Assembly (NCBI RefSeq): GCF_900113245.1
Contig: NZ_FOOQ01000001.1
Location: 248,001 to 312,000, forward strand
Length of the DNA: 64,000 nucleotides
Reading direction: 5' to 3'
Source: Halopelagius inordinatus
GTDB lineage: Archaea; Halobacteriota; Halobacteria; Halobacteriales; Haloferacaceae
Every line of letters begins with the position of its first letter. Positions within the stretch are counted from its first letter, which is position 1. Of this stretch, positions 1 to 64,000 are shown one piece after another. Both the position numbers and the translations under genes were made by a program. Under the pieces are notes generated by a model. The model was given only the letters and a program-made list of their open reading frames with translations, had not been told where the DNA came from and made no database searches.

Positions 1-1397
1 CGATGCAGGTGACCGGCGTCGTCATCGGATTCGTCACCCTGCGCGTCCTCGTCATCCCGTTGTTCGAGCGGACGCCGCTGAACCTCGACGACCGCCTGTC
101 GATAAAGGACGGCCACGTCGTCGTCGCGGAGTACCGACGGGACACCGGCGTTCTCCTCGACGAACTCGAACAACTCGACGTGGGGTACGTCCTCGTCGAA
201 TCCGACGAAGAGGAGGCGAAACGGCTCTCCGACGACGGCTATCAGGCCATCAACGGCGACCCCGAAGACCCCGACGACCTCGCCCGCGCCAGCATCGGGA
301 AGGCGTCGCTCCTCATCACCGACGCGGGCGACCGAACCGCGAGCGTCGTCCTGACCGCTCTGGAAGCCAACGAGGACCTCCGGGTGGTCAGTTTCACCGC
401 CTCGACGCGCCGGAAACCCGCGCTCGCGGAGATAGGCGTCGACCGGAGCGTCGCGCCGCACGCACTCATCGGACGGCGACTGGCCGAGAAAGCGACGACG
501 CCAGTCGACGTCGGCACCGCTGGCGGCGAGGAGGTGACGGTCCGCGAGATTCTCGTCCGACGGGGGAGTCCGCTCCACGGCGTCTCGATACGCGACTCTC
601 CGCTCGCCGCGCACCCCGACCTGACGCTCGTCGCCGGGTGGTTCGACGGCGAGCTCCGCATCCCGCCGTCGCCCGACGACAGACTCACGCCCAACACCGT
701 GTTGGTCGTCGCCGGCCCGGAGAGCGACATCGACGAGGCGACGGACGAGATGGGGAACGTCCGGAGACCGACGGACTCCTCGCACTCCCGCGTCGTCGTC
801 GCCGGGTTCGGAGAGGGCGGACACGCGGCCCTCGAAGCGCTTCCCGAAGAGACCACGGTCACGACGATAGACGACTCGGCGGACGCGAACGCCGACGTCA
901 CCGGCGACGTGACCGAACCCGAGACGCTCCGCGCGGCCGGTATCGAGGACGCTTCGGCGTTGGTCGTCACCGTCGACGACGACGCGACGGCGCTTCTGAC
1001 CGTGGCGATGGCCCGGTCGCTCTCTCCCGGCGTGGAGATTCTCGCGCGCGTGACCGACGCGGACAAGGCGTCCCCGGCGTTTCGGGCCGGGGCCGACTAC
1101 GTCCTCTCGGTTCAGCAGGTGTGCGCTCGGTTGGTCGCCGCGGAGGTACACGGCGAACGCGTCATGGCTCCCGCCGCACAGATTCGACTCGTCCGCGCGG
1201 ACGCGGACCCGTTCGTCGGCGAGTCGTTGCGCGACGCGCGCCGCGATACCGAACGCGGGTGGACGGTGGTCGGTATCGTACGTGACGGCGCGGTTCGAAC
1301 CGACGAGCGAACCGTCGTCGAAGCCGACGACGAGATGGTCGTCGCCGGGAGCGACGAGGCGATACAGGAGTTCGAGCGGACGGTGGACACCTCCTAA
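1..1397 (+). CDS. RCK-regulated potassium channel protein, 5' end outside the window
   Basis: This is the cytoplasmic part of a potassium channel or K+ transport regulator, which gates K+ flux by binding nucleotide. About 464 residues are visible. A hydrophobic stretch at the very N-terminus (residues 1-20) looks like the end of the last pore helix, so the membrane part lies upstream of the window. Two TrkA-N/TrkA-C pairs follow. The first Rossmann fold (about 36-150) lacks the GxGxxG signature, whereas the second (about 262-375) has GFGEGG. Only one half may therefore bind NAD(H). The architecture is that of haloarchaeal two-RCK channel proteins. The gene ends just before a stem-loop element. 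Confidence 0.85.
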   Translation, partial: MQVTGVVIGFVTLRVLVIPLFERTPLNLDDRLSIKDGHVVVAEYRRDTGVLLDELEQLDVGYVLVESDEEEAKRLSDDGYQAINGDPEDPDDLARASIGKASLLITDAGDRTASVVLTALEANEDLRVVSFTASTRRKPALAEIGVDRSVAPHALIGRRLAEKATTPVDVGTAGGEEVTVREILVRRGSPLHGVSIRDSPLAAHPDLTLVAGWFDGELRIPPSPDDRLTPNTVLVVAGPESDIDEATDEMGNVRRPTDSSHSRVVVAGFGEGGHAALEALPEETTVTTIDDSADANADVTGDVTEPETLRAAGIEDASALVVTVDDDATALLTVAMARSLSPGVEILARVTDADKASPAFRAGADYVLSVQQVCARLVAAEVHGERVMAPAAQIRLVRADADPFVGESLRDARRDTERGWTVVGIVRDGAVRTDERTVVEADDEMVVAGSDEAIQEFERTVDTS

Positions 1398-1451
1398 CCC
1401 ACTTTTTCTCGGGGGCGCGGAGCGCCCCCGACAAAACCTGGAGGAAAAAGA
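1395..1451 (+). repeat. Dispersed stem-loop element, copy 1, possible terminator
   Basis: Directly after the channel gene comes CCAC, then T5, then a perfect 9-bp stem (CGGGGGCGC/GCGCCCCCG, 1410-1430) with a 3-nt loop, then CAAAACCTGGAGGAAAAA. The same order of blocks occurs at 31177-31250 after carS, with a different hairpin. The T5 tract could end the upstream transcript, but neither strand has a U-run after the hairpin, so it is not a bacterial-style terminator. The element also lies beyond the end of etfA and could serve both converging genes. Confidence 0.6.
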
Positions 1452-1490
1452 CCGCACAGCCCGACGGGCGGTTCCGCTGACTGTTCTCGG

Positions 1491-2444
1491 TTACTCGAAC
1501 TGCTCGATGAGTGCCGGAACCACGTCGAACAGGTCGCCGACGACGCCGTAGTCGGCGATATCGAAGATTGGGGCGTTCGAGTCGGTGTTGATGGCGACGA
1601 TGGTGTCCGAGCCTTTCATCCCCGCGACGTGTTGGACCGCGCCCGAGATGCCGACGGCGATGTACACGTCCGGCGTGACGACTTTACCGGACTGTCCGAC
1701 CTGCCGACTCGACGGCAACCACCCGTTGTCGACGATGGGACGCGACGCAGAGAGCGTCGCGCCGAGTGCGTCCGCCAGTCGTTCGACGAGTTCGAGGTTC
1801 TCCTCTTCTTCTATCCCCCGTCCGACGGAGACCAACACGTCCGCGTCCGAGATGTCCACGTCGCCGTTTCCGACCTCTTGGAACCCGGTGACGTGAGACC
1901 GTATCGCGCTCTCGTCGGGAGCGAAATCGAGCGGCCGTATCTCCGCGCTACCGGGTTCTTCGGCGGGAATCCACTCGCCGCCGCGGACGGTAATCGCCGC
2001 GCGTTCGGTCGCTACGTCGACAGTCGTCTCAACTTTCGACCCGTACATCTCGCGGGTCACGGTGAGGGTTTCGTCGAACGTCACGTCGACGGCGTCCGTG
2101 ACGAGAGGGACGTCGAGACGACTCGCCACCGCGGGCGCGTAGTCGAGGCCGTTCACCGAGTGCGGCATGACGACGAACTGCGGAGCGCACTGCTCTGAGA
2201 GTGCCGCGACGGCCTGTAGATACACGTCGTGGTTGAACTCCTCGCCGTGATCCACCGTGTGAATCACGTCCACGCCCTCGATGTCCAGGTCGTCGGCGAA
2301 CTCGTCTATCATCCCGCTTATCACGGCGACGTGGAGTTCGCCGCCCGTCTCGTCGGCGAGTTCGCGTCCGAGGGTCACGAGTTCGAAACTCACGTCGCGA
2401 AGCGACCCGCGGCGGTGGTCGGCGACGACGAGTACGTCCGTCAT
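1491..2444 (-). CDS. etfA: Electron transfer flavoprotein, alpha subunit
   Basis: This is the FAD-carrying alpha subunit of the ETF heterodimer, which takes electrons from acyl-CoA and similar dehydrogenases and passes them to the membrane quinone pool. Its 317 residues are normal for the family. The C-terminal FAD domain is clear, with [20 protein letters not shown] followed by the [15 protein letters not shown] and [20 protein letters not shown] stretches typical of EtfA/FixB. The start codon overlaps the etfB stop by 4 nt (ATGA), so the two are translationally coupled. Confidence 0.95.
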
Positions 2445-3244
2445 TCTGCCCCCACCCCCTTCTCGCGGAGGGCGTCCGCCAGTTGCGCGGCTTGCTCTCC
2501 CGCGTCGCCCTCGTAGAACGTCGCGTCCGACTCGCTTTCCGGTTCGTACATGTCGGTCAGCGTCAGTTTGCTCTCGACGGCCGCCGCGTCGAGTCCGAGG
2601 TCAGACAGAGACGTCTCGGCTATCTCCTTTGACTGGGCCTGTCGGATGCCGCGGAGACTGGCGTACCGCGGTTCGTTGATACCCGTCTGGATGGTGAGCA
2701 CGGCCGGAAGTTCGATCTCCGTCAGTTCCTCTACGCCGCCTTCGAGTTCGCGGTGGACGCCCGCGACGCCCTCGTCGAGGACCCGTTCTTTGTCGAGTGC
2801 GTTCACGACCGCACCCCACTCGAACCCGACGCTCTCGGCGAGAGAGACGCCCGTGGCCCCGAACCCGGTGTCGTTGGCCTGCACGCCAGACAGCACGAAG
2901 TCGGGCTCTTCCGCTTCGACGACGGCGCGGAGGAGTCGCGCCTTCGCGGCCACGTCGAGCAGACCCACCTCTTCGAGTGCGTCGTCCCAGACGCGAACCG
3001 CGCGGTCGACGCCTTTCGCGAGTGCCATCCGAATCGTCTCTTCGCTTCGCGCGGGACCGATAGTCACGGAGACGATTTCGACGTCCTCGTCGGACGCCTC
3101 GCGCAGTTGCACGGCCTCTTCGACCGCGTACTCGTCCCACTCGTTGAGGTCGTAGTCGAGATATCGCGAGTCGACCGCGAGATCCGCTATCTCGAAGTCG
3201 TCTTGCACTTCGGCGACCTCCTTTACGGTCACGAGAACCTTCAT
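2441..3244 (-). CDS. etfB: Electron transfer flavoprotein, beta subunit
   Basis: This is the AMP-binding beta subunit of ETF, partner of the downstream etfA. About 267 residues are encoded. The N-terminus MKVLVTVKEVAEV and the region around VNALDKE.RVLDE are typical of EtfB/FixA. Two adjacent ATGs exist (3247 and 3244). I chose the second because family members begin MKVLV. A TATA-like CGTAAACG (3269-3276) lies about 27 nt upstream, so the etfBA message is probably leaderless. Confidence 0.94.
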   Translation of the reverse strand: MKVLVTVKEVAEVQDDFEIADLAVDSRYLDYDLNEWDEYAVEEAVQLREASDEDVEIVSVTIGPARSEETIRMALAKGVDRAVRVWDDALEEVGLLDVAAKARLLRAVVEAEEPDFVLSGVQANDTGFGATGVSLAESVGFEWGAVVNALDKERVLDEGVAGVHRELEGGVEELTEIELPAVLTIQTGINEPRYASLRGIRQAQSKEIAETSLSDLGLDAAAVESKLTLTDMYEPESESDATFYEGDAGEQAAQLADALREKGVGAE

Positions 3245-3369
3245 CATCGACTCATCTCTTTACGGGACGTAAACGTTTTCGGGAGAGCGCGCGGCGACGT
3301 TCGATCGGAATCGCCCCACCGCACCCGCATTCCGACGTATCGGCCGCGAGGACGGGGTCGCCCGTCGCG

Positions 3370-4599
3370 TCAGTTCGCCGCGCCGTCCACGTCGTCTTCG
3401 TCCGGCAGAGAGATGAGGTTCTCCCGACCGAGTCTGAGTTTCGTGACGCGCCCGTCGTCGGCCATCGCAGAGAGCAGTTGCGATACTTTGGCGTCGGACC
3501 AGCCGGTCTCTTTGACGATGTTGGCCTGCTTCATCCGACCGCCGTTCCGTTCGAGGAGGCGTTCGACCCGTTCCTCGTCCGAGAGCAGAGACGGGTCGAC
3601 GCCGTCATCGTCGCCCTCGTCGTCTCCGTCGGTCTCTCCCGTTCCGTCGTCGGGTTCGTTCGGACCCGCGGTCCCGGTTCGTCCCTCGTTCGAGGGGTCG
3701 TCGGCCGGCACCGTCTCTCCGGTCGGCGCCCCGCCGTTCACCGTCGCAGTGGTGTTCTCGGGCGCGCTCGCGTCGTCGCGCCGTCCGCGAAGCACCACTG
3801 CGGCCCCGAGTGCGAGTGCGACGAGGACGAGAGCCCCGCCACCGACGTAGAGGGGCCACTGGAAGGCCTGTTGGATGTCGTTGCGGCGGTACGTGACGAC
3901 GAGTCGGTCGTCGTCGTCGAACTCTGAGGGGCCGTCCAGAATGATGGCGTTGTTCTGCTGTTTCACCGGGACGCTCGTCGTGTTCGTGGTGTACCCCTCC
4001 GGCGGCTGGATTATCATCCGCTGGTTTTTCCCCATCAGCGAGAGCCACGTCGGCGACGACTCGGACTGGTCGCTCGGGACGAGAAAGACGTCGCCCAAGC
4101 GGAGGCCGTCGCCGTCGCCCTGCTTGAGAAAGTTCGTCCAGACGAACGACATCGAGAGCGTTCCGCTGTCGTCGCCGGTCGAGTAGTCGTACGTCGCGTT
4201 CCGGATCTCCATCTCGCGTCCGGTCGTCTCGCTGGCACGCGAGGCGATCTGTCTGAACAGGTCGGCGTCGACGCCCACGTCGGACTCGCCGCTCTCGTAC
4301 GCGCGCCCGATCTGTTCGAAGGCGGCCGTCTCGTTTTCGCCGTCGAGGTCGTAGGTGACCCGGACGTGCCACTCGGCGCTTCGGTCCGCTCTGAGATCGA
4401 CCCGCATCACCGTCTCGGGCGACCGATCGAACGAGGAGTCTGTCTGCGCCCAGACGCCGCCGTCCGCCGACGTCCGGAGGGCGGCGGCTCTGTCCGACCC
4501 CGACCCGGAGGCGGCGGCCGCCGGGGTCGGCGCGGCGACGGCGGGTCCGACGCCGGAGAGCACGAGGAGGAGGGCTGTGAAAATCGCGACACTCCGCAT
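3370..4599 (-). CDS. Membrane-spanning HTH regulator with an extracellular domain
   Basis: This 409-residue protein is built like a one-component signal transducer. It has an N-terminal signal peptide (1-22, ending AVAAP), an extracytoplasmic beta-rich domain of about 180 residues (60-245), one transmembrane helix (about 252-275) followed by arginines, an acidic Gly/Glu/Asp linker, and a C-terminal winged helix (about 340-400, with QANIVKETGWSDAKVSQLLS as the recognition region). The family is common in haloarchaea, but I know of no characterised member. It is divergent from an exported protein gene, which may be its target. The function is inferred from architecture only. Confidence 0.75.
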   Translation of the reverse strand: MRSVAIFTALLLVLSGVGPAVAAPTPAAAASGSGSDRAAALRTSADGGVWAQTDSSFDRSPETVMRVDLRADRSAEWHVRVTYDLDGENETAAFEQIGRAYESGESDVGVDADLFRQIASRASETTGREMEIRNATYDYSTGDDSGTLSMSFVWTNFLKQGDGDGLRLGDVFLVPSDQSESSPTWLSLMGKNQRMIIQPPEGYTTNTTSVPVKQQNNAIILDGPSEFDDDDRLVVTYRRNDIQQAFQWPLYVGGGALVLVALALGAAVVLRGRRDDASAPENTTATVNGGAPTGETVPADDPSNEGRTGTAGPNEPDDGTGETDGDDEGDDDGVDPSLLSDEERVERLLERNGGRMKQANIVKETGWSDAKVSQLLSAMADDGRVTKLRLGRENLISLPDEDDVDGAAN

Positions 4600-4757
4600 T
4601 TGTTGGTGGTTCCTCGTGGCACTCTCAAAACGCTTTCCATCGGTTGAACGCGAGATGACGGTCGAAAACGCCGCCGCATCTCCCGCTGAGGAGCCGTTAC
4701 GTTGTCTAACGGCAGAATGACTGCATTTTTAGTACTCTGATACTGTAGCGTCCGAAT

Positions 4758-6092
4758 ATGAGAGCCCTCCCCGTGACGTTCGCCGTCCTCTTGGTCCTCT
4801 CCTCGGTCGCCGCCGCGGCGGGGACGGCGGCTATCTCGCCCCCTGGTCCGTCTACGCCGGCGACGACGGACGCTCCGGCCGTCGGCGAGGGGACCGACCA
4901 ACTCGCGCCGTCGAGAGAGTTGGTCACGAACCATACAGCGCAGAACGCGACCCTCGGCGTCCTCGGGATTCCGCCCGGCACCGTCGAGCGGAGTTCGCTC
5001 GAAACGCGAACCGTCGACCTCGGTCCGTCGCTGGCCTTCGAGTCGAACGCGACGGCCGCGCGCATGGAGACGCTCCGGCGAGTCGAGCGAATCGAGTCGA
5101 CGTCGGACGCCGACCGTCGTCAACAGTTACTGCTCGAAGAGATGAGCGACATCGAACAGCGCACCGTCGACCTCCGGGCGCGGCAGCGAACGGCCATCGC
5201 CGCCTACGGCGCGGGCGACATCTCCGCTCGAACGTTCCTCGTCGAACTCGCGATGATCGACATCCGAGCGTCCGCGTTGGAGGAACGACGCGACCGAATC
5301 GAGGATATCGCGCTCGCGATGTCGGACTTCTCCATCTCTCAGCGGTCGGCCGACCTCGAACGGGAACTCGACACGTTCACCGGCCCCGTCCGCGGTCAGG
5401 CCGTGGACGTCCTCAGTGGCGAGGAAGACTCCGCTCGGTTCTTCGTCCAGTCCGCCCCCGACAGCGTCGTCCTCGGCGTCATCGACGACGGGACGTACGT
5501 CCGAGAGGCGTACCGCGGCACACTCCGCCAGCGCGGTTCCGAGACCATCACCACGCCCGCCGCGCTGAACATCACCGCGGAGTCGTACCCCAACCTCTAC
5601 GCGCTCCGGAACCGGCAGAACGGCACCGACGTGGTCGGCTCCGGCGACAGCTACCTCGTTCGCATCCAACACGAACGCGGGGAGCTCTCGGCGTTCGTCG
5701 ACAGCGGTTCCGAATCCGTGTTCAAGGAGTTCCAACGCCGACCGCTCGACACGATGGAGACCGAGAAGGCCGGTACGTCCGTCAAAGACGGCCTCCGGCT
5801 GACGGCGTATCGGAGCTACTCCGGGGGACCGGTGCTCGTCCAGTTGAACGACTCCGAAACCGGAGAACCGGTGGACGCCCGAATCACCGTCGGCCCCTCC
5901 GGCGGACGGAGTACGAGCGTCGGGCGGACCGGCGCGGACGGACGCCTGTGGACTCTCGCTCCGGGTCAGTCCTACCAGATCACGGCCATCGACGACATCT
6001 CGGTCGTCCTCCTCTCCGTCGAGTCGTCCCCGCCGCCGCTCGTCCACGACCGGCAACCGAACCAGACGAACGTCACGCCCGTCGAGCAGTAG
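4758..6092 (+). CDS. Exported haloarchaeal protein with a C-terminal Ig-like module
   Basis: This 444-residue protein has a Sec-type signal peptide (1-24, MRALPVTFAVLLVLSSVAAA). A helical, coiled-coil-prone middle follows (about 95-215, rich in Glu/Arg heptads), with a mixed region after it and a C-terminal beta-sandwich-like repeat (about 355-430) resembling carboxypeptidase-regulatory or Ig-like domains. No catalytic motif is seen. It lies back to back with the membrane-spanning HTH regulator and directly before a pilin-like gene, so a cell-surface role is likely. A TTTTTAGTA box (4725-4733) lies about 29 nt before the ATG. I do not recognise a named family with confidence. Confidence 0.7.
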   Translation: MRALPVTFAVLLVLSSVAAAAGTAAISPPGPSTPATTDAPAVGEGTDQLAPSRELVTNHTAQNATLGVLGIPPGTVERSSLETRTVDLGPSLAFESNATAARMETLRRVERIESTSDADRRQQLLLEEMSDIEQRTVDLRARQRTAIAAYGAGDISARTFLVELAMIDIRASALEERRDRIEDIALAMSDFSISQRSADLERELDTFTGPVRGQAVDVLSGEEDSARFFVQSAPDSVVLGVIDDGTYVREAYRGTLRQRGSETITTPAALNITAESYPNLYALRNRQNGTDVVGSGDSYLVRIQHERGELSAFVDSGSESVFKEFQRRPLDTMETEKAGTSVKDGLRLTAYRSYSGGPVLVQLNDSETGEPVDARITVGPSGGRSTSVGRTGADGRLWTLAPGQSYQITAIDDISVVLLSVESSPPPLVHDRQPNQTNVTPVEQ

Positions 6093-6149
6093 CCGCCCGC
6101 TCGGACTCGCGGACGAACGTTCTTGTACCGTGAGCGGACCACACTCGCC

Positions 6150-6638
6150 GTGTCCGCCCGCGCGCTCTCTCCCGTCGTCGGCGTCGTCGTCCTCGTCGGT
6201 CTCACCGTCGCCGTGGCCGCTGTCGTCGGCGCGGGAGCCGTCGCGTTCGCGCCCGAAGACGCCGCGACCGACCGGTCTCGCGGCCAGCCGTCGGCGGGAG
6301 TCGCGCTCTCTTTGACGGCCGACGGCGACACCGCGACGCTGACGCACGAGGCGGGCCGTCCGCTCTCGGTTCGACGTCTCCGAGTTCGCGTCGAGGTGGA
6401 CGGGACGCCGTTGCGCCACCAACCGCCGGTCCCGTTCTTCTCCGCGCGCGGGTTCCGCTCCGGTCCGACGGGGCCGTTCAACGCCGCGAGCGACGGGACG
6501 TGGTCGGTCGGTGAACGCGCGTCGTTCGCCGTCGCGGGGACGAACGACCCGGCGCTCGAAGCGGGGCGGACGGTGACCGTGACGGTGTACGACGGGAACC
6601 GTCGCGTCGCGCGCCTCTCGGCAGTCGCGGATGGCTGA
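6150..6638 (+). CDS. Type IV pilin-like protein (archaeal N-terminal pilin domain)
   Basis: This predicted surface protein has about 162 residues. The N-terminus (MSARALSPVVGVVVLVGLTV) is the haloarchaeal type IV pilin signature: a short basic tip, a prepilin-peptidase site before LSPVVG, and an uninterrupted hydrophobic helix used for pilus assembly. I chose the GTG at 6150 over an upstream TTG at 6123 because it puts the cleavage site close to the N-terminus, as in known haloarchaeal pilins. The mature part is a small beta-rich domain. It follows the exported protein gene by 57 nt, probably in the same transcript. It may be a minor pilin. Confidence 0.75.
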   Translation: MSARALSPVVGVVVLVGLTVAVAAVVGAGAVAFAPEDAATDRSRGQPSAGVALSLTADGDTATLTHEAGRPLSVRRLRVRVEVDGTPLRHQPPVPFFSARGFRSGPTGPFNAASDGTWSVGERASFAVAGTNDPALEAGRTVTVTVYDGNRRVARLSAVADG

Positions 6639-6675
6639 GACCGCCGCAAAACTCGACTCGGATGGGGAGGCCGGG

Positions 6676-7344
6676 TTACGCGTCGGTTTCGGTGCCGACT
6701 TCGGCCGCGTCGGCGTCCGGGGCCTCTTCGGGCGCGCGAGCGATGGTCGTGATGGCGCGCGGACTGCCGGGGCGGGCCTGTTGGATGTGGTGTTCTATCT
6801 CGACGAACCCGGCCTCCTCGAACATCCGCTGGGCCTCGTGTTCGTCGTAGAACAGCATGATGGTGTCTGCGAGCTTCTGGAACAGCGTCGTCTTCGGGTA
6901 GTCCGGCCCGACGACGAGGACGCGGTGGCCGGGCTTGACGACGCGGCGGAACTCCCGAAGCGCCGCGACGGGGTTCGGCCAGTACTCGATAGAGCCCGAC
7001 GACCAGACGGCGTCGAAGGAGTCGTCCGAAAAGGGGAGACGCTCGGCGTCGCCGCGGTAGAAGCGCACGTCGTCGTTCTTCCCGAACTTGGCGAACGCCT
7101 TCTCTAGCTGGTGTGCGCTCTGGTCGAGTCCGTGGACGTCGCCGGTGTGCTGGAGGAGCCCTTCGGTCGCGAATCCGGTTCCACACCCCACGTCCAACAC
7201 CCGGTCGTCGGACCGGAGGGCCAAGAGTTCGAGCGCTTCGTCGCGCATCTCCTCGTTCCAGATGAACGGGTTGATGCGGTCGTACACCTTCGAGAGGTAT
7301 TTGTAGAACAGACGGGCCCGTGACTTGTCTTCGAGGACTCCCAT
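6676..7344 (-). CDS. SAM-dependent methyltransferase, class I, quinone-methyltransferase-like
   Basis: This soluble methyltransferase has about 222 residues. Motif I is VLDVGCGTGFATEG, followed by an acidic motif II (GLDQSAHQLEKA), RFYRGDAERLPFSDDSFD and WSSGSIEYWPNP. The overall pattern is like the MPBQ/MSBQ and menaquinone methyltransferases, and haloarchaea use menaquinone, so a quinone substrate is plausible but unproven. The start at 7344 (MGVLEDKSRARLFYKYLS) begins where homology starts; a longer upstream frame would overlap the atp promoter. The tail is acidic. The gene is divergent from atpH, which fits a respiratory role. Confidence 0.85.
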   Translation of the reverse strand: MGVLEDKSRARLFYKYLSKVYDRINPFIWNEEMRDEALELLALRSDDRVLDVGCGTGFATEGLLQHTGDVHGLDQSAHQLEKAFAKFGKNDDVRFYRGDAERLPFSDDSFDAVWSSGSIEYWPNPVAALREFRRVVKPGHRVLVVGPDYPKTTLFQKLADTIMLFYDEHEAQRMFEEAGFVEIEHHIQQARPGSPRAITTIARAPEEAPDADAAEVGTETDA

Positions 7345-7480
7345 CGCCACAGAGTTCGAAGCCGTCTCCCATAACGGTGCGGATTCCGCGTCGGTCACGG
7401 CCGTAAGAGAGTTCAGTCGGCGCACCGTCACCGGTCCCCCGCCGAAACCGCCCGCGTCGGCGGGCGTTTTCCGCAAACAC

Positions 7481-7487
7481 CTTATAC
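7481..7487 (+). promoter_or_regulatory. TATA box of the ATP synthase operon
   Basis: The sequence CTTATAC lies about 34 nt before the atpH start. Transcription would begin about 8 nt upstream of the ATG, giving a very short leader. No other strong box occurs in the 174-nt gap shared with the divergent methyltransferase gene. Confidence 0.55.
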
Positions 7488-7518
7488 GCCGGTACTGCAA
7501 CTTTTCAGTGATACGAGT

Positions 7519-7851
7519 ATGCCGAGACCAGAGGTTCTCGAACGGATCAAGACTGCCGAGAACGAGGCCGACGACATCGTCGCAGAGGCCGAGGCCGACC
7601 GCGAGGAGCGAATCGCGGAGGCGCGACGCGAGGCAGAAGAGATCCGTCAACAGGCCGAGGAAGAGGCGCGTGAGTACGAGGAGGAACGTCTCGACGACGC
7701 TCGCTCAGACATCGAGGAAGAGCGCGCGGAGATCCTAGAGCGCGGCGAGAGAGCGCGCAAGGAACTCGTCGAAGACGCACAGGACAACGCTGACGAGGCG
7801 GTCGAATACGCCATCGAACAGTTCGAGGAGGCGGTGCATGCTCAGACCTGA
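7519..7851 (+). CDS. atpH: A-type ATP synthase subunit H
   Basis: This is the peripheral-stalk subunit H of the archaeal A-type ATP synthase, which pairs with subunit E to form the stator. Its 110 residues are almost entirely one charged coiled coil (Glu/Arg/Ala heptads from residue 5 to 100), as expected for the family. It is the first gene of the atp operon and overlaps atpI by 14 nt, so the two are translationally coupled. Confidence 0.93.
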   Translation: MPRPEVLERIKTAENEADDIVAEAEADREERIAEARREAEEIRQQAEEEAREYEEERLDDARSDIEEERAEILERGERARKELVEDAQDNADEAVEYAIEQFEEAVHAQT

Positions 7852-10069
7852 GCAGATGAGCAAAGTCTCCGTGACCGGGTCCAAACGCGTGATGGACCCC
7901 GTCATCGAGACGGTCCACGACCTGAACCTGCTACACGTCACCGAGTACGACGACACGTGGGACGGGTTCGACCCCGGCGACCCCGCAGAGGGTGCCGAGG
8001 ACGCCTCCGAGAAACTCGTCACCGTCCGATCGCTCGAGAGCATGCTCGACGTCTCAGGCGACGACGCGGGGCCGACTCGCATCGTCACGGACGAGGCGCT
8101 CGAAGCCGACCTCGACGAGATTCGCGAGCAGGTCAACGAACTCGACGACGAACGACAGGACCTCCGTCAGGAACTCCGCGATGTCGAAGACCGCATCGAC
8201 GCGATGTCGCCGTTCGTCGACCTTGGAATCGACCTCGACCTGCTGTCCGGGTACGACAGCCTGCAGGTCGCGGTCGGAGAGGGTCGAAGAGAGACCGTCG
8301 AACGCGCTCTCGTCGACGCCGACGACATCCGGGCGTACGAGGTCTTTTCGGGTGACAAGACGCTCGCCGTCTTCGCCCGTCCCTCGAAGCACGCCGACGG
8401 CGCGGCGCTCTCGGACGTTCTCGTCGGCGCCGACTTCGTCGCCATGGACGTGCCGGACGCAGACAGGAGTCCCGAAGACTACGTCCGCGACCTCGAACAC
8501 GAGGCCGAGCAGATTCGCTCGGAACTGGAATCCGTCGAAGAGGAACTCGAACGGCTGAAACTCGACGCCGCGGGCTTTCTGCTCGCCGCAGAAGAGAAGC
8601 TCTCGATAGACGTCCAAAAGACCGAAGCGCCGCTCTCTTTCGCGACGACGGAGAACGCGTTCATCGCCGAGGGGTGGATTCCCTCCGAGCGATACACCGA
8701 GTTCGCCGCGTCGCTGAAAGACGCCGTCGGCGACCACGTGCAGGTCGAAGAACTCGAACGCGCGTCGTTCAGTTCCGACGGCAACGACCACGTCCGCGAG
8801 GACATCCCCGCGGACCCCGGCGGCGGCGGTCCGGGAACCCCCTCGGTCACGGACGGTGGAGACGGCGCAGACGCCGACGCGCGCGCCGACGGCGGCAGCG
8901 CGGTCGTGATGGAGAACGACGAACCGCCGACGGTGCAGAACAACCCCGGTGCGGTCCGCCCGTTCGAGATTCTCGTCAACGCCGTCAGCAAGCCGAGCTA
9001 CTTCGAACTCGACCCGACGGTCATCCTGTTTCTGACGTTCCCGCTTCTGTTCGGGTTCATGATCGGTGACCTCGGGTACGGTCTCGTCTACATGGGAATC
9101 GGCTACTTCCTGTGGAGTCGGTACGACGACCGCCCGGCGTTCAAGAGCATGGGCGGGGTCACCCTCGCCGCGGGGCTGTTCACGCTCATCTTCGGTATCC
9201 TGTACGGCGAGATATTCGGGCTCCACCTCATCTCGACGTACTTCTGGGAGGGTCTCCTCGGTATGGGGCACCCGCCGATAGAGAAGGGTCTCTCGCCCGC
9301 AACCTCCGAGTGGGCCCTCGGGTGGCTCGTCGTGAGCCTGCTCGTCGGTATCGTTCACCTCAACATCGGGTACATCTTCGGCTTCGTCGAGATGTACGAA
9401 CTTCACGACCTGAAGCACGCAGTCTACGAGAAGGGGTCGTGGCTCCTGATGCTGAACGGACTGTGGGTGTGGATCTTCTCGGACGTGACCCGCGGGACCG
9501 CCCCGGACTTCATGTTCACCACGTTCACGTCCGACGGCGTTCTCCCGCTCGGCTTCGCCGGGTTCCCGGAACTCGTCGGGTGGGCCGGACTCGCCGTCTT
9601 CTTCGTCGGACTCGCCCTCCTCGCGGTGGGCGAACCCATCGAAGCCGTCGAGTTCCTCAACGTGCTCGTGAACGTCCTCTCGTACACGCGTGTCGCGGCG
9701 GTGCTGTTGGCGAAGGCGGGGATGGCCTTCACGGTCAATCTCCTGTTCTTCGGCGTGTACACCGTCCCGGGCGAACACGGCGAGGAGTGGCACTTCATGC
9801 TCAACTACGGGCCGGAGTACGTCCTCAGCCACTACGACGAGGCGTCCATCATGTTCGGCGGCCTCGTCCACGGCGACGCGGCGACCATCCTCATCGGTCT
9901 GCTCGTCCTCGTCCTCGGGCACCTCCTCGTGCTCGCACTCGGCGTGACGAGCGCCGGTCTGCAGGCCGTGCGTCTCGAGTACGTGGAGTTCTTCAACAAG
10001 TTCTTCCAAGGCGGCGGCCGCGAGTACGAACCGTTCGGCTACGAGCGCCGCTACACCACCGAAGACTGA
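7838..10069 (+). CDS. atpI: A-type ATP synthase subunit I (a-subunit)
   Basis: This membrane stator subunit provides the proton half-channels facing the K ring. Its 743 residues comprise a cytoplasmic N-terminal half (1-360, coiled coils at about 85-125 and 215-245) and a C-terminal half with about seven to eight membrane helices (about 390-715). A Gly/Asp/Ala-rich acidic linker (about 325-360) joins the two halves and looks like a halophile-specific insertion. The SYTRVAAVLLAKAGMA stretch should contain the essential membrane arginine. A 196-nt gap with its own signals separates it from atpK. Confidence 0.95.
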   Translation: MLRPEQMSKVSVTGSKRVMDPVIETVHDLNLLHVTEYDDTWDGFDPGDPAEGAEDASEKLVTVRSLESMLDVSGDDAGPTRIVTDEALEADLDEIREQVNELDDERQDLRQELRDVEDRIDAMSPFVDLGIDLDLLSGYDSLQVAVGEGRRETVERALVDADDIRAYEVFSGDKTLAVFARPSKHADGAALSDVLVGADFVAMDVPDADRSPEDYVRDLEHEAEQIRSELESVEEELERLKLDAAGFLLAAEEKLSIDVQKTEAPLSFATTENAFIAEGWIPSERYTEFAASLKDAVGDHVQVEELERASFSSDGNDHVREDIPADPGGGGPGTPSVTDGGDGADADARADGGSAVVMENDEPPTVQNNPGAVRPFEILVNAVSKPSYFELDPTVILFLTFPLLFGFMIGDLGYGLVYMGIGYFLWSRYDDRPAFKSMGGVTLAAGLFTLIFGILYGEIFGLHLISTYFWEGLLGMGHPPIEKGLSPATSEWALGWLVVSLLVGIVHLNIGYIFGFVEMYELHDLKHAVYEKGSWLLMLNGLWVWIFSDVTRGTAPDFMFTTFTSDGVLPLGFAGFPELVGWAGLAVFFVGLALLAVGEPIEAVEFLNVLVNVLSYTRVAAVLLAKAGMAFTVNLLFFGVYTVPGEHGEEWHFMLNYGPEYVLSHYDEASIMFGGLVHGDAATILIGLLVLVLGHLLVLALGVTSAGLQAVRLEYVEFFNKFFQGGGREYEPFGYERRYTTED

Positions 10070-10129
10070 GACGCGCCCCTCCCTCTCGGCCTTCGCTATC
10101 TCTCCGTCCGCGAGCCGCGCCACTCGATA

Positions 10130-10164
10130 ACTAGTTTCGCTCTATTCGGCCGAATTCGGGCCGA
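10130..10164 (+). promoter_or_regulatory. Candidate control elements upstream of atpK
   Basis: The atpI-atpK gap holds ACTAGTT (10130-10136), identical to the core of the Bat activator site seen before bop. It also holds a near-tandem ATTCGGCCGA / ATTCGGGCCGA (10144-10164), whose first half is a 12-bp palindrome. Both lie 35-70 nt upstream of a TATA-like box for atpK. A functional role is inferred only from position and symmetry. Confidence 0.3.
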
Positions 10165-10195
10165 TACGCCGGGCTACGGCGAAGCGGTTTGGGAA

Positions 10196-10203
10196 CCTTT
10201 ATG
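10196..10203 (+). promoter_or_regulatory. Internal TATA box for atpK
   Basis: CCTTTATG lies about 66 nt before the atpK start, which predicts a start site near 10226 and a 5' leader of about 40 nt. An extra promoter here would raise the level of the multicopy K subunit relative to the other subunits. Confidence 0.5.
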
Positions 10204-10265
10204 AGGTGTGTCTGTCCACATACGCACGTTCGGAGACGACAAACCGTCACAGAGCATACTCAACT

Positions 10266-10511
10266 ATGTCAGCACTAACACTCCTACAGGAAGCTCAGGC
10301 AGCTGCCCCGGCTCTCGAAGCACCCGCCGCCGCCGCTCTCGCGGTCGGTTTGGCCGCGTTCGGCGCGGGATACGCGGAGCGCGGCATCGGTGCCGCCGCG
10401 ATGGGTGCCATCGCAGAAGACGACGACCTCTTCGTCAACGGTCTCATTCTGACCGTTCTTCCGGAGACGCTCGTCATTCTGGCACTCGTCGTCGTGTTCC
10501 TGGTCTCGTAA
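10266..10511 (+). CDS. atpK: A-type ATP synthase subunit K (proteolipid ring, c-subunit)
   Basis: This 81-residue proteolipid forms the rotating ring. It has two membrane helices, one rich in Gly/Ala (about 20-50) and one at 55-80. Glu67 in LPETLVILALV is the expected ion-carrying carboxylate. A single two-helix hairpin means a canonical one-site K subunit rather than a fused form. The start at 10266 (MSALTLLQ) was chosen because upstream in-frame codons encode unrelated polar residues. Confidence 0.93.
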   Translation: MSALTLLQEAQAAAPALEAPAAAALAVGLAAFGAGYAERGIGAAAMGAIAEDDDLFVNGLILTVLPETLVILALVVVFLVS

Positions 10512-10534
10512 GCACCATCCCACCCTTTCCATCA

Positions 10535-11116
10535 ATGAGTTTGGATAACGTCGTCGAAGATATACGAGGCGAAGCACGCGCGCGTGCGGAGGAAATTCGC
10601 GAGGAGGGCGAGCGCCGCGCCGCTGAGATCATCGAGGAGGCCGAGGCGGACGCCGCGGAACTCCTCGAAACACGAGAGGCGGACGTCGAACGCCAGATCG
10701 AACAGGAGCGCGAGCAGTCGCTCTCCGGCGCGAAGTTGGAGGCGAAACAAGAACGCCTCGCCGCCCGGCGCGACGTCCTCGAAGACGTCCGGAGCCGAGT
10801 CGAGGACGAACTCGCCTCGCTCTCGGGCGACCGCCGCGAAGAACTGACTCGCACGCTCCTCGACGCCGCGGCCGACGAGTTCGACGACAGCGACGACGTC
10901 GTCGTCTACGGCCGCGCGGACGACGCCGCCTTGCTCGAAGACGTCCTTACGGATTACGACGGCTTCAGCTACGGAGGCGAGCACGACTGCCTCGGCGGCG
11001 TCGTCGTCGAGAGCGAGTCCTCGCGCGTCAGAGTGAACAACACGTTCGACTCCATCCTCGAGGGCGTCTGGGAGGACAACCTCAAGGAAGTGAGCACCCG
11101 ACTGTTCGACCAATGA
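10535..11116 (+). CDS. atpE: A-type ATP synthase subunit E
   Basis: This stator subunit forms the peripheral stalk with H and caps the A3B3 head. It has 193 residues: a long N-terminal coiled coil (about 1-105, Glu/Arg/Ala-rich) followed by a globular alpha/beta domain (about 110-190), as in known subunit E. The start MSLDNVVEDIRGEARARAEE follows atpK by 23 nt. Its end overlaps the atpC start by 4 nt (ATGA). Confidence 0.93.
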   Translation: MSLDNVVEDIRGEARARAEEIREEGERRAAEIIEEAEADAAELLETREADVERQIEQEREQSLSGAKLEAKQERLAARRDVLEDVRSRVEDELASLSGDRREELTRTLLDAAADEFDDSDDVVVYGRADDAALLEDVLTDYDGFSYGGEHDCLGGVVVESESSRVRVNNTFDSILEGVWEDNLKEVSTRLFDQ

Positions 11117-12159
11117 GTGTATCCGGCGGTTCCAATCCGGAGTACGTGACCGCTCGCGTCAGGGCGCGACAGAGCGCGCTGTACAGCGAGGAGGACTACC
11201 GCAAGCTGGTTCGGATGGGACCGGCCGAAATCGCCCGGTTCATGGAGGAGTCGGAGTACGAAACCGAGATCAACGCGCTCGGTTCCCGCTACTCGGGGGT
11301 CGACCTCATCGAGTACGCGCTGAACCGAAATCTCGCAAAGCAGTTCGACGACATCCTCGACTGGGCGGAAGGCCGCCTGTACGACCTCATCGCGCGCTAC
11401 CTCCGGAAGTACGACGCGTGGAACGTCAAGACGGTCATCCGGGGGCTCTACTCGGACGCCGACCGCGACGATATCGCGGACGACCTCATCCGCGCGGGTG
11501 AGTTCTCCGAGGCGTTCCTCGACAGACTGCTCGACTCGAACAGCATCGAAGACGTCGTCGAGCGACTTCGAGGGACGATATTCGACGCCGGTCTCGACGA
11601 GGCGTACGCGGACTACGAGGAGACGGACGTCCTCGTTCCGCTCGAAAACGCCATCGACCGCGCGTACTACGAGACGCTGCTCGGGAACCTCTCGTCGAAC
11701 GAGAAGACCCGACAGTACCTCGACTACCTCGAAGCCGAGATAGACTTCCGCAACGCGCGGAACGCGCTCCGACTCGCTCGAAGCGGGGCGGACATCGACC
11801 CCTCCGAGTACTATATCAGTGGCGGGGGTCTATTCTCGGCGTCGGAGCTGACGACGCTCGCGCAGAACCCCGACGAGTTGGTTTCGAGGATTCGCGACTC
11901 GGAGTACGGCGACGACCTCTCGGCTGCGCTCGACGAACTCGACGAGGCCGGTACCCTCCTCGGGTTCGAACGCGCCCTCGACGTCGCGCTCCTCGAGAAG
12001 GCCCGCGGGATGGGGAGCGTGTTCCCCCTCTCGGTCGGTCCGATCATCGCCTACATCCTGCGCAAAGAGCAGGAGGTGGACAACATCCGCGCCATCGCCC
12101 GAGGACGCGAGGCCGGTCTCTCCGAGGACGAGATCGAATCGGAGCTGGTCATCCTATGA
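11113..12159 (+). CDS. atpC: A-type ATP synthase subunit C
   Basis: This is the funnel-shaped subunit that connects the central rotor stalk (D and F) to the K ring. Its 348 residues match the family. It shows the internally repeated helical region, with FMEESEYETEI near the start and the conserved RKEQEVDNIRAIARG near the C-terminus. It overlaps both neighbours by 4 nt (atpE before, atpF after). Confidence 0.94.
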   Translation: MSVSGGSNPEYVTARVRARQSALYSEEDYRKLVRMGPAEIARFMEESEYETEINALGSRYSGVDLIEYALNRNLAKQFDDILDWAEGRLYDLIARYLRKYDAWNVKTVIRGLYSDADRDDIADDLIRAGEFSEAFLDRLLDSNSIEDVVERLRGTIFDAGLDEAYADYEETDVLVPLENAIDRAYYETLLGNLSSNEKTRQYLDYLEAEIDFRNARNALRLARSGADIDPSEYYISGGGLFSASELTTLAQNPDELVSRIRDSEYGDDLSAALDELDEAGTLLGFERALDVALLEKARGMGSVFPLSVGPIIAYILRKEQEVDNIRAIARGREAGLSEDEIESELVIL

Positions 12160-12485
12160 GTCAGGAGATAGCCGTCATCGGGAGTCCGGACTTCACGACC
12201 GGCTTCCGGCTCGCGGGAGTCAGGAAGTTCCAGAACGTCCCGGAAGACGAGAAGACAGAACAGCTCGACGAGGCCGTAGAGGAGACGCTCGCGGACGACG
12301 ACGTCGGCATCATCGTGATGCACGACGACGACGTAGAGCATCTCTCCCGCCAGGTCCGCCAGTCGGTCGAAACCAGCATCGAACCGACGCTGGTTACGCT
12401 CGGCGGCGGGGCGGGCGCAGGCGGCCTCCGCGACCAGATCAAACGAGCCATCGGTATCGACCTGATGGAGGAGGACGAAGACTAA
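12156..12485 (+). CDS. atpF: A-type ATP synthase subunit F
   Basis: This 109-residue central-stalk protein binds subunit D inside the catalytic head. It has a Rossmann-like N-terminus ([20 protein letters not shown]), the conserved [10 protein letters not shown] segment and a mobile C-terminal helix. The gene starts within the atpC stop (4-nt overlap) and ends 1 nt before atpA. Confidence 0.94.
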
Positions 12486-12486
12486 C

Positions 12487-14244
12487 ATGAGTGCAACACA
12501 AGAGACTGTCCGAGAGGACGGCATCATCGAGAGTGTGAGTGGTCCCGTCGTGACCGCACGTGACCTCGACGCCCGGATGAACGACGTCGTCTACGTGGGC
12601 GACGAAGGTCTGATGGGCGAGGTCATCGAAATCGAGGGCGACATCACGACGATTCAGGTGTACGAGGAGACGTCCGGCGTCGGTCCCGGCGAACCCGTCG
12701 AGAACACGGGCGAACCGCTGACCGTCGACTTGGGTCCCGGTCTGTTGGACTCCATCTACGACGGCGTCCAGCGACCCCTCGACGTGCTCGAGACGAAGAT
12801 GGGTAGCCCCTACCTCGACCGAGGCGTCGACGCACCCGGAATCGAACTGGACAAACAGTGGAGCTTCGCGCCCGAAGTCGCCGCCGGAGACGTCGTCGAA
12901 CCCGGCGACGTCGTCGGCACCGTCGAGGAGACGGTCACCATCGACCACAAGGTCATGGTCCCGCCGACGTTCGAGGGCGGCGAAGTCGTCTCCGTCGAAT
13001 CGGGCGAGTTCACCGTCGAGGAGGCGGTGGTCGAACTCGACAACGGAGAAGAGGTCACGATGCGTCAGGAGTGGCCGGTCCGAGAGGCCCGCCCCTCCGA
13101 GACGAAGAAGACGCCGCGGACGCCGCTCATCTCCGGGCAGCGCATCCTCGACGGGATGTTCCCCATCGCGAAGGGCGGGACGGCCGCCATCCCCGGGCCG
13201 TTCGGCTCCGGTAAGACCGTCACGCAGCACCAGCTCGCGAAGTACGCCGACGCGGACATCATCGTCTACGTCGGCTGCGGCGAGCGCGGTAACGAGATGA
13301 CCGAGGTCATCGACGACTTCCCGGAACTCGAGGACCCCTCGACCGGAAACCCGCTGATGGCCCGAACCTCGCTCATCGCGAACACGTCGAACATGCCCGT
13401 GGCCGCGCGGGAGTCCTGCGTGTACACCGGTATCACCATCGCGGAGTACTACCGCGACATGGGGTACGACGTGGCGCTGATGGCCGACTCCACCTCCCGG
13501 TGGGCCGAGGCCATGCGCGAGATTTCCTCGCGTCTCGAAGAGATGCCCGGCGAAGAGGGGTACCCCGCGTACCTCGCCGCGCGCCTCTCCGAGTTCTACG
13601 AGCGAGCCGGTTACTTCGAGAACGTCAACGGCACGGAGGGGTCGGTCTCCGCCATCGGGGCCGTCTCCCCGCCGGGCGGGGACTTCTCCGAGCCGGTCAC
13701 GCAGAACACCCTGCGCATCGTCAAGACGTTCTGGGCGCTGGACGCCGACCTCGCGGAGCGTCGGCACTTCCCGTCGATCAACTGGAACGAGTCGTACTCG
13801 CTGTACAAGGACCAACTGGACCCGTGGTTCCAGGAGAACGTCGAAGAGGACTGGCCCGACGAGCGCCAGTGGGCCGTCGACGTCCTCGACGAGGAAGCCG
13901 AACTCCGAGAGATCGTTCAACTCGTCGGTAAGGACGCGCTGCCGGAGGACCAGCAGTTGACGCTCGAAGTCGCGCGCTACCTCCGCGAGGCGTACCTACA
14001 GCAGAACGCGTTCCACCCGACGGACACGTTCTGTCCGCCGGAGAAGACGTACCTCATGCTCACCTCCATCCACCACTTCAACGACGAGGCGTTCAAGGCG
14101 CTCGAAGCGGGCGTCCCGGTCGAGGAGATCATCTCCATCGATGCCGCTCCGCGCCTGAACCGCATCGGCGTGCAGGAGGACTACGAGGAGTACGTCGCGG
14201 AACTGAAAGACGAGATCGCAGAGCAACTACGGGAGCAGTACTGA
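12487..14244 (+). CDS. atpA: A-type ATP synthase catalytic subunit A
   Basis: This is the catalytic nucleotide-binding subunit. Its 585 residues include the long non-homologous region that is specific to A/V-type A subunits (about 115-190). The P-loop [10 protein letters not shown] is at about residues 236-245, followed by [12 protein letters not shown] with the catalytic glutamate, then [16 protein letters not shown]. No intein is present. It is flanked by atpF and atpB, with a 3-nt gap to atpB. Confidence 0.98.
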
Positions 14245-14247
14245 ACG

Positions 14248-15675
14248 ATGAAGGAATACCAGACCATCACCGAAATCAGCGGTCCGCTGGTGTTCGCCGA
14301 GGTCGACGAGCCGATCGGATACGACGAGATCGTCGAAATCGAGACGGAGAACGGCGAGACACTGCGCGGTCAGGTCCTCGAATCCTCGGACGGCCTCGTG
14401 GCCATCCAGGTGTTCGAGGGCACGAGCGGTATCGACCGGAACGCGTCCGTCCGCTTCATGGGCGAGACGCTGAAGATGCCCGTCACCGAGGACCTCCTCG
14501 GACGCGTCCTCGACGGGTCGGGCCAGCCGATAGACGGCGGCCCCGACATCGTCCCCGACGAGCGCCACGACATCGTCGGCGCGGCCATCAACCCCTACTC
14601 CCGAGAGTACCCCGAGGAGTTCATCCAGACCGGCGTTTCCGCCATCGACGGCATGAACACGCTGGTCCGCGGTCAGAAGCTCCCCATCTTCTCGGGGTCG
14701 GGGCTGCCGCACAACGAACTCGCGCTTCAGGTCGCCCGTCAGGCGACCGTTCCCGAAGAGGAGGAAGCGGGCGACGACGACGACGGCTCCGAGTTCGCGG
14801 TCATCTTCGGCGCGATGGGTATCACGGCCGAAGAGGCAAACGAGTTCATGGAGGACTTCGAGCGGACGGGCGCACTCGAACGCTCCGTCGTCTTCATGAA
14901 CCTCGCGGACGACCCCGCAGTCGAGCGGACGGTCACGCCGCGTCTCGCGCTCACCACCGCCGAGTATCTCGCGTTCGAGAAGGACTACCACGTGCTGGTC
15001 ATTCTCACGGACATGACCAACTACTGTGAGGCCCTGCGCGAAATCGGCGCGGCCCGCGAAGAGGTTCCGGGCCGTCGTGGCTACCCCGGATACATGTACA
15101 CCGACCTGGCGCAACTGTACGAACGCGCCGGTCGAATCCAGGGCCGCGAGGGTTCCGTGACGCAGATTCCCATCCTCACGATGCCGGGTGACGACGACAC
15201 GCACCCGATTCCGGACCTGACCGGATACATCACCGAGGGTCAGATCTACGTCGACCGTGACCTGAACAGCCAGGGCGTCGAACCGCCGATAAACGTCCTT
15301 CCCAGCCTCTCGCGGCTGATGGACGACGGTATCGGCGAGGGCCTGACGCGCGAGGACCACGCGGACGTCTCCGACCAGATGTACGCCGCGTACGCCGAGG
15401 GTGAGGACCTTCGGGACCTGGTGAACATCGTCGGCCGCGAGGCGCTGTCCGAGCGTGACAACACCTACCTCGACTTCGCCGACCGCTTCGAAGAGGAGTT
15501 CGTGGACCAGGGGTACGATACGAACCGCTCTATCGACGAGACGCTCGAAATCGGCTGGGACCTCCTGTCGATGTTCCCGAAGAAGGAGCTCAACCGCGTC
15601 GACGAGGAACTCATCGAAGAGCACTACCGAGAGTCCTCGACCGACGAAGGCGCCGAAGAAGTCACAGCAGACTGA
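14248..15675 (+). CDS. atpB: A-type ATP synthase regulatory subunit B
   Basis: This is the non-catalytic nucleotide-binding subunit that alternates with A in the head. It has 475 residues. The P-loop position is degenerate ([12 protein letters not shown]), as expected for B. The conserved [14 protein letters not shown] and [14 protein letters not shown] stretches are present. A T6 tract follows 17 nt after the stop, so the atpH-B message probably ends here and atpD is made from a separate transcript. Confidence 0.97.
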
Positions 15676-15692
15676 GCCGTCGCCCACGTTCG

Positions 15693-15698
15693 TTTTTT
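15693..15698 (+). terminator. U-tract terminator after atpB
   Basis: T6 (CGTTTTTTCC) starts 17 nt after the atpB stop codon. Short U-tracts are sufficient for termination by archaeal RNA polymerase. No hairpin is needed and none is seen. The tract separates the atp message from bat. Confidence 0.55.
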
Positions 15699-15774
15699 CC
15701 GCGTTCGCACCGTCCGAGCGCCGCGTTCGTTCGGCCACCCCGAAACGTATCACCGCACAGATCCTACTGAAGAC

Positions 15775-17739
15775 ATGGCGAACCGGCTGTTCCAAGAGCG
15801 CGTGTTGGTCGCCGTCGCAGACGACCGGACGTACGAACGGGCCGAGAGACTGCTCCGGTCGGTTCTCGACGACTGTTCCATCCGGCGTGTCACCCGCTCG
15901 GCCGACGCGCGGTCCGGCGACGGAGCCTTCGACTGCGTGGTGGTCGCCGACGATCTTCCCGACGGTCGAGCGACGAGCGTCGCCGACGCGTTCGCGGACG
16001 CGCCCGTCGTGATACTGCGTCACCCCGACAGCGACCTCACGGTGCCGGAGGCGTTCGACGCGGGTGCGGCGGACGTCGTCACCGTCGGAGAGACGAACCG
16101 CTTCGAGCGACTCGGCGAACGAGTCGCGAGTGCGATGACCTGGTGGCGACGTCGAGCGGAGTTGACAGAACGCATCGGAGAGGACCTGAAAGAGCAGGCC
16201 ATGGACGAGGCTCCGGTCGGTATCACTATCGCGGACATGTCGCTTCCGGACGGTCCGTTGGTGTACGTCAACGAGGCGTTCGAGACGACGACGGGCTACC
16301 CGAAATCGCAAGCGTTGGGCCGCAACTGTCGGTTTCTCCAGGGGCCGGGTACGGAGGAGGAACCGGTCGCCGAACTCCGGCGTGCAGTCGATTCCGAGTC
16401 GTCTGCGACGGTCGAACTGCTGAACTATCGACGCGACGGTGAGCCGTTTTGGAACCGAGTGGACATCGCACCGCTGTGCGACCCCGACGGACGAGTGACA
16501 CACTACGTCGGATTCCAGACGGACATCACCGCGCGCGTTCGCGCCGAAGAGGCTGTCGAACGCGAACGTGCCCGGCTTCAGCGACTCGTCGACCACATCG
16601 AGGGGCTACTCGTGGAGACGTCCGAAGTTCTCGTGCGCGCGCAGGCGAGAGACGAACTCGAGCGGAAGGTGTGCGAGCGAATCGCGGCCACGGAGCAGTA
16701 CTCGTGTGCGTGGATAGCCGACTGCGACCTCTCGCCGGAGGCCGTCGTTCCGGACGCGTGGGCGGGGGAGATGCCCTCGTCCGTCGTCGGGCTACGGATA
16801 GCCCTCGACGACACAGCCGACCCGGTCGCTCGGACCGTCGCGACGCGGACCCCGCAAATAGCCCGCGACCCCGAAGGACAGTTTCACCACAACGTCGTCC
16901 TCCCGTTCGGGGGCCTCGTCGCGGTCCCCTTACTCCACCGGGAGACGCTGTACGGCGTCCTCACCGTCTACGCGGAGACGGTCGACGAGCACGAGCGGAT
17001 AGTCCTCGGCGCGTTGGGCCGGGCGGTCGGTGCCGCCATCGACGCGTTCGAGAGTCGTCGAACGCTCATCACCGACAGCCGTCTGTCGCTTCGGTTCGAG
17101 GTGGTCGCGCCCGACTCGCCACTCGTCTCCGTCGCTCGCCGAGGTGACTGCCGCCTCGACTACGAAGGCGTCGTCGCCCGCGACGACGGGTCCGTCGTCC
17201 TGTTCGTCTCCTCGCCGTCGTCAGACGTCGAACTCGACAGCTCGGACATCCCGGGACTCGACCACGTTCACCGACTGCAACGAACCGGCGGCACGGCCGT
17301 CTACGAACTGCTTCTCTCTCCCGGTTCGCTGCTCTCTCAGATTGCAGAGGGAGGGGCGCGACTCACAGACCTCACCGTCGATGCGACGCGGGGCACGGTC
17401 GTAATCGACACGACTGTCGCCGACCGAACGCTCGGGCGCAGACTCCTCGAAGACGTCGAACGAACGTCTCGTTCGGTTCGACTACTCGCGGTCGGCGAGA
17501 ACGAAGACCCCACCGATACCCGACGGGCGTTCGCCGGTTCCGTCGAAGAGAAACTCACGGACAAACAGCGAACCGCGCTCCAACTCGCGCATCTCGGGGG
17601 GTTCTTCGAGTGGCCGCACGGTATCTCGGGAGACGAGTTGGCGGACGCGATGGATATCTCGCGTTCGACGTATCACCAACACCTCCGCGCGGCCGAGAAG
17701 AAACTCGTCTCGCAGTTCTACCGGCACCACCCCAACTAG
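15775..17739 (+). CDS. bat: Bacterio-opsin activator with receiver-like, LOV, GAF and HTH domains
   Basis: This 654-residue transcriptional regulator is the probable activator of bop. A receiver-like domain without a clear phosphorylation site (1-125) precedes a PAS domain (about 140-255) that is a full LOV domain. The LOV features are GRNCRFLQG with Cys185, NYRRDG with Asn217, FWN with Asn227, and GFQTD with Gln248, all of them the flavin-contact residues. A GAF domain (about 275-420), the Bat-specific domain (about 430-580) and an HTH_10 domain (about 595-650, SGDELADAMDISRSTYHQHL) follow. The length is close to Halobacterium Bat. It lies immediately upstream of bop, in the same direction. 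Confidence 0.9.
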   Translation: MANRLFQERVLVAVADDRTYERAERLLRSVLDDCSIRRVTRSADARSGDGAFDCVVVADDLPDGRATSVADAFADAPVVILRHPDSDLTVPEAFDAGAADVVTVGETNRFERLGERVASAMTWWRRRAELTERIGEDLKEQAMDEAPVGITIADMSLPDGPLVYVNEAFETTTGYPKSQALGRNCRFLQGPGTEEEPVAELRRAVDSESSATVELLNYRRDGEPFWNRVDIAPLCDPDGRVTHYVGFQTDITARVRAEEAVERERARLQRLVDHIEGLLVETSEVLVRAQARDELERKVCERIAATEQYSCAWIADCDLSPEAVVPDAWAGEMPSSVVGLRIALDDTADPVARTVATRTPQIARDPEGQFHHNVVLPFGGLVAVPLLHRETLYGVLTVYAETVDEHERIVLGALGRAVGAAIDAFESRRTLITDSRLSLRFEVVAPDSPLVSVARRGDCRLDYEGVVARDDGSVVLFVSSPSSDVELDSSDIPGLDHVHRLQRTGGTAVYELLLSPGSLLSQIAEGGARLTDLTVDATRGTVVIDTTVADRTLGRRLLEDVERTSRSVRLLAVGENEDPTDTRRAFAGSVEEKLTDKQRTALQLAHLGGFFEWPHGISGDELADAMDISRSTYHQHLRAAEKKLVSQFYRHHPN

Positions 17740-17743
17740 TTTG
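17730..17743 (+). promoter_or_regulatory. Bat-type upstream activator sequence of bop
   Basis: The 14-mer CCCCAACTAGTTTG matches the Halobacterium bop-regulon UAS, which I recall as ACCnnACTAGTTnG, at 10 of 11 fixed positions. Only the first base differs. It sits 44-57 nt before the bop start, almost the same place as in Halobacterium, and overlaps the bat stop codon. CTAG is generally scarce in haloarchaeal DNA, so a chance match is unlikely. Confidence 0.65.
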
Positions 17744-17752
17744 GTAGGGCCG

Positions 17753-17760
17753 ATATGCAA
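17753..17760 (+). promoter_or_regulatory. Weak TATA-like box of bop
   Basis: ATATGCAA is centred about 30 nt before the bop ATG and about 20 nt downstream of the UAS. This spacing fits an activator-dependent core promoter with a start site 1-3 nt before the ATG. The match to a TATA consensus is weak, consistent with a need for Bat. Confidence 0.4.
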
Positions 17761-17786
17761 ACTCATGCCATACTTGTGAGTGTACT

Positions 17787-18518
17787 ATGGCAACCCCTGG
17801 AAGCGAATCGATATGGCTGTGGCTCGGTACGGCCGGAATGACGCTCGGAACGCTCTTCTTCATCGCCCGCGGGTGGGGCGTGAAGGACGAGAAAGAACAG
17901 CGGTTCTACATCATCACGATATTCATAACCACCATCGCGTCGGCGGCGTACTTCTCGATGGCGACCGGATTCGGCCTCACACAGGTGGAAGTCGGTACTC
18001 AGGTGCTCGACATCTACTGGGCCCGCTACGCGGACTGGTTGTTCACCACGCCGCTGTTGCTTCTCGACCTCGCGCTCCTCGCGGGGGCGAACAGGAACAC
18101 CATCTACACGCTCGTCGGTCTCGACGTGTTCATGATCGGAACCGGACTCGCCGGTGCGTTCGCCTCCTCGGCACCCGCACGAATCGCCTGGTGGGCTATC
18201 AGCACCGTCGCGCTGTTGTTCCTCCTGTACTTCCTGGTCGAGGCGCTCTCGGAGGCCGCAAAGACGCAGACCGAGTCGGTTCGGAAACTGACGAACACGC
18301 TCCGAAACATGATAATCGTCCTCTGGTTGGCGTACCCCGTCGTCTGGATTCTCGGCACCGAAGGGACCGTCGGCTTCCTCCCGTTGTACGTCGAGACGGC
18401 GGCGTTCATGGTTCTCGACCTCACCGCGAAGGTGGGATTCGGGGTCGTCCTGCTGCGCAGTCACAGCATCCTCGAAGAGGCCGGACAGACGACTCCGGCG
18501 GCCGCGACTGCCGACTGA
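17787..18518 (+). CDS. bop: Bacteriorhodopsin, light-driven proton pump
   Basis: This seven-helix retinal protein of 243 residues moves protons out of the cell in light. Every residue of the pump pathway is present: Arg80, Asp83 (proton acceptor), Thr87, Asp94 (proton donor) in RYADWLFTTPLLLLDLA, the release pair Glu192 and Glu203, Asp211, and the retinal Schiff-base lysine Lys215 in LDLTAKVGFG. This is a proton pump rather than a halorhodopsin or sensory rhodopsin, because the Asp/Thr/Asp motif is intact. There is no long N-terminal leader; the protein starts MATPGSES. It lies between bat and the retinal synthesis genes. Confidence 0.97.
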   Translation: MATPGSESIWLWLGTAGMTLGTLFFIARGWGVKDEKEQRFYIITIFITTIASAAYFSMATGFGLTQVEVGTQVLDIYWARYADWLFTTPLLLLDLALLAGANRNTIYTLVGLDVFMIGTGLAGAFASSAPARIAWWAISTVALLFLLYFLVEALSEAAKTQTESVRKLTNTLRNMIIVLWLAYPVVWILGTEGTVGFLPLYVETAAFMVLDLTAKVGFGVVLLRSHSILEEAGQTTPAAATAD

Positions 18519-18535
18519 GAGCCGCCTCGGCTCTC
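18517..18535 (+). terminator. Stem-loop terminator after bop
   Basis: A perfect 7-bp hairpin (GAGAGCC/GGCTCTC, 5-nt loop) starts within the bop stop codon and is followed by CGTTTCTGT. It probably ends or protects the abundant bop message before the crtY promoter. Confidence 0.5.
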
Positions 18536-18548
18536 CGTTTCTGTAACG

Positions 18549-18556
18549 TTTAAAAA
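18549..18556 (+). promoter_or_regulatory. TATA box for crtY-brp
   Basis: TTTAAAAA lies 61-68 nt before the crtY start and is the strongest AT-rich box in the gap. It predicts a start near 18580 and a leader of about 37 nt. No Bat-type site is visible upstream, so the retinal synthesis genes may be controlled differently from bop. Confidence 0.5.
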
Positions 18557-18616
18557 CACTCACGCAAACCATTCAGTCATCGTGTCTCACACCATTCCCG
18601 ACCATCAGAGAGAACC

Positions 18617-19339
18617 GTGAGCGTGCGGCTCACGTACTTCGGCTTTCACGCCGTGTTTCTCCTGCCAGCGCTGGCGGTACTGGCAGTCGGCCTCTCTCAC
18701 AGTCGTCGGCGGCTGGACGCCACTCACTGGGTCGGGACGGCGCTCATCACCGTGGTCGCCCTCCTGTACACGACGCCGTGGGACAACCACCTCATCTCCC
18801 GCGGCGTCTGGGGGTACGGCGACGGTGTCGTCGCCCTGCGGGTGTGGCTCGTCCCCGTCGAGGAACTCCTGTTCATGCTCTTGCAACCGCTCGTCGTCGC
18901 GCTCTGGTTGTACGCTCTCGCGCTGGCGGTGAGGTCCGCCTCGGTGACGACGCGAGACCGACTTCTCGGCGTCGCGGCGGGGGCTCTCGTCGGGGCTGTC
19001 GGCCTCGTTCTCTACGTGTTCGGCGGTCAGACGTACTACCTCGGAGCCATCCTCACGTGGGCCGCTCCGGTCCTCGCACTCCAGTGGGGGTTCGGGTGGC
19101 CCTACCTGTGGGCGGTCCGTCGGACGTTCGCCTTCGGCGTCGCCGTCCCGACGGTGTACTTCTGTCTGGCCGACCGCGTCGCGCTTCAGTTCGGCATCTG
19201 GCACATCTCGGCCGACCACACCACGGGCATCGCCCTGTTCGGACTCCCCATCGAGGAGGCGACGTTCTTCTTCGTCACGAACCTGTTCGTGGTGCAGGGT
19301 CTCCTCTTGTTTCACTGGGTGGTCGAACGATGGCGCTGA
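18617..19339 (+). CDS. crtY: Lycopene beta-cyclase, fused CrtYc-CrtYd type
   Basis: This membrane enzyme closes both ends of lycopene to give beta-carotene, the precursor of retinal. It has 240 residues with about seven hydrophobic helices. Two homologous halves are visible, each with the family motifs (TTPWDNHLISRGVWGYGDGV in the first, PIEEATFFFVTNL in the second). It starts with GTG. The end overlaps brp by 10 nt. Its placement between bop and brp shows that it serves chromophore synthesis. Confidence 0.9.
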   Translation: MSVRLTYFGFHAVFLLPALAVLAVGLSHSRRRLDATHWVGTALITVVALLYTTPWDNHLISRGVWGYGDGVVALRVWLVPVEELLFMLLQPLVVALWLYALALAVRSASVTTRDRLLGVAAGALVGAVGLVLYVFGGQTYYLGAILTWAAPVLALQWGFGWPYLWAVRRTFAFGVAVPTVYFCLADRVALQFGIWHISADHTTGIALFGLPIEEATFFFVTNLFVVQGLLLFHWVVERWR

Positions 19340-20370
19340 GCGAACGCCCCGCCGTCGATAGAAGAGTGAAGCGACGGCTCGCTCGAACGGTGTTTCCCGT
19401 CGCGTGGGTCGCCCTCGCGGCCGTCGGTGTCGCCTCGCTCGTCGGCGTCACCCTCGGCGGCCCCTCTCGGTACGTCCCCCTGTTAGCGAGCGTCGTCTTC
19501 CTCGGACTGCCGCACGGTGCGCTCGACCACGTGACCGTGCCGCGCGCCCGCGGGTCGGAGCCCTCGGTTCGGTCGCTCGCCGCCGTGGGGGCGCTGTATC
19601 TCGTCTTCGGCGGCCTCTACGCGGTCGTCTGGTTTCTCACCCCCGCCGCGGCGTTCGTCGGCTTTCTCCTTTTGACGTGGTTTCACTGGGGGCAGGGGGA
19701 CGTCTACCCGCTCGTCTCTCTGACCGAGGAGACGCACCTTCGAACCCGGGGGCAACGCGCCCTCGCGGCGACCGTCCGCGGCGGGATTCCGATGGTCGTC
19801 CCGCTCGTCGCGTTCCCGGAGACGTACCGCCGCGTCGCGGCGACGACCGTCGAACTGTTCGCCCCGGAAGTGACGTTCGCGTGGCTCGTTTCCCCGCCGC
19901 TCCGAATCTCCGTCGGCGTCGGGCTGGCTCTTGTCACCCTCGCGTCGCTTCTCCTCGGGTGGCGTCGAGCGCCACACGGTCCCTCTCGCACCGCGTGGCT
20001 GGTCGACGTCGGCGAGTCGGTGCTGCTTTGGGCGTTCTTCCTCGTCGTCCCCCCGCTGGTCGCCATCGGGCTGTACTTCCCGTTGTGGCACTCGCTGCGG
20101 CATCTCGCACGCCTCGCTGCGCTCGATTCGCCGGTCGCCGACGCGCTGTCGAACGGCCACTCTCTTTCGGCCGCCGCCTCTCTCGGCCGCGACGCACTAC
20201 CGATGACGGCCGGCGCGGTGGTCTTTCTCGGCGCTCTCGCGTTGACCGTTCCGACGGCCGTCGGTGGTATCGACGAAGTCGCGTCCGTCTATCTCGTCTC
20301 GCTCGCCGTCCTCACCCTCCCGCACGTGGTCGTCGTCTCGGTACTCGACCGGGTGCAAGGGATCTGGTGA
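19330..20370 (+). CDS. brp: Beta-carotene 15,15'-dioxygenase, Brp/Blh family
   Basis: This integral-membrane oxygenase cleaves beta-carotene into two retinal molecules. It has about 346 residues with many hydrophobic helices. The iron-binding histidine motifs of Brp/Blh are present: GLPHGALDHVTV near the start, TWFHWGQGD, LWHSLRHLARL and LTLPHVVVVSVLD. The start ATG at 19330 (MALSERPAVD) lies inside the end of crtY. Upstream in-frame codons are Arg-rich and belong to the crtY frame. It completes the bop, cyclase and retinal kit. Confidence 0.93.
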   Translation: MALSERPAVDRRVKRRLARTVFPVAWVALAAVGVASLVGVTLGGPSRYVPLLASVVFLGLPHGALDHVTVPRARGSEPSVRSLAAVGALYLVFGGLYAVVWFLTPAAAFVGFLLLTWFHWGQGDVYPLVSLTEETHLRTRGQRALAATVRGGIPMVVPLVAFPETYRRVAATTVELFAPEVTFAWLVSPPLRISVGVGLALVTLASLLLGWRRAPHGPSRTAWLVDVGESVLLWAFFLVVPPLVAIGLYFPLWHSLRHLARLAALDSPVADALSNGHSLSAAASLGRDALPMTAGAVVFLGALALTVPTAVGGIDEVASVYLVSLAVLTLPHVVVVSVLDRVQGIW

Positions 20371-20426
20371 CCCTCTCGTGGCCCGTCGTGGACTCGGTTC
20401 GGAGCCGGTTCGCGGAGACTGAAAAG

Positions 20427-20433
20427 GATTAAC
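20427..20433 (+). promoter_or_regulatory. TATA box of atpD
   Basis: GATTAAC is centred about 31 nt before the atpD start, so a nearly leaderless atpD message is expected. It shows that atpD need not depend on read-through from the rhodopsin genes. Confidence 0.5.
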
Positions 20434-20461
20434 CCCCTCCGTCCACAAGCGTCCCCCAAGG

Positions 20462-21160
20462 ATGGCCAACGACGTCAAACCGACTCGGAAGAACCTGATG
20501 GCGATAGAGGACCGCATCGAACTCTCCGAGCGAGGCCACGACACGCTGGAGCAGAAACGCGACGGCCTCATCATGGAGTTCATGGACATCCTCGACCAGG
20601 CGCAGGACGTCCGTTCGGAACTCAACACCAACTACGAGACCGCACAGCGGAAGATAAACATGGCGCGCGCGATGGAGGGCGACGTCGCGGTGCGCGGTGC
20701 GGCCGCGGCGCTGAAAGAACACCCGGAGATCACGACGCAGTCGAAAAACATCATGGGCGTCGTCGTCCCGCAGATAGAGTCCTCGCGCGTCAGAAAGAGC
20801 CTCGACCAGCGCGGCTACGGGCTGCTCGGGTCGTCCGCGCGCATCGACGAGGCCGCAGACGCCTACGAGGAACTGCTCGAAAGCATCATCCTCGCCGCGG
20901 AAGTCGAGACGGCGATGAAGAAGATGCTCAGAGAGATAGAGACGACGAAGCGCCGCGTCAACGCCCTCGAATTCAAGCTCCTCCCCGACCTCTACGAGAA
21001 CCAAGAGTACATCGAGCAGAAACTCGAAGAACAGGAGCGCGAAGAGACGTTCCGCCTGAAGAAGATAAAGGGCAAGAAAGAGGAAGAAGAGAAGGAAGAA
21101 CGCGAGGCCGAGGCGGCCGAAGAGGCCGCCGAAGCCGAGAGACTCCCGGCGGACGACTGA
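20462..21160 (+). CDS. atpD: A-type ATP synthase subunit D (central rotor shaft)
   Basis: This 232-residue coiled-coil rotor shaft turns inside the A3B3 head, the archaeal counterpart of gamma. The N-terminal motif [20 protein letters not shown] and the conserved [18 protein letters not shown] helix are both present. The C-terminal 30 residues are highly acidic and Glu/Ala-rich, a halophile addition. It is separated from atpB by the 4.6-kb bat-bop-crtY-brp block. Confidence 0.96.
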
Positions 21161-21269
21161 CGGGCGACCCCTCGGAGTCGGTCGGCGTCGCTTCGGCTCA
21201 CCATCCGTTTCTCCGCCGCTCTCCGGACGACACCACTGGTTTTTCCTCGCCGCCGCCGTATCTCGACGT

Positions 21270-21659
21270 ATGACTCGCACGTGTCCGGACTGCGGCGGTG
21301 ACCTCGTCTCCTTTGCCGTCCCCGACGGCCTCGAACCGCACGCGCCGGACGCACCCGCAGCGGCGCTCTGTTCGAACTGTCTCCGAACGTACCCCGCAGA
21401 CGCCGCCGAGTCGGCCGACTTCGGTTCGGTCGCGGACTACTTCCCCCGCGGCGACGGCGGCGCGGCGACGGCGCTTCTGCTCGGACTGCTCGACTCGCTG
21501 GCGTTGAACCGCGCCGCAATCGAGTCGCTCGCTGACCGCGCCGAACGCGACGGCGCGGACGTGCTGTTGACGCTCGACAGAATCGACGGCGACGCGACGC
21601 TCGCCCCTCACTTCGACGTCGGCCGTCGTCGCACGCAGGTCGGACAGATACTCGACTGA
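21270..21659 (+). CDS. Small zinc-ribbon protein of haloarchaea (DUF6276-like)
   Basis: This 129-residue protein of unknown function has an N-terminal zinc ribbon formed by CPDC (5-8) and CSNC (about 36-39). A C-terminal helical part (residues 60-128) follows. A GGTTTTTCC box lies about 27 nt before the ATG, which suggests its own leaderless transcript. I recall a similar gene near atpD in other haloarchaea. No catalytic motif is seen. Confidence 0.75.
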   Translation: MTRTCPDCGGDLVSFAVPDGLEPHAPDAPAAALCSNCLRTYPADAAESADFGSVADYFPRGDGGAATALLLGLLDSLALNRAAIESLADRAERDGADVLLTLDRIDGDATLAPHFDVGRRRTQVGQILD

Positions 21660-21702
21660 GGCGGCGAACCCGCTCCGTCGGAGAAGAACCGTTCTCGCTC
21701 GC

Positions 21703-22950
21703 TTAGACGCCGGTGGCGTAGCGGAGGATGCCCGCGACGCCGCCGAAGGCGTCGTGCAGTTGCTCGCCCTTCTCGAAGTCCGTCGAGATGAACTTCGTCT
21801 CCGTCCCACGCTGTTCGGCGATGGACATCAGATGTTCGATGACGTCATCGCGGTCTTTCTTTTCGGCCTCCTGACCGCACTCGGTGCACTCGTGTCCGGG
21901 GTCACCGTGGCGGCGGTCCACGACTTCGTACTCCTCGTGGCCCTCCGGACACTCGTAGACGACGACGTCCGAGTGGAGGTCCTCCGAGAGGAGGAGTCGG
22001 TCGACGGAGCCCATGACGAGGTTCTTCCGGGTGGGTCCGAACCCGTACGTCGCCTGCTCTCCGGTGTGGAGTTTCTCGAAGAACTCCTCCATCTGGGATT
22101 TGTCCTTCATCACCTCCTGATCCGCGAGCACGTCCTGTGCGGCGTCGACTAAGTCTTTGAGCCCGGACTCGTCGGTGTAGGAGACGTCGAACTTCCCGAC
22201 GACGTGGTCTTGCAGTTCGTGGTGGAGGTAGTCGCCGTCCAGGAACTCGTCTTTCGTCGGCGACGGACCGCCCACGAGGATGCCGTCGAGTTCGTGTCGC
22301 CGCGAGACGAACAGGTCGTTTGCCATCCCCGCGACCTCCTGATAGAAGTTGTCGATGGCTTCCAGACGGAGGCGGGCGAAACGCTGGGCGGACTGGCCAC
22401 CTTTCCGCTGTTTGCCGGGGACGAGAGAGGAGGCGGACTTGACGGGTTCGACGCGCTTGCCTTTCAGCCACCCGACGTTCGCCTCGCGGCGGTCGAGGAC
22501 GATGAGGCCGAACAGTCCCTTGTCCGTCAGCATGTTTTCGAGCGGTTCCGTGAGGAAGTCCGAGTCGCAGTGGTAGCGGAACGACTGGATGGGCTCGGGC
22601 GGACTGTCCAACACCTTCGTCACCATCTCCGTCTGGCCGCCGCCGGAGTTGACCGCGCCGGAGAAGATGACGATGCCGTTCTCGGGGGGGAAGGTGTCGT
22701 AGTAGCGGAGGCGGTCCTTGATCGACTTCAGGGCGTCTTGGACGGCCGTGCGCGTCTGTTTCGACTTGATATTCGACGCCTCAGAGTGTTCCTGCGTGAC
22801 GTGGGCGACGACGTCGGATATCTGTTTGTCCTCCGGGATGTAGATAGTGACGAGTTGCGTTCCGGAGCCTTCGAAATCCTCTAGCTCCTCTATGACCTTC
22901 CGGAACTCGTACTTCCGGCGGTCCTCGCTCGCCTCGGCGTCGGTACTCAT
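21703..22950 (-). CDS. prf1: Peptide chain release factor aRF1
   Basis: This archaeal/eukaryal class I release factor reads all three stop codons and triggers peptide release. It has 415 residues. The stop-reading NIKS motif is at 60-63 (SNIKSKQTR) and the catalytic GGQ at 184-186 (KGGQSAQRFARLR). A C-terminal zinc-binding mini-domain (CPEGHEEYE...CTECG, about 325-355) is intact. The gene is divergent from the MinD-like gene. Confidence 0.97.
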   Translation of the reverse strand: MSTDAEASEDRRKYEFRKVIEELEDFEGSGTQLVTIYIPEDKQISDVVAHVTQEHSEASNIKSKQTRTAVQDALKSIKDRLRYYDTFPPENGIVIFSGAVNSGGGQTEMVTKVLDSPPEPIQSFRYHCDSDFLTEPLENMLTDKGLFGLIVLDRREANVGWLKGKRVEPVKSASSLVPGKQRKGGQSAQRFARLRLEAIDNFYQEVAGMANDLFVSRRHELDGILVGGPSPTKDEFLDGDYLHHELQDHVVGKFDVSYTDESGLKDLVDAAQDVLADQEVMKDKSQMEEFFEKLHTGEQATYGFGPTRKNLVMGSVDRLLLSEDLHSDVVVYECPEGHEEYEVVDRRHGDPGHECTECGQEAEKKDRDDVIEHLMSIAEQRGTETKFISTDFEKGEQLHDAFGGVAGILRYATGV

Positions 22951-23091
22951 TGTCGAATATAGGCCGGCGAGAGGCTAAGTAACCTACGACTGTCGGGGAA
23001 CGTCCGGACGAACGGCAGATCGGCGGTGTGTCGGCGGTTCGCTCGGAATAGGTTTATGTGGTTGTCTCGGGAGAGTCCGAACGAGTAAGAT

Positions 23092-24333
23092 ATGGGACGG
23101 GTGTACGCAGTGGTCAGCGCGAAGGGAGGCGTCGGAAAGACCACGACGACGACGAATCTCGCGGCGGCCCTCGCCGCGGCGGGTGCCGACGTCGCGGTGG
23201 TCGACGGCGACCTCGGCATGGCGAACCTCGCGGGGGCGTTGGGCGTCGTACCGACGGAGCCGACGCTCCACGACGTTCTCGCGGGCGAATCGGACGTGTC
23301 CGAGGCGACGCAGGAGGGACCGCACGGGATGGCCGTGGTTCCGGGGGCGACGGACCTCGACGCGTTCGCTCGCGCGGACCCGGAGGGTCTCCGCGCGGTG
23401 CTCTCCGAACTGGCCGACCGATACGAGTACGTCCTGCTCGACACGGGCGCAGGACTGAGTAACGACACCGTCGTCCCCCTCACGTACGTCGACGAGGCGA
23501 TTCTCGTCTCGACGACGGGGCGGGACGCGTTGGGGGACACCGAGAAGACGCGGCAGGTCGCGGTCCGACTGGACGTACCGGTCGCGGGCGCGGTGCTCAC
23601 GCGCGTGGACCCCGAGAACCCGAACGCGGCCACGGTCGAAGAGCAACTCGACGCCGAGATACTGCAGGCGATTCCCGACGAGAACGTCGTCCGCCGGGCG
23701 GGCGACGCGGGCGAACCGCTCACGACGTTCGCGCCGGGGAGTTCGGCGGCCGCCGCCTACAGAGCGCTCGCAGCGGACCTGACCGGAGAACCCGTTCCGC
23801 AACCGGACGCCGTCGCCGCGCCGGACGACCCGAGCGAGGAGGCCCCGGAGGACGTTCCCGCCGCGGAGGACGTTCCCGCCGCGGACGACGACGAGACGCC
23901 GGACGCGTCCGCCGACGAGACCGGAGGCGAGGAGGAACGCCGAGAGGAAATCATCGTCGCGGGCGACCACGAAGCCGACGCCGACGCGGATGCGGACGAA
24001 CCGCTCGTAGCGGACGCAGAACCCGAAGACGCGCCCTCGGAGCGGTCGGTGGACGCGGACGACGGCGAGTCGAAGGCAGACGAACCGCTCGTCGAATCCG
24101 CCGAACCAGACGCCGAGGAGGACCCGCAGATACCGTTCGCGAGCGACGACGGCGCGGACGGCGCGGACGACGCGGACGACGCGGACGATGCGAACGACGA
24201 AGACGACGCGGACGACGAGGAGGACGAAGACGACGGCGTCTTCACCACGGAGTTAGGCGAGAGCGCGGACGGTGCCGGAAAGCGCGGCGACGACGACGAG
24301 AAGAAGGGACTGTTCGGTCGATTCCTCGGTTGA
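23092..24333 (+). CDS. minD4: MinD/ParA-type ATPase with long acidic tail (MinD4-like)
   Basis: This 413-residue protein has a MinD-type ATPase domain (1-235) with the deviant Walker A KGGVGKTT (11-18), VDGDLGMANL and LLDTGAGL. A highly acidic, low-complexity linker of about 155 residues (245-400) follows. The protein ends in the amphipathic-looking KKGLFGRFLG, very like the membrane-targeting tail of bacterial MinD. In Haloferax volcanii, MinD4 also has a long tail, oscillates from pole to pole and helps position archaella and chemosensory arrays. The similar neighbourhood (atp genes and aRF1 before, argS after) supports orthology. A TTTATG box lies about 36 nt upstream. Confidence 0.8.
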   Translation: MGRVYAVVSAKGGVGKTTTTTNLAAALAAAGADVAVVDGDLGMANLAGALGVVPTEPTLHDVLAGESDVSEATQEGPHGMAVVPGATDLDAFARADPEGLRAVLSELADRYEYVLLDTGAGLSNDTVVPLTYVDEAILVSTTGRDALGDTEKTRQVAVRLDVPVAGAVLTRVDPENPNAATVEEQLDAEILQAIPDENVVRRAGDAGEPLTTFAPGSSAAAAYRALAADLTGEPVPQPDAVAAPDDPSEEAPEDVPAAEDVPAADDDETPDASADETGGEEERREEIIVAGDHEADADADADEPLVADAEPEDAPSERSVDADDGESKADEPLVESAEPDAEEDPQIPFASDDGADGADDADDADDANDEDDADDEEDEDDGVFTTELGESADGAGKRGDDDEKKGLFGRFLG

Positions 24334-24367
24334 CCCGCCGACCCCGAGCGCCGACGAACGGGAAGTT

Positions 24368-24374
24368 CTTTTAC
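24368..24374 (+). promoter_or_regulatory. TATA box of the 48-residue membrane protein gene
   Basis: CTTTTAC is centred 26 nt before the ATG at 24397. This is the spacing expected for a leaderless haloarchaeal message and supports the short gene as real. Confidence 0.5.
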
Positions 24375-24396
24375 GCGTCTGGTCGCAGGCGTTGGT

Positions 24397-24543
24397 ATGG
24401 CAGAATCTAGCTCTAGCGTCCCGTTTTGGTGGATAGTCCTCTTCGTCGTGCTGGCGTTGGGTGCGGGAGCGCTCGCCGTCTCCTCGGTCGGCGGGTCGCT
24501 CCTCTCGTCGCCGGGCGTCGTAGTGCCCGCGTTCGGACTATAG
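24397..24543 (+). CDS. 48-residue single-pass membrane protein, unknown function
   Basis: This small ORF has a short polar N-terminus (MAESSSSVPFWW), one hydrophobic helix (about residues 9-29) and a Ser/Gly/Val-rich tail. It starts 63 nt after the MinD-like gene, has its own TATA box at leaderless spacing, and ends 1 nt before the tail-to-tail argS stop. No family is recognised. Its position suggests a link to the MinD-like protein, but this is only a guess. Confidence 0.6.
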   Translation: MAESSSSVPFWWIVLFVVLALGAGALAVSSVGGSLLSSPGVVVPAFGL

Positions 24544-24544
24544 C

Positions 24545-26299
24545 CTACATCGAGTCGGGCGCTTCGATACCCAACACCCAGAGCGCGTTCGCCACCGTGT
24601 GGCGCGCTGCCTCGACGAGTCCGAGACGGGCGGCGGCCACGTCGTCGTCGTCGGCGTTCAGCACCGAACACTCGCGGTAGAAGGTGTTGAACGTCTCCGC
24701 GAACTGGCGGACGTACGTCGCCACGACGTGCGGTTCCAAGCCGTCGGCCGCCTCCTCGACGACGAAGGGGAAACGCGCGATGGTCGCGACCAGTTCACGC
24801 TCCTCCGGGCCGTCGAGAAGCGAAGCGTCGGTGGACGCCTCGATGCCGGACGCCTCGGCTTCCTCGACGATGCCGCAGCACCGAGCGTGGACGTACTGGA
24901 CGTACGGCGCGGACTGAGCCTCGAAGTCGAGCGCTCGCTCCCACTCGAACGTGATTCCCTTCGTCGGTTGCTTCGAGACGATGTCGTAGCGAACGGCACC
25001 GATGCCGACCTGTCGGGCGATGCGTTCGACGTCCTCGTCGTCGAGTTCGTCGTCGCGGATGCGACTGTCGAGGCGCGACTCGACTTCCTCGCGTGCGCGT
25101 TGGACCGACTCGTCCAACAGGTCGTCTAAGTCGACGCCCGTCCCCTTCCGGGTGGACATCCCGCCCTCGGGGAGGTTCACCCACGAGTAGAACGTCTGAC
25201 GGAGGTTCTCGGTGTCGTTCCCGAGGATTTCGAGTGCGGTCTCCAACTGTTCGGCCTGCAGTTTGTGGTCCTCGCCGAGGACCGTCACCGCCTCGTCGTA
25301 GTTGTCGAACTTCCACTCGTGGTGCGCCAAGTCGCGCGTCGTGTACAGCGTCGTCCCGTCCGACCGGAGGAAGACGAGGTTCTTCTCGAAGTCGAACGAC
25401 GAGAGGTCGAGTTGCCACGCGTCCTCCTCGTAGACCGAGTACTCGGAGTCTTTCAGTCGCCGGACTACCTCTTCTGCGTCGCCGTTGCGGATGAACTTCG
25501 TCTCCTTGACGAACCGGTCGAACTCCGCGGGCAGGCGTTCCAAAGAGGCGGTCATCCCCGAGAGCACCTGGTCAACCACGACGGCGACGCGTTCGAACGT
25601 CTCCTCGTCGCCCGCTTCGAGGCCCTGCATGATGCTCGCAATCTCCTCTTCTGCGGCCTCCGCGTCCTCCTCGTCGGCGTCTTCGAGGAAGGCGTTGCCC
25701 TTCCGGTAGTAGCGCACTAAGTCGTAATCGGAGCGGTCCCGTTCGGGGTCGGGGAGGTCGGACTCGTCGAACGTCTCGTAGGCCCACGTGAAGACGGCGA
25801 CCTGTCGCCCGGCGTCGTTGACGTAGTAGTGACGCTCCACGTCGTTCCCGGCGAAATCGAGGATGCGCGCGATGGCGTCGCCGAGGATGGGGTTCCGGGC
25901 GCGTCCCACGTGGACGGGGCCCGTCGGGTTCGCACTCGTGTGTTCGACGACCACGTCCTTGCCCGTGTCGGAGAGGCGTCCGTACTCGTCGTCGCGGCCC
26001 GCCTCGACCGTCTCGGCGTAGTAGGCGTCGGAGACGTGGAAGTTCACGTACGGCCCCTGCGGCGTCGCGGAGTCGAGGTACGTGTAGCCGGTGGCGTCTA
26101 TCTGCTCTGCGATGTCGACTGCGACTTTCGGCGGCGGCGCGCCGACTTCGCCCGCCAGTCGGAAGGCGGCGCTGGACGCCAGCGTCGCGGAGACGCCGTC
26201 CGGCGGCTCTTCGACGCCGAGGTCGTCGGTCGGCAGGTCGAGCGCGGAGAGTGCAGTAGAGACCGCATCTTCGACCTCCGAACGGAACTCTCGAAACAT
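24545..26299 (-). CDS. argS: Arginyl-tRNA synthetase
   Basis: This class I synthetase attaches arginine to tRNA-Arg. It has 584 residues. An N-terminal Add1 domain (about 1-105) precedes the HIGH-type signature in [16 protein letters not shown] and a KMSKS-like loop in [13 protein letters not shown]. The C-terminal DALR anticodon-binding domain (about 470-584) ends [11 protein letters not shown]. The length and all domains are normal. Confidence 0.97.
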
Positions 26300-26542
26300 G
26301 CTCGGAGGTTCTCGCGGCGCGGCTAAAGGACTTTCCGAACCGCGACGACGCTCTCGGACCCGCGTTTCGGACCGCCCCGACGCGGCCGTCGCCGCCGCAA
26401 CCGACGCACTTACCCTCGCTCTCCGACTACCCGACCACGAACCCGTCCGTAGGGGAGACCGACTCCGAACGCTACGGTTCTCACTTCTGTTACGCGTCTC
26501 ATATCCGGTACGCTTATTCCGAGCCGATTCGAAGACGGGGAC

Positions 26543-27250
26543 ATGTCAGAATCGGCAGTCGCCGCCGTCGGCTACGACGAACTGGCCGCGTTGAAGTTCG
26601 TCGCCATCGAAGGCGGGTGCTCCGGCCCGGTGAAAGTCTCTTGCTCCGGTCTGGCGTCGCGTCTCGACGCGTCGAGCCAGACCGCCTCGCGCCGCCTCCA
26701 ACGACTCGAAGAGGCCGGTTACGTCGAACGCGACGTGGTGTCGGACGGCCAGTGGGTTTCGGTTTCCGAGGACGGCGAGGCGGCCCTTCGGCGGGAGTAC
26801 GCCGACTACCGTCGAATCTTCGAGACGGAGGACGCGGAGGCGGTCGAACTCGGCGGCACCGTCACCGGCGGTATGGGCGAGGGCAAACACTACATCTCGC
26901 TTTCGGGCTACATGCGGCAGTTCGAGAACCGCCTCGGCTACGAACCGTTCCCGGGGACGCTCAACGTCCGCTTGGACGACGGGAGCGTTCGGGCGCGCGC
27001 CGGGATGGCGTCGCTCTCTGCGGTCGCCATCGATGGGTGGGAGGACGACGAACGGACGTTCGGCCCGGCGGCCTGTTACGCCGCGACGGTCGAGTTCGAG
27101 GACCAATCGTACGCGCCGGCCCACATCATCGTCCCCGAACGCACCCACCACGACGAGAGCCAACTCGAGATTATCGCGCCCGAGAAACTCCGAGACGAAC
27201 TCGAACTCGCGGACGGCGACCACGTCACCGTCCGCGTGGAGGAGGTGTGA
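26543..27250 (+). CDS. rbkR: CTP-dependent riboflavin kinase fused to an HTH regulator
   Basis: This protein is both an enzyme and a regulator. The N-terminal winged helix (about 5-85, [20 protein letters not shown]) precedes the archaeal riboflavin kinase domain (about 95-230) with the motifs [19 protein letters not shown] and [13 protein letters not shown]. The kinase makes FMN from riboflavin using CTP. Proteins with this fusion (RbkR) are known to repress riboflavin genes. Here it directly precedes ribB, so autoregulation of the pair is likely. A CTTATT box lies about 28 nt upstream. I could not identify a clear operator. Confidence 0.93.
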
Positions 27251-27252
27251 CC

Positions 27253-27933
27253 GTGACGACGACGAAACAGACCGACGACGCGTTCGGTCGCGCCCTCGCG
27301 GCGTTCCGCGCGGGTGACCCGATTCTCGTCCACGACTTCGACGACAGGGAAGGCGAGACGGACATCATCTACCCCGCCCACTCGGTGGCGGCGGCGGACG
27401 TGGCCCGCCTCCGAAACGACGCGGGCGGACTCGTCTGCGCCGCCGTCTCCGACGCCGCCGCCGAGGCGATGAACCTCCCCTTCTTGGGGTCCGAAATCGA
27501 CCACCCGGCCGCCGCCGACCACGAATTGGCGTACGACGACCGGTCGTCGTTCTCGCTCCCGGTGAACTACCGCGAGACGTTCACGGGGATAACCGACGAC
27601 GACCGAGCGCTCACCATCACGAAACTGAGCGAGGCGGCCGACGCCGCCGTCGACGGCGAGTACGACGCCGACGACTTCGCGGCGGACTTCCGAACGCCCG
27701 GCCACGTCACCCTCCTCCGGGGTGCGCCCGGACTCCTCGACGACAGGCGGGGCCACACCGAACTCGGACTCGCACTCGCGGACGAGGCGGGTATCGGCCC
27801 GGCGGTCGTCGTCTGCGAGATGCTCGACGACGAGTCGGGCGCGGCGCTTCCGACCGCCGCGGCGCGCGAGTACGCCGAACGCCGCGGCTTCCCGTTTCTC
27901 GACGGCGACAGCATCGTCGACTCCTTAGCGTAG
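27253..27933 (+). CDS. ribB: 3,4-dihydroxy-2-butanone 4-phosphate synthase
   Basis: This enzyme converts ribulose 5-phosphate to the four-carbon precursor of riboflavin, plus formate. It has about 226 residues. The active-site region HDFDDREGETDIIYPA and the TGITDDDRALTI and RTPGHVTLLRG motifs are present. I chose the GTG at 27253 because GGAGGTG (27241-27247) forms a near-perfect Shine-Dalgarno 5 nt before it. An in-frame GTG at 27247 is the alternative. It forms a unit with rbkR, and its 3' end overlaps the convergent epimerase gene by 9 nt. Confidence 0.93.
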   Translation: MTTTKQTDDAFGRALAAFRAGDPILVHDFDDREGETDIIYPAHSVAAADVARLRNDAGGLVCAAVSDAAAEAMNLPFLGSEIDHPAAADHELAYDDRSSFSLPVNYRETFTGITDDDRALTITKLSEAADAAVDGEYDADDFAADFRTPGHVTLLRGAPGLLDDRRGHTELGLALADEAGIGPAVVVCEMLDDESGAALPTAAAREYAERRGFPFLDGDSIVDSLA

Positions 27934-28809
27934 GTCCCGCCAACTCCGCTCGGGTTCCCACCCGAGCATCCGACGCGCCTTCTCCGCGGAGACGAGCGAT
28001 TCGTACCCCTCGAACGACCTCCGCGTCTCCACGTCGGGATACTCCTCTTCGAGGAGTTCCGCCGTCTCTACGTCCGCGTTCGTGTCCGCCGCGGCCACCC
28101 AGAACCGTTCGTGACCCTCGAAGTCGGCTTCGACTGCCCGGCGGACGGCGTCTGCGGCGTCCTCCTGTGCGAGGTACGAAAACAGGGTGTTCCGTATCGA
28201 GTGGAAGTTCTCCGACTGGCGGAGTGCGGGGAGTCTCCGGTCCGCGTTCAGGAACGTCTCGCGCATCTGGGCTTCCGTCGGCATCCACGGGAACCTGAAG
28301 GAGGTGATGGTATCGGGGCCGTCGGGCCGCCGAGCGAACCCGTCCGCGGTCACCTCGACGACCTGTTTGCCGAGGCCGTACGGGTTCGACGGCGTCAAGC
28401 GATGGTCTTCGTCCACGGGGAGATACGAGAGGCGGACCGGCCCGGGTTCGAAACTCGCGCCGAGAGCGCTCATGCTGGACGCGAGGACGACGGTGTCGAT
28501 GCCGAGCGATTCGGACGCCTCCAGGACGTTGTACGTGCTCATCGCGTTGCTCTCGTAGACGACGTAGCCCGGGTCGTGACCCGGTTCCGAGAGCATCCCG
28601 AGGTGGACGACGGCGTCGGCGTCGGCGGTGGCGAACGCGCCGTACGTTTCCCCGGCGTCGGTCATGTCGGCCCGGAGGTTCGCGTCGCCGACGGACCCCC
28701 CGCTTCGACTGCAGTTCACCACGCGATAGCCCGCATCGCTGAGTGCCCGCACGACGGCGGGGCCGATACGTCCGGTCCCGCCCGTTACGGCGACTGTCTT
28801 GGGTGGCAT
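27925..28809 (-). CDS. NAD-dependent epimerase/dehydratase (extended SDR)
   Basis: This 294-residue extended short-chain dehydrogenase probably acts on a nucleotide sugar or sugar acid. The dinucleotide site is TGGTGRIGPA near the N-terminus, the catalytic Ser region is SSMSALG (about 115), and the Tyr/Lys pair is in NPYGLGKQVVE. The substrate cannot be told from the sequence. The 3' end overlaps ribB tail to tail by 9 nt. It is divergent from ilvE. Confidence 0.88.
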   Translation of the reverse strand: MPPKTVAVTGGTGRIGPAVVRALSDAGYRVVNCSRSGGSVGDANLRADMTDAGETYGAFATADADAVVHLGMLSEPGHDPGYVVYESNAMSTYNVLEASESLGIDTVVLASSMSALGASFEPGPVRLSYLPVDEDHRLTPSNPYGLGKQVVEVTADGFARRPDGPDTITSFRFPWMPTEAQMRETFLNADRRLPALRQSENFHSIRNTLFSYLAQEDAADAVRRAVEADFEGHERFWVAAADTNADVETAELLEEEYPDVETRRSFEGYESLVSAEKARRMLGWEPERSWRDLR

Positions 28810-28871
28810 TCGTAATCACTCCACGCACCGGCGGCGCAAAAACCCGGCGCGCGTCGCCGTGTCGCCTACCA

Positions 28872-28878
28872 TTTTATC
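28872..28878 (+). promoter_or_regulatory. TATA box of ilvE
   Basis: TTTTATC is centred 27 nt before the ilvE ATG, so the message should be leaderless. It also supports the choice of 28902 as the start. Confidence 0.55.
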
Positions 28879-28901
28879 ACCTGCCCCACAAACCACGCGG
28901 T

Positions 28902-29831
28902 ATGGGATTCGACGAGATGGATGTCGACACTATCTGGATGGACGGTGAGTTCGTCGATTGGGAGGACGCGCAGATTCACGTCCTCTCGCACGGACTTCAC
29001 TACGGAACCGGCGTCTTCGAGGGCGTCCGCTGTTACGACACCGAAGACGGTCCGGCCATCTTCCGGTGGGACGAGCATCTGGACCGCTTTTACGCCTCCG
29101 GGAAGCCCTACGACATGGAGATTCCGTTCGACAGAGAGGAACTCACCGAAGCGACGATGGAACTCGTTCGCCGACAGGACCTCGAATCCTGTTACATCCG
29201 ACCCGTCGCCTTCTACGGCTACGATTCGCTCGGCGTCAGCCCCAAGGACAACCCCGTGCAGGTCGCTATCGCGGCGTGGCCGTGGGGGACGTACCTCGGC
29301 GACGAGGCCCTAGAGAAGGGCGTCGACGTGATGGTCTCCTCGTGGCGAAAGCACGCGTCGAGTCAGATTCCGACGAACGCGAAGACGACCGGTCTGTACG
29401 TCAACTCGATGCTCGCGGGCGAGGAAGCGCGCCGAAACGGCTACACCGAAGCCATCGTCCTCAACAAGGAGGGCAACGTCGCGGAGGGCCCCGGCGAGAA
29501 CATCTTCATGGTCAACGACGGCGAGATATACACGCCCGGCCTCTCCGAGAGCATCTTGGACGGAATCACCCGAAACACCGTCATCGAACTCGCCCGAGAA
29601 CACGGCTACACCGTCCACGACCAAGCGTCCATCTCGCGCGGCGAACTCAACACCGCAGACGAACTGTTCTTCTCCGGTACCGCCGCCGAAATCACGCCCA
29701 TCCGGAAGGTGGACAACGTCGAAATCGACGACGGCACCCGCGGCCCGGTCACCGAGGAACTCCAACAGGCGTTCTTCGACCTCGTGGAAGGTCGCTCCGA
29801 CGACCACGAGGAGTGGTTCTCTTACGTCTGA
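28902..29831 (+). CDS. ilvE: Branched-chain amino acid aminotransferase
   Basis: This PLP-dependent, fold-type IV enzyme makes valine, leucine and isoleucine from their 2-oxo acids. It has 309 residues. Family features include HVLSHGLHYGTGVFEGVRCY near the start, the PLP lysine region NAKTTGLYVNSMLAG, and EGPGENIFMV followed by the SILDGITRNTVIELA motif. The start at 28902 is set by homology and by the TATA box spacing; a longer frame upstream is non-coding. Confidence 0.96.
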   Translation: MGFDEMDVDTIWMDGEFVDWEDAQIHVLSHGLHYGTGVFEGVRCYDTEDGPAIFRWDEHLDRFYASGKPYDMEIPFDREELTEATMELVRRQDLESCYIRPVAFYGYDSLGVSPKDNPVQVAIAAWPWGTYLGDEALEKGVDVMVSSWRKHASSQIPTNAKTTGLYVNSMLAGEEARRNGYTEAIVLNKEGNVAEGPGENIFMVNDGEIYTPGLSESILDGITRNTVIELAREHGYTVHDQASISRGELNTADELFFSGTAAEITPIRKVDNVEIDDGTRGPVTEELQQAFFDLVEGRSDDHEEWFSYV

Positions 29832-29879
29832 GGTCGTACCGACGCCGCAGCACCTCTTCTCTGCGTCTTCGCCGCCCGT

Positions 29880-30470
29880 TCAGTCGTCTTCGGTCTGTAC
29901 GTCGATGTCGATAGCGGAGCGAGTCTCGTCTTCGGCGAACCCCGCAGAGAGGATGCGCGTCAACGCCTCCTCGACGTTCTCGTCGAGTTCCGTGATGTCT
30001 TCTGGTTCTACCTCCATCACGAACCCGGTGGTGATGTTCGGAGCCGTCGGCATGAAGAGAACCACTCGCCCGTCTTTCGTCGTCTGTCCGGTCTTGAACG
30101 CCGTCATCCGAACGCCCGGCCACGTCTCCAGTTGGACGGGCGTCTGCAGGTCTTCGGTCCCCGTCAACGCCGTCTCGACGGCGAGTTTCGACGCGTTGTA
30201 GAGGATGCGAACGAGGGGGACCCGATTCATCGTCGCGTCGAGATACGTCTCGAACAGTCGCCCCACCGTCGTGCGCATCAGATAGCCCACCGAAAGCACC
30301 AACATCACGAACACGACGATGGCGACGAAGAACCCGAACGGTTGGTCCAACGTCCTGATGACGGGCAGTCTGACGATGCTCGAGTAGAGATAGTTGAGAA
30401 CCCACAGGATGACCAAAATGGGGACCAGTATCACCAGTCCGCTTGCGAAGTCGCGTCTCCACGAGGACAT
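29880..30470 (-). CDS. DUF502 family membrane protein
   Basis: This 196-residue protein has two membrane helices (about 8-30 and 45-70) and a soluble beta-rich remainder, the typical layout of DUF502. The function is unknown. The hallmark region PLVRILYNASKLAVETAL and the phrase TGFVMEVEPEDI are present. A CTTAAG box about 30 nt upstream serves it. It is divergent from carS. Confidence 0.88.
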   Translation of the reverse strand: MSSWRRDFASGLVILVPILVILWVLNYLYSSIVRLPVIRTLDQPFGFFVAIVVFVMLVLSVGYLMRTTVGRLFETYLDATMNRVPLVRILYNASKLAVETALTGTEDLQTPVQLETWPGVRMTAFKTGQTTKDGRVVLFMPTAPNITTGFVMEVEPEDITELDENVEEALTRILSAGFAEDETRSAIDIDVQTEDD

Positions 30471-30636
30471 CTATTATCGAGTAGGTGAATCCGAGCCCTT
30501 AAGAGAACTTCTGTCCGGACCGTTCGTCGGCGCGGCGCGTCCCCCGCCACCGACGTCCCTCGGTCGGAGCGACAGACCCCGTCCGATTCCGACCGGAATC
30601 ACGGTGTCTTAAGTCTCGGGCAGCGGTTTTCCACGT

Positions 30637-31179
30637 ATGGTTATCGACCTCGTCGTCGTCGCGTTCTGGACCATGCTGCCCGCGTACGTCCCGAACAACG
30701 CGGCCGTCCTCGCCGGGGGCGGCGCGCCGATAGACGGGGGGCGGACGTGGGGCGACCGCCGCCTCCTCGGCGACGGCAAGACGTGGCGCGGAACCGCCGC
30801 GGGAACGCTTGCGGGGGTCGCCGTCGCTCTCGCCTGCAACGCCGCCGCCGGTCCCGTCTCTGCGATGCTCGGCGTCTCGCTCCCGACGTTTCCGCTGATT
30901 GCGGCGGTCGGACTCGCCTTCGGCGCGATGGTCGGCGACATCGGCGCCTCCTTCCTGAAACGACGGAGCGGACGCCAACGCGGCGCGGCGTTCCCCGGAC
31001 TCGACCAACTCGACTTCGTCGTCGGCGCACTCGTCTTCGCCGCGGCGTTCGACCTACCGTGGTTCCTCGGGACGTTCACGCTCCCCGTCCTCGGGGCGGT
31101 ACTCGTCCTCACACCGATTCTGCACGTGACGACGAACGTCGCCGCCTACCTCCTCGGCGTGAAGAACGAACCGTGGTAA
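30637..31179 (+). CDS. carS: CDP-archaeol synthase
   Basis: This membrane enzyme activates the archaeal lipid precursor digeranylgeranylglyceryl phosphate with CTP, giving CDP-archaeol for polar lipid head-group attachment. It has 180 residues with about five helices. The family signature is complete: [17 protein letters not shown], then [17 protein letters not shown], then [20 protein letters not shown] and [18 protein letters not shown] box at 30608-30613, 26 nt upstream, suggests a leaderless message. Confidence 0.95.
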
Positions 31180-31250
31180 ACCACCTTTTTACAGGGGGTC
31201 CTCGCGCGCCTCCGGCGCGCTCGAACCCCCTCCAAAAATCTGGACCAAAA
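31177..31250 (+). repeat. Dispersed stem-loop element, copy 2, possible terminator
   Basis: After the carS stop come CCACC, T5, a compound hairpin (outer AGGGGGT/ACCCCCT, inner GCGCGCC/GGCGCGC, 31193-31231) and CAAAAATCTGGACCAAAAA. The block order and the flanking words match the element at 1395-1451, but the stem differs in sequence. The T5 tract may be the actual terminator of carS. Confidence 0.6.
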
Positions 31251-31370
31251 ACTCCGCGAGACTCGGGCTTCGCCCTCACTCGCGGTACGGCGTCGGTGTC
31301 CTCTCCGCACCGCTTCGGCGGCCACCGTACCGTTCCCGCTACTGCCTCACTGCCGCCGCGAACCGCCCCG

Positions 31371-31376
31371 TTTAAC
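31371..31376 (+). promoter_or_regulatory. TATA box of pyrE
   Basis: TTTAAC is centred about 27.5 nt before the pyrE ATG, the standard spacing for a leaderless haloarchaeal message. Confidence 0.6.
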
Positions 31377-31400
31377 CTGTTCGGGTGACCCGACGACAGT

Positions 31401-31922
31401 ATGACGAACGACGAACTCATCGAGGCCCTGCGAGAGGCCGAGGCGGTCCAGTACGGAGAGTTCGAACTCTCCCACGGCGGCACCTCGGACTACTACGTGG
31501 ACAAGTACCTGTTCGAGACGGACCCCACCTGTCTCCGACTCATCGCGGAGGCGTTCGCCGAGGAACACGGCGGCGAGAAACTCGCGGGCGTCGCACTCGG
31601 TGCCGTCCCCCTCGTCGCGGTGACGAGCGTCGAGACGGACACGCCCTACGTCATCGCGCGCAAGAAGGCGAAGGGGTACGGCACCGCAAAGCGCATCGAG
31701 GGGCGCTTGGAGGAGGGCGAGGAGATTCTCGTCCTCGAAGACATCGCGACGACCGGAAAGAGCGCCCTCGACGCCGTCGAAGCCCTCCGAGACGCCGGCG
31801 CGGAGGTCAACCGCGTTCTCGTCGTGGTGAACCGCGAGGAGGGCGCGGAGGAACGACTCGCCGAAGCGGACGTCGAACTCGACGCACTCATCACCGCGGA
31901 CGAACTGCTGGCCGACCGGTAA
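31401..31922 (+). CDS. pyrE: Orotate phosphoribosyltransferase
   Basis: This enzyme joins orotate to PRPP to form OMP in pyrimidine synthesis. It has 173 residues. The PRPP-binding loop is [16 protein letters not shown] (about 110-126). The N-terminal hood ([20 protein letters not shown]) and the flexible ARKKAKGYG loop are typical. It is followed by gfcR, whose product has a related phosphoribosyltransferase fold. Confidence 0.94.
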
Positions 31923-32028
31923 CGACTCGCTCTCTTCGGACCCACCCGCTATCCCCGTCCGGCACACAGTCCCGCGTGCCGACCGTTGTCACCCACGTCC
32001 GTGAGCAACTGCCCTCTCAGCGACATCG

Positions 32029-32042
32029 AAGTATTCATACTT
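32029..32042 (+). promoter_or_regulatory. Palindrome over the gfcR core promoter
   Basis: AAGTAT-TC-ATACTT is a perfect 6-2-6 palindrome centred about 29 nt before the gfcR ATG. Its right half merges with the TATA-like ATACTTAC. This is a good position for an operator, possibly autoregulatory. Confidence 0.4.
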
Positions 32043-32064
32043 ACGCAAACTCGTCCATCGAGAT

Positions 32065-32784
32065 ATGAACAGAGCGGAGAAAGCGGCTCTCCAACTCCAA
32101 GCCGTCGCCGTCCTCCGGATGCTCAAAGAGACGAGGACGTACGACGAACTCGCCGCACTCACCGAACTGCCCGCGGGCGACCTGAACCGGTACGTCAACG
32201 GGCACGTCCTCCCCGGCATCGAACGCGCCCGCGACGTCGTCGAAGGCGTCGGGCGCGAGGCTCTCGCGACCGAACTCGAAGCGCGCGTCGCGTTCGACGA
32301 CGAGGGGTACGTCGACAACTCCGGCGTCGTCTTCGACCAGTCGTTTCTGGACCTCGTCGCGCCCGTTGCGGCCAACACCCTCGGATTCGAACGGCCCGAC
32401 GTCGTCCTCACGGCGGCGACTGACGGCATCACCCTCGGTGCGGCGATGGCGTCGTACTTCGACGCCCGCGTCGCCTACGCGAAGAAGTCCAAAGAGACGG
32501 CCGTAGAGGAGTTCATCGAGTCCCGCCAGCGACTCACCTCCGGCATCGAACTCACGTACTACCTCCCGGAACGCGCCCTCTCGTCGGGCGAGAACGTACT
32601 CATCGTCGACGACCTCATCCGGTCGGGCGAGACGCAGGAACTGCTCCTCGACATCGCGAAACAGGCCGGGGCGGAGGTCACCGGCGTCTTCGCTCTCATC
32701 TCCGTCGGCGAGAAAGGAACCGACCGCGCGAAGGAACTGACGACCGCACCCGTCGGCGCGCTTTCGGCGTTCGACACCGAGTGA
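32065..32784 (+). CDS. gfcR: PRTase-fold transcription regulator of sugar catabolism
   Basis: This 239-residue protein has an N-terminal helix-turn-helix (about 5-60) and a phosphoribosyltransferase domain with the PRPP loop VLIVDDLIRSGET (about 178-190). It resembles the Haloferax regulator GfcR, formerly called a second PyrE, which controls glucose/fructose catabolism genes. The PRTase fold probably senses a phosphorylated ligand rather than making nucleotides, as in bacterial PurR. Purine gene control is the main alternative, given the permease next door. Confidence 0.85.
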   Translation: MNRAEKAALQLQAVAVLRMLKETRTYDELAALTELPAGDLNRYVNGHVLPGIERARDVVEGVGREALATELEARVAFDDEGYVDNSGVVFDQSFLDLVAPVAANTLGFERPDVVLTAATDGITLGAAMASYFDARVAYAKKSKETAVEEFIESRQRLTSGIELTYYLPERALSSGENVLIVDDLIRSGETQELLLDIAKQAGAEVTGVFALISVGEKGTDRAKELTTAPVGALSAFDTE

Positions 32785-32933
32785 GGCGGCCGTCGCCGGG
32801 CGCGCGTCCGATAGCCGTCCACCGCCCCCGACGTCGTCTCCGCCCGTCTCCGTTCTCGCGACCCTCACGTCGCCGCCCGAACGTCATCTATATGCACAGA
32901 GACGCGGACAATATCGGGACCGAATCGACTAGT

Positions 32934-32951
32934 TATGCACGCACGTGTATA
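32934..32951 (+). promoter_or_regulatory. Operator candidate 1 upstream of the purine permease
   Basis: TATGCACG-CA-CGTGTATA is an 8-2-8 palindrome with one mismatch. A second 18-bp site of the same form lies 62 nt downstream, and a lone half-site TATGCACA occurs at 32891-32898. Confidence 0.5.
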
Positions 32952-32995
32952 TTTTCGGCCCCTTCGATGGTAACGCTTATGTTCGGAATAGTGAG

Positions 32996-33013
32996 TATGC
33001 TCACTCGTGCATT
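32996..33013 (+). promoter_or_regulatory. Operator candidate 2, abutting the permease start codon
   Basis: TATGCTCA-CT-CGTGCATT has the same 8-2-8 layout as the site at 32934 and ends one base before the ATG at 33014. A protein bound here would cover the start site of a leaderless message. Confidence 0.45.
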
Positions 33014-34426
33014 ATGGGGTTCACTGAGACGCTCGCGGACTACTTCGATGTGCAAGAACACGGGTCGTCCGTCCGGACCGAGATACTCGCCGGGGTGACG
33101 ACGTTCCTGACGATGTCGTACATCGTCGTCGTCAACCCGTCGATACTGACGGACCAACCGTTCATCGAAGGGGCAGACGGTATCGCCATCGCCGGCTACG
33201 CGCCGAGCGAGGTGCAGTCGATGCTCGCAGTCGTGACTATCATCGCCGCCGCCGTCGCGACGTTGATTATGGCGTTCTACGCCAACCGGCCGTTCGGGCA
33301 AGCACCCGGACTCGGACTGAACGCCTTCTTCGCGTTCACCGTCGTCGGAGCTCTCGGCGTGCCGTGGCAGACGGCGCTTGCCGCCGTCGTCGTGGAGGGA
33401 CTGCTCTTCATCGCCCTCACGGCCGTCGGCGCGCGGGAGTACGTCATCCGACTGTTCCCGGAACCGGTGAAGTTCGCCGTCGGGACCGGTATCGGGCTGT
33501 TCCTCGCGATAATCGGTCTGCAGGGGATGGGTATCGTCGTGGACGACGCCGCGACGCTCCTGACGTTGGGTGACGTCGCGTCGAACCCCGTCGCCATCGT
33601 CGCCGTCGTCGGCCTCTTTTTGACGCTCGCGCTCTACGCACGGGGCATTCCGGGCTCTATCGTCGTCGGTATCCTCTCTACCGCCGGATTGGGGTGGCTG
33701 TTGACGACGCTCGGCGTCGTCGCTCCCGACGCCGGCCTCGTCGCCGGTTCGACCGAGGCGACGTACAACATCGCACCGCTGGCGGGCGCGTTCGTCTCCG
33801 GATTCGGCAACGTCGAGGCGTTCAGTTTCGCGCTCATCGTGTTCACGTTCTTCTTCGTGGACTTCTTCGACACCGCCGGAACGCTGGTCGGCGTCAGTCA
33901 GGTCGCCGGTTTCCTCGACGAAGATGGCAACCTCCCCGACATCGACAAACCGCTGATGGCCGACGCCGTCGGCACCACCATCGGCGGGATGCTCGGCACC
34001 TCGACCGTGACGACGTACATCGAGTCCGCCTCGGGCGTCGAAGAGGGCGGCCGAACGGGGCTGACAGCGCTCGTCGTCGCGCTGCTTTTCATCGCCTCGT
34101 TGGCTCTCGTCCCTCTCGCGGCGGCGATTCCGCAGTACGCCTCTCACATCGCGCTCGTCGTCATCGGCATCGTGATGCTGCAGAACGCGGTCGACATCGA
34201 CTGGAGCGACATCACGAACACCATCCCCGCCGGGATGACCATCCTCGTGATGCCCTTCACCTACTCCATCGCGTACGGCATCGCCGCGGGCATCGTCTCG
34301 TACCCGGTCGTCAAACTCGCTGCGGGTGACCGAGACGACCTCCGCGTCGGTCACTGGGTGCTCGCGGGCGCGTTCGTCCTCTACTTTTTCGTCCGAACGA
34401 GCGGGTTCCTCTCCGCGCAGTTCTGA
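33014..34426 (+). CDS. NCS2/AzgA-type purine permease
   Basis: This 470-residue transporter has about 12-14 membrane helices and belongs to the xanthine/uracil permease superfamily, closest to the AzgA-like branch for adenine, guanine and hypoxanthine. The signatures are TFLTMSYIVVVNPSILTD near the N-terminus, APGLGLNAFFAF, FVDFFDTAGTLVGVSQ and GTSTVTTYIESASGVEEGGR. The ATG at 33014 is set by homology; upstream codons run through the palindromes and are not protein-like. It may be controlled by the two palindromes. Confidence 0.92.
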   Translation: MGFTETLADYFDVQEHGSSVRTEILAGVTTFLTMSYIVVVNPSILTDQPFIEGADGIAIAGYAPSEVQSMLAVVTIIAAAVATLIMAFYANRPFGQAPGLGLNAFFAFTVVGALGVPWQTALAAVVVEGLLFIALTAVGAREYVIRLFPEPVKFAVGTGIGLFLAIIGLQGMGIVVDDAATLLTLGDVASNPVAIVAVVGLFLTLALYARGIPGSIVVGILSTAGLGWLLTTLGVVAPDAGLVAGSTEATYNIAPLAGAFVSGFGNVEAFSFALIVFTFFFVDFFDTAGTLVGVSQVAGFLDEDGNLPDIDKPLMADAVGTTIGGMLGTSTVTTYIESASGVEEGGRTGLTALVVALLFIASLALVPLAAAIPQYASHIALVVIGIVMLQNAVDIDWSDITNTIPAGMTILVMPFTYSIAYGIAAGIVSYPVVKLAAGDRDDLRVGHWVLAGAFVLYFFVRTSGFLSAQF

Positions 34427-34549
34427 GACGGCCCTCCCCTTCGTCCGACGGACCGCCGTTCGTCCCCACTGACGACGGCTCTCACCGACTGCAGCGGCCG
34501 CGAGAGACCAAAAGAGGTTCAGTCTCGCACCGACAGTCTCTCGGTAGTA

Positions 34550-35929
34550 ATGGTCGCCCTCTCTAGACGAACCGCGATGCGGGCGCTCGCGTTGGTGCTC
34601 GTAATCGCGCTCTTGACGCCGTCTGTGGCGTCTGCCATCACCTACGACCCGGACGACGAGACGACGCTCACCCGCGGGACGGTGACGAGTCCGGCGAACG
34701 GTTCGACCGTCGTCAGCGTCCAAGGCTACACGTTCGACGGCAACACGAATCCGAAGAAGCCCGCCCGTCTCATCTCCGCGGACGAACGCGGACAGACGGA
34801 GTGGACCCACAACGAGTCCGGCGCGTGGTTCTTCGACGTGGACCCCCTCTCGAACGGGAACCTGCTCGTCTCTTCGCCCCGCGACGGCGAGACGCTGGTC
34901 TTCGAGTTCGACCCCGACAGCCAGACCCGCGTCTGGAACGAGACGTTCGAAATCGAGGACACCCACGACGTCGACCGACTCAGCGAGGACGAACTCGTCG
35001 TCTCGAACATGCGCGAGTGGGACGACGAGAACGGGTCGATGGACCGCATCTTCGTCTACAACCTCACGACGGAGGAGATAACGTGGGAGTGGTACTATCG
35101 CGACCACTTCCCCGCTGACACGGAGGGCGGACACAACGAAGACTGGACGCACTCGAACGACGTAGACCCCATCGGCGACGACAGACTCCTCTTGTCGCCG
35201 CGGAACTTCGACCAAGCCATCGTCGTCGACATGGAGACGAAGAACATCACCCACCGTCTCGGGAGCGACGACGACTACGACGTGCTGCGCGAACAGCACA
35301 ACCCCGACTGGATGCTCAGCGAGAACGGGACGCCGACGATGCTCGTCGCCGACAGCGGAAACAACCGCGTCGTCGAGTACGCAAAAGAGGACGGCGAGTG
35401 GGTCCGCACGTGGTCCGTCGGGTCGAACGTCCTCAACTGGCCGCGCGACGCGGACAGACTCCCGAACGGCAACACGCTCATCACCGACACGCTCAACCAC
35501 CGCGTCGTCGAGGTGACGCCGGAGGGCGAAATCGTCTGGGAGTACTACGCGACGTGGGGCCCGTACGACGCCGAACGCGTCGAACACGGCGACGGGTCCT
35601 CGGACGGACCGACCATCCGCGACATGAACGCAAGCGGCGAGTACGACATCACCGGAAGCGCCGGACTCCGCGCCGGGTCGGGCGAACGAGTCGGCTTCGC
35701 CGGGCAGATGCGCGCGACGTTCGCCGAGACGCCCCTCGAAGGGCCGATGAACGAGTTCGCCACCCAGTGGTCCCACGTCACGCCGTGGCTTCGCCCCGTC
35801 TGGATGGGCGGGTGGGAGTTCGTCTACGCCGTCTGTGCTCTCTTCGTCCTCGTCGGGTGGGCCGGCGCGGAAGTCGTCCTCCGTCGTCGCCGCATCGCCG
35901 ACGGGGTTCGGAACGCGGTCGGACGCTGA
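34550..35929 (+). CDS. Arylsulfotransferase (ASST)-like membrane-anchored beta-propeller protein
   Basis: This 459-residue protein has an N-terminal signal or anchor helix (about 10-30), an extracytoplasmic beta-propeller of repeated NGNTLI..HRVVEV type blades, and a C-terminal membrane helix (about 420-440) followed by arginines. It matches the haloarchaeal arylsulfotransferase family. The propeller carries HTNDV-like motifs (EDWTHSNDVDPI) seen in ASST enzymes, but the donor, acceptor and activity are unknown. It stands as a single gene. Confidence 0.78.
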   Translation: MVALSRRTAMRALALVLVIALLTPSVASAITYDPDDETTLTRGTVTSPANGSTVVSVQGYTFDGNTNPKKPARLISADERGQTEWTHNESGAWFFDVDPLSNGNLLVSSPRDGETLVFEFDPDSQTRVWNETFEIEDTHDVDRLSEDELVVSNMREWDDENGSMDRIFVYNLTTEEITWEWYYRDHFPADTEGGHNEDWTHSNDVDPIGDDRLLLSPRNFDQAIVVDMETKNITHRLGSDDDYDVLREQHNPDWMLSENGTPTMLVADSGNNRVVEYAKEDGEWVRTWSVGSNVLNWPRDADRLPNGNTLITDTLNHRVVEVTPEGEIVWEYYATWGPYDAERVEHGDGSSDGPTIRDMNASGEYDITGSAGLRAGSGERVGFAGQMRATFAETPLEGPMNEFATQWSHVTPWLRPVWMGGWEFVYAVCALFVLVGWAGAEVVLRRRRIADGVRNAVGR

Positions 35930-35984
35930 CCGCCGAGGAGCGCGTCCCGCCCCTGTGTACCGGCGGCGCACAGAACCCCCGGAC

Positions 35985-35992
35985 TCTTTATT
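35985..35992 (+). promoter_or_regulatory. TATA box of the glutaredoxin gene
   Basis: CTTTATTC is centred about 26 nt before the ATG at 36015, consistent with leaderless transcription. Confidence 0.5.
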
Positions 35993-36014
35993 CGGAATCA
36001 CCTACCCGATAGCG

Positions 36015-36272
36015 ATGTCGAATCTCATCCTGTACGAGCTGGAGGGCTGTCCCTACTGCGCGAAAGTCAAGAACAAGCTCTCGGAACTCGACTTAGAGTA
36101 CGAGTCGAAGACGGTCCCGCGTTCGCACTCCGAACGGACCGAGGTCCAAGAAGTGAGCGGACAGACCGGCGTCCCCGTCCTCGTGGACGAGGAACACGGC
36201 ATCGACGCGATGCCGGAGAGCGACGACATCGTCGAGTATCTCGACGAGACGTACGGCACGGCCGCAAACTGA
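36015..36272 (+). CDS. Glutaredoxin-like thiol oxidoreductase
   Basis: This 85-residue thioredoxin-fold protein has the glutaredoxin active site CPYC (residues 12-15) and the conserved GVPVLVD cis-proline segment. It may also be classed with GST N-terminal domains. Haloarchaea use gamma-glutamylcysteine instead of glutathione, so the in vivo reductant is probably that thiol or a thioredoxin system. It is compact and complete. Confidence 0.9.
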   Translation: MSNLILYELEGCPYCAKVKNKLSELDLEYESKTVPRSHSERTEVQEVSGQTGVPVLVDEEHGIDAMPESDDIVEYLDETYGTAAN

Positions 36273-36384
36273 ACGCGGGTTATCGGCGACTGCGGCTCTC
36301 TCCTTCGACGCGGCTCCGTCGGCTCCGACTCTCGGCGCGAGCGATCCGTAGCCCTCAAGACGCGCTCTCCCGTGGGGGTCGGTA

Positions 36385-37059
36385 GTGGTTCAGGACGTCG
36401 TCGGAGCGGTCTCTTTGGACCCGTTCGCCGTGATGAACACGGTCGGGCTGGTCGCGTTCGCACTCGTCGGGTCGACCAAGGCGATACGCGAGGAGTTCGA
36501 CGTGTTCGGCATCGCGGTCGTCGGACTCGTCACCGCGTTCGCCGGCGGGGCGACGCGAGACGTACTCGTCGGCCGCGTCCCGTTGGCACTCCAGTCGTTC
36601 GGTGAGATACGTCTCGGACTGCTCGGCGTGGCACTCGCAGTCGGACTGAGCGTCGCCTTCGAGTCGGCGGACGAACATCCGATCACGCTTCTGTCCGACG
36701 CAGTCGGACTCGCCGCGTTCGCCACCGCCGGCGCTATCGTCGCGACGGAGGCGGGCGTCTCGGGGTTCGGCGTCGTCGCGATAGCGACGATAAACGCCGT
36801 CGGCGGCGGCGCGTTCGCGGATATCCTCTTGGACCGGTCGCCGTTCGTCCTGTTCGACGACTTCTACGCGAGTTGTGCGGTCCTCGGCGGGACGACCTAC
36901 TGGCTGACGACGACCCTCGTCGGTGCCGAGGGCGTCGCCGCTGCCGTCTGTGCCGCCGTCACCGTCGGGTCGCGCATGGTGGCGGTCGCCTACGGGTGGC
37001 GGCTCCCGACGGCACAGACGCTCGGAGTGGCGCGCGACGAGCCACACGAAAACAGGTGA
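36385..37059 (+). CDS. TRIC-family (UPF0126) cation channel protein
   Basis: This 224-residue membrane protein has about seven helices in two related halves, as in prokaryotic TRIC channels, which conduct K+ and Na+. Each half carries a glycine-rich kink motif: FAGGATRDVLVGRVP in the first and NAVGGGAFADILLDRSP in the second. Translation probably starts at the GTG at 36385; an ATG at 36433 is an alternative. Confidence 0.88.
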   Translation: MVQDVVGAVSLDPFAVMNTVGLVAFALVGSTKAIREEFDVFGIAVVGLVTAFAGGATRDVLVGRVPLALQSFGEIRLGLLGVALAVGLSVAFESADEHPITLLSDAVGLAAFATAGAIVATEAGVSGFGVVAIATINAVGGGAFADILLDRSPFVLFDDFYASCAVLGGTTYWLTTTLVGAEGVAAAVCAAVTVGSRMVAVAYGWRLPTAQTLGVARDEPHENR

Positions 37060-37084
37060 CCGCTCCGAGCGGAGGCGTCGGGAG

Positions 37085-38077
37085 TCAGACCTCTTCGGGT
37101 TCGCGGGCGCGTTCTCGAATCAGGTCCCGAATTTTGTCGGGGTCGTCGATGGACGCGAGTTCCTCGCAACTGACGAGGGCCGTTCCGTCCACGGAATCGC
37201 GCTTCGATTGGTCCTCGGTGAAGTAGACCGACCGCGTCTGCGTCACCTCGCCGAGCGAGGACATGATGCGGGCGCGCTTCTCGGCGCTTCGATTGAACGC
37301 CGAGTGGCCGGTGAGCATCGGCATGCCGTCGCTTCCGCTCCGTCGGGTCGTTCGGTCCTCGTCTTCGCTGACTGCTTTGAACGGCGCGCGAGCGGTCGGA
37401 TGGACGGTAAAGCCCGCCCGCGTCAGGATGTGGACGACGTGTTCGTCGTCGGGGTCCGCCGCCGGGTCCTCCGGCGTCGGGTCAGCCTCGCGAACCTCCT
37501 CTGCGCCCTCCATCACGTCGACGGGGTTCGAGAACGGCTGGTCGAACATCTGTTCGAGCTGAATCGCCACCTCGATGCTCGCGTTCATCCCGTCTTCGTA
37601 CTTCGAGACGGTGCGCCGCGAGACGCCGAGTTCGTTCGCCAGACGACCGAGACTCCACCCTCGCTCCTCGCGTTCGTCGGACAACAGGTCGCCGTCGATG
37701 TTGACGTAGAGACCGCCCGGGGCCGCGTAGATAAGCGGCGGAACGCCCTCGACGAACAGGTCCATCGCGGTGTCCGGGTTCATCACGGGCACGCCGTGCC
37801 GGAAGTAGACGACTTCGGGTTTGAGGTCTTGGTCGCGAGTCCGCAGTCCGACGACTATCGGCGTCGCCGAGAGATACGTGCCGAGACGACGCATCTCCGC
37901 GCCCGTGGCGGCGTCGAACGCGTCGATGTTTCCCAGAATCTTCAGGAGGACCAGGTCCTCGCCGCGCCGGGCGGCGAGGTCGAAGCTCTTGGGACGGATG
38001 GCACAGCGGTCGCTGACGATGAAGCCCGCGTCGTCCAGCATCGCCGTGATATTTCCGACCAGAGCTGACCGAGACAT
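37085..38077 (-). CDS. Archaeal HTH-type transcriptional regulator
   Basis: This 330-residue protein belongs to a conserved archaeal regulator family. The N-terminal part (1-120) resembles a nuclease-like fold ([16 protein letters not shown]) without an obvious active site. A Cro/C1-type HTH occupies about 125-185 ([20 protein letters not shown]), followed by an acidic linker and a C-terminal domain. A CATATAAC box at 38101-38108, 27 nt upstream, predicts a leaderless message. The gene is divergent from tiaS. Targets are unknown. Confidence 0.82.
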
Positions 38078-38100
38078 ACCCGTGTATAAGTGATTCGCGA

Positions 38101-38108
38101 CATATAAC
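38101..38108 (-). promoter_or_regulatory. TATA box of the HTH regulator gene
   Basis: Read on the minus strand this is GTTATATG, centred 27.5 nt before the regulator start codon, which is standard leaderless spacing. Confidence 0.5.
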
Positions 38109-38164
38109 TGTTTTCTAGGGCCTAATCGCCCGCGTCTCCCGATTCCGCTCGACTCGTCGGTACG

Positions 38165-38172
38165 TTTATATA
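38165..38172 (+). promoter_or_regulatory. TATA box of tiaS
   Basis: TTTATATA lies about 64 nt before the tiaS start and is the strongest box in the gap. It predicts a start near 38195 and a leader of about 37 nt, in contrast to the leaderless neighbour. Confidence 0.5.
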
Positions 38173-38231
38173 TTCTCTCTCGTCGCTCCGGACTCGAAAG
38201 GCGTTACATCGCGCGCCGACTATCGACGCCC

Positions 38232-39509
38232 ATGACGGTCATCGGTCTGGACGACACAGACTCCAGAGAGCGAGGGATGTGTACGACGTACCTCGCGACG
38301 TTGGTCGCGGAGGCGGTGGAGGCGGCCGGTGGCCGCGTCCGGCGACGACTCCTCGTCCGACTCAACCCCGCGGTGAAACACAAGACCCGCGGCAACGCCG
38401 CACTCGCCCTCCACGTCGAGTTCCCCGTCGCCGACGCCCTCGACGTCGCCGTCTCGGAACTCGAACCCCTCGCGGAGACCGACGACCCGCGGACGAGTCC
38501 GGGCGTCGTCGTCGCCCCCGGTGACCCGGAGATGGTCCCCGAGGCGGTAGCGGACTTCGCCCGACGCGGCGTCAGAGACATCGTCGACACCCCGACGGCG
38601 ACGACCATCGCCGAGGAGGCCGGATACGAACATCGCGGGTGGGACGGCGGGCGCGGCCGAATCGGCGCTCTCGCCGCCGTCGGCGCGTGGGCCGCCTTCG
38701 ACGAGTGGACGTACGAACACATCTCCTACCGCGAGTTCGACCGGTGCGGGACGCCCCGCGACGTGGCGTGGGACTCCGTTTTCGACGCCGCGGAGGCGTT
38801 CTACCCCGAGGCGTGGGACACCATCGACAGAGAGGAAGGGCAGGCCGTCTGCGTTCCGAACGCGCCCGGTCCCATCCTGCACGGCGTCCGCGGCGACGAC
38901 GCCGAATCCGTGCGCGAACTCGCGGCCCGAATCGGTTCCGAACCCGTCGAACGCGCGGCGACGTTCCTGACGAATCAGGGGACGGACGCGCATCTGCGAG
39001 ACGGCGAACTCGGGTCTCTCCGCGACGACGCCGCCTACCGCGTCGACGGCACCGTCGCCTCGGACCCCGAGACGCGCCGCGGCGGACACGTCTTCTTCGA
39101 ACTCGCCGACGGAGACGACGGCGCAGAGTCGGTCGAGTGCGTCGCCTTCGAACCGACGAAACGGTTCCGCGACAGGGTTCGCGCTCTCCGCGTCGGCGAC
39201 GACCTGACCGTCTGCGGCGAGATGACCGAGGGAACCCTGAAACTGGAGAAGTTCGCCGTCCGGTCTCTCGTGCGCACCGAGGAGGTCACGCCGAGGTGTC
39301 CCGACTGCGAACGCACCATGGAGAGTGCGGGTCGAGAGCAGGGCTATCGCTGTCGCGACTGCGGCACCGCCGCGCCGGGGAAAGAGACGGTGGACGCGGA
39401 CCGCGCCCTCGAACGCGGGTGGTACGAGGTGCCGCCGTGCGCGCGCCGACACATCGCCAAACCCCTCGCTCGCGGCGGGTTCGACGCGCCGACGCACCCC
39501 GAGCGGTAG
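38232..39509 (+). CDS. tiaS: tRNA(Ile2) 2-agmatinylcytidine synthetase
   Basis: TiaS attaches agmatine to C34 of tRNA-Ile2 so that it reads AUA and not AUG. It has 425 residues. The N-terminal MTVIGLDDTDSRERGMCTTY motif, the RRRLLVRLNPAVKHKTRGNAA region, an OB-like domain (about 275-350) and a C-terminal zinc ribbon (CPDC...CRDC, about 355-380) are all present. The length is normal. Confidence 0.95.
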   Translation: MTVIGLDDTDSRERGMCTTYLATLVAEAVEAAGGRVRRRLLVRLNPAVKHKTRGNAALALHVEFPVADALDVAVSELEPLAETDDPRTSPGVVVAPGDPEMVPEAVADFARRGVRDIVDTPTATTIAEEAGYEHRGWDGGRGRIGALAAVGAWAAFDEWTYEHISYREFDRCGTPRDVAWDSVFDAAEAFYPEAWDTIDREEGQAVCVPNAPGPILHGVRGDDAESVRELAARIGSEPVERAATFLTNQGTDAHLRDGELGSLRDDAAYRVDGTVASDPETRRGGHVFFELADGDDGAESVECVAFEPTKRFRDRVRALRVGDDLTVCGEMTEGTLKLEKFAVRSLVRTEEVTPRCPDCERTMESAGREQGYRCRDCGTAAPGKETVDADRALERGWYEVPPCARRHIAKPLARGGFDAPTHPER

Positions 39510-39518
39510 CCTCCGCTC

Positions 39519-39977
39519 TCACCCTCGGACGACGAGTATCGCGGCGTTCTCCCGCCTGTCGACGAACTGGCTCCCCGCGGGCGGTTTCACGTCCACGACG
39601 AGCGTTCCGTCCTCCTGATTGGCACGGATGTCCGGCGAGACGGTCACCGTCGCCGTCCCGTCGGCCCCCGACGTGCCCGTTTTCACCCCGTCGATGTCGG
39701 CGGTTCCGTCCTTGACGATGACCGTCGCGCCTTCGACCGGGTCGCCGTCGGGGTCCACCACGAGGAGGTCGAGTTCCGTCTCGCCGGGCGTCACCACGTC
39801 GGGGTTCGGCTTCACGTCGAGTTCCGAGACGGCCAGTCCCTGCACGCCCGAGAGCATGTTCAGCATGACGCTCATCGTCGCCACGCCGACCACGAGGGCG
39901 ATGACGAGGCGAATCGGGAGTCCTTCGATGGCCCTGTCGTCGTCGGCGAACTGCCGGAGTCCGAGTGCGTCGAGCAT
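39519..39977 (-). CDS. Membrane-anchored Ig-like/carboxypeptidase-regulatory protein
   Basis: This 152-residue protein has a cytoplasmic N-terminal tip, one membrane helix (about 22-46) and an extracellular beta-sandwich (about 55-150) of the carboxypeptidase-regulatory/Ig type (PDGDPVEGATVIVKDG). The N-terminus is not a typical pilin signal. The function is unknown. Its start is exactly 27.5 nt from the centre of a TATA box that lies at the same distance from the divergent ATPase gene. Confidence 0.7.
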   Translation of the reverse strand: MLDALGLRQFADDDRAIEGLPIRLVIALVVGVATMSVMLNMLSGVQGLAVSELDVKPNPDVVTPGETELDLLVVDPDGDPVEGATVIVKDGTADIDGVKTGTSGADGTATVTVSPDIRANQEDGTLVVDVKPPAGSQFVDRRENAAILVVRG

Positions 39978-40000
39978 GGGGTGGCTGGTCCCGCCTTCCG

Positions 40001-40008
40001 GTATAAAC
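40001..40008. promoter_or_regulatory. Single TATA box shared by two divergent leaderless genes
   Basis: GTATAAAC (GTTTATAC on the other strand) is centred at 40004.5. The divergent ATG codons are at 39977 (minus) and 40032 (plus), each 27.5 nt away. The whole intergenic gap is 54 nt and holds no other box. One symmetric element therefore seems to drive both genes. Confidence 0.6.
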
Positions 40009-40031
40009 CCTCGTCCGTGGGTTCAAGTGGG

Positions 40032-41105
40032 ATGCGGCGGCCAGACGCCCCGATGCACACCGAGATACTCGGACGGCGCGAGGGCGGCGACGGCCCGTCC
40101 GTTCGCTTCGGCCGCCACCGCGCGCGCGACGGGAGCGACGGCGCGCCCGTCGCCGTGGACGTGGACCGCCCGCACGCCGCCCTCGTCGTCGGGAAACGAG
40201 GGTACGGAAAGTCTCACACGCTCGGCGTTCTCGCCGAGGGGGCCGCCCGGGCGACGGGCGTCGCGCCGGTCGTTCTCGACCCGATGGGCGTCTTCGACGG
40301 ACTCGAAGACCCCGAGACGGACGGCCCGCCGGTCCCCGCCAGCGTCGTTCGGACGCCTCGCGCCCGCGCGGACGCCGTCCCACCCTCCGCGTGGCCGACA
40401 CTCGTCGGGTGCGAGAGCGACTCTGCGGTCGGGTCACTCGTCTGGCGCGCGGCGGCGGCGTCGGAGACGTTGGCGGCGATGCGCGAGTTCGTCGCCGACG
40501 CGGACGTTCCGGCCGCAACGGGTCGCGCCGCGGGGAACCGCCTCCGCCGCGCCGCGACGTGGGACGTGTTCGACCCCGACGGCGTCGACGCCCCCGAACT
40601 CGCGGGGGGCGACGCAACCGTCCTCGACCTGTCGTCACTCGACCCCGCACCGGCGAACGCGGTGGTCTACGCCGTCGCGAGCGGTCTGTACGACGCCCGA
40701 CTCTCGGAGTCGATAGCGCGCCTGCCGTGGCTCTTTCTCGACGAGGCTCACGCCTTCTTCGACGGTGTCGCGGCACCGGCGCTCAGAACGGTTCTCACCC
40801 GCGGGCGCTCTCCCGGTGTCTCGCTCGCTGCGGCGACCCAACGGCCGAGTGCGCTCCCGGACATCGCCGTCTCGCAGGCCGACCTGCGCGTCGTTCACCG
40901 CCTCACCGCCGGGCCGGATATCGACGCTCTCGCGGCGGCGAACCCGACGTACCTCGGCGCGAATCTCCGAGAACGGCTCCCCGACGAACCGGGCGAGGCA
41001 CTCGTCGTCGACGACGCCGCGGAGGCGGTCAGAGACGTGACGGTCCGTCGCCGCGACACGCCGCACGGCGGCGCGAGTCCGCGCGCGAGTAACGTGAATC
41101 TGTAG
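40032..41105 (+). CDS. HerA-like P-loop ATPase, minimal form
   Basis: This 357-residue ATPase has the HerA/FtsK-type Walker A VVGKRGYGKSHTLG (about 54-67) and Walker B LPWLFLDEAHAFF (about 234-246). The AATQRPSALPD segment after Walker B is typical of HerA/DUF87 proteins. It is shorter than classical HerA (about 500 residues), and no NurA nuclease gene is adjacent, so a role in end resection cannot be assumed. The start at 40032 is supported by the TATA spacing; 40053 is the alternative. Confidence 0.8.
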   Translation: MRRPDAPMHTEILGRREGGDGPSVRFGRHRARDGSDGAPVAVDVDRPHAALVVGKRGYGKSHTLGVLAEGAARATGVAPVVLDPMGVFDGLEDPETDGPPVPASVVRTPRARADAVPPSAWPTLVGCESDSAVGSLVWRAAAASETLAAMREFVADADVPAATGRAAGNRLRRAATWDVFDPDGVDAPELAGGDATVLDLSSLDPAPANAVVYAVASGLYDARLSESIARLPWLFLDEAHAFFDGVAAPALRTVLTRGRSPGVSLAAATQRPSALPDIAVSQADLRVVHRLTAGPDIDALAAANPTYLGANLRERLPDEPGEALVVDDAAEAVRDVTVRRRDTPHGGASPRASNVNL

Positions 41106-41251
41106 CCCCGGTGGCGGGGAGGCCGATAGTCTGTCTCTCTCGGTCGCGGCCGTCTCTCGCGGGGAACGTTACCGTGGGCGTTTATGTCCCCCCTGATAGA
41201 ACTACCTGCAACGTCGGTCGGACGCTCTTTCGACCCGGCGGTCACACACTC

Positions 41252-43597
41252 ATGACGACGGCGCTGTACGTTTCGGGTGACGACGAGCGGAGACGGTCGA
41301 TAGCGGCGCAACTCCGAGACGCCGCAGACGAGATTGTCGTGCGCGAGGCGACGCCGGACGGTCTGACGAACGGTCTCGCCGGTGCCGACTGCGTCGTCGT
41401 CGATATCGTCGCGACGGAACTGTCGCACGCCCGCGTTCGCGACTCGGGCTATCGGGGTCCGACTATCGCGTACGGCCCGGAGTCGTACGACGCACTCGAA
41501 CGGCGGACCCGAGACGGCTTCACGGACGTCGTCCGCGAATCGGACGCCGGTCCCGCCGTTCTCGCGGACCGAATCGCCCGTCACGCCGCCGCCGGGGCCG
41601 ACTCGGAGTCGTCCGGTCAGGACCGCGCGCGCGAAGAGACTCTCACCCGCCTCCACGAGACGAACCGCGAGTTGCTCCGGGCCGAAGACACCGCAGACGT
41701 CGCCGAGATAACCGTCCGAACGGCGAGCGAGGTACTCGAACTCGACGTCGCGGTGTTCGGGGCGTACGACCCCGACGCCCGCAGTATCGTCCCCGTCGAG
41801 GCGTCGGAGGCGGCGCGGGAGTTGGTACCCGAGTTGACGACCCGGTCGTACGGACCGGAGACGGGCGCTTACGACCTGTTCGACGCGGGCGACTCGCGAC
41901 TGTTCGAGGACGCGGGCGAACGATTCGGCACGTCCGAACCCCTCGGACCGACCATCGTCGTCCCCCTCGGCCGTCACGGACTGCTCTTGGTCGGGGACGC
42001 GGACACGGAGCGACGGACCATCCCCCCGGAGGCACTCGACTTGACCCGTCTGCTCGCGGCGAACGCGGAGACGGCCCTCGACCGGGCAGAACGCGAGGCG
42101 GCGCTCAGAGCCGAACGCGACCGCATCGCCGTTCTCTTTCGGAACACGAGCGACGCCATCGTAGACGTCGAGTACGTCGGCGGCGACCCCGTGGTCAGAA
42201 GCACGAACCCCGCGTTCGAGTCGGTCTTCGGCTACGAGGAGTCGCACGTTCGCGGAGAGAACCTCGACGACGTTATCGTGTCGTCTGACGACCGAGAGAC
42301 GGCGGAACACTACAACCGGGACGCCGTCGGGGGCGAACGCATCGAACGCGAGGTGCGTCGGGAGACGGCCGACGGGACGCGGGACTTTCTCCTCCGGGCG
42401 GTTCCGCTGGACCCCGACGGCGGGACGAACCGGGTCTACGGTATCTACACCGACATCACGGAGCGAAAACGCCACGAGCGAACGCTGAACAGTCTCCACG
42501 AGACGGCCCGGCAACTGATGCGCGCCGAGACGCCGAAAGGGGTGGCCGAGGTGGCGGTCGACGACATCGAAGACATACTGGGGTACCCGCTTTACAGCAT
42601 CCGTCTGTACGACGAGGAGGCCGACGAACTCGCGTTGGTGGCGGCGTCGGACCGGACGTTCGAGGCGTTGGGCGAACGACCCTCTTTCCCCCGGGGTGAC
42701 GGCGTCGTCTGGCGGACGTTCGAGTCCGGCGACCCCGCCGTCTTCGACTCCGTCGCGGAGATAGACGAGGCTTACGCCCGGTCCGGTATCGGCTCCGTGA
42801 TGTACGTTCCACTCGGCGACCACGGCGTCCTCTCGTTCGGCGTCTTCGAACCCGAGACGTTCGACGAGTCGGACATGCATCTCACGAACCTGCTCGCGGC
42901 CACAGTCGAGGCGGCTCTCGACCGCGCGGAACGGACGCAACTGCTCCGCTCGCGCGAGGCAGAACTCGAACGACAGAACGACCGCTTAGAGGAGTTCGCG
43001 AGCGTCGTCAGCCACGACCTCAGAAACCCGCTCTCGGTCGCACGCGGCTATCTCGAACTCGCGAACGACGCTTGCGACTCCCCGGAGACCGACGAGTACT
43101 TCGAGTGCATCGAACGCGCACACGAGCGAATGGCGAGGCTCATCTCGGACCTGCTCTCTTTGGCCCGGCAGGGACACACCGTCGGCGAGACGGAACAGGC
43201 TCCCGTGGGCGAACTCGCAGAACGCTCGTGGGGCGTCATCACCTCCGGAGACGCCGAACTCCGCGTGGCGGACGCCCCGACGGTCGAAGCCGACCCCGAA
43301 CGCCTCACGACGATTCTCGAAAACCTGTTTCGGAACTCGGTCGAACACGGCGGCGACGCCGTCACGGTTCGCGTGGGTGCTCTCGACGACGGCGACGGGT
43401 TCTTCGTGGCGGACGACGGCGTCGGAATCCCAGAGAGCGACCGCGAGGACGTCTTCGACCGGGGGTTCTCGACCGGTGACGACGGAACCGGGTTCGGTCT
43501 GGGTATCGTCCGCAGTATCGTAGACGCCCACGACTGGGACGTGGTGTTGACCGAGAGCGAAACCGGCGGCACGAGATTCGAGATACGGACCGAGTGA
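41252..43597 (+). CDS. Sensor histidine kinase with GAF-PAS-GAF input
   Basis: This soluble 781-residue sensor kinase has a receiver-like N-terminus (1-115) without a clear phosphoacceptor, a GAF domain (about 130-285), a PAS domain (about 295-410), a second GAF domain (about 415-560), HisKA with the phospho-histidine in FASVVSHDLRNPLSVA (about 585-600) and an HATPase domain (about 675-780: ENLFRNSVEHG, VADDGVGIP, GTGFGLGIV). No membrane helix is seen, so it senses an internal signal. No dedicated response regulator is next to it. The start at 41252 follows a CACACTC spacer; upstream frame is not protein-like. Confidence 0.9.
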   Translation: MTTALYVSGDDERRRSIAAQLRDAADEIVVREATPDGLTNGLAGADCVVVDIVATELSHARVRDSGYRGPTIAYGPESYDALERRTRDGFTDVVRESDAGPAVLADRIARHAAAGADSESSGQDRAREETLTRLHETNRELLRAEDTADVAEITVRTASEVLELDVAVFGAYDPDARSIVPVEASEAARELVPELTTRSYGPETGAYDLFDAGDSRLFEDAGERFGTSEPLGPTIVVPLGRHGLLLVGDADTERRTIPPEALDLTRLLAANAETALDRAEREAALRAERDRIAVLFRNTSDAIVDVEYVGGDPVVRSTNPAFESVFGYEESHVRGENLDDVIVSSDDRETAEHYNRDAVGGERIEREVRRETADGTRDFLLRAVPLDPDGGTNRVYGIYTDITERKRHERTLNSLHETARQLMRAETPKGVAEVAVDDIEDILGYPLYSIRLYDEEADELALVAASDRTFEALGERPSFPRGDGVVWRTFESGDPAVFDSVAEIDEAYARSGIGSVMYVPLGDHGVLSFGVFEPETFDESDMHLTNLLAATVEAALDRAERTQLLRSREAELERQNDRLEEFASVVSHDLRNPLSVARGYLELANDACDSPETDEYFECIERAHERMARLISDLLSLARQGHTVGETEQAPVGELAERSWGVITSGDAELRVADAPTVEADPERLTTILENLFRNSVEHGGDAVTVRVGALDDGDGFFVADDGVGIPESDREDVFDRGFSTGDDGTGFGLGIVRSIVDAHDWDVVLTESETGGTRFEIRTE

Positions 43598-43641
43598 ACG
43601 GGTACGGTCGCTCGGAGCGGTTGCGTCCACTCGGCGATGAA

Positions 43642-43747
43642 ACGCCTCGCTGGGGGACTGAGATTCAGAGAAAGCGCCCGAGGCGGGAGTTCACCGAGCA
43701 AAGCGAGGTGAACGTCGGCGAGACAGCGTCTCGCCGGGATTTGAACC
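43642..43747. repeat. 106-bp direct repeat beside tRNA-Asp, copy A
   Basis: This stretch is identical to 46264-46369 except for one base. It lies in the 3' flank of the first tRNA-Asp gene. It contains a 17-bp copy of the tRNA-Asp 3' end (43672-43688), a long imperfect hairpin with GTTCACC/GGTGAAC arms, and a perfect 8-bp hairpin GGCGAGAC/GTCTCGCC (43717-43735). A second T-arm-like fragment (GGGATTTGAACC) closes it. A vestige of tRNA-targeted integration, or a duplicated tRNA cassette, are the likely explanations. Confidence 0.85.
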
Positions 43748-43873
43748 CCAGTCGCTCTGCTCGCTTCGCTCGCGTCGCTCCCTGCTTCGAATCCCGCGAT
43801 AGTCGCACAGCGATTCTCGGTCGTATCGCTCGGCGACGAGACGCCTCGCTCGAAAGTACGAGAATCGAAGAAG

Positions 43874-43946
43874 CGCCCGAGGCGGGATTTGAACCCGCGT
43901 CACGACCGTGACAGGGTCGTATGATGGGCCACTACACCACCCGGGC
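43874..43946 (-). tRNA. tRNA-Asp (anticodon GTC), copy 1
   Basis: This 73-nt tRNA folds with the acceptor stem GCCCGGG/CTCGGGC, discriminator G73, anticodon loop CTGTCAC with anticodon GTC, and T-arm GCGGGTTCAAATCCCGC. No CCA is encoded. It is identical to the second copy at 46486-46558. A CTTAAG box (43977-43982) lies about 33 nt before the 5' end. Confidence 0.95.
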
Positions 43947-44053
43947 ACGCTGCACTCGTTCTTTTCCGTAGTGCTTCTTAAGGCTTTTCAGTTCGACTCG
44001 TCGCCTCGCGTTCGCCGTGTTTCTTCCCGTCGGTGCCGCTTCGGGCGGTTCGC

Positions 44054-44707
44054 TCACCCCTGCATCAGGTTCATCACCTCGTCGGCGACGTCCGGTTCCA
44101 CGGCGACGACGTAACGCTTCCCCGGAGTGAGAGTCGTCTCTGACCCGGCGATACGTTCTCCCTCCTCGGTGGAGACGACGAGCGTCCCCTTCGGGAACCT
44201 GACGTCGGTGAGTTGCTTCTTCGCCGCCGGAGCGCCCTCGCCGACGCGAATCAGCATCACGTCTATCGCTCCGACCAAATCCGACAGCGTCTGCACGTCG
44301 CTCCCGATGATTTCGTTCGCCGCCAACCGGGCGCCCGCGCGTTCGGGAAACACGACGGCGTCGACGAACCGAGTGTACGTCTCTCCGGTCGTCCGTTCGA
44401 TTCGAGCGACGGTTCGGACGTCCGGCGAGAGTTCCTTCGCGGCCATACAGACCGCCAGATTCACTCCCGTCTCGCCGGTCAGCGCCGCGATGGCGTCGGC
44501 GTTCCGGACGTCCGCTTGTTCGATGATGCCCGGGTTCGTCGCGTCGCCTTCGATGACCGTCGCCATCCACTCGTCGCCGATGTCGGACGCCACTCGCTCG
44601 TCCCGTTCGATTATCGTCACGTCGTGTCCGCGGTCGGCGAGCAGTTCGGCGGTCTGGAACCCGACGCGCCCGCCGCCCGCGACGATTACGCTCTTGTGTG
44701 ATGTCAT
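44054..44707 (-). CDS. TrkA-type RCK regulatory protein paired with an APC permease
   Basis: This 217-residue cytoplasmic protein has a TrkA-N Rossmann domain (about 5-130, VIVAGGGRVGFQTAELLADRG) and a TrkA-C ligand domain (about 140-215). Such subunits gate a membrane partner in response to NAD(H), ATP or other ligands. Here the gene directly follows, by 3 nt, an amino acid/polyamine-type permease and no TrkH is present, so its partner is probably that permease. K+ uptake is the usual role but is not assured here. Confidence 0.85.
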   Translation of the reverse strand: MTSHKSVIVAGGGRVGFQTAELLADRGHDVTIIERDERVASDIGDEWMATVIEGDATNPGIIEQADVRNADAIAALTGETGVNLAVCMAAKELSPDVRTVARIERTTGETYTRFVDAVVFPERAGARLAANEIIGSDVQTLSDLVGAIDVMLIRVGEGAPAAKKQLTDVRFPKGTLVVSTEEGERIAGSETTLTPGKRYVVAVEPDVADEVMNLMQG

Positions 44708-44710
44708 GTG

Positions 44711-46150
44711 TCAGTCGTCCTCGGCAGTTGCTTCTGCATCCGTTCTCGTCTCTTCGGGCGAACGAACCACTTCGAGCGCGAAGTAGAGGAGTCCCCCCAG
44801 TAGAATCCAGCCCACGCTCAGTCCCAACGCCAGCGGGTCGGTCCGGACGAGATACCGGACGAGTACGCCGGTCAGGACCAAGTTGAGCACCACACCGACG
44901 ACCGGCGGAACGGGGTAAAACGGCATCTCGTACGGTCGGTTCATGTTCGGCCGTTCCCGTCGAAGCCTGATTGCGGCGACGTTGACGACGACGAACGACA
45001 GGAGAAAGAACAGACTCGACATGTTCCCGGCGCTCTTCGTCGGCAACGCCACCGACCCGAGCATCACCACCGCACTCACGAGGATGGCGACGAACGGCGT
45101 CCCGTAGCGGTGGTGGATGTGACCGAACGAGGGGAGTAACTGCCCCTCCCGTCCCATCGAGAAGGCGATCCGCGACGACGCGATGACGACGGCGTTCAGC
45201 GCCGTCAGCGTCGAGAAGACGGCGCCGAAGACGATGATCGCACCGCCGTTTTGGATCACGGGGAGGCCGGTGGGCATGAACTCCGTGGCCGCTTGGGCGA
45301 TTCCGGCCTCCCCGGCCGCCGCCAGTCCCCCCGCCCCGAGAGTGCCGACGGCCACGGTGACGACTGCGAGGTAGACGATTACGGTCGCGGCCAGACTCAC
45401 GAAGATCGCTCTCGGGATGTTCCGGCGGGGGTTCTTCACCTCTTCTGTCACCGTCGTGATAAGGTCGTACCCCTCGAACGCGATGAACGTCAGTCCCATC
45501 GCCGGCAGTACGGCGAACGCGCCCCGAGACTCCGGAAACAGCGGTTGGAACTCCGCGGTGGAGAACATCGGGGACGCGAGGCCGAACGCCACGAACACCA
45601 ACAGAATCGTGACCTTCGTCGCCGTGAAGACAGTCTCGATGCTCCCGCTTGCGGCCGTCGAGACGGCGTTCAACGCGACCAACAGAAACACGGCCACGAA
45701 CGACAAGAGCACCGATACGCCCAGGCCGACGTCGACGACCGGAAGCGCGACAGCACCGACCTGTCCCGGCGGCGGAACGATACCGTAGACGTGCAACAAC
45801 TCGATGAAGTTCGGCGCGAATCCGAGCGCGTACAGCGCGCCGGCGATCATGTACGCGAACCAGAGCATCCACCCCATGAGGAACGACGAGACGTCGCCGA
45901 ATATCTCCCGAACGAAGGCGTATCCGCCGCCGCTCTTCGGAATCGAGGCCGCCAGTTCGGCGTAGGAGAGTCCGGTGAACGCCGTGACGACGCCGTTCAG
46001 TCCGAAGACGACGATAGCGGCCGGACCGGCGACTTCGGCGGCTAACCCCGTCAGCACGAAGATACCCGCCCCTATCATCGCTCCCATGCCGATCATCGTC
46101 GCGTCGAGGAGGCCGAGTTCGGCCTCTGGGGCGCGCTCTCGACTGCTCAT
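44711..46150 (-). CDS. APC-superfamily amino acid/cation permease
   Basis: This 479-residue permease has 12 membrane helices in the LeuT-like fold. Signatures are the N-terminal GLLDATMIGMGAMIGAGIFVLTG and PAMGLTFIAFEGYDLITTVTEEVKNPRRN in the middle. The C-terminus is short and acidic, with no UspA domain. Substrate cannot be read directly; the RCK partner gene next to it suggests regulation by nucleotide and perhaps K+ transport, as in bacterial KimA. It lies between the two tRNA-Asp cassettes. Confidence 0.88.
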   Translation of the reverse strand: MSSRERAPEAELGLLDATMIGMGAMIGAGIFVLTGLAAEVAGPAAIVVFGLNGVVTAFTGLSYAELAASIPKSGGGYAFVREIFGDVSSFLMGWMLWFAYMIAGALYALGFAPNFIELLHVYGIVPPPGQVGAVALPVVDVGLGVSVLLSFVAVFLLVALNAVSTAASGSIETVFTATKVTILLVFVAFGLASPMFSTAEFQPLFPESRGAFAVLPAMGLTFIAFEGYDLITTVTEEVKNPRRNIPRAIFVSLAATVIVYLAVVTVAVGTLGAGGLAAAGEAGIAQAATEFMPTGLPVIQNGGAIIVFGAVFSTLTALNAVVIASSRIAFSMGREGQLLPSFGHIHHRYGTPFVAILVSAVVMLGSVALPTKSAGNMSSLFFLLSFVVVNVAAIRLRRERPNMNRPYEMPFYPVPPVVGVVLNLVLTGVLVRYLVRTDPLALGLSVGWILLGGLLYFALEVVRSPEETRTDAEATAEDD

Positions 46151-46263
46151 GGACCCTCCGAACCTCGGGCACGACCCAAGTCATTACGCGGAGGGATTAA
46201 TATGTCGGGCAACTCCGGAGAACCGACGCGGTCGTCGGATCCCGGAATGCACCCGGCGAGAAG

Positions 46264-46369
46264 ACGCCTCGCTGGGGGACTGAGATTCAGAGAAAGCGCT
46301 CGAGGCGGGAGTTCACCGAGCAAAGCGAGGTGAACGTCGGCGAGACAGCGTCTCGCCGGGATTTGAACC
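46264..46369. repeat. 106-bp direct repeat beside tRNA-Asp, copy B
   Basis: This is the second copy of the repeat at 43642-43747, with 105 of 106 bases identical, 2,622 bp away in the same orientation. The single difference (CGCTCGAGG for CGCCCGAGG) falls in the tRNA-3'-end-like part. Together with copy A it fills most of the 335-nt gap between the permease and the second tRNA. The remainder (46370-46485) is a diverged continuation with a plus-strand T-arm-like fragment and no gene. Confidence 0.85.
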
Positions 46370-46485
46370 TCGGTCGCTCGCTTCACTCGCTCCCTGTTTC
46401 AAATCCCTTCGTAACCGTTCGTACGAACCGACTGGCGTTCGCTCAGCGACGAGACGCTTCGCTCGGCGGTCAGGTTCCAGAAGAA

Positions 46486-46558
46486 CGCCCGAGGCGGGAT
46501 TTGAACCCGCGTCACGACCGTGACAGGGTCGTATGATGGGCCACTACACCACCCGGGC
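46486..46558 (-). tRNA. tRNA-Asp (anticodon GTC), copy 2
   Basis: This gene is identical over 73 nt to the tRNA at 43874-43946, with the same GTC anticodon and G73 discriminator. It probably uses the promoter box at 46585-46594. No CCA is encoded. It lies 267 nt upstream of rpoH, on the opposite strand. Confidence 0.95.
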
Positions 46559-46584
46559 TGGCTCCACTCATTCGTAGCCCGGTG

Positions 46585-46594
46585 TTATAAATAA
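46585..46594 (-). promoter_or_regulatory. TATA box of tRNA-Asp copy 2
   Basis: TTATAAATAA (TTATTTATAA on the minus strand) is centred about 31 nt before the tRNA 5' end and is one of the most AT-rich stretches of the window. It fits strong tRNA transcription. Confidence 0.55.
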
Positions 46595-46752
46595 GGCTTA
46601 TCATATCGACGCCGCGTGTGACACGATACCGCGAGTCCGCCGGAAAGCATTTATTCGGGACAGACAATGAGTCCAAGTAACACGAGCGGTCGTACGAGCG
46701 CGATTTCGCGCCCGTGCCGATGAGCGGTGCTTTTCGAGTCCAGTTGGCAAGC

Positions 46753-46758
46753 GTTAAA
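46753..46758 (+). promoter_or_regulatory. TATA box of the RNA polymerase operon
   Basis: GTTAAA lies about 70 nt before rpoH and predicts a start near 46783 with a leader of about 43 nt. A weaker box, CATTTATTC, occurs about 100 nt further upstream, so more than one start site is possible. Confidence 0.4.
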
Positions 46759-46825
46759 TGCCTGCTCACCCAACAAGGCTGTAGTATCCCGTGAGAACTT
46801 CTTCCCAAACCCACACCAACTATCC

Positions 46826-47053
46826 ATGGTAGACGTAAGCCAACACGAGCTGGTGCCAGAGCACACGCTCCTCGAAGAGGACGAGATAGAGGAGGTGCTG
46901 GCGGAGTACGACGCCAGCCGCACGGACCTCCCGAAGATCAAACGGAAAGACAAAGCGTTGCCCGACGACGCGGACGTCGGCGACGTCGTGAAAATCGTTC
47001 GTGACTCACGAACGACAGACAAAGCGGTCACGTACCGACTGGTGATCGAATGA
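46826..47053 (+). CDS. rpoH: RNA polymerase subunit H (Rpb5 C-terminal domain)
   Basis: This 75-residue subunit corresponds to the C-terminal half of eukaryotic Rpb5 and helps hold the lower jaw of RNA polymerase. The motif [19 protein letters not shown] at the start and [20 protein letters not shown] at the end are typical. It is the first gene of the rpo operon and overlaps rpoB2 by 4 nt. Confidence 0.95.
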
Positions 47054-48618
47054 ATCGAGAGGACCGACGCGTCGTATCCCGAGAGTACTTCTCCGAAGAA
47101 CGGCTCGCAGAACACCACTTCCGCTCGTTCAACGCGTTCCTCGAACGCGGCATGCAGGAAGTCGTAGACGAGAAAGAGACCGTCGATACGGACATCGGCG
47201 ACAAAGAAGGCGAGGAACCCGTCTACGTCGAACTGGGTGACGTGCGCGTGGAGACGCCCCGCGTCCGCGAGGCGGACGGCTCCGAGGAACTGCTGTTCCC
47301 GCAGGAAGCGCGCCTCCGGAACATCACCTACGCCGCGCCGGTGTTCATGGAGATGTCCATCGTCCGCGGCGGCGAAGAGGAAGAGGAAGTCGTCGTCGAC
47401 ACCACCGAGACGAAGGTGGGCCGCATGCCCATCATGGTCGGCTCGACGAAATGTAACATCGCGGGTCTCTCCGACGAGGAACTCGTCGAAATCGGCGAGG
47501 ACCCCGTAGACCCCGGCGGCTACTTCATCGTCAACGGCTCAGAGCGCGTCCTCATGACCTCCGAGGACCTCGCGCCCAACAAGATTCTCGCCGAGTACGA
47601 CACGAAGTACGGCGACGAGATACAGGTCGCAAAGACGTTCTCTCAGCGCCGCGGCTACCGAGCGCTCGTCCTCTGTGAGCGCAACCGCGAGGGTATCCTC
47701 GAAGTGTCGTTCCCCTCCGTCTCGGGCAGCGTCAACTTCGTCACCCTCGTTCGCGCTCTCGGACTCGAATCCGACGAGGAGATCGTCCACCGCGTCTCCG
47801 ACGACCCCGAGGTCGTCAAGTTCATGCTCGAGAACTTAGAGGAGGCCGAAGTCCAGACCGAAGAGGAGGCCATAGAGAGCCTCGGGAAGCGCGTCGCCGG
47901 CGGTCAGGGTAAGAACTACCAGCTCAAGCGCGCGAACTACGTCATCGACCGCTACCTGCTTCCGCACCTCCACGAGGAGGGCGTCGAAGAGGAGGAAGTC
48001 CGCATCAACAAGGCGTTCTACCTCTGCCGCATGGCGGAAGCGTGCTTCGAACTTGCGCTTCAGCGCCGCGACTCCGACGACAAAGACCACTACGCGAACA
48101 AGCGTCTCAAGGTCTCCGGCGACCTGATGAAGGACCTGTTCCGGACGGCGCTCAACAAGCTCGCGCGCGACGTGAAGTACCAGCTCGAACGTGCGAACAT
48201 GCGTAACCGTCAGCTGACCGTCAACACCGTCGTCCGTTCGGACGTACTCACGGAGCGTCTCGAACACCCCATCGCGACCGGAAACTGGGTCGGCGGTCGG
48301 TCGGGCGTCTCGCAGTTGGTGGACCGCACCGACTACATGGGCGTTCTCTCTCACCTGCGCCGACTCCGCAGTCCGCTGTCGCGGAGTCAGCCGCACTTCG
48401 AGGCCCGCGACCTGCACGCGACCCAGTGGGGTCGCATCGGACCCTCGGAGACCCCCGAGGGACCGAACTGTGGGCTGGTGAAGAACTTCGCGCAAGCGAT
48501 GGAACTGTCGCAGAACGTCGAAGACGAACAGGAACTCAAACGAGAACTGGCGTCGATGGGCGTCGAGGGCATCCCCGGTATCGAACGCCCCGACACCACG
48601 ACGCCCGCGGACGACTGA
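47050..48618 (+). CDS. rpoB2: RNA polymerase subunit B''
   Basis: This is the N-terminal part of the second-largest RNA polymerase subunit, encoded separately as in halophiles and many methanogens. It has 522 residues and covers the protrusion, lobe and fork. The fork region THLRRLRSP-type segment ([20 protein letters not shown]) and [19 protein letters not shown] are intact. rpoB1 starts 3 nt later. Confidence 0.97.
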
Positions 48619-48621
48619 CAC

Positions 48622-50454
48622 ATGGCTCAGGCAAACGCACGAGAAGCGAAGGTGTACGTAAACGGGAGTCTGATCGGGACGCACCCCGACCCCCAACAAC
48701 TCGCAGGGCAGATTCGAGAGGCGCGCCGCCGCGGCGACATCAGCGAGATGGTCAACGTCTCCGTCAAAGACCGAACCCGCGAGGTCATAATCAACGCCGA
48801 CGCCGGGCGGGCCCGGCGTCCCCTCATCGTCGTCGAGGACGGCGAACCCCTGCTGGGCGACGAGGAGATAGAGGCCGTCGACTCCGAGGAACTGTCGTTC
48901 GAGGACTTGGTCGAACGCGGCTACATCGAGTTCATCGACGCCGAGGAAGAAGAGGACATCTACGTCGCAGTCGACGAAGAGGACCTCACAGACGACCACA
49001 CCCACCTGGAGATAGACCCCTCTCTCATCTTCAGTATCGGGTCGGGGATGATTCCGTACCCCGAACACAACGCCTCGCCGCGCATCACGATGGGCGCGGG
49101 GATGATGAAGCAGTCGCTCGGGATTCCGGCGGCGAACTACCGCATCCGTCCCGACACGCGTCAGCACCTCCTGCACTACCCGCAGTTGTCGATGGTGAAG
49201 ACGCAGACGACAGAACAGATCGGGTTCGACGAGCGACCGGCGGCACAGAACTTCACCGTCGCCGTGATGTCCTACGAGGGGTTCAACATCGAGGACGCAC
49301 TCGTCATGAACAAAGGCTCGGTCGACCGAGCGATGGCCCGGTCGCACTTCTTCCGGACCTACGAGGGCGAGGAACGCCGCTACCCCGGCGGACAGGAGGA
49401 CCGATTCGAGGTTCCGAGTCAGGACGTCCGCGGCGCGCGCGGTGAAGACGCCTACACGCACCTCGACGAGGACGGCCTCGTCAACCCCGAGACGCGAGTG
49501 GACGAAAACTCCGTTCTCCTCGGGAAGACGTCGCCCCCGCGGTTCCTCGAAGAGCCCGACGACATGGGCGGTCTCTCGCCGCAGAAGCGCCGCGAAACGT
49601 CGGTGACGATGCGCTCGGGCGAATCCGGCGTCGTCGACACCGTCACGCTGATGGAGGGCGAAGACGGCTCGAAACTCGCCAAGGTGTCCGTCCGCGACCA
49701 GCGGATTCCGGAACTCGGCGACAAGTTCGCGTCTCGCCACGGCCAGAAGGGCGTCGTCGGCCACCTCGCGCCGCAGGAGGACATGCCGTTCACCTCCGAC
49801 GGCGTCGTCCCCGACCTCGTTCTCAACCCGCACGCCCTGCCGTCGCGGATGACGGTCGGCCACGTGCTGGAGATGCTCGGCGGGAAGGTCGGCGCACTCG
49901 AAGGCCGCCGCGTCGACGGGACCGCCTTCCAGGGCGAAGACGAGTCGGAACTCCGCGGCGCCTTAGAGGACCACGGGTTCGAATCCTCCGGCAAGGAGGT
50001 CATGTACTCCGGCGTCACGGGCGAGAAGATCGAGGCCGAGATATTCGTCGGCATCATCTTCTACCACAAGCTGTACCACATGGTCAGCAACAAGCTGCAC
50101 GCCCGTTCTCGCGGGCCCGTGCAGGTTCTCACTCGGCAACCGACCGAGGGCCGCGCCCGCGAGGGTGGCCTTCGCCTCGGAGAGATGGAGCGCGACACCG
50201 TCATCGGCCACGGTGCCGCGATGGTCCTGCAGGAACGCCTGCTCGACTCCTCCGACAAGGAGAACGTCTACGTCTCCGCGGACACCGGCATGGTCGCAGT
50301 CGAGGACCGCGACCAGCGCCGCATCTACGACCCCGTCACCGGCGACGAGGACAACATTCACGAGATAGAGATCAGCTACGCGTTCAAGCTCCTGCTCGAC
50401 GAGATGATCGCGCTCGGCATCCGACCGCGCCTCGACTTAGAGGACGCGGTCTAA
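48622..50454 (+). CDS. rpoB1: RNA polymerase subunit B'
   Basis: This is the C-terminal part of the second-largest subunit, with hybrid-binding and wall domains. It has 610 residues. The active-centre segment [14 protein letters not shown] and the C-terminal clamp piece ([20 protein letters not shown]) are present. It continues the operon 3 nt after rpoB2. No intein interrupts it. Confidence 0.97.
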
Positions 50455-50484
50455 CCACCACCCCCACACCCTCTCACCCACACA

Positions 50485-53415
50485 ATGTCAATGCAGACAC
50501 CCAAAGAGATCGGAGCCATCCAGTTCGGGCTGATGGACCCCGAGACGTACCGAGACATGTCCGCGACGAAAGTCATCACGGCGGACACCTACGACGACGA
50601 CGGGTACCCAATCGACATGGGACTGATGGACCCCCGCCTCGGCGTCATAGACCCCGGCCTGCAGTGCCGCACCTGCGGCCAGCACTCGGGGTCGTGTAAC
50701 GGGCACTTCGGCCACATCGAACTGGCCGCGCCCGTCATCCACGTCGGGTTCACGAAGCTCATCCGCCGCCTCCTCCGTTCGACGTGCCGCGAGTGCGGCC
50801 GCCTCTCTTTGACCCAAGAGGAGCAAGAGGAGTTCCGCGACGGACTCACCCGGACGCACGAACTCGGCGAAGACTGGACGAACGTGCTGAAGTCCGCGGT
50901 CCGACAGGCGCGGAAGGCCAACAACTGCCCGCACTGCGGCGCGCCCCAGCACGACATCAAACACGAGAAGCCGACCACCTACTACGAGGTCCAAGACGTC
51001 CTCGCGGGCGACTTCTCCGAACGCATCGCCGACGCGATGCAGCCTGACCCGGACGACGAGGACGACGAGGGCATCGCGCCCACCACCCTCGCCGACGAGG
51101 CGGGCTTCGACGTCGGACGCATCAACCAGATTCTCTCGGGCGAGTTCCGACCCGTCGGCGAGGACCGCAAGAAACTGGAGAAGGCGCTCGACATCGACCT
51201 CACCGAAGAGGACATGAACAAGCTGATGCCCTCGGACATCCGCGACTGGTTCGAGGACATCCCCGACGACGACATCGAGACGCTCGGCGTCGACCCGTCC
51301 CGTTCCCGCCCCGAGTGGATGATCCTGACCGTCCTTCCGGTTCCGCCGGTGACGGCGCGTCCGTCCATCACGCTCGACAACGGCCAGCGTTCCGAGGACG
51401 ACCTGACGCACAAGCTCGTCGACATCATCCGCATCAACCAGCGGTTCATGGAGAACCGCGAGGCCGGTGCCCCGCAACTCATCATCGAGGACCTGTGGGA
51501 ACTGCTCCAGTACCACGTCACGACGTTCGTCGACAACGAAATCTCGGGCACCCCGCCGGCGCGTCACCGTTCGGGCCGCCCGCTGAAGACGCTCAGCCAA
51601 CGTCTCAAAGGCAAGGAGGGCCGCTTCCGCGGTTCGCTCTCGGGAAAGCGCGTGAACTTCTCGGCGCGGACCGTCATCTCGCCCGACCCGACGCTGTCTC
51701 TGAACGAAGTCGGCGTTCCGGAACGGGTCGCACGCGAGATGACTCAGACGATGAACGTCACCCAGCGAAACCTCGAACAGGCCCAGCAGTACGTCCGAAA
51801 CGGCCCCGAGGGGCACCCGGGTGCGAACTACGTCAAGCGACCCGACGGCCGACGCCTGAAGGTGACAGAGAAGAACTGCGAGGAACTCGCAGAGAAGGTC
51901 AAGGCCGGATGGGAGGTCAACCGCCACCTCATAGACGGCGACATCGTCATCTTCAACCGACAGCCCTCGCTGCACCGGATGTCCATCATGGCGCACGAAG
52001 TCGTCGTGATGCCGTACAAGACATTTAGACTGAACACCGTCGTCTGTCCGCCGTACAACGCCGACTTCGACGGCGACGAGATGAACATGCACGCCCTGCA
52101 GACCGAGGAGTCCCGCGCGGAGGCGCGCGTCCTCATGCGCGTGCAAGAACAGATACTCAGCCCGCGCTTCGGGGAGAACATCATCGGGGCCATCCAGGAC
52201 CACATCTCCGGGACGTACCTGCTGACGAATGGCAACCCCGAGTTCACCGAGACGCAGGCGCTCGACTTGCTCCGCGCGACGAGCATCGACACGCTCCCGG
52301 ACCCGGCCGGCGAGTACGAGGACGGCACGCCGTACTGGACGGGCCGACAGATATTCTCGGAACTGCTGCCCAGCGACCTGAACCTCGAATTCACCTCCTC
52401 TACGGGCGACGCAGTCGTCATCGAGGACGGCCAACTCGTCGAGGGAACGATCGACGAGGACGCCGTCGGCGCGTTCGGCGGCGAAATCGTCGACACGCTG
52501 GCGAAGGTGTACTCGAAGACGCGCGCTCGGGTGTTCGTGAACGAAGTCGCGTCGCTGGCGATGCGCGCCATCATGCACTTCGGGTTCTCCATCGGTATCG
52601 ACGACGAGTCGATTCCGCAGGAGGCGAACGAACAGGTGGACGAGGCCATCGGCAACGCGTACGACCGCGTCCAAGAACTCATCAGCATCTACGAGTCGAA
52701 CGAGCTCGAATCGCTGCCGGGTCGGTCCGTCGACGAGACGCTCGAGATGAAGATAATGCAGCAGCTCGGTAAAGCCCGCGACTCCGCCGGTGAAATCGCG
52801 GAAGACCACTTCACCGACGACAACCCGGCCGTCGTCATGGCGCGTTCGGGTGCGCGTGGGTCGATGCTGAACCTGACCCAGATGGCGGGCTGTGTCGGAC
52901 AGCAGGCAGTCCGCGGCGAGCGAATCAACCGCGGCTACGAGGGTCGGACCCTCAGCCACTACCAAAAGGATGACCTCTCGGCGGGAGCGCACGGCTTCGT
53001 CGAGAACAGTTACCGGAGCGGTCTGACCCCGCGGGAGTTCTTCTTCCACGCGATGGGCGGCCGCGAGGGACTCGTCGACACGGCAGTTCGGACGTCGAAG
53101 TCCGGATACCTCCAGCGCCGTCTCATCAACGCCCTCTCGGAACTGGAAGCGCAGTACGACGGGTCGGTGCGCGACACCTCCGGCACCATCGTCCAGTTCG
53201 AGTTCGGCGAGGACGGCACCTCGCCCGTGAAGGTGTCCTCGGACGCCGGCGACGGCATCGACGTGGACAACATCGCGGACCGCGTCTTAGACGCCGAGTT
53301 CACCTCCGAAGAGGAGAAAGAGCGGTTCCTCGGCAGTCGCGAACCGCCGACGAACCTCTCGGAGTACGCCGGTCCGGGCCTCGACAAGGCCACGGGGGTG
53401 AACTCCGATGACTGA
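50485..53415 (+). CDS. rpoA1: RNA polymerase subunit A'
   Basis: This is the N-terminal two thirds of the largest subunit, with clamp and catalytic centre. It has 976 residues. Zinc sites occur near the N-terminus ([20 protein letters not shown]) and at CREC...CPHC. The Mg-binding loop is [12 protein letters not shown]. An acidic insertion at about residues 185-195 is halophile-like. No intein is seen. It overlaps rpoA2 by 8 nt. Confidence 0.98.
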
Positions 53416-54616
53416 GTACGAACACGTCACAGAGGACGTCGAAGCGGTCGTCGAGGACCGCGACCTCTCGCGGCGACTGAAAGACCGCATCTACACCACC
53501 ATCGAGGAACGCGAGGGCGTCACGCCCGAGCAAGCCGACGAGATATCGCAGGCCGTCGAAACGCGCTACCGAGACACGCGCGTCGACCCCCTCGACCCCG
53601 TCGGGACGGTGTCCGCACAGTCAATCGGCGAACCCGGGACGCAGATGACGATGAACACGTTCCACTACGCGGGCGTCGCCGAAATCGACGTGACGCAGGG
53701 GCTTCCGCGCCTCATCGAACTCGTCGACGCGCGGAAGACGCCCGACACGCCGATGATGACCGTCCCCCTCGAAGGCGAGTACGCCACGGAACGAGAGAAG
53801 GCCCACGAAGTCGTCTGGTCGATGGAGGCCACGAAGATTCTCGCACTCGGCGACGTGTCGACGAACGTCGCGGACATGCTCGTGCAGGTCGACCTGAACG
53901 AGGACACCCTTATGGAACGGTGGCCCACCGTCGATAGCGTGGACACCGTCGCCCAAGAGATAGCAGAGACCATAGAGGACGCACTCGGCGTGCAGACGAA
54001 CCGCTCGGGTACCGTCATAGAGTTCGGCCCGGAAGCGCCGAGTTACCGCCGTCTGCTCCAACTCGTGGAGGAACTCCGCGAAATCGTCTTCAAGGGTATC
54101 GAGGAGATATCGCGCGTCGTCATCCGAAAGGAGGAAAACGAGGAGGCCGGACGAGAGGAGTTCGTCCTCTACACCGAGGGGTCGGCGTTCGGAGACGTGC
54201 TCACGATAGAGGGCGTCGACGCCACCCGCACGACGAGCAACAACATCCACGAAGTCCACCGCGAACTCGGCATCGAGGCGGCCCGCGAGGCCATCATCAA
54301 CGAGACGATGGACACCCTGCGCGAACAGGGTCTCGACGACGTGAACGTCCGTCACCTGATGTTGGTCGCAGACATCATGACGAACCGCGGCGAGATAGAG
54401 TCCATCGGCCGCCACGGCATCTCCGGGTCGAAAGACTCCGTCCTCGCGCGTGCGGCGTTCGAGGTCACGGTCAACCACCTGCTCGACGCGGCCATCCACG
54501 GCGAGGAGGACGACTTAGACGGCGTCATCGAGAACGTCATCGTCGGCAAGCCGATATCCATCGGTACCGGCGACGTGGACCTGCGCATGGGTTCGATAAA
54601 CCCGGCGGACGACTGA
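53408..54616 (+). CDS. rpoA2: RNA polymerase subunit A''
   Basis: This is the C-terminal third of the largest subunit, including the end of the trigger loop region and the jaw. It has 402 residues. The motif [23 protein letters not shown] near the start marks the trigger helices, and GDVDLRMG closes the protein. It begins inside the end of rpoA1. Confidence 0.97.
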
Positions 54617-54626
54617 GAGAGACGAT

Positions 54627-55046
54627 ATGAAGGTCACGCTGTCGGACGCCGAACGCCGATACATCGCCCTCTTCGAGGACGAGACGGGCGCGGCGGCGAG
54701 AGACTGTCTCACGTTCGACGACCGGGTCGTCATCCTGGTCGCCGCCGGAGAGATGGGCCAAGCCATCGGTCCCGGCGGGCAGAACGTCGAGGCGGTCGAA
54801 GAGAAGATCGGTCGGTCGGTCGAACTCGTCGAGGACGCGGACACGTCCGAGGCGTTCGTCGCGAGTGCCCTCGCGCCCGCGGCGGTTCGACACGTGACCA
54901 TCTCGAACCAAGACGACCGCGTCGCGTACGTCGAAGTCGCGGACGAGGACCGCGGCGTCGCCATCGGAAAGGGCGGACAGAACATCGAGACGGCGCGCAC
55001 GTTGGCGCGTCGGCACTACGACATCGACGACATCCAACTGACCTGA
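54627..55046 (+). CDS. nusA: NusA-like transcription factor
   Basis: This 139-residue archaeal NusA has only the two KH RNA-binding domains, with GXXG loops at GPGGQNVEAV and GKGGQNIETA. The bacterial N-terminal RNA polymerase-binding domain is absent, as usual in archaea. It follows rpoA2 by 10 nt in the rpo operon. Confidence 0.95.
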   Translation: MKVTLSDAERRYIALFEDETGAAARDCLTFDDRVVILVAAGEMGQAIGPGGQNVEAVEEKIGRSVELVEDADTSEAFVASALAPAAVRHVTISNQDDRVAYVEVADEDRGVAIGKGGQNIETARTLARRHYDIDDIQLT

Positions 55047-55107
55047 GGCGGTCCGCCGCGCCCTTTCTGCGACCGCACTTTTGTGACTCGCTCGCGAACC
55101 GAGCGGT

Positions 55108-55992
55108 ATGCTCGAAGCGGCCGTCGGTCAGGTACCGGTTCCTCCCGTCGACGAGGCCACCGAAGCAGTCGACCACGTCGCGGAAGCGACCGACCAGTAC
55201 GTGCTCAGCGCAATCGCGTTTGCCGTCGTTTACCTCGTCGGTCGGTACGTGGTCACGCCCGCGATAGTCCGCGTCGTCCGGGCGCGCAACCCCAACAACT
55301 CGACGATGACCGCGGCGACGCAACGCTATCTCGCGGGCTTTTTCGCGGTCGTCGCGTTCGTCGTCGCCGTCACCGTCGCGGGGTACGGCCCCTCTCTCAG
55401 TCGGTCGGCGATACTCGTCGCGGCGGCGTCCGTCACGCTGGGTATCGCCGGACAGGACGCCATCGGCAACCTCGTAAGCGGCGTCTTCCTCGTCGCCGAC
55501 AAGGACTTCAACGTCGGCGACCACATCGAGTGGAACGAGTACACGGGCGTCGTCGTCTCCATCCGGTACCGGACGACGCAGGTGCGGACCGCGGAGGGCC
55601 ACGAGGTGACCATCCCGAACACGGAACTGTCCGCGAACGCGTTCGTGCGGCCGTACAACCGACGCCGCGTCGCGTTCTCCGAACGACTGCCGTTCGGCTA
55701 CGCGGTCGACGTCGACCGGGCGTCCGCGGTGCTCGAACGCGCCGTACTCGAAGCGGAGGGCGTCCGCGACCACCCGCGCCCCGCCGCCAACGTCGACGAA
55801 TTCTGCGCGGACGTGGTGTGGGTCAACATCACCTACTGGGTCGGAAACCCCCGAGAGGCGGACGTCGCCGAGATTCGAGGGGAGGCGGCGGACCGACTCA
55901 AACGCGCCTGCGACGAGTGGGACCTGCCGGTGTCTCCGCCGACGGACCACCGAGTGGTGGATTCGGTCGAGGTCACAGAGCAGTGGTCCTAG
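55108..55992 (+). CDS. Small-conductance mechanosensitive channel (MscS family)
   Basis: This 294-residue membrane protein has about four helices in the first 110 residues, then the MscS core with the pore-lining helix ([20 protein letters not shown]) and a cytoplasmic beta and alpha/beta cage (about 130-290, [20 protein letters not shown]). It probably releases solutes on osmotic downshock. It has its own CTTTTGTG box 27 nt upstream, so it may be independent of the rpo-rps genes around it. Confidence 0.88.
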
Positions 55993-56158
55993 GCCGCTTT
56001 CCGACCGGGACGCCCCCGGCGAGACGACTTCTCCGAACTCCTCTCGACCTACGCCGTCCGGAGAGCGCGTAACTCCGCTCGACGAGACGGCCTCAGATAC
56101 CTTCTTAGGGGGCGCTAATCGGACCTGCGGGCGTCTCGCACGCTTTCGAAAAGGGAGG

Positions 56159-56164
56159 CTTAAG
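56159..56164 (+). promoter_or_regulatory. TATA box of rpsL-rpsG
   Basis: CTTAAG is centred about 30 nt before the rpsL ATG, indicating a nearly leaderless start for the ribosomal protein pair. Confidence 0.5.
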
Positions 56165-56191
56165 TATCTCCGTCGGGAACTCACGTCCACT

Positions 56192-56620
56192 ATGGCGAAC
56201 GGCAAATACGCCGCGCGCAAACTCAAGCAGGACCGGCAGAAGCGACGCTGGTCCGACTCCGAGTACGCGCGCCGCGAACGTGGTCTCCGCAAGAAGTCCG
56301 ACCCCCTCGAAGGCGCACCGCAGGCTCGCGGTATCGTGCTGGAGAAGGTCGGTATCGAAGCAAAGCAGCCGAACTCGGCCATCCGAAAGTGCGTCCGCGT
56401 TCAGCTCATCAAGAACGGAAAGCAGGTCACCGCGTTCTGTCCCGGTGACGGCGCTATCTCGTTCATCGACGAGCACGACGAAGTCACCATCGCCGGTATC
56501 GGCGGCGCGAAGGGCCGCGCGATGGGTGACCTCTCGGGCGTGAACTACAAGGTCGACAAGGTAAACGGCGTGGCGATGCTCGAACTCGTCCGCGGTAACG
56601 CAGAGAAACCGGTGCGATAA
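56192..56620 (+). CDS. rpsL: 30S ribosomal protein S12
   Basis: This protein of the decoding centre has 142 residues. The archaeal S12/uS12 signature is clear: [19 protein letters not shown] with the conserved PNSA loop, then [19 protein letters not shown]. It overlaps rpsG by 1 nt (TAATG). Confidence 0.97.
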
Positions 56621-57234
56621 TGTCCGAGAGCGACACTCCCGACCCCGACGCCCCGGCGGACAGCGAGGAAGCGGCGGCGAACGCGCAACTGTTCGGCGTC
56701 TGGGACGTGACCGAGATAGAGTACACCGACCCCTCGACGGAGCGGTACATCAACGTCACCCCCATCGCTCACACGATGGGCCGTCACGCGTCGAAGCAGT
56801 TCAAGAAAAGCGAGATCAGCATCGTCGAACGACTCGTCAACCGCCTCATGCAGACCGAGGAGAACACGGGCCAAAAGCAGAAGGCGATGAAGATAACGAA
56901 GGACGCCTTCGAAATCGTCCACGACCGCACGGAGGAGAACCCCATCCAGATTCTCGTCCGCGCCGTCGAGAACGCCGCCCCGCGCGAGGAGACTGTCCGC
57001 CTGAAGTACGGTGGCATCTCCGTCCCGCAGGCCGTCGACGTCGCACCCCAGCGTCGCGTCGACCAAGCGCTCATGTTCCTCGCCGAGGGGACGAAGAAGG
57101 GCTCCTACAAGACGACGACGAGCGCAGCCGAGGCGCTCGCCCAGCAGCTCGTCTCCGCCGCGGACTACGACGTCCAGTCGTACGCTATCAACCAGAAAGA
57201 AGAGTCCGAACGCGTCGCGGAAGCGGCCCGATAA
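56620..57234 (+). CDS. rpsG: 30S ribosomal protein S7
   Basis: This 204-residue uS7 protein binds the 3' major domain of 16S rRNA. The core family motif is GRHASKQFKKSEISIVERLVN, followed by ENPIQILVRAVENAAPREET. The first 25 residues are an acidic, Ala/Asp-rich extension found in halophiles. A pyrimidine-rich tract follows the stop. Confidence 0.96.
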   Translation: MSESDTPDPDAPADSEEAAANAQLFGVWDVTEIEYTDPSTERYINVTPIAHTMGRHASKQFKKSEISIVERLVNRLMQTEENTGQKQKAMKITKDAFEIVHDRTEENPIQILVRAVENAAPREETVRLKYGGISVPQAVDVAPQRRVDQALMFLAEGTKKGSYKTTTSAAEALAQQLVSAADYDVQSYAINQKEESERVAEAAR

Positions 57235-57245
57235 CTCGCCGGACG

Positions 57246-57265
57246 CTCTCTTTTCTTCTCTCTTC
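57246..57265 (+). terminator. Pyrimidine-rich terminator after rpsG
   Basis: A 20-nt run of only C and T, including TTTT, begins 12 nt after the rpsG stop. Such tracts act as archaeal terminators. The next gene on this strand is aef2, about 1 kb away, with a convergent gene between. Confidence 0.4.
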
Positions 57266-57324
57266 GCCGACCGAGAGCCGACGGGTCGTCGCGCGGCGGT
57301 TCGGTCGCCGCCGTTCGCCGTCTC

Positions 57325-58089
57325 TCAGTCCGCCGCAGTCGCGTGGTTCGGCCCCTCTATCGCGTACCGCCGAGTCATCTCCACGAGCGACTTGCGGTAG
57401 TCGCTCTCTGTCGGGTCCGCGGCCAGCGTGCGGAACTCCCGCTTGAACGCGTCGAGTTCGACCGTCGGCGCGTCGTCGGCGGCGGCGTGCGCCAGGTCGT
57501 AGAGTCGGTGACTCGGCTCGACCACGTCGTGTCGCTCGACGAGAGCGAGCGCGAACGCCGCGTTGACCGCCGTAATCTCGGGGTCGGCGTCGGCGGTGAC
57601 GAGTCGGGAGTCGGGCCACGGCGACGGCCCGGGCTTTGCCGCCAGCGCCCGCGCCAGTTCGGATTCGAGGAAGTGAACGAGTTTCTCGGCGGGCGCAACC
57701 GAGAGCGTGATGTCGTCGGCGTAGATGTCTTTCATGTGATTCGCGATCTGGTAGCAGTGAGCGACTTTCCTTCGCTCGACCGAACTCCCCGACAGTGCGA
57801 GGAAGATGGCCTCCTCCGTGGACTGGACGTGCGAGGCGTGTCGCTCCTCGTTTCGGGCCATGTGCGAGAGTTCGTGGAGGACGAGTTCGCGAGCCATCGC
57901 GCTCGTGGCGGCCTGCTGTGAGATGTTGAGGACGTGGCGGTCGTCGTAGTGGGCCGCCCACGTGCGCTCGTCGGGGTCCTCGCGGACGTCGACGTGTACC
58001 GGTCGGTCGAGGTCGTACTCCGTCTCGAAGAGGTCGACGGCGCTCAAGAAGGGGTCCGCCGGCGCAGACCCTCGTATCCGTAAATCCAT
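57325..58089 (-). CDS. DUF5781-like protein with an HExxH motif
   Basis: This 254-residue haloarchaeal protein contains VLHELSHMARNEE (about residues 77-89), an HExxH zinc-protease signature with a possible downstream glutamate in the STEEAIF region. The rest is largely helical. I believe it belongs to DUF5781. A peptidase role is possible but unproven. The ATG at 58089 is preferred over a GTG at 58104. It sits on the opposite strand inside the rps-aef2 cluster. Confidence 0.7.
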   Translation of the reverse strand: MDLRIRGSAPADPFLSAVDLFETEYDLDRPVHVDVREDPDERTWAAHYDDRHVLNISQQAATSAMARELVLHELSHMARNEERHASHVQSTEEAIFLALSGSSVERRKVAHCYQIANHMKDIYADDITLSVAPAEKLVHFLESELARALAAKPGPSPWPDSRLVTADADPEITAVNAAFALALVERHDVVEPSHRLYDLAHAAADDAPTVELDAFKREFRTLAADPTESDYRKSLVEMTRRYAIEGPNHATAAD

Positions 58090-58310
58090 GCGTGGCGTTA
58101 CCACGGCGTCGTCGGGTATGACTCTTGCGCCGAGGGCGGCCCGACCGCGCGACGCCGAGAACGGGGCGTACCGGCGGGTTCACCGTCGTTCGGATTCGCG
58201 CGTCCGTCGCTGGCGGTGATTGTGTGAGAAAGAGACATACCGAGGCGAGAGCCCGCCGAATCCGGGCGTTTCACCACGGCAAAACACTACCCTTTTGACC
58301 CTCCTTCCGG

Positions 58311-58322
58311 TACTGGCCAGTA
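58311..58322 (+). promoter_or_regulatory. Perfect palindrome just before aef2
   Basis: TACTGGCCAGTA is a perfect 12-bp palindrome ending 2 nt before the aef2 ATG. It covers the expected transcription start of a leaderless or short-leader message. Confidence 0.4.
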
Positions 58323-58324
58323 TA

Positions 58325-60514
58325 ATGGGCCGACGAAAGAAGATTGTACAAGAGTGTGAGAAACTGATGGACAAGCCGGAGCAGATCCGGAACATCGCCA
58401 TCGCAGCTCACGTCGACCACGGAAAGACGACGCTGACAGACAACCTCCTTGCGGGCGCCGGGATGATCGCCGACGAGGGCGAGGCCACCCGCCTGATGAT
58501 GGACACCGAGGAGGACGAACAGGAACGTGGCATCACCATCGACGCGGCGAACGTGTCGATGACCCACGAGTACCAAGAGAAGAACCACCTCATCAACCTC
58601 ATCGACACGCCGGGCCACGTCGACTTCGGTGGCGACGTGACGCGTGCGATGCGCGCCGTCGACGGTGCGTTGGTCGTCGTCGACGCCGTCGAAGGCGCGA
58701 TGCCGCAGACCGAGACGGTCGTTCGTCAGGCCCTCCGCGAGGGCGTCAAGCCCGCGCTCTTCATCAACAAGGTCGACCGCCTCATCTCGGAACTCCAAGA
58801 GGGTCCCGAGGAGATGCAGCAGCGTCTCACCGACGTCATCGGCGACGTCAACGAACTCATCCGCGGGATGACCCAAGACATGGACAACGTCGAAGACTGG
58901 ACCGTCTCCGTCGAAGACGGTACCGTCGCCTTCGGCTCGGCCCTCTACAAGTGGGGCGTCTCGCTCCCGTCGATGCAGGAGACGGGCATGTCGTTCGGCG
59001 ACATCATCGAACTCGAACGCGCCGACAAGCGGATGGAACTCCACGAGAAGACGCCGCTCTCGAACGTCGTCCTCGACATGGTCGCGGAGCACTTCCCGAA
59101 CCCGCTCGAGGCCCAGCCTCACCGCATCCCGCGCGTCTGGCGCGGTGACGCCGACTCCGACCTCGCACACCAGATGCGCGACGTCGACGACGACGGCGAC
59201 GTCGTCTTCATGGTGACCGACATCTCGATGGACCCCCACGCGGGCGAAATCGCCACCGGTCGCCTCTTCTCGGGGACCATCCAGAAGGGCCAAGAGCTCT
59301 ACGTCTCCGGGACGGCGGGCAAGAACCGCGTCCAGTCCGTCGGTATCTTCATGGGCGGCGAACGGGAGGAACTCGACCGCGGCGTTCCGGCGGGGAACAT
59401 CGCGGCCGTCACCGGTCTCCGCGACGCCATCGCGGGTTCGACCGTCTCCTCTCTGGAGATGACGCCGTTCGAGTCCATCGAGCACATCTCCGAGCCGGTC
59501 ATCACGAAGTCCGTCGAGGCAAAGAACATGGACGACCTGCCGAAACTCATCCAGACGCTCCAGCAGGTCGCAAAGGAGGACCCGACCATCCGCGTCGAGA
59601 TTAACGAGGACACCGGCGAGCACCTCATCAGCGGACAGGGCGAACTCCACCTGGAAGTCATCACCCAGCGCATCCAGAAGAACCAGGGTATCCCGGTCGT
59701 CACCGGCGAACCCATCGTCGTCTACCGCGAGAAGCCCCAGAGCCAGTCGCGCGAAGTCGAGGGCGTCTCGCCGAACCGCCACAACAAGTTCTACATCACG
59801 GTCGAGCCTCTCTCCGAGGACATCGTCGAACAGATAAAGCGCGGCGAAATCTCGATGGACATGCCCGAACTGGAGCGCCGCGAAGCGCTGCAGGAAGCCG
59901 GCATGGACAAAGACTCCTCGCAGGACGTCGAACACATCCACGGGACGAACATCCTCATCGACGACACGAAGGGTATCCAGCACCTCAACGAGACGATGGA
60001 ACTCGTCATCGAGGGCCTCGAAGAGGCGCTCGACGACGGTCCGCTCGCGGCCGAACCCGTTCAGGGGTCGCTCCTCCGGCTTCACGACGCGAAGCTCCAC
60101 GAGGACACCATCCACCGCGGTCCGGCGCAGGTCATCCCCGCGGTCCGTAACGCGGTCCACCACGCGCTCATCGACGCGGACATCAAGCTCCTCGAACCCA
60201 TCCAGAACGTCCGCATCGACGTTCCCTCCGAGCACATGGGCTCTGCCTCCGGCGAGATTCAGGGTCGCCGCGGGCGCGTCGACGACATGTTCCAAGAGGG
60301 CGACCTGATGGTCATCGAGGGCATCGCGCCCGTCGAAGAGATGATCGGGTTCTCCTCGGACATCCGCTCGGCCACCGAGGGTCGCGCGTCGTGGAACACC
60401 GAGAACGCCGGCTTCCGCGTCCTCGCGGACAACCTCCAGCGCGAGAAGATAATGGAGATTCGAGAGCGGAAGGGAATGAAGCTCGAACTGTCGCAGGCCG
60501 TCGACTACATCTGA
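58325..60514 (+). CDS. aef2: Translation elongation factor EF-2
   Basis: This GTPase moves tRNA and mRNA through the ribosome. It has 729 residues. The G1 motif is AHVDHGKTT (28-36), G2/G3 lie in [13 protein letters not shown] and [10 protein letters not shown], and NKVD is present. The histidine expected to become diphthamide is in [19 protein letters not shown]. The ATG at 58325 is set by homology ([15 protein letters not shown]). A CTTTTGA box lies about 29 nt upstream. Confidence 0.98.
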
Positions 60515-60529
60515 GCGTCGGCGCTCTCT

Positions 60530-60553
60530 GACGCCGGACGCGCGTCCGGCGTC
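60530..60553 (+). terminator. Perfect stem-loop after aef2
   Basis: A 24-bp perfect palindrome (11-bp arms GACGCCGGACG/CGTCCGGCGTC, 2-nt centre) begins 16 nt after the stop and is followed by a T/C-rich stretch. It may end the message or block 3' decay. Confidence 0.5.
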
Positions 60554-60681
60554 TCAGTTCTCTCTCGCTGCCCCAAGTGGCCGTAGCCGCAGGTTCTTCG
60601 ACTCGCGATGGCTTCGAGTATCGATTTTGAGACTGTACCCGGAGCCTACATGTCGCCGCGCTCCGTCCGGGAGGTATACAG

Positions 60682-61860
60682 ATGCGCCCACGACTGCTCT
60701 CTCTCGCCGACCGACTCGGGTTCTCGTCCCCGCCGGACGCGGCGTTCGACGGAACGCAGAGGCGGGGACCGAAACGACTCGTCGCAAGCGGGCTTCTCGC
60801 TTCGACCGGACTCCTCCTTCTCGTCCCGAACATGTATCCGCTCCTCCGCGGAGCGCCGACGCCTATCGCGACCGCCCTCTCGGTTCTCGGCTCCGCCGTC
60901 TCGGTCGGACTCGTCGCCGCCGGATATCTCCTCCACCGGAGCCGATTCAGCGACCGCAACGCGGTCAGAATCGCGGCGTGGAACGCCCTCGGCGTCGTCG
61001 TCCTCGGTCTCGTGATGCTCGGACACGCCGCCTCGCAGGGGGCCGTCCCGACCGGATTAGACACCACCACGTTCGTCGTCGCCAACCTCGTCGCTATCGC
61101 CGCCGCGGCGCACGTCGTCATCGGCGTCTACGACGCCCGGCGAGTCAGAGCAGAGCAACTCGCCAGAGAACGCCGTCGAATCGCCGTTCTCAACCGCGTC
61201 CTCAGACACAACCTCAGACACGAGGCGCAGGTGCTCTCTGGGTACGCCGACATCGTCGCGGCCGAGGCGGGCGCGAACGACCGACTCGCGTCCTCGGCGG
61301 CGACGGTCAAGCGGAGTGCCGATACGGTGGGGAGTCTCGCCGACGACGCGAAAGTCATCATGCAGGCACGAGAGCGGGGTCCGGACGCCTACGAACCGAC
61401 GGACGCCGAAGCGGTACTCGGCGGTGCCGTAGACGACGTTCGCGCGGACTCGCCGTCGGCGGACGTGACCGTGCGCGCCACAGACGAGAGCGTCTCGGTT
61501 CTCGCGACGAGCGACCTCCGACGCGCCCTGTCCGAACTCGTCGAGAACGCCGTAGAGCACGGTTCGACGGGCGACTCTCCGTCCGACGACGCCGCGGAAC
61601 GCGACTCCCCGAACGTCGCCGCGTCGGTCCGACGGGACGGCGACGTCGTGGAGTTCCGCGTCGTAGACGAGGGACCGGGCATCCCGGACCACGAACGAGC
61701 GGTCGTCAACGGCGACGCGGAGATAACGCAACTCACGCACGGGAGCGGTCTCGGCCTCTGGGTGGCGAAGGCAGTCGCCGAATCCCACGGCGGGGAGTTG
61801 ACGTTCGCCGAGGGGGACGCAGACGGCGCAGTCGTGACGCTCTCGGTTCCACGGGCCTGA
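60682..61860 (+). CDS. Membrane-bound histidine kinase
   Basis: This 392-residue kinase has about four membrane helices (within 30-145) without a large extracellular domain, then a HisKA-like segment with the phospho-histidine in LNRVLRHNLRHEAQVLSGY (about 172-190) and an HATPase domain (about 275-390: ELVENAVEHG, VVDEGPGIP, GSGLGLWVAK). A clear Shine-Dalgarno GGGAGGT lies 6 nt before the ATG, so unlike its neighbours this gene is not leaderless. No response regulator is adjacent. Confidence 0.88.
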   Translation: MRPRLLSLADRLGFSSPPDAAFDGTQRRGPKRLVASGLLASTGLLLLVPNMYPLLRGAPTPIATALSVLGSAVSVGLVAAGYLLHRSRFSDRNAVRIAAWNALGVVVLGLVMLGHAASQGAVPTGLDTTTFVVANLVAIAAAAHVVIGVYDARRVRAEQLARERRRIAVLNRVLRHNLRHEAQVLSGYADIVAAEAGANDRLASSAATVKRSADTVGSLADDAKVIMQARERGPDAYEPTDAEAVLGGAVDDVRADSPSADVTVRATDESVSVLATSDLRRALSELVENAVEHGSTGDSPSDDAAERDSPNVAASVRRDGDVVEFRVVDEGPGIPDHERAVVNGDAEITQLTHGSGLGLWVAKAVAESHGGELTFAEGDADGAVVTLSVPRA

Positions 61861-62015
61861 TTCCGGAAGCGGCCGGACCGCTCTCGGGGGCAACGAGACG
61901 CGAGATATCTGAGGGCTGCCCGCCCCGTCGTCGTCCCGCAATCGCATCGACTGCGAACCGGCCTCCCCGTGTGAACGCACGCGGAGCGCCGGACAGATTT
62001 GCAACCGACGAAGGC

Positions 62016-62021
62016 TTATAA
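62016..62021 (+). promoter_or_regulatory. TATA box of the leader-ACT-hom operon
   Basis: TTATAA is centred 27.5 nt before the ATG of the 34-residue leader ORF, so the message should start at or within 2 nt of that ATG. Confidence 0.6.
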
Positions 62022-62045
62022 GCCGAGCAACGAGTTGTCGATAGT

Positions 62046-62150
62046 ATGCAGACGGGGACCACTCTCCCGCGCCGCACCGACACGGAGCAACAGTACGACC
62101 GCTCCCTGTCGACAACAGGTGAGCGGCGCCGTCGGGGGGTGGAACGATGA
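62046..62150 (+). CDS. Thr-rich 34-residue leader ORF of the hom operon
   Basis: This short ORF begins exactly where a leaderless message should begin and overlaps the next gene by 4 nt (ATGA), so translation of the two is coupled. It encodes 7 Thr and 8 Arg among 34 residues; two Thr codons are adjacent (ACA ACA at residues 23-24), codons that are uncommon in this GC-rich genome. The downstream genes serve threonine/methionine synthesis, so a regulatory leader is a reasonable guess. No homologue is recognised. Confidence 0.55.
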   Translation: MQTGTTLPRRTDTEQQYDRSLSTTGERRRRGVER

Positions 62151-62728
62151 CCGGCGACGAAGACGCCGCAGACACCGGCCCCGACGCGGACGTCACCGAA
62201 ACCGACGGCGGGGAACGGCCCCAACCGCACACGGTCCGTCTCGAACTCGTGGACGAACCCGGAGAGTTGCTCGCCGCCCTCCGGCCGATATCCGACAACG
62301 GCGGTAACCTGCTGTCCATCTTCCACGAACGGGGGAATCTGACCCCCCGCGGGCGAATCCCCGTGGAGGTGGACTTGGAGTGTCCGCCCGACCGCTTCGA
62401 GACCATCGTCGAAGCTCTCCGAAACGAGGGCGTCAACGTCATCCAAGCGGGCGCGGAGCGCTACGGCGAGGAACTGTCGGTCGTCCTCATCGGACATCTC
62501 GTGGACACCGACCTCTCGGATACGCTCCGCCGCATCGAGGAGTGCAGTTCGGCCTCGGTCTCCGACATCTCGCTCAACGCGCCGGAGGGCAGAGAGGACG
62601 TCTCCAGCGCCCGCCTCCGCCTCGCGACGCGCGCGGGCGAGACGGAAGCCGCGATCGACGCCGTCCGGACGATTGCCGACGAAAAGGAGTTACACGTCGT
62701 CGAACCCCTCACGGAGGGAACCGCATGA
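62147..62728 (+). CDS. ACT-domain regulatory protein of homoserine metabolism
   Basis: This 193-residue protein has an acidic N-terminal tail (1-25), an ACT domain (about 25-100, TVRLELVDEPGELLAALRPI) and a second ACT-like domain (about 105-190). ACT domains bind amino acids and give feedback control. It overlaps hom by 4 nt, so it probably acts on the homoserine dehydrogenase as a separate regulatory subunit. Confidence 0.85.
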   Translation: MTGDEDAADTGPDADVTETDGGERPQPHTVRLELVDEPGELLAALRPISDNGGNLLSIFHERGNLTPRGRIPVEVDLECPPDRFETIVEALRNEGVNVIQAGAERYGEELSVVLIGHLVDTDLSDTLRRIEECSSASVSDISLNAPEGREDVSSARLRLATRAGETEAAIDAVRTIADEKELHVVEPLTEGTA

Positions 62729-63681
62729 GCGGACACCGCCTCGCCGTCGTCGGCGCGGGTGCGGTCGGCGGGTCGGTCGTCGAACTCGCCGCGGAGTACG
62801 GCCACACCGTCACCGCCTTCGCCGACTCCTCGTCGGCCGTCGTGGACGAGGAGGGCATCGACCCCGCGTCCGTCCTCGAACGCAAGCGGACGGAGGGCGT
62901 CGTCGGGAGCGGCGACCCGGAGGACGCTCTCGACGCCGAGTACGACGTGTTGGTGGAGGCGACGCCGACGACGCTCGGCGACGCCGAACCCGGCTTCTCT
63001 CACGCGCGGTCGGCGCTCGAACGCGACAGACATCTCGTGCTCGCGAACAAGGGTCCGGTCGCCGAACGCTACGGCGAGTTGACGTCGCTCGCGCGCGAGA
63101 GCGCGGGCGACGTCCGGTTCGAGGCGACGGTCGGCGGCGCGATTCCCGTCCTCTCGACTATCGAGGACCTCGGCCCCTCCCACGTCGAGGCGGCGCGCGG
63201 CGTCCTCAACGGGACGGCGAACTTCGTCCTCTCGCGGATGGCCGCCGAGGGACTCGACTACGAACACGTGCTCGCGGAAGCGCAGGACCTCGGCGTCGCG
63301 GAGGCGGACCCCTCCTTCGACGTCGAGGGGACCGACGCGGCGTTGAAATGCGTCATCCTCGCGAACGTCCTCTCCGACGGAAGAGAGTACACCCTCGCGG
63401 ACGCCGAAGTCGAGGGTATCACGGACATCCCCGGCAGCGCACTCGATTTGGCCGCCGAGGACGGGCGGACGATTCGCCTCATCGGCGAGGCGACGCCGAA
63501 CGGCGGCGTCCGCGTCGGCCCGCGCCTCGTCCCGACGAACGCGGCGCTCTCTGTCACCGGGACGCGGAACATCGTCCAACTGGAGACCGCTCACGCCGGC
63601 CAGTTGAACATCAGCGGCCGCGGAGCGGGCGGCCCAGAGACTGCAACGGCCGTTCTCGCCGACGTCGGGCGACTCGACTGA
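62725..63681 (+). CDS. hom: Homoserine dehydrogenase
   Basis: This enzyme reduces aspartate semialdehyde to homoserine, the branch point to threonine and methionine. It has 318 residues. The NAD(P) site is VVGAGAVGGSVVELA, followed by the catalytic segment KGPVAERYGELTSLA, EATVGGAIPVLSTI and NGTANFVLSRM, and DVEGTDAALKCVILAN. It has no ACT domain of its own; that function seems to be supplied by the overlapping upstream gene. Confidence 0.95.
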   Translation: MSGHRLAVVGAGAVGGSVVELAAEYGHTVTAFADSSSAVVDEEGIDPASVLERKRTEGVVGSGDPEDALDAEYDVLVEATPTTLGDAEPGFSHARSALERDRHLVLANKGPVAERYGELTSLARESAGDVRFEATVGGAIPVLSTIEDLGPSHVEAARGVLNGTANFVLSRMAAEGLDYEHVLAEAQDLGVAEADPSFDVEGTDAALKCVILANVLSDGREYTLADAEVEGITDIPGSALDLAAEDGRTIRLIGEATPNGGVRVGPRLVPTNAALSVTGTRNIVQLETAHAGQLNISGRGAGGPETATAVLADVGRLD

Positions 63682-63814
63682 GCAGCGACGCTCGGCGAGT
63701 CTGTCACCGAATTTGCATATTCGGGCGAGAATCCGGGATGCGGTGTGACATCTCGTCTCACAAAATCGCGGTACGACGCCGCTCTGGCCTGTATAGCGTA
63801 TCGAAATCGTTTTA

Positions 63815-63834
63815 GGTGTTTCAGGTTAAACACC
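63815..63834 (+). promoter_or_regulatory. Inverted repeat at the EF-1alpha promoter
   Basis: GGTGTTT-CAGGTT-AAACACC is a perfect 7-bp inverted repeat with a 6-nt centre. Its middle, GTTAAAC, is itself a candidate TATA box for the EF-1alpha gene 33-53 nt downstream. A second TATA candidate, GTTTTAG (63809-63815), abuts the left arm. Either way the repeat covers the core promoter. Confidence 0.45.
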
Positions 63835-63867
63835 CTTCCACAGAGCGCCTTAGCGCGTGACCCACCA

Positions 63868-64000
63868 ATGAGTGACAAACCGCACCAGAACTTGGCCATC
63901 ATCGGCCACGTCGACCACGGAAAGAGTACGCTGGTCGGGCGACTCCTGTTCGAGACAGGATCCGTCCCCGAGCACGTAATCGAGCAGCACCGAGAAGAGG
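63868..64000 (+). CDS. tef1a: Translation elongation factor EF-1alpha, 3' end outside the window
   Basis: Only the first 44 codons are visible. They contain the G1 motif [17 protein letters not shown] and the following [14 protein letters not shown] segment typical of archaeal EF-1alpha/EF-Tu. The gene completes the expected order aef2 to EF-1alpha, with a kinase and the hom operon inserted between. The window ends inside the gene. Confidence 0.95.

Follow-up and report, generated by a model that had tools for sequence, protein, structure and literature searches.

Why should the genes for a light-driven proton pump lie inside the gene cluster of the ATP synthase? The question is raised by a locus of Halopelagius inordinatus, found in a stretch of 64,000 nucleotides (NCBI RefSeq assembly GCF_900113245.1, contig NZ_FOOQ01000001.1, forward-strand positions 248,001 to 312,000; hereafter the window). 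The arrangement is real, intact and already described. We suggest that it probably belongs to a family of phototrophy cassettes (bat-bop-crtY-blh) that has long been linked to atp genes in haloarchaea, and which was parked at a transcription-unit boundary, kept here and lost elsewhere.

The cassette and its neighbouring genes

Family searches and open reading frames gave the order atpB-bat-bop-crtY-blh-atpD, all on the + strand, at 14248-21160. This confirms the positions and direction assigned to the four genes by an initial annotation of the sequence, and the pump, the retinal-making enzymes, the activator and the ATP synthase are indeed joined on one stretch. The A-type ATP synthase cluster 5' of the cassette is complete (ahaH, atpI, atpK, atpE, atpC, atpF, atpA and atpB; 7519-15675), and family models support all genes of the locus save atpK. 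No internal stops occur in atpB, bat, bop, crtY, blh or atpD, and every gene is intact. The genes are as follows.

7519..7851, +: ahaH/atpH, A-type ATP synthase subunit H (TIGR02926, 63 bits, above the cut-off)
7838..10069, +: atpI, A-type ATP synthase subunit I (a) (NF004430, 540 bits, full length, below the model cut-off of 670)
10266..10511, +: atpK, proteolipid c subunit (position and tblastn similarity across atp clusters; start set by eye, MSALTLL)
10535..11116, +: atpE, subunit E (PF01991, 143 bits; start set by eye, MSLDNVV)
11113..12159, +: atpC, subunit C (PF01992, 297 bits)
12156..12485, +: atpF, subunit F (PF01990, 66 bits)
12487..14244, +: atpA, subunit A (TIGR01043, 987 bits)
14248..15675, +: atpB, subunit B (TIGR01041, 860 bits)
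15775..17739, +: bat, bacterio-opsin activator (PAS_9, GAF_2, BAT and HTH_10)
17787..18518, +: bop, bacteriorhodopsin (PF01036, 232 bits)
18617..19339, +: crtY, lycopene cyclase (TIGR03462, 136 bits; GTG start)
19330..20370, +: blh/brp, beta-carotene 15,15'-dioxygenase (TIGR03753, 235.4 bits against a curated cut-off of 95.25; PF15461)
20462..21160, +: atpD, central-stalk subunit D (NF001542, 371 bits; PF01813)

The gene first named brp does encode a dioxygenase of the Blh/Brp family, as both TIGR03753 and PF15461 indicate; its start required correction to the ATG at 19330, which makes blh overlap the 3' end of crtY by 10 bases. When aligned to Halobacterium salinarum bacteriorhodopsin, Bop carries 10 of the 10 proton-pump residues checked (R82, D85, D96, D115, W182, W189, E194, E204, D212 and K216), thus keeping the Schiff-base Lys216, Asp85/Asp96, Asp212 and the release-group Glu194/Glu204. 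Bat has an N-terminal receiver-like part (recognized by inspection), a PAS/LOV-like domain with the motif GRNCRFLQ, and GAF, BAT and HTH_10 domains, so that the activator set of PAS, GAF, BAT and HTH_10 is present. CrtY is one protein with two lycopene-cyclase domains.

A PF15461 search of the organism's own genome returned the cassette blh as the only member of the Brp/Blh family. Two phytoene-synthase-family genes are located elsewhere in the genome. A second rhodopsin (L002; G000:C2:642217-642849) appeared sensory-like by inspection, with a tyrosine at the Asp96 position. Because blh is the sole gene of its kind in the genome, the retinal of both rhodopsins would depend on the cassette. The linkage of bac/bap to bop, typical of the classic H. 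salinarum/Halorubrum cluster, was not found at 15676-20461; apart from short gaps, the four cassette genes fill this interval, and there is no room in it for a CDC48-like gene. Elsewhere in the window, two tRNA-Asp(GTC) genes lie 2.5 kb apart on the - strand (43873-43946 and 46486-46558).

Rhodopsin genes at the atpB-atpD boundary of haloarchaea

Linkage of this type has been reported before. The bop of Haloarcula, linked to H+-ATPase subunit genes, was described as a 'third linkage pattern' (Sharma 2007, PMC1885257), and many haloarchaea were found to have bop between the B and D subunit genes (Verma 2019, PMC6465532; Verma 2020, PMC7755889, Fig. 6). According to the latter two studies, bat, crtY and blh occur as extra genes, with bat alone in one isolate and crtY + blh in H. 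salinarum. The arrangement was therefore already known, and the window locus belongs to this class: bop lies between atpB and atpD, bat, crtY and blh are on the same strand, and the bop is of the linked lineage. Like other members of the class, which often include bat, crtY or blh, it has bop between the B and D genes on the same strand. Haloarcula has bop alone at the atp site, whereas the window has all four cassette genes and no others; in Haloferax volcanii no gene is inserted in the atp cluster (Verma 2019, PMC6465532).

We surveyed 394 genomes of the class and located both bop and atpD in 134 of them. In 63 of these 134 genomes bop immediately precedes atpD and shares its strand, in 12 it is nearby and in 59 elsewhere; the bop places were the best ~155 by E-value, and these counts therefore favour bops resembling that of the window. 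The 63 linked genomes span the GTDB families f1, f2, f3, f4, f6 and f7. A Bop scan of named genome contigs also revealed linkage in Salinigranum, Halohasta, Halonotius, Natrinema ejinorense and two metagenome genomes. The arrangement had initially been taken as unusual or even a one-off, but the same order is widespread in haloarchaea as well as in print, and a survey of the atpB-atpD boundary, proposed as a check by the initial annotation, showed it to be already common, an outcome which that annotation had named as counting against its view. In 10 genomes of g27 (some of them taken as Natrinema; L173-L176 and others), bop and atpD are on opposite strands, 19-27 kb apart; of the atpB-atpD intervals examined there, two are occupied by an ABC transporter set and an acyl-CoA-ligase-like gene.

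To describe the boundary itself we used 138 atpD-centred regions, chosen to cover the majority of the linked genomes together with a range of other genomes. The full cassette was present in 19 of the 138 intervals, bat-bop-crtY in 8, bat-bop in 5, bop-crtY-blh in 4, bop-blh in 1 and bop alone in 15. Cassette genes without bop occurred as crtY-blh (5/138) or bat alone (3/138), 68 intervals had no cassette genes and 10 were not callable. Full cassettes were found in five families (f1, f2, f3, f4 and f7), and full, partial or remnant cassettes in six or more.

It is possible, though unlikely, that the boundary is a neutral hot spot which merely tolerates DNA, with rhodopsin genes as one cargo of many. 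The intervals of Natrinema reach up to 9.8 kb and hold unrelated genes such as an ABC transporter set, and the junction in Halohasta has unrelated genes too. Among the 68 cassette-free intervals, 32 were longer than 500 bp, and those inspected closely contained unrelated genes, which means that the site also accepts other DNA. However, rhodopsin-related content was found in 60 of 128 callable regions of a sample enriched for linked genomes, in a fixed order, and the genes form a coherent lineage.

History of the linked genes

The initial annotation considered that the block looked inserted. A recent insertion would mean that the cassette was put into an intact atp cluster in the lineage of the window, or at random in many lineages, the latter being the conclusion of Verma 2019 (PMC6465532) and Verma 2020 (PMC7755889). 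In a cassette-free genome of the same genus (G288) the atpB-atpD interval is only 147 bp, the cassette is absent from many genera, and some intervals hold unrelated genes, all of which would fit such an event. We nevertheless regard it as quite improbable, because the position, strand and internal order are always the same and because the trees, the remnants and the composition of the genes point the other way. Foreign composition, tried as a mark of recent insertion, was rejected: GC3 is 0.79-0.87 in the four cassette genes and 0.84-0.88 in the atp genes, and there is thus no strong foreign signature. In the comparison with the empty site of G288, the left flank gave no convincing alignment for an exact insertion junction.

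A tree of atpA, atpB and atpD from 126 genomes agreed with the GTDB families (10 label changes, compared to 53 in shuffles). The bop tree had 132 rows; on it the linked/unlinked label changed only 3 times, compared to 44 times in shuffles, and 0 of 500 shuffles were as low. This indicates that the linked bops are a coherent lineage, separate from the classic bacteriorhodopsins of H. salinarum and Halorubrum. The window bop groups with the linked copies of Salinigranum. In contrast, the bop of H. salinarum belongs to the classic clade (37 rows of the tree) and lies apart from the atp cluster, and its atpB-atpD interval has copies of crtY and blh where the window has the full cassette with bop.

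In the trees, partial cassettes fall inside clades of full ones. G018, taken as H. salinarum DSM 3754, has a blh remnant that is sister to a full-cassette blh of the same genus; the cassette remnants of g14 and g3 are nested within those genera; and the bat-only genes of g7 form the sister group of a bat clade made up of the window, g19 and Salinigranum. Moreover, C-terminal stubs of blh lie directly 5' of atpD in the 'empty' intervals of G220 (L213, E 3e-6) and G361 (L212, E 3e-4), and no blh match was found in the reversed intervals used as a control. We consider these stubs to be deletion scars. Together with the nested remnants, they suggest that the cassette was once present and then lost in several lineages. 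These findings do not support random insertion as concluded in the published studies, and the initial reading as an insert is weak and, for several genomes, reversed by the signs of deletion.

Loss is not the whole history. Mapped on the atp tree, the presence of bop required 19 changes, compared to 39.5 in shuffles, which is far from simple vertical descent. Family f1 includes two bop subclades, both atp-linked, and the linked bop of Natrinema ejinorense falls with family f7, a sign of transfer. The distances of bop and atp were correlated within each of the two subclades (r 0.72, p 0.014; r 0.41, p 0.016), and to that extent the co-inheritance proposed initially holds; across genera it does not (r 0.11, p 0.11). 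Besides loss, deep exchange in the same slot probably took place between lineages, and a few re-insertions may have occurred, the root not being fixed. More tentatively, phototrophy genes could in most haloarchaea have had their original place at the atpB-atpD boundary, where alternative bop cassettes swap by homologous recombination via the strongly conserved atp flanks. We think this somewhat doubtful, although such replacement would explain the two bop subclades in the same slot within one family.

Regulatory elements and the meaning of the position

Three elements in the window bear on how the genes may be controlled.

17730..17745, no strand assigned: Bat-box-like palindrome CCCCAACTAGTTTGGT, which overlaps the stop codon of bat and whose end is 41 bp 5' of the ATG of bop
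10129..10136, no strand assigned: palindrome AACTAGTT between atpI and atpK, on the 5' side of the atpK unit; a possible second regulator site
20417..20461, +: conserved 5' region of atpD, with a promoter-like box GACTGAAAAGGATTAAC at 20417-20433

The palindrome 5' of bop is the sole exact match in the genome (- strand) to ACCNNACTAGTTNG, which we take to be the consensus of the Bat upstream element (UAS), a consensus reportedly due to Baliga and DasSarma. One-mismatch sites of ACCNNACTAGTTNG numbered 24 genome-wide, compared to 4 with a reversed-pattern control. In linked regions, a palindrome with at most 2 mismatches was found 5' of bop in 38 of 52, a level reached by 6 of 132 shuffled upstream sequences. 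At the same threshold it occurred 5' of bat, crtY and atpD in none of the 52 regions and 5' of blh in 1. No TATA box of bop could be called with confidence. The cassette to some extent resembles the bop regulon of H. salinarum (bat, bop, brp and crtB1, with a Bat upstream activator sequence), as it includes a Bat-type activator, a Brp/Blh enzyme and an upstream palindrome similar to the Bat UAS.

The promoter-like box of atpD is conserved with or without the cassette, and the 45 bases 5' of atpD (20417-20461) are identical in the cassette-free G288. Judged from these elements, the cassette probably lies at a transcription-unit boundary. A comparable situation was reported for Haloquadratum walsbyi, in which atpD is monocistronic and >200 nt from its neighbours (PMC5496347). 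The likeness lies in an atpD transcribed apart from the ATP-synthase unit; the difference is that the three GC 0.47-0.49 genomes of g3 (G318 among them is taken as J07HQW2) have no cassette genes between atpB and atpD.

Alternatively, the placement might have been selected because the transcription of bop and the ATP synthase is coupled; bop transcripts could run on into atpD, for instance, or Bat could act on atp promoters. In Halonotius (L138/L139), in which the atp cluster is split, bop is still ~110 bp from atpD while atpB is gone from within 13 kb, and the Haloarcula bop, it was suggested, might share the atp transcript (Verma 2020, PMC7755889). AACTAGTT at 10129-10136, which has the same 8-base core as the bop palindrome and only 7 copies in the 3.53 Mb genome, would also be in favour of coupling. 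However, this site is exact in 1 of 44 linked genomes, and is degenerate and without the flanking bases of the bop site. A Bat-box-like element was absent 5' of both atpD and ahaH, the palindrome is bop-specific, and atpD has its own box regardless of the cassette. In G324 (L150/L261), with another split cluster, bop stayed beside atpB, and atpD follows bop at a distance of 22.8 kb; in many genomes bop is elsewhere. Coupled transcription is thus very improbable as the reason for the placement. Shared control of the cassette and the atp genes is not evident and finds little support in the sequence, so that the co-regulation envisaged initially is mostly unsupported; AACTAGTT in the atpI-atpK gap, as a candidate site, is one lead towards it. 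An assembly error, named in the initial annotation among the findings that would count against it, had no evidence in its favour, has practically no chance of being true and is refuted by the same order in many independent and unrelated assemblies, some of them single multi-megabase contigs.

We therefore return to an old cassette retained at a boundary. It would be situated between atpB, as the last gene of the ATP-synthase transcription unit, and a separately transcribed atpD, and with such a position it can be present, eroded or lost with neither unit broken. Bat would sense light or redox state via its LOV-like/PAS and GAF domains and activate bop through the palindrome; CrtY and Blh would convert lycopene to retinal; and bacteriorhodopsin would pump protons in the light, with the ATP synthase among other users drawing on the gradient. 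The linkage perhaps endures because a functional set of genes is retained, and passes between lineages, as a whole, at a permissive site flanked by strongly conserved genes, rather than because cassette and atp genes form one operon.

The locus offers a simple promoter hypothesis, with a palindrome at bop and a separate box at atpD. The useful part of the finding is the corrected history, in which, as the nested remnants and blh stubs indicate, an old cassette was eroded or lost in many lineages, contrary to the published random insertion. The gain and loss of haloarchaeal phototrophy may then be read at a single, easily scored locus.

Follow-up and report, generated by a model that had tools for sequence, protein, structure and literature searches.

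The bacterio-opsin activator (Bat) of Halopelagius inordinatus was found to carry a complete LOV domain, including the cysteine expected to form the flavin adduct, and to be encoded directly upstream of bop. The window, that is, the whole stretch of 64,000 nucleotides analyzed here, holds bat, bop and the genes for retinal synthesis side by side, with a conserved operator-like site between bat and bop (Table 1). Taking these features together with the phylogeny of the family, we consider it fairly probable that this Bat uses a flavin to respond to light and redox state and acts on the operator next to its gene, and that it descends from a Cys-bearing ancestor.

Table 1. Features of the bat-bop region, in positions of the window.
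Feature	Position	Strand	Remarks
atpB, A-type ATP synthase subunit B	14248..15675	+	upstream border of the cassette
bat, LOV-containing bacterio-opsin activator	15775..17739	+	ATG to TAG, open, 654 aa
receiver-like (beta-alpha)5 fold, residues 9-111	15799..16107	+	secondary structure of the model
LOV domain (PAS_9), residues 141-253	16195..16533	+	Pfam, PDB matches, AlphaFold2 model
Cys185 codon, predicted flavin adduct-forming cysteine	16327..16329	+	C 119, P 15, H 7 of 141 homologues
Asn217 codon, flavin contact	16423..16425	+	N in 141/141
Asn227 codon, flavin contact	16453..16455	+	N in 141/141
Gln248 codon, signalling glutamine	16516..16518	+	Q in 140/141
long predicted helix between LOV and GAF, residues 252-288	16528..16638	+	model
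GAF_2 domain, residues 292-423	16648..17043	+	Pfam
BAT domain (GAF- and HTH_10-associated), residues 434-587	17074..17535	+	Pfam
HTH_10 DNA-binding domain, residues 594-645	17554..17709	+	Pfam
candidate Bat operator ACCCCAACTAGTTTGGTA	17729..17746	+	palindrome-like, covers the stop codon of bat, 58 bp before the bop start
bop, bacteriorhodopsin-like proton pump	17787..18518	+	has the retinal lysine and Asp residues of the pump type
lycopene cyclase (CarR-type) gene	18617..19339	+	
brp/blh, beta-carotene 15,15'-dioxygenase, retinal synthesis	19330..20370	+	
atpD, A-type ATP synthase subunit D	20462..21160	+	downstream border of the cassette

Four Pfam domains scored above the cut-off in the Bat of the window, namely PAS_9 (residues 148-253), GAF_2, BAT and HTH_10, which is the architecture expected of a Bat protein. 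With the parts seen in an AlphaFold2 model made from 32 family members, the domain order reads as a degenerate receiver-like domain, LOV, a helix, GAF, BAT and HTH_10. The full-length model reached a pTM of only 0.41, and the arrangement of the domains was therefore not interpreted. At the N-terminus, no receiver domain was matched in Pfam up to an E-value of 5, and the phosphorylation site and lysine of a phosphorylatable receiver, judged by eye, looked degenerate.

In a search of PDB sequences, the PAS region of Bat preferred solved LOV structures over other PAS proteins, with a best E-value of 2e-38. The top match was a LOV domain of Meiothermus (47% identity over 137 columns), and phototropin LOV1 was also among the best. 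The LOV part of the AlphaFold2 model, with block pLDDT mostly 87-96 throughout the domain, superposed on Chlamydomonas phototropin LOV1 at 0.9 Å over 105 columns, which places its fold nearest to solved LOV structures. A non-LOV PAS domain of the Aer or NifL type was considered and rejected, since LOV proteins matched best and the NifL model was far weaker than the LOV models. The motif GRNCRFLQG occupies residues 182-190 and agrees with GxNCRFLQ, the adduct cysteine included, and the pair of flavin-contact asparagines and the signalling glutamine are present as well. Read from the open reading frame, Cys185, Asn217, Asn227 and Gln248 stood exactly where an earlier note on this DNA had placed them; Gln189, like the two asparagines, is invariant in all 141 aligned homologues. 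The same note had spoken of a full LOV photoreceptor domain, a description well supported by the signature and the fold. It is also the sole LOV domain found in the genome, where the next matches were PAS domains (E-values of 2e-7 and 3e-6) that lack the Cys motif. On this comparison, the PAS domain of Bat is almost certainly a LOV domain. The four residues had further been taken together as those that define LOV blue-light sensors. This can be refined: Cys-less Bats, too, retain Asn217, Asn227 and Gln248, so that Cys185 alone tells an adduct-forming LOV domain from a Cys-less LOV-like one.

The end of bat is separated from the start of bop by 47 bp, and the lycopene cyclase gene and blh follow, so that bop and the retinal-synthesis genes to which a Bat gene is expected to be linked all lie directly downstream. 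This cassette of bat, bop, lycopene cyclase and blh sits inside the A-type ATP synthase operon, between atpB and atpD (14248-21160), a placement already known for many haloarchaea (PMC7755889). The pump HmBRI of Haloarcula marismortui, where bop alone occupies this position, has been cited as constitutive and without an effect of light (PMC7755889). The frames of lycopene cyclase and blh share 10 bp (19330-19339), which suggests coupled translation. Genome-wide, about 30 HTH_10 matches exceeded the cut-off, and nine BAT-domain matches were strong.

The segment ACCCCAACTAGTTTGG (17729-17744) fits ACCnnnACTAGTTnGG, which we take to be the consensus of the H. salinarum bop UAS, with zero mismatches. 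An exact match to ACCnnnACTAGTTnGG occurs once in the 3.5-Mb genome, upstream of bop, and the ACTAGT core of the candidate operator includes the bat stop codon. The UAS-type site upstream of bop is also conserved independently of this consensus, as the promoters of relatives' bop genes near bat contain the palindrome-like TACCnnACTAGTnnGGTA. Among 55 such bop genes, which include a few duplicate records of one genome, 50 were preceded by a site matching at least 10 of the 14 positions, in most cases at -53 to -61, and five had no clear site. Random segments drawn from these loci reached this threshold in 49 of 3000 cases (1.6%). The site varied with the Bat clade, being TACCTgACTGGGTTGGCA-like in the group with proline at residue 185 and TACCgtACTGtTTGGG-like in the group with histidine. 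Eight separately fetched bop genes gave two good sites (11 and 13 of 14), one at 9 and five without any. ACTAGT alone was rejected as the signal, since it is not enriched in the window; what stands out is the complete site, placed at a constant distance. No wider Bat regulon was found, the genome having one exact site and the one-mismatch matches lacking the ACTAGT core; scans of Haloferax allowing two mismatches were not informative. The name bop activator, used in the earlier note, is thus well supported by the HTH_10 domain, by the adjacent bop gene and by the conserved operator-like site between them. It is quite likely that the Bat of the window controls bop.

The family was then surveyed across the order, where 83 out of 295 genomes contained a homologue at 1e-100, and 141 Bat rows, some of them duplicate records, were aligned. 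A bop gene was present within 6.5 kb for 38 of the 118 rows with Cys at residue 185 (the window not counted), for 10 of the 15 with Pro and for 6 of the 7 with His. Cys was thus kept in 38 of 54 bop-linked Bats compared with 80 of 86 unlinked ones; it is not commoner when bop is near, and its presence does not depend on linkage to bop. In seven Haloferax genomes, bat occurs without neighboring bop genes in the order atpB, bat, atpD, and these Bats retain the full set of LOV residues with the motif GRNCRYLQG. A search at 1e-40 found no bop in six of the seven genomes and one bop, located elsewhere, in the seventh. Because Haloferax keeps an intact LOV Bat mostly without bop, conservation of the LOV domain need not mean control of bop. 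At the bat stop codon, one Haloferax genome has ACCCATACTAGTCGGGCA (11/14) and others have weaker similar strings, which look as though the operator had decayed once the bop genes were lost.

The survey also argued against two proposed routes to the loss of the cysteine. Loss of Cys after loss of bop was rejected, since Haloferax keeps Cys with no bop in six of seven genomes and most Bats of either Cys-less clade are linked to bop. Loss of Arg202, which aligns with a conserved LOV arginine, before that of Cys was not supported: this arginine is absent in 22 of 22 Cys-less rows, but 26 of the 119 Cys rows lack it as well, and the Cys-bearing sister group of the His clade still has it. Some Bats deviate in other ways. 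In Halosimplex and relatives (5 rows) the motif is GRNCN(F/L)(M/L)QG, in which the Arg after Cys has become Asn, Arg202 has become Ala and Cys is kept; flavin phosphate binding may possibly be altered in these proteins. Halosimplex aquaticum has bat, lycopene cyclase and blh in the atpB-atpD interval and no bop. One protein is 51% identical to the H. salinarum-type Bat over GAF, BAT and HTH and has no recognizable LOV motif, as if its sensor module had been replaced.

A tree was calculated from 93 rows less than 80% identical, with the motif columns left out. His rows and Pro rows each came out as a single clade, both with an SH-aLRT of 100, which amounts to two changes in total. The His clade neighbors Cys rows with GVNCRFLQG (98) and the Pro clade neighbors three Cys rows (100), and a single clade of His and Pro rows was rejected by the AU test (p-AU 0.00017). 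In a second tree, covering GAF to HTH and with six paralogues that carry the BAT domain, all from the same genome, as the outgroup, both groups stayed single clades and three changes were needed, the outgroup split included. Since the outgroup paralogues lack the LOV motif, the root rests on the C-terminal part only, and both trees are short-search trees without bootstrap and with some weak deep branches. The simplest reading of these trees is a Cys-bearing ancestor with two separate losses, one from Cys to His and one from Cys to Pro. Cys-less Bats as derived forms run against the published idea that they resemble an ancestral redox-sensing flavoprotein and that ancestral LOV proteins were possibly Cys-less redox sensors (PMC4682037). 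That adduct-based gating by blue light was the ancestral haloarchaeal control of the pump operon through Bat, and that His (H. salinarum) and Pro (Halorubrum) arose as independent losses turning a photoreceptor into a redox sensor, is in our judgment an evenly balanced proposition.

From these features we infer a mechanism in which Bat would be the dedicated regulator of the bop operon, a one-component transcription factor that answers to light and redox state. Flavin would be bound by the LOV domain, and blue light would lead to a reversible adduct between Cys185 and the flavin, with the flavin N5 protonated. Gln248 would relay this change through the helix of residues 252-288 to the GAF and BAT domains and on to HTH_10, so that binding of Bat, probably as a dimer, to the operator over its own stop codon would be altered and transcription of bop, lycopene cyclase and blh would change. 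In the Bats of H. salinarum and Halorubrum, where Cys would have been lost separately, at most flavin redox or photoreduction sensing would be left. An effect of blue light through Cys185 is probable in the Bat of the window. The earlier proposal that Bat senses light directly and switches the pump on under blue light is a reasonable inference from the sequence, while the sign of the bop response cannot be read from it.

The LOV domain may instead serve mainly as a flavin redox sensor for oxygen, in which low oxygen reduces the flavin and thereby activates Bat, Cys185 only fine-tuning this or amounting to a side reaction. The H. salinarum-type and Halorubrum-type Bats are consistent with this, as they lack the cysteine but retain all the other main flavin residues, and most of them have bop nearby. 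In the BAT-LOV* domain of Halorubrum (Cys to Pro), flavin is bound and the conformation shifts upon chemical reduction; a direct response of BAT to light was suggested there but not definitively established (PMC4682037). Moreover, both low oxygen and light induce bop in H. salinarum (PMC3184054). On the other hand, Cys is kept in 119 of 141 rows and at many deep branches, which would be unexpected for a neutral position, and its loss on just two occasions among the sampled Bats suggests that selection normally acts on it. We regard a mainly redox-sensing LOV domain as possible but doubtful for the Bat of the window.

A light-active LOV domain might also work in the reverse direction or as a modulator, for instance if blue light weakened or released Bat and so limited bop in strong light. 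LOV-effector switches of either sign exist, and neither the sequence nor the position of the operator fixes the sign. In H. salinarum, light and low oxygen raise bop via Bat, Brz and Brb (PMC3184054), which makes a response of this kind unlikely. That the LOV domain is a relic, with Bat controlled by GAF or by partner proteins such as Brz and Brb, is very improbable: bop control in H. salinarum requires these two proteins besides Bat (PMC3184054) and the receiver-like module is already degenerate, but the flavin-contact residues are invariant in 141 homologues, and in comparison with Cys-bearing relatives LOV and HTH are the best conserved domains of Bat (65-75% against 26-51% for GAF and BAT).

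The Bat of the window was compared with published systems. A 2014 review (PMC4844311) counts 167 archaeal LOV proteins, reports 30% of the halobacterial ones as fused to HTH, and notes one LOV-HTH arrangement that resembles Bat as well as the missing cysteine of H. salinarum Bat. Its halobacterial form, (RR/GAF/PAS)+LOV+nPAS+kGAF+HTH, has the domain order and the complete LOV signature in common with the Bat of the window, which belongs to a kind already reported at that time. Relative to these statements, the window adds the adjacency to bop, the conserved operator-like site and, through the phylogeny, Cys-less forms as derived. H. salinarum Bat, which together with Brz and Brb is needed for light induction of bop (PMC3184054), is homologous to the Bat of the window in LOV, GAF, BAT and HTH_10. 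The LOV domains of the window and the His group are about 55% identical, and the motif in strain DSM 3754 is GANHRFLQG, with His in place of the adduct Cys. Among the relatives of H. salinarum, bop is near bat but on the other strand, and brp/blh lies before bat. Halorubrum BAT-LOV* shares the family and the LOV pocket but has Pro for Cys and forms its own clade nested among Cys-bearing Bats. A different archaeal LOV protein with the cysteine formed the adduct and worked in high KCl, in a study that describes itself as the first to characterize a photoreceptor of this archaeal type functionally (PMC12202551). LOV-HTH one-component regulators such as EL222 also have a LOV domain, and the Bat of the window differs from them by HTH_10 and by having GAF and BAT inserted before the HTH. 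In the literature searched, which left most subscription papers outside, no report was found of a Cys-bearing LOV-Bat next to bop or of the direction of Cys loss, and we do not claim that none exists.

Because H. salinarum Bat supports light-dependent induction of bop without Cys (PMC3184054), and because Cys is no commoner in bop-linked Bats, bop control across the family cannot strictly depend on the cysteine, and the function in common may be flavin redox sensing. The Bats examined in the cited work are the ones without the reactive cysteine. The Bat of the window combines the complete photochemistry signature with a target promoter at a distance of 58 bp and a genome in which no rival LOV protein was found, and with these three features one point mutation could test direct light sensing by Bat. 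The tree of the Bat family, in turn, bears on which came first, light sensing or redox sensing.

What the first reader, a model, noticed from the sequence alone, without database searches (positions are those of the whole stretch)
43632..46600. Duplicated tRNA-Asp cassettes bracketing an APC permease and RCK gene pair
Two identical tRNA-Asp genes (43874-43946 and 46486-46558) in the same orientation each carry a 3' flank that is 105/106 identical. The flank contains a 17-bp copy of the tRNA 3' end plus T-arm fragments, as left by tRNA-targeted integration. The 2.5-kb segment between holds only the permease and RCK genes. This could be a relic integrative element that lost its integrase, or a tandem duplication. 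The repeats could still recombine and delete or amplify the segment.
Basis: partly seen in the sequence, partly recalled or inferred. Interest (0 to 1): 0.66.

Follow-up and report, generated by a model that had tools for sequence, protein, structure and literature searches.

The report
Hairpin-repeat tails on archaeal tRNA genes
The repeats beside these two aspartate-tRNA genes are not scars of one lost element but examples of short hairpin units that pile up behind tRNA genes across salt-loving archaea, each carrying a copy of the end of the tRNA gene it sits behind.

Summary
In detail: two identical tRNA-Asp genes, a 105/106-identical flank block, tRNA 3'-end copies, and a permease-RCK pair between them. 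The relic-element reading is not supported. The only same-genus genome has the same rpoH-tRNA-tRNA-kinase order, each tRNA with its own conserved promoter, and no permease ortholog, so the tRNA pair is no product of the cargo's arrival. How the permease-RCK pair (common elsewhere, away from tRNA-Asp) got here is unresolved.

The flanks are the interesting part. In this genome and its sister, 42 of 91 tRNA genes carry a copy (at least 15/20) of their own 3' end downstream; upstream only three do, all tandem tRNA genes. Between gene and copy lie a first hairpin and a second one pairing an inverted T-arm with the copied T-arm, whose inner stem covaries and keeps tandem G.A mismatches. A covariance model matches 51 of 53 listed same-order genomes and only two others, weakly. 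Top hits lie 30-309 bp behind a tRNA in 27 of 29 loci. Two of five filled/empty comparisons, one at tRNA-A, cleanly show one unit sitting exactly at the tRNA 3' end. I propose site-specific accretion; the enzyme is unknown, and slippage plus gene conversion remains a serious rival.

The parts
46486..46558 (-). tRNA-Asp B (ortholog of tRNA1 of G001)
46580..46602 (-). promoter-like 5' sequence of tRNA-B, alike in G001 tRNA1
   Evidence: read
46408..46485 (-). first hairpin region (type W) of array B
   Evidence: 89% over 63 bp to a unit behind tRNA-Ser(GGA) in G001
46358..46407 (-). second hairpin (inverted T-arm, G.A stem, direct T-arm) of array B
   Evidence: 72.5 bits; this sequence was a row of the model
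46264..46369 (-). copy B of the 106-bp block, 105/106 identical to copy A
46297..46316 (-). displaced copy of the tRNA 3' end, 16/20
44711..46150 (-). APC amino-acid permease (cargo)
44054..44707 (-). RCK (TrkA-N/TrkA-C) protein (cargo)
43978..43991 (-). promoter-like 5' sequence of tRNA-A, alike in G001 tRNA2
   Evidence: read
43874..43946 (-). tRNA-Asp A (ortholog of tRNA2 of G001)
43675..43873 (-). 199-bp block between tRNA-A and the flank that adjoins tRNA2 in G001
43736..43795 (-). second hairpin of array A
   Evidence: 58.5 bits; this sequence was a row of the model
43642..43747 (-). copy A of the 106-bp block
43675..43694 (-). displaced copy of the tRNA 3' end, 17/20
43628..43674 (-). 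displaced flank (type Z), directly behind tRNA2 in G001
46826..47053 (+). rpoH, conserved neighbour (context)
41111..43597 (+). histidine kinase, conserved neighbour (context)
   Evidence: its end is also beside tRNA2 in G001 (read)

Best explanation
The two flanks are arrays of short tRNA-anchored hairpin units, a class found across Halobacteriales. A unit is about 60-200 bp: a pyrimidine-rich start, a first hairpin, then a second hairpin made of an inverted copy of the host tRNA's T-arm, a stem alternating two Watson-Crick pairs with tandem G.A mismatches, and a direct copy of the tRNA's T-arm plus 3' acceptor strand. Most likely the units are added by site-specific recombination at the T-loop/3' end of the tRNA gene. 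Each addition rebuilds the tRNA 3' end and pushes the older units downstream, where their tRNA-end copies decay; homologous exchange between units then shuffles, amplifies and homogenises them. The 106-bp block shared by both arrays is one such copied piece. The two tRNA-Asp genes are an older tandem pair; the permease-RCK pair lies between array B and the promoter of tRNA-A through a separate event. Shown: anatomy, distribution, covariation, independence of the tRNA pair from the cargo, two clean filled/empty sites. Inferred: the recombination step and its direction. Unknown: the enzyme and how the cargo arrived.
For: Own 3'-end copies (>=15/20 within 500 bp) downstream of 42 of 91 tRNA genes in G000+G001, 5 more at 13-14/20; upstream control 3 of 91, all tandem tRNA genes. 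Own end versus other tRNAs' ends 39/91 against 4/6096. Inverted T-arm matches its own tRNA at >=10/12 in 20 of 42, against 109 of 1142 for other tRNAs' arms. Covariation: 93.1% cells paired, 41 double-change cells against 8.9 in shuffles, score 0.330 against 0.152 and <=0.057 when slid; G.A columns kept in 19-25 of 26 rows. Model R1 hits 51 of 53 listed same-order genomes and, weakly, 2 others of 294. 27 of 29 top loci lie 30-309 bp behind a same-strand tRNA. In the tRNA loci of the two genomes 35 of 36 distinct strong hits are same-strand downstream, the 36th lies behind a tRNA copy 11.6 kb from its gene. Filled/empty: tRNA-A 41/50 versus 29/50, tRNA-Pro 44/50 versus 16/50. Order of unit types X, Y, Z differs between congeners at one tRNA-Asp. 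Type W occurs behind both tRNA-Asp and tRNA-Ser. tRNA pair without cargo in the sister.
Against: No recombinase was identified, and none is encoded in the units. Only 2 of 5 filled/empty comparisons were clean; the Lys pair went the other way (26/50 after the copy versus 36/50 directly after the tRNA) and two others did not align at the boundary. With one sister genome, gain in one and loss in the other cannot be told apart. Identical tandem units fit slippage or unequal crossing-over as well. For most tRNAs the best flank match in the sister genome is the same tRNA (23 of 34), so transfer between tRNA loci is the minority pattern. The larger insertions that I saw lack the T-arm hairpin at their ends, so the units are not simply their remnants. 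The outer stem of alignment A1 was partly selected for pairing.
Confidence: 0.6

Rival explanations
1. No dedicated recombination: tRNA-end copies left by old integrations or tRNA duplications multiply and shuffle by replication slippage, unequal crossing-over and gene conversion between tandem repeats, and hairpin-forming sequence is what survives.
For: Four 111-bp units with identical bodies behind one tRNA-Lys; the 105/106 block shared by the two neighbouring arrays; best sister match of a flank is usually the same tRNA, 23 of 34.
Against: One architecture with tRNA-specific arms behind ten tRNA types; covarying inner stem; neighbouring units with unrelated first hairpins in changing order; units shared between Asp and Ser tRNAs; clean boundary at the tRNA end in two cases.
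Confidence: 0.27
2. One reading: a relic integrative element carrying permease and RCK, bracketed by tRNA att sites, that lost its integrase.
For: Cargo absent from the sister genome; tRNA-end copies in both flanks.
Against: Both tRNA genes are complete, each with its own 5' sequence, and both are present without the cargo in G001; no tRNA-end copy on the RCK side; no integrase; the flanks are a general feature of tRNA genes.
Confidence: 0.04
3. The hairpins are selected as RNA: structured trailers of tRNA transcripts that affect termination, 3' processing or stability.
For: Covarying stems; strict same-strand downstream position.
Against: About half of the tRNA genes have no unit; units change between congeners; an RNA role does not explain direct copies of the acceptor strand.
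Confidence: 0.09

Closest known systems
Tyrosine-integrase elements integrated in archaeal tRNA genes (review PMC8371274, passages seen)
   Same: Insertion at tRNA genes; tandem integration at one locus is mentioned there. That the tRNA 3' end is repeated at the far side is stated for SSV1 in PMC3293823 (passages seen).
   Different: Units here are about 60-200 bp, encode nothing, carry an inverted T-arm hairpin, occur behind about half of all tRNA genes, and keep one architecture whatever the tRNA.
E. coli tyrT downstream repeats / RtT RNA (recalled; no match)
   Same: Tandem repeats behind a tRNA gene, each with a copy of the tRNA 3' end.
   Different: Recalled as a single locus; here about half of the tRNA genes, with an inverted T-arm and a covarying G.A stem.
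Integron cassette arrays with attC hairpins (recalled)
   Same: Array at a fixed anchor, units ending in a hairpin that could rebuild a double-stranded recombination core from one strand.
   Different: No genes in units, no integron integrase known here, the anchor is a tRNA gene and the hairpin arm copies that tRNA.
PATEs / IS605-related palindromic elements of Haloquadratum (PMC3119063, passages seen)
   Same: Short haloarchaeal palindromic elements.
   Different: Related there to IS605-type transposons; the passages I saw do not tie them to tRNA genes. Partial tRNA copies in that paper belong to prophages and islands.
REP / MITE-type short palindromic repeats (recalled)
   Same: Short, many copies, hairpin-forming.
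   Different: These units lie almost only in tRNA 3' flanks and carry host-gene-specific arms.

Membership tests
   Both tRNA genes complete with own 5' sequences; no partial copy on the RCK side
   Only permease and RCK recognised
   The one same-genus genome has two tRNA genes and no cargo
tRNA-anchored hairpin units (this report) | Copy of own tRNA 3' end downstream | tested here: met
   17/20 and 16/20
tRNA-anchored hairpin units (this report) | T-arm hairpin between tRNA and copy | tested here: met
   R1 58.5 and 72.5 bits; both sequences were rows of the model
tRNA-anchored hairpin units (this report) | Unit sits exactly at the tRNA 3' end relative to an empty relative | tested here: met
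   tRNA-A against G001 tRNA2; clean in 2 of 5 comparisons made
Integron cassette | Integron-type integrase acting on the array | not tested
   No search for such an integrase was made
Integron cassette | Genes carried in units | tested here: not met
   Units of about 60-200 bp, too short for ordinary genes
E. coli RtT repeats | Match to the Rfam family | tested here: not met
   No such match up to E 1 in 43000-47400

The most novel reading that the evidence does not exclude
A recombination system of Halobacteriales that uses tRNA genes as anchors for growing arrays of gene-less hairpin cassettes: each cassette folds as single-stranded DNA so that inverted and direct T-arm copies rebuild a double-stranded T-loop crossover site, and an unidentified recombinase inserts it next to the tRNA, newest first, in the manner of an integron but with the target's own sequence as the hairpin arm.
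Probability: 0.2. Interest if true: 0.88.

Novelty: new variant of a known kind. Interest (0 to 1): 0.68.

Why it matters
tRNA 3' ends are classic landing sites of archaeal mobile elements. A very common, gene-less, structured repeat that stacks at those ends and copies both orientations of its host gene's T-arm points to a recombination process not described in the papers I could search (ten searches, listed in the report). It would explain why tRNA flanks in haloarchaea are full of tRNA fragments that can be mistaken for prophage or island scars (as here), could supply decoy attachment sites for integrases, and may give a readable evolutionary record if the arrays grow at one end.

Tried and rejected
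Relic element with the tRNA genes as att sites: rejected on the sister genome. Codon use as a sign of foreign cargo: GC3 is ordinary; relative codon distance is raised (0.285 and 0.327, against 0.15-0.25 for neighbours apart from short rpoH at 0.55), inconclusive. Donor of the permease: identities up to 85% to many genera, no clear donor; no tree was built. Empty/filled tests at tRNA-Lys, C3:236398 and C1:176073: not clean. The pairing test on rows is biased because rows were chosen by that match; I rely on the unselected test. Scan of viral contigs: one contig, in which the unit follows a complete tRNA-Glu, so probably host DNA at a provirus edge. Rfam: nothing credible beyond tRNA. Literature: ten searches, none whose listing named such units; the library lacks most subscription papers and all preprints.

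Rows dropped before counts: I listed 36 distinct hits with 31.6 bits or more, leaving out hits seen twice through overlapping loci (one L213, one L149, one L252, one L197 and two L226 rows) and all hits under 31 bits, many of them the opposite strand of the same palindrome. A1 holds 26 rows: 22 of the 56, chosen by me for ordinary loop length, two of them with one to three more bases at the ends, plus the two window hairpins, one from L286 and one from L053. In one search the 221 unlisted no-match genomes are taken to lie outside the order because the list is sorted by kinship; the output does not say so. R1 was scored on at most 20 candidates per genome, so counts per genome are lower bounds. 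G036 (cut at a contig end) was left out, hence 14 genomes there.
Full report
WHAT WAS CHECKED. Two identical tRNA-Asp genes lie on the minus strand. Reading the minus strand, the order is: tRNA-B (46486-46558), its flank, permease, RCK, tRNA-A (43874-43946), its flank, then the end of a histidine kinase gene (41111-43597, plus strand); rpoH (46826-47053, plus strand) lies before tRNA-B. The 105/106 block is confirmed, as are the tRNA-end copies (17/20 and 16/20).

THE tRNA PAIR AND THE CARGO. The only other genome held for the genus, G001, has the same order rpoH - tRNA - tRNA - kinase, with 304 bp between the tRNA genes. Each tRNA has its own 5' sequence, different between the two genes but alike between the two genomes, so I take the two genes as one-to-one orthologs. 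G001 has no permease ortholog: its hits are 28-36% identical paralogs. In the family 68 of 170 genomes have a permease match at E <= 1e-150, while two or more tRNA-Asp genes are found in many genomes. The permease-RCK pair itself is common: by my reading RCK lies directly behind the permease in 69 of the 78 loci and in all 29 further loci. tRNA genes were found in 6 of those 78 loci, a tRNA-Asp only in L070, about 2.2 kb away, and in none of the 29. The cargo was gained here in or near this lineage, or lost in G001; its RCK side carries no tRNA-end copy.

THE FLANKS ARE A GENERAL FEATURE. I took the 46 and 45 RF00005 places of G000 and G001 with their flanks. 42 of 91 have at least 15 of the last 20 tRNA bases again within 500 bp downstream, 24 of them perfectly (a few of these are the end of a neighbouring tandem tRNA gene); 5 more have 13-14; upstream, 3 of 91, all next to a second tRNA gene. 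Within 300 bp, distances from tRNA end to copy are 44-206 bp, again 42 genes. Ends of other tRNAs almost never match (4 of 6096 tests against 39 of 91 for the own end). The space between starts with a pyrimidine-rich stretch, then a first hairpin, then an inverted T-arm, a short stem-loop, and the direct T-arm of the copy. The inverted arm follows the host tRNA: in the unselected test 20 of 42 match their own tRNA at 10-12 of 12, against 109 of 1142 for dissimilar tRNAs.

STRUCTURE. In 26 aligned hairpins the inner stem alternates two Watson-Crick pairs with tandem G.A mismatches and often ends in a G-N-A loop. Mismatch columns: G.A 25, A.G 25, G.A 22, A.G 19 of 26. Paired columns change on both sides (for example C-G 21, T-A 4, G-C 1). 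Over 17 pairs 93.1% of cells pair, against 82.5% in shuffles; double-change cells 41 against 8.9; slid versions reach at most 0.057 covariation against 0.330. The outer arm was partly selected for, the inner pairs were not. As single-stranded DNA six examples fold 3.0 to 6.9 standard deviations better than shuffles. That such G.A stems and G-N-A loops are especially stable in DNA is recalled, not tested.

DISTRIBUTION. Covariance model R1 over 294 genomes of the phylum: 53 with a match at E <= 0.001, of which 51 are the own genome or same-family or same-order genomes, in eight families; two same-order genomes without a match are listed; the two matches outside the order are weak (2.0e-4 and 9.5e-4). 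Of 29 top loci from 29 genomes 27 lie 30-309 bp downstream of a same-strand tRNA gene, of ten amino-acid types; 25 of the 27 carry 15-18 of 18 bases of that tRNA's end. In the tRNA loci of G000 and G001, where upstream and opposite-strand DNA was searched too, 35 of 36 distinct hits of 31.6 bits or more are same-strand downstream. The exception lies behind a 3'-end copy of tRNA-Glu 11.6 kb from that gene. A second displaced unit lies about 28 kb from its tRNA, beside an ORF (L286 6810-7844) that looks to me like a tyrosine integrase; no family search was run on it. In the window R1 finds just the two flanks of the finding as strong hits, both of which were in the model.

DYNAMICS. At tRNA-A the flank after the displaced copy matches the flank directly behind the orthologous tRNA in G001 (41 of 50; the flank directly behind tRNA-A only 29 of 50): one 199-bp block was added, or lost in the sister, exactly at the tRNA 3' end. 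The same holds at tRNA-Pro (C1:228812; 44 against 16 of 50; 137 bp). Three further comparisons were not clean, and at tRNA-Lys the result went the other way. Fourteen genomes of one other genus show three recurrent first-hairpin types, X, Y and Z, behind the same tRNA-Asp in different orders, mostly with tRNA-end copies at the junctions. Type W behind tRNA-B is 89% identical over 63 bp to a unit behind tRNA-Ser(GGA) in G001. Flank-to-flank similarity between different tRNAs is 195 pairs downstream-downstream against 24 mixed and 7 upstream-upstream (some pairs come from overlapping neighbouring loci). G146 has four 111-bp tandem units with identical bodies behind tRNA-Lys. Against free movement, the best sister match of a flank is usually the same tRNA (23 of 34 with any match).

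INTERPRETATION. The anatomy and the two clean sites favour addition of whole units at the tRNA 3' end, which restores the tRNA and displaces older units. Tyrosine recombinases that use tRNA genes are the known agents of such events in archaea (PMC8371274, passages seen), but they are known for moving far larger elements (recalled), and the larger insertions seen here lack the T-arm hairpin. So I leave the enzyme open. Slippage and gene conversion very probably act as well, and could be the whole story. The 106-bp block of the finding would be a piece copied between neighbouring arrays.

LITERATURE. PMC3119063 (passages seen) describes partial tRNA copies with prophages and islands in Haloquadratum, and IS605-related palindromic elements. 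PMC3293823 (passages seen) treats tRNA disruption in Caldiarchaeum and recounts the SSV1 case. None of the listings of the ten searches named units like these. A search for the stem motif in full texts gave one unrelated virus paper (listing only).

VERDICT. The given finding, a relic element around a permease and RCK pair, does not hold. What it stumbled on, tRNA-anchored hairpin arrays across Halobacteriales, is well supported as a pattern and open as to mechanism.

Noticed in passing
L274 (G001 C1:998111-1012900), tRNA at 1501-1575, copy just before 13183: A tRNA-Glu and a 3'-part copy of the same tRNA lie about 11.6 kb apart, with a hairpin unit directly beyond the copy: an insertion in front of an older unit.
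   Followed up: partly
L286 (G001 C1:34000-48000) 6810-7844, 10016-11161: Two ORFs that look like tyrosine integrases near the distal tRNA-end copy of an insertion of about 28 kb whose tRNA is at C1:68544-68616.
   Followed up: partly
L270 (G000 C1:1210000-1226000) around 8009-8058: A hairpin unit with no tRNA place near it, preceded by a T-arm/acceptor stretch: a decayed tRNA gene or a distal attachment site.
   Followed up: no
L332 (G146) 1274-1349 and downstream: Four 111-bp tandem units behind tRNA-Lys; end copies 14/14 in three and 13/14 in the fourth.
   Followed up: partly
L265 (G000 C1:434954-435026 and 435361-435433): Another doubled tRNA pair with tRNA-end copies between and behind the genes; G001 has the same doubling (C3:307207 and 307575).
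   Followed up: no
L175 (G134): Four tRNA-Asp genes in tandem beside rpoH, where most relatives seen have one to three.
   Followed up: no
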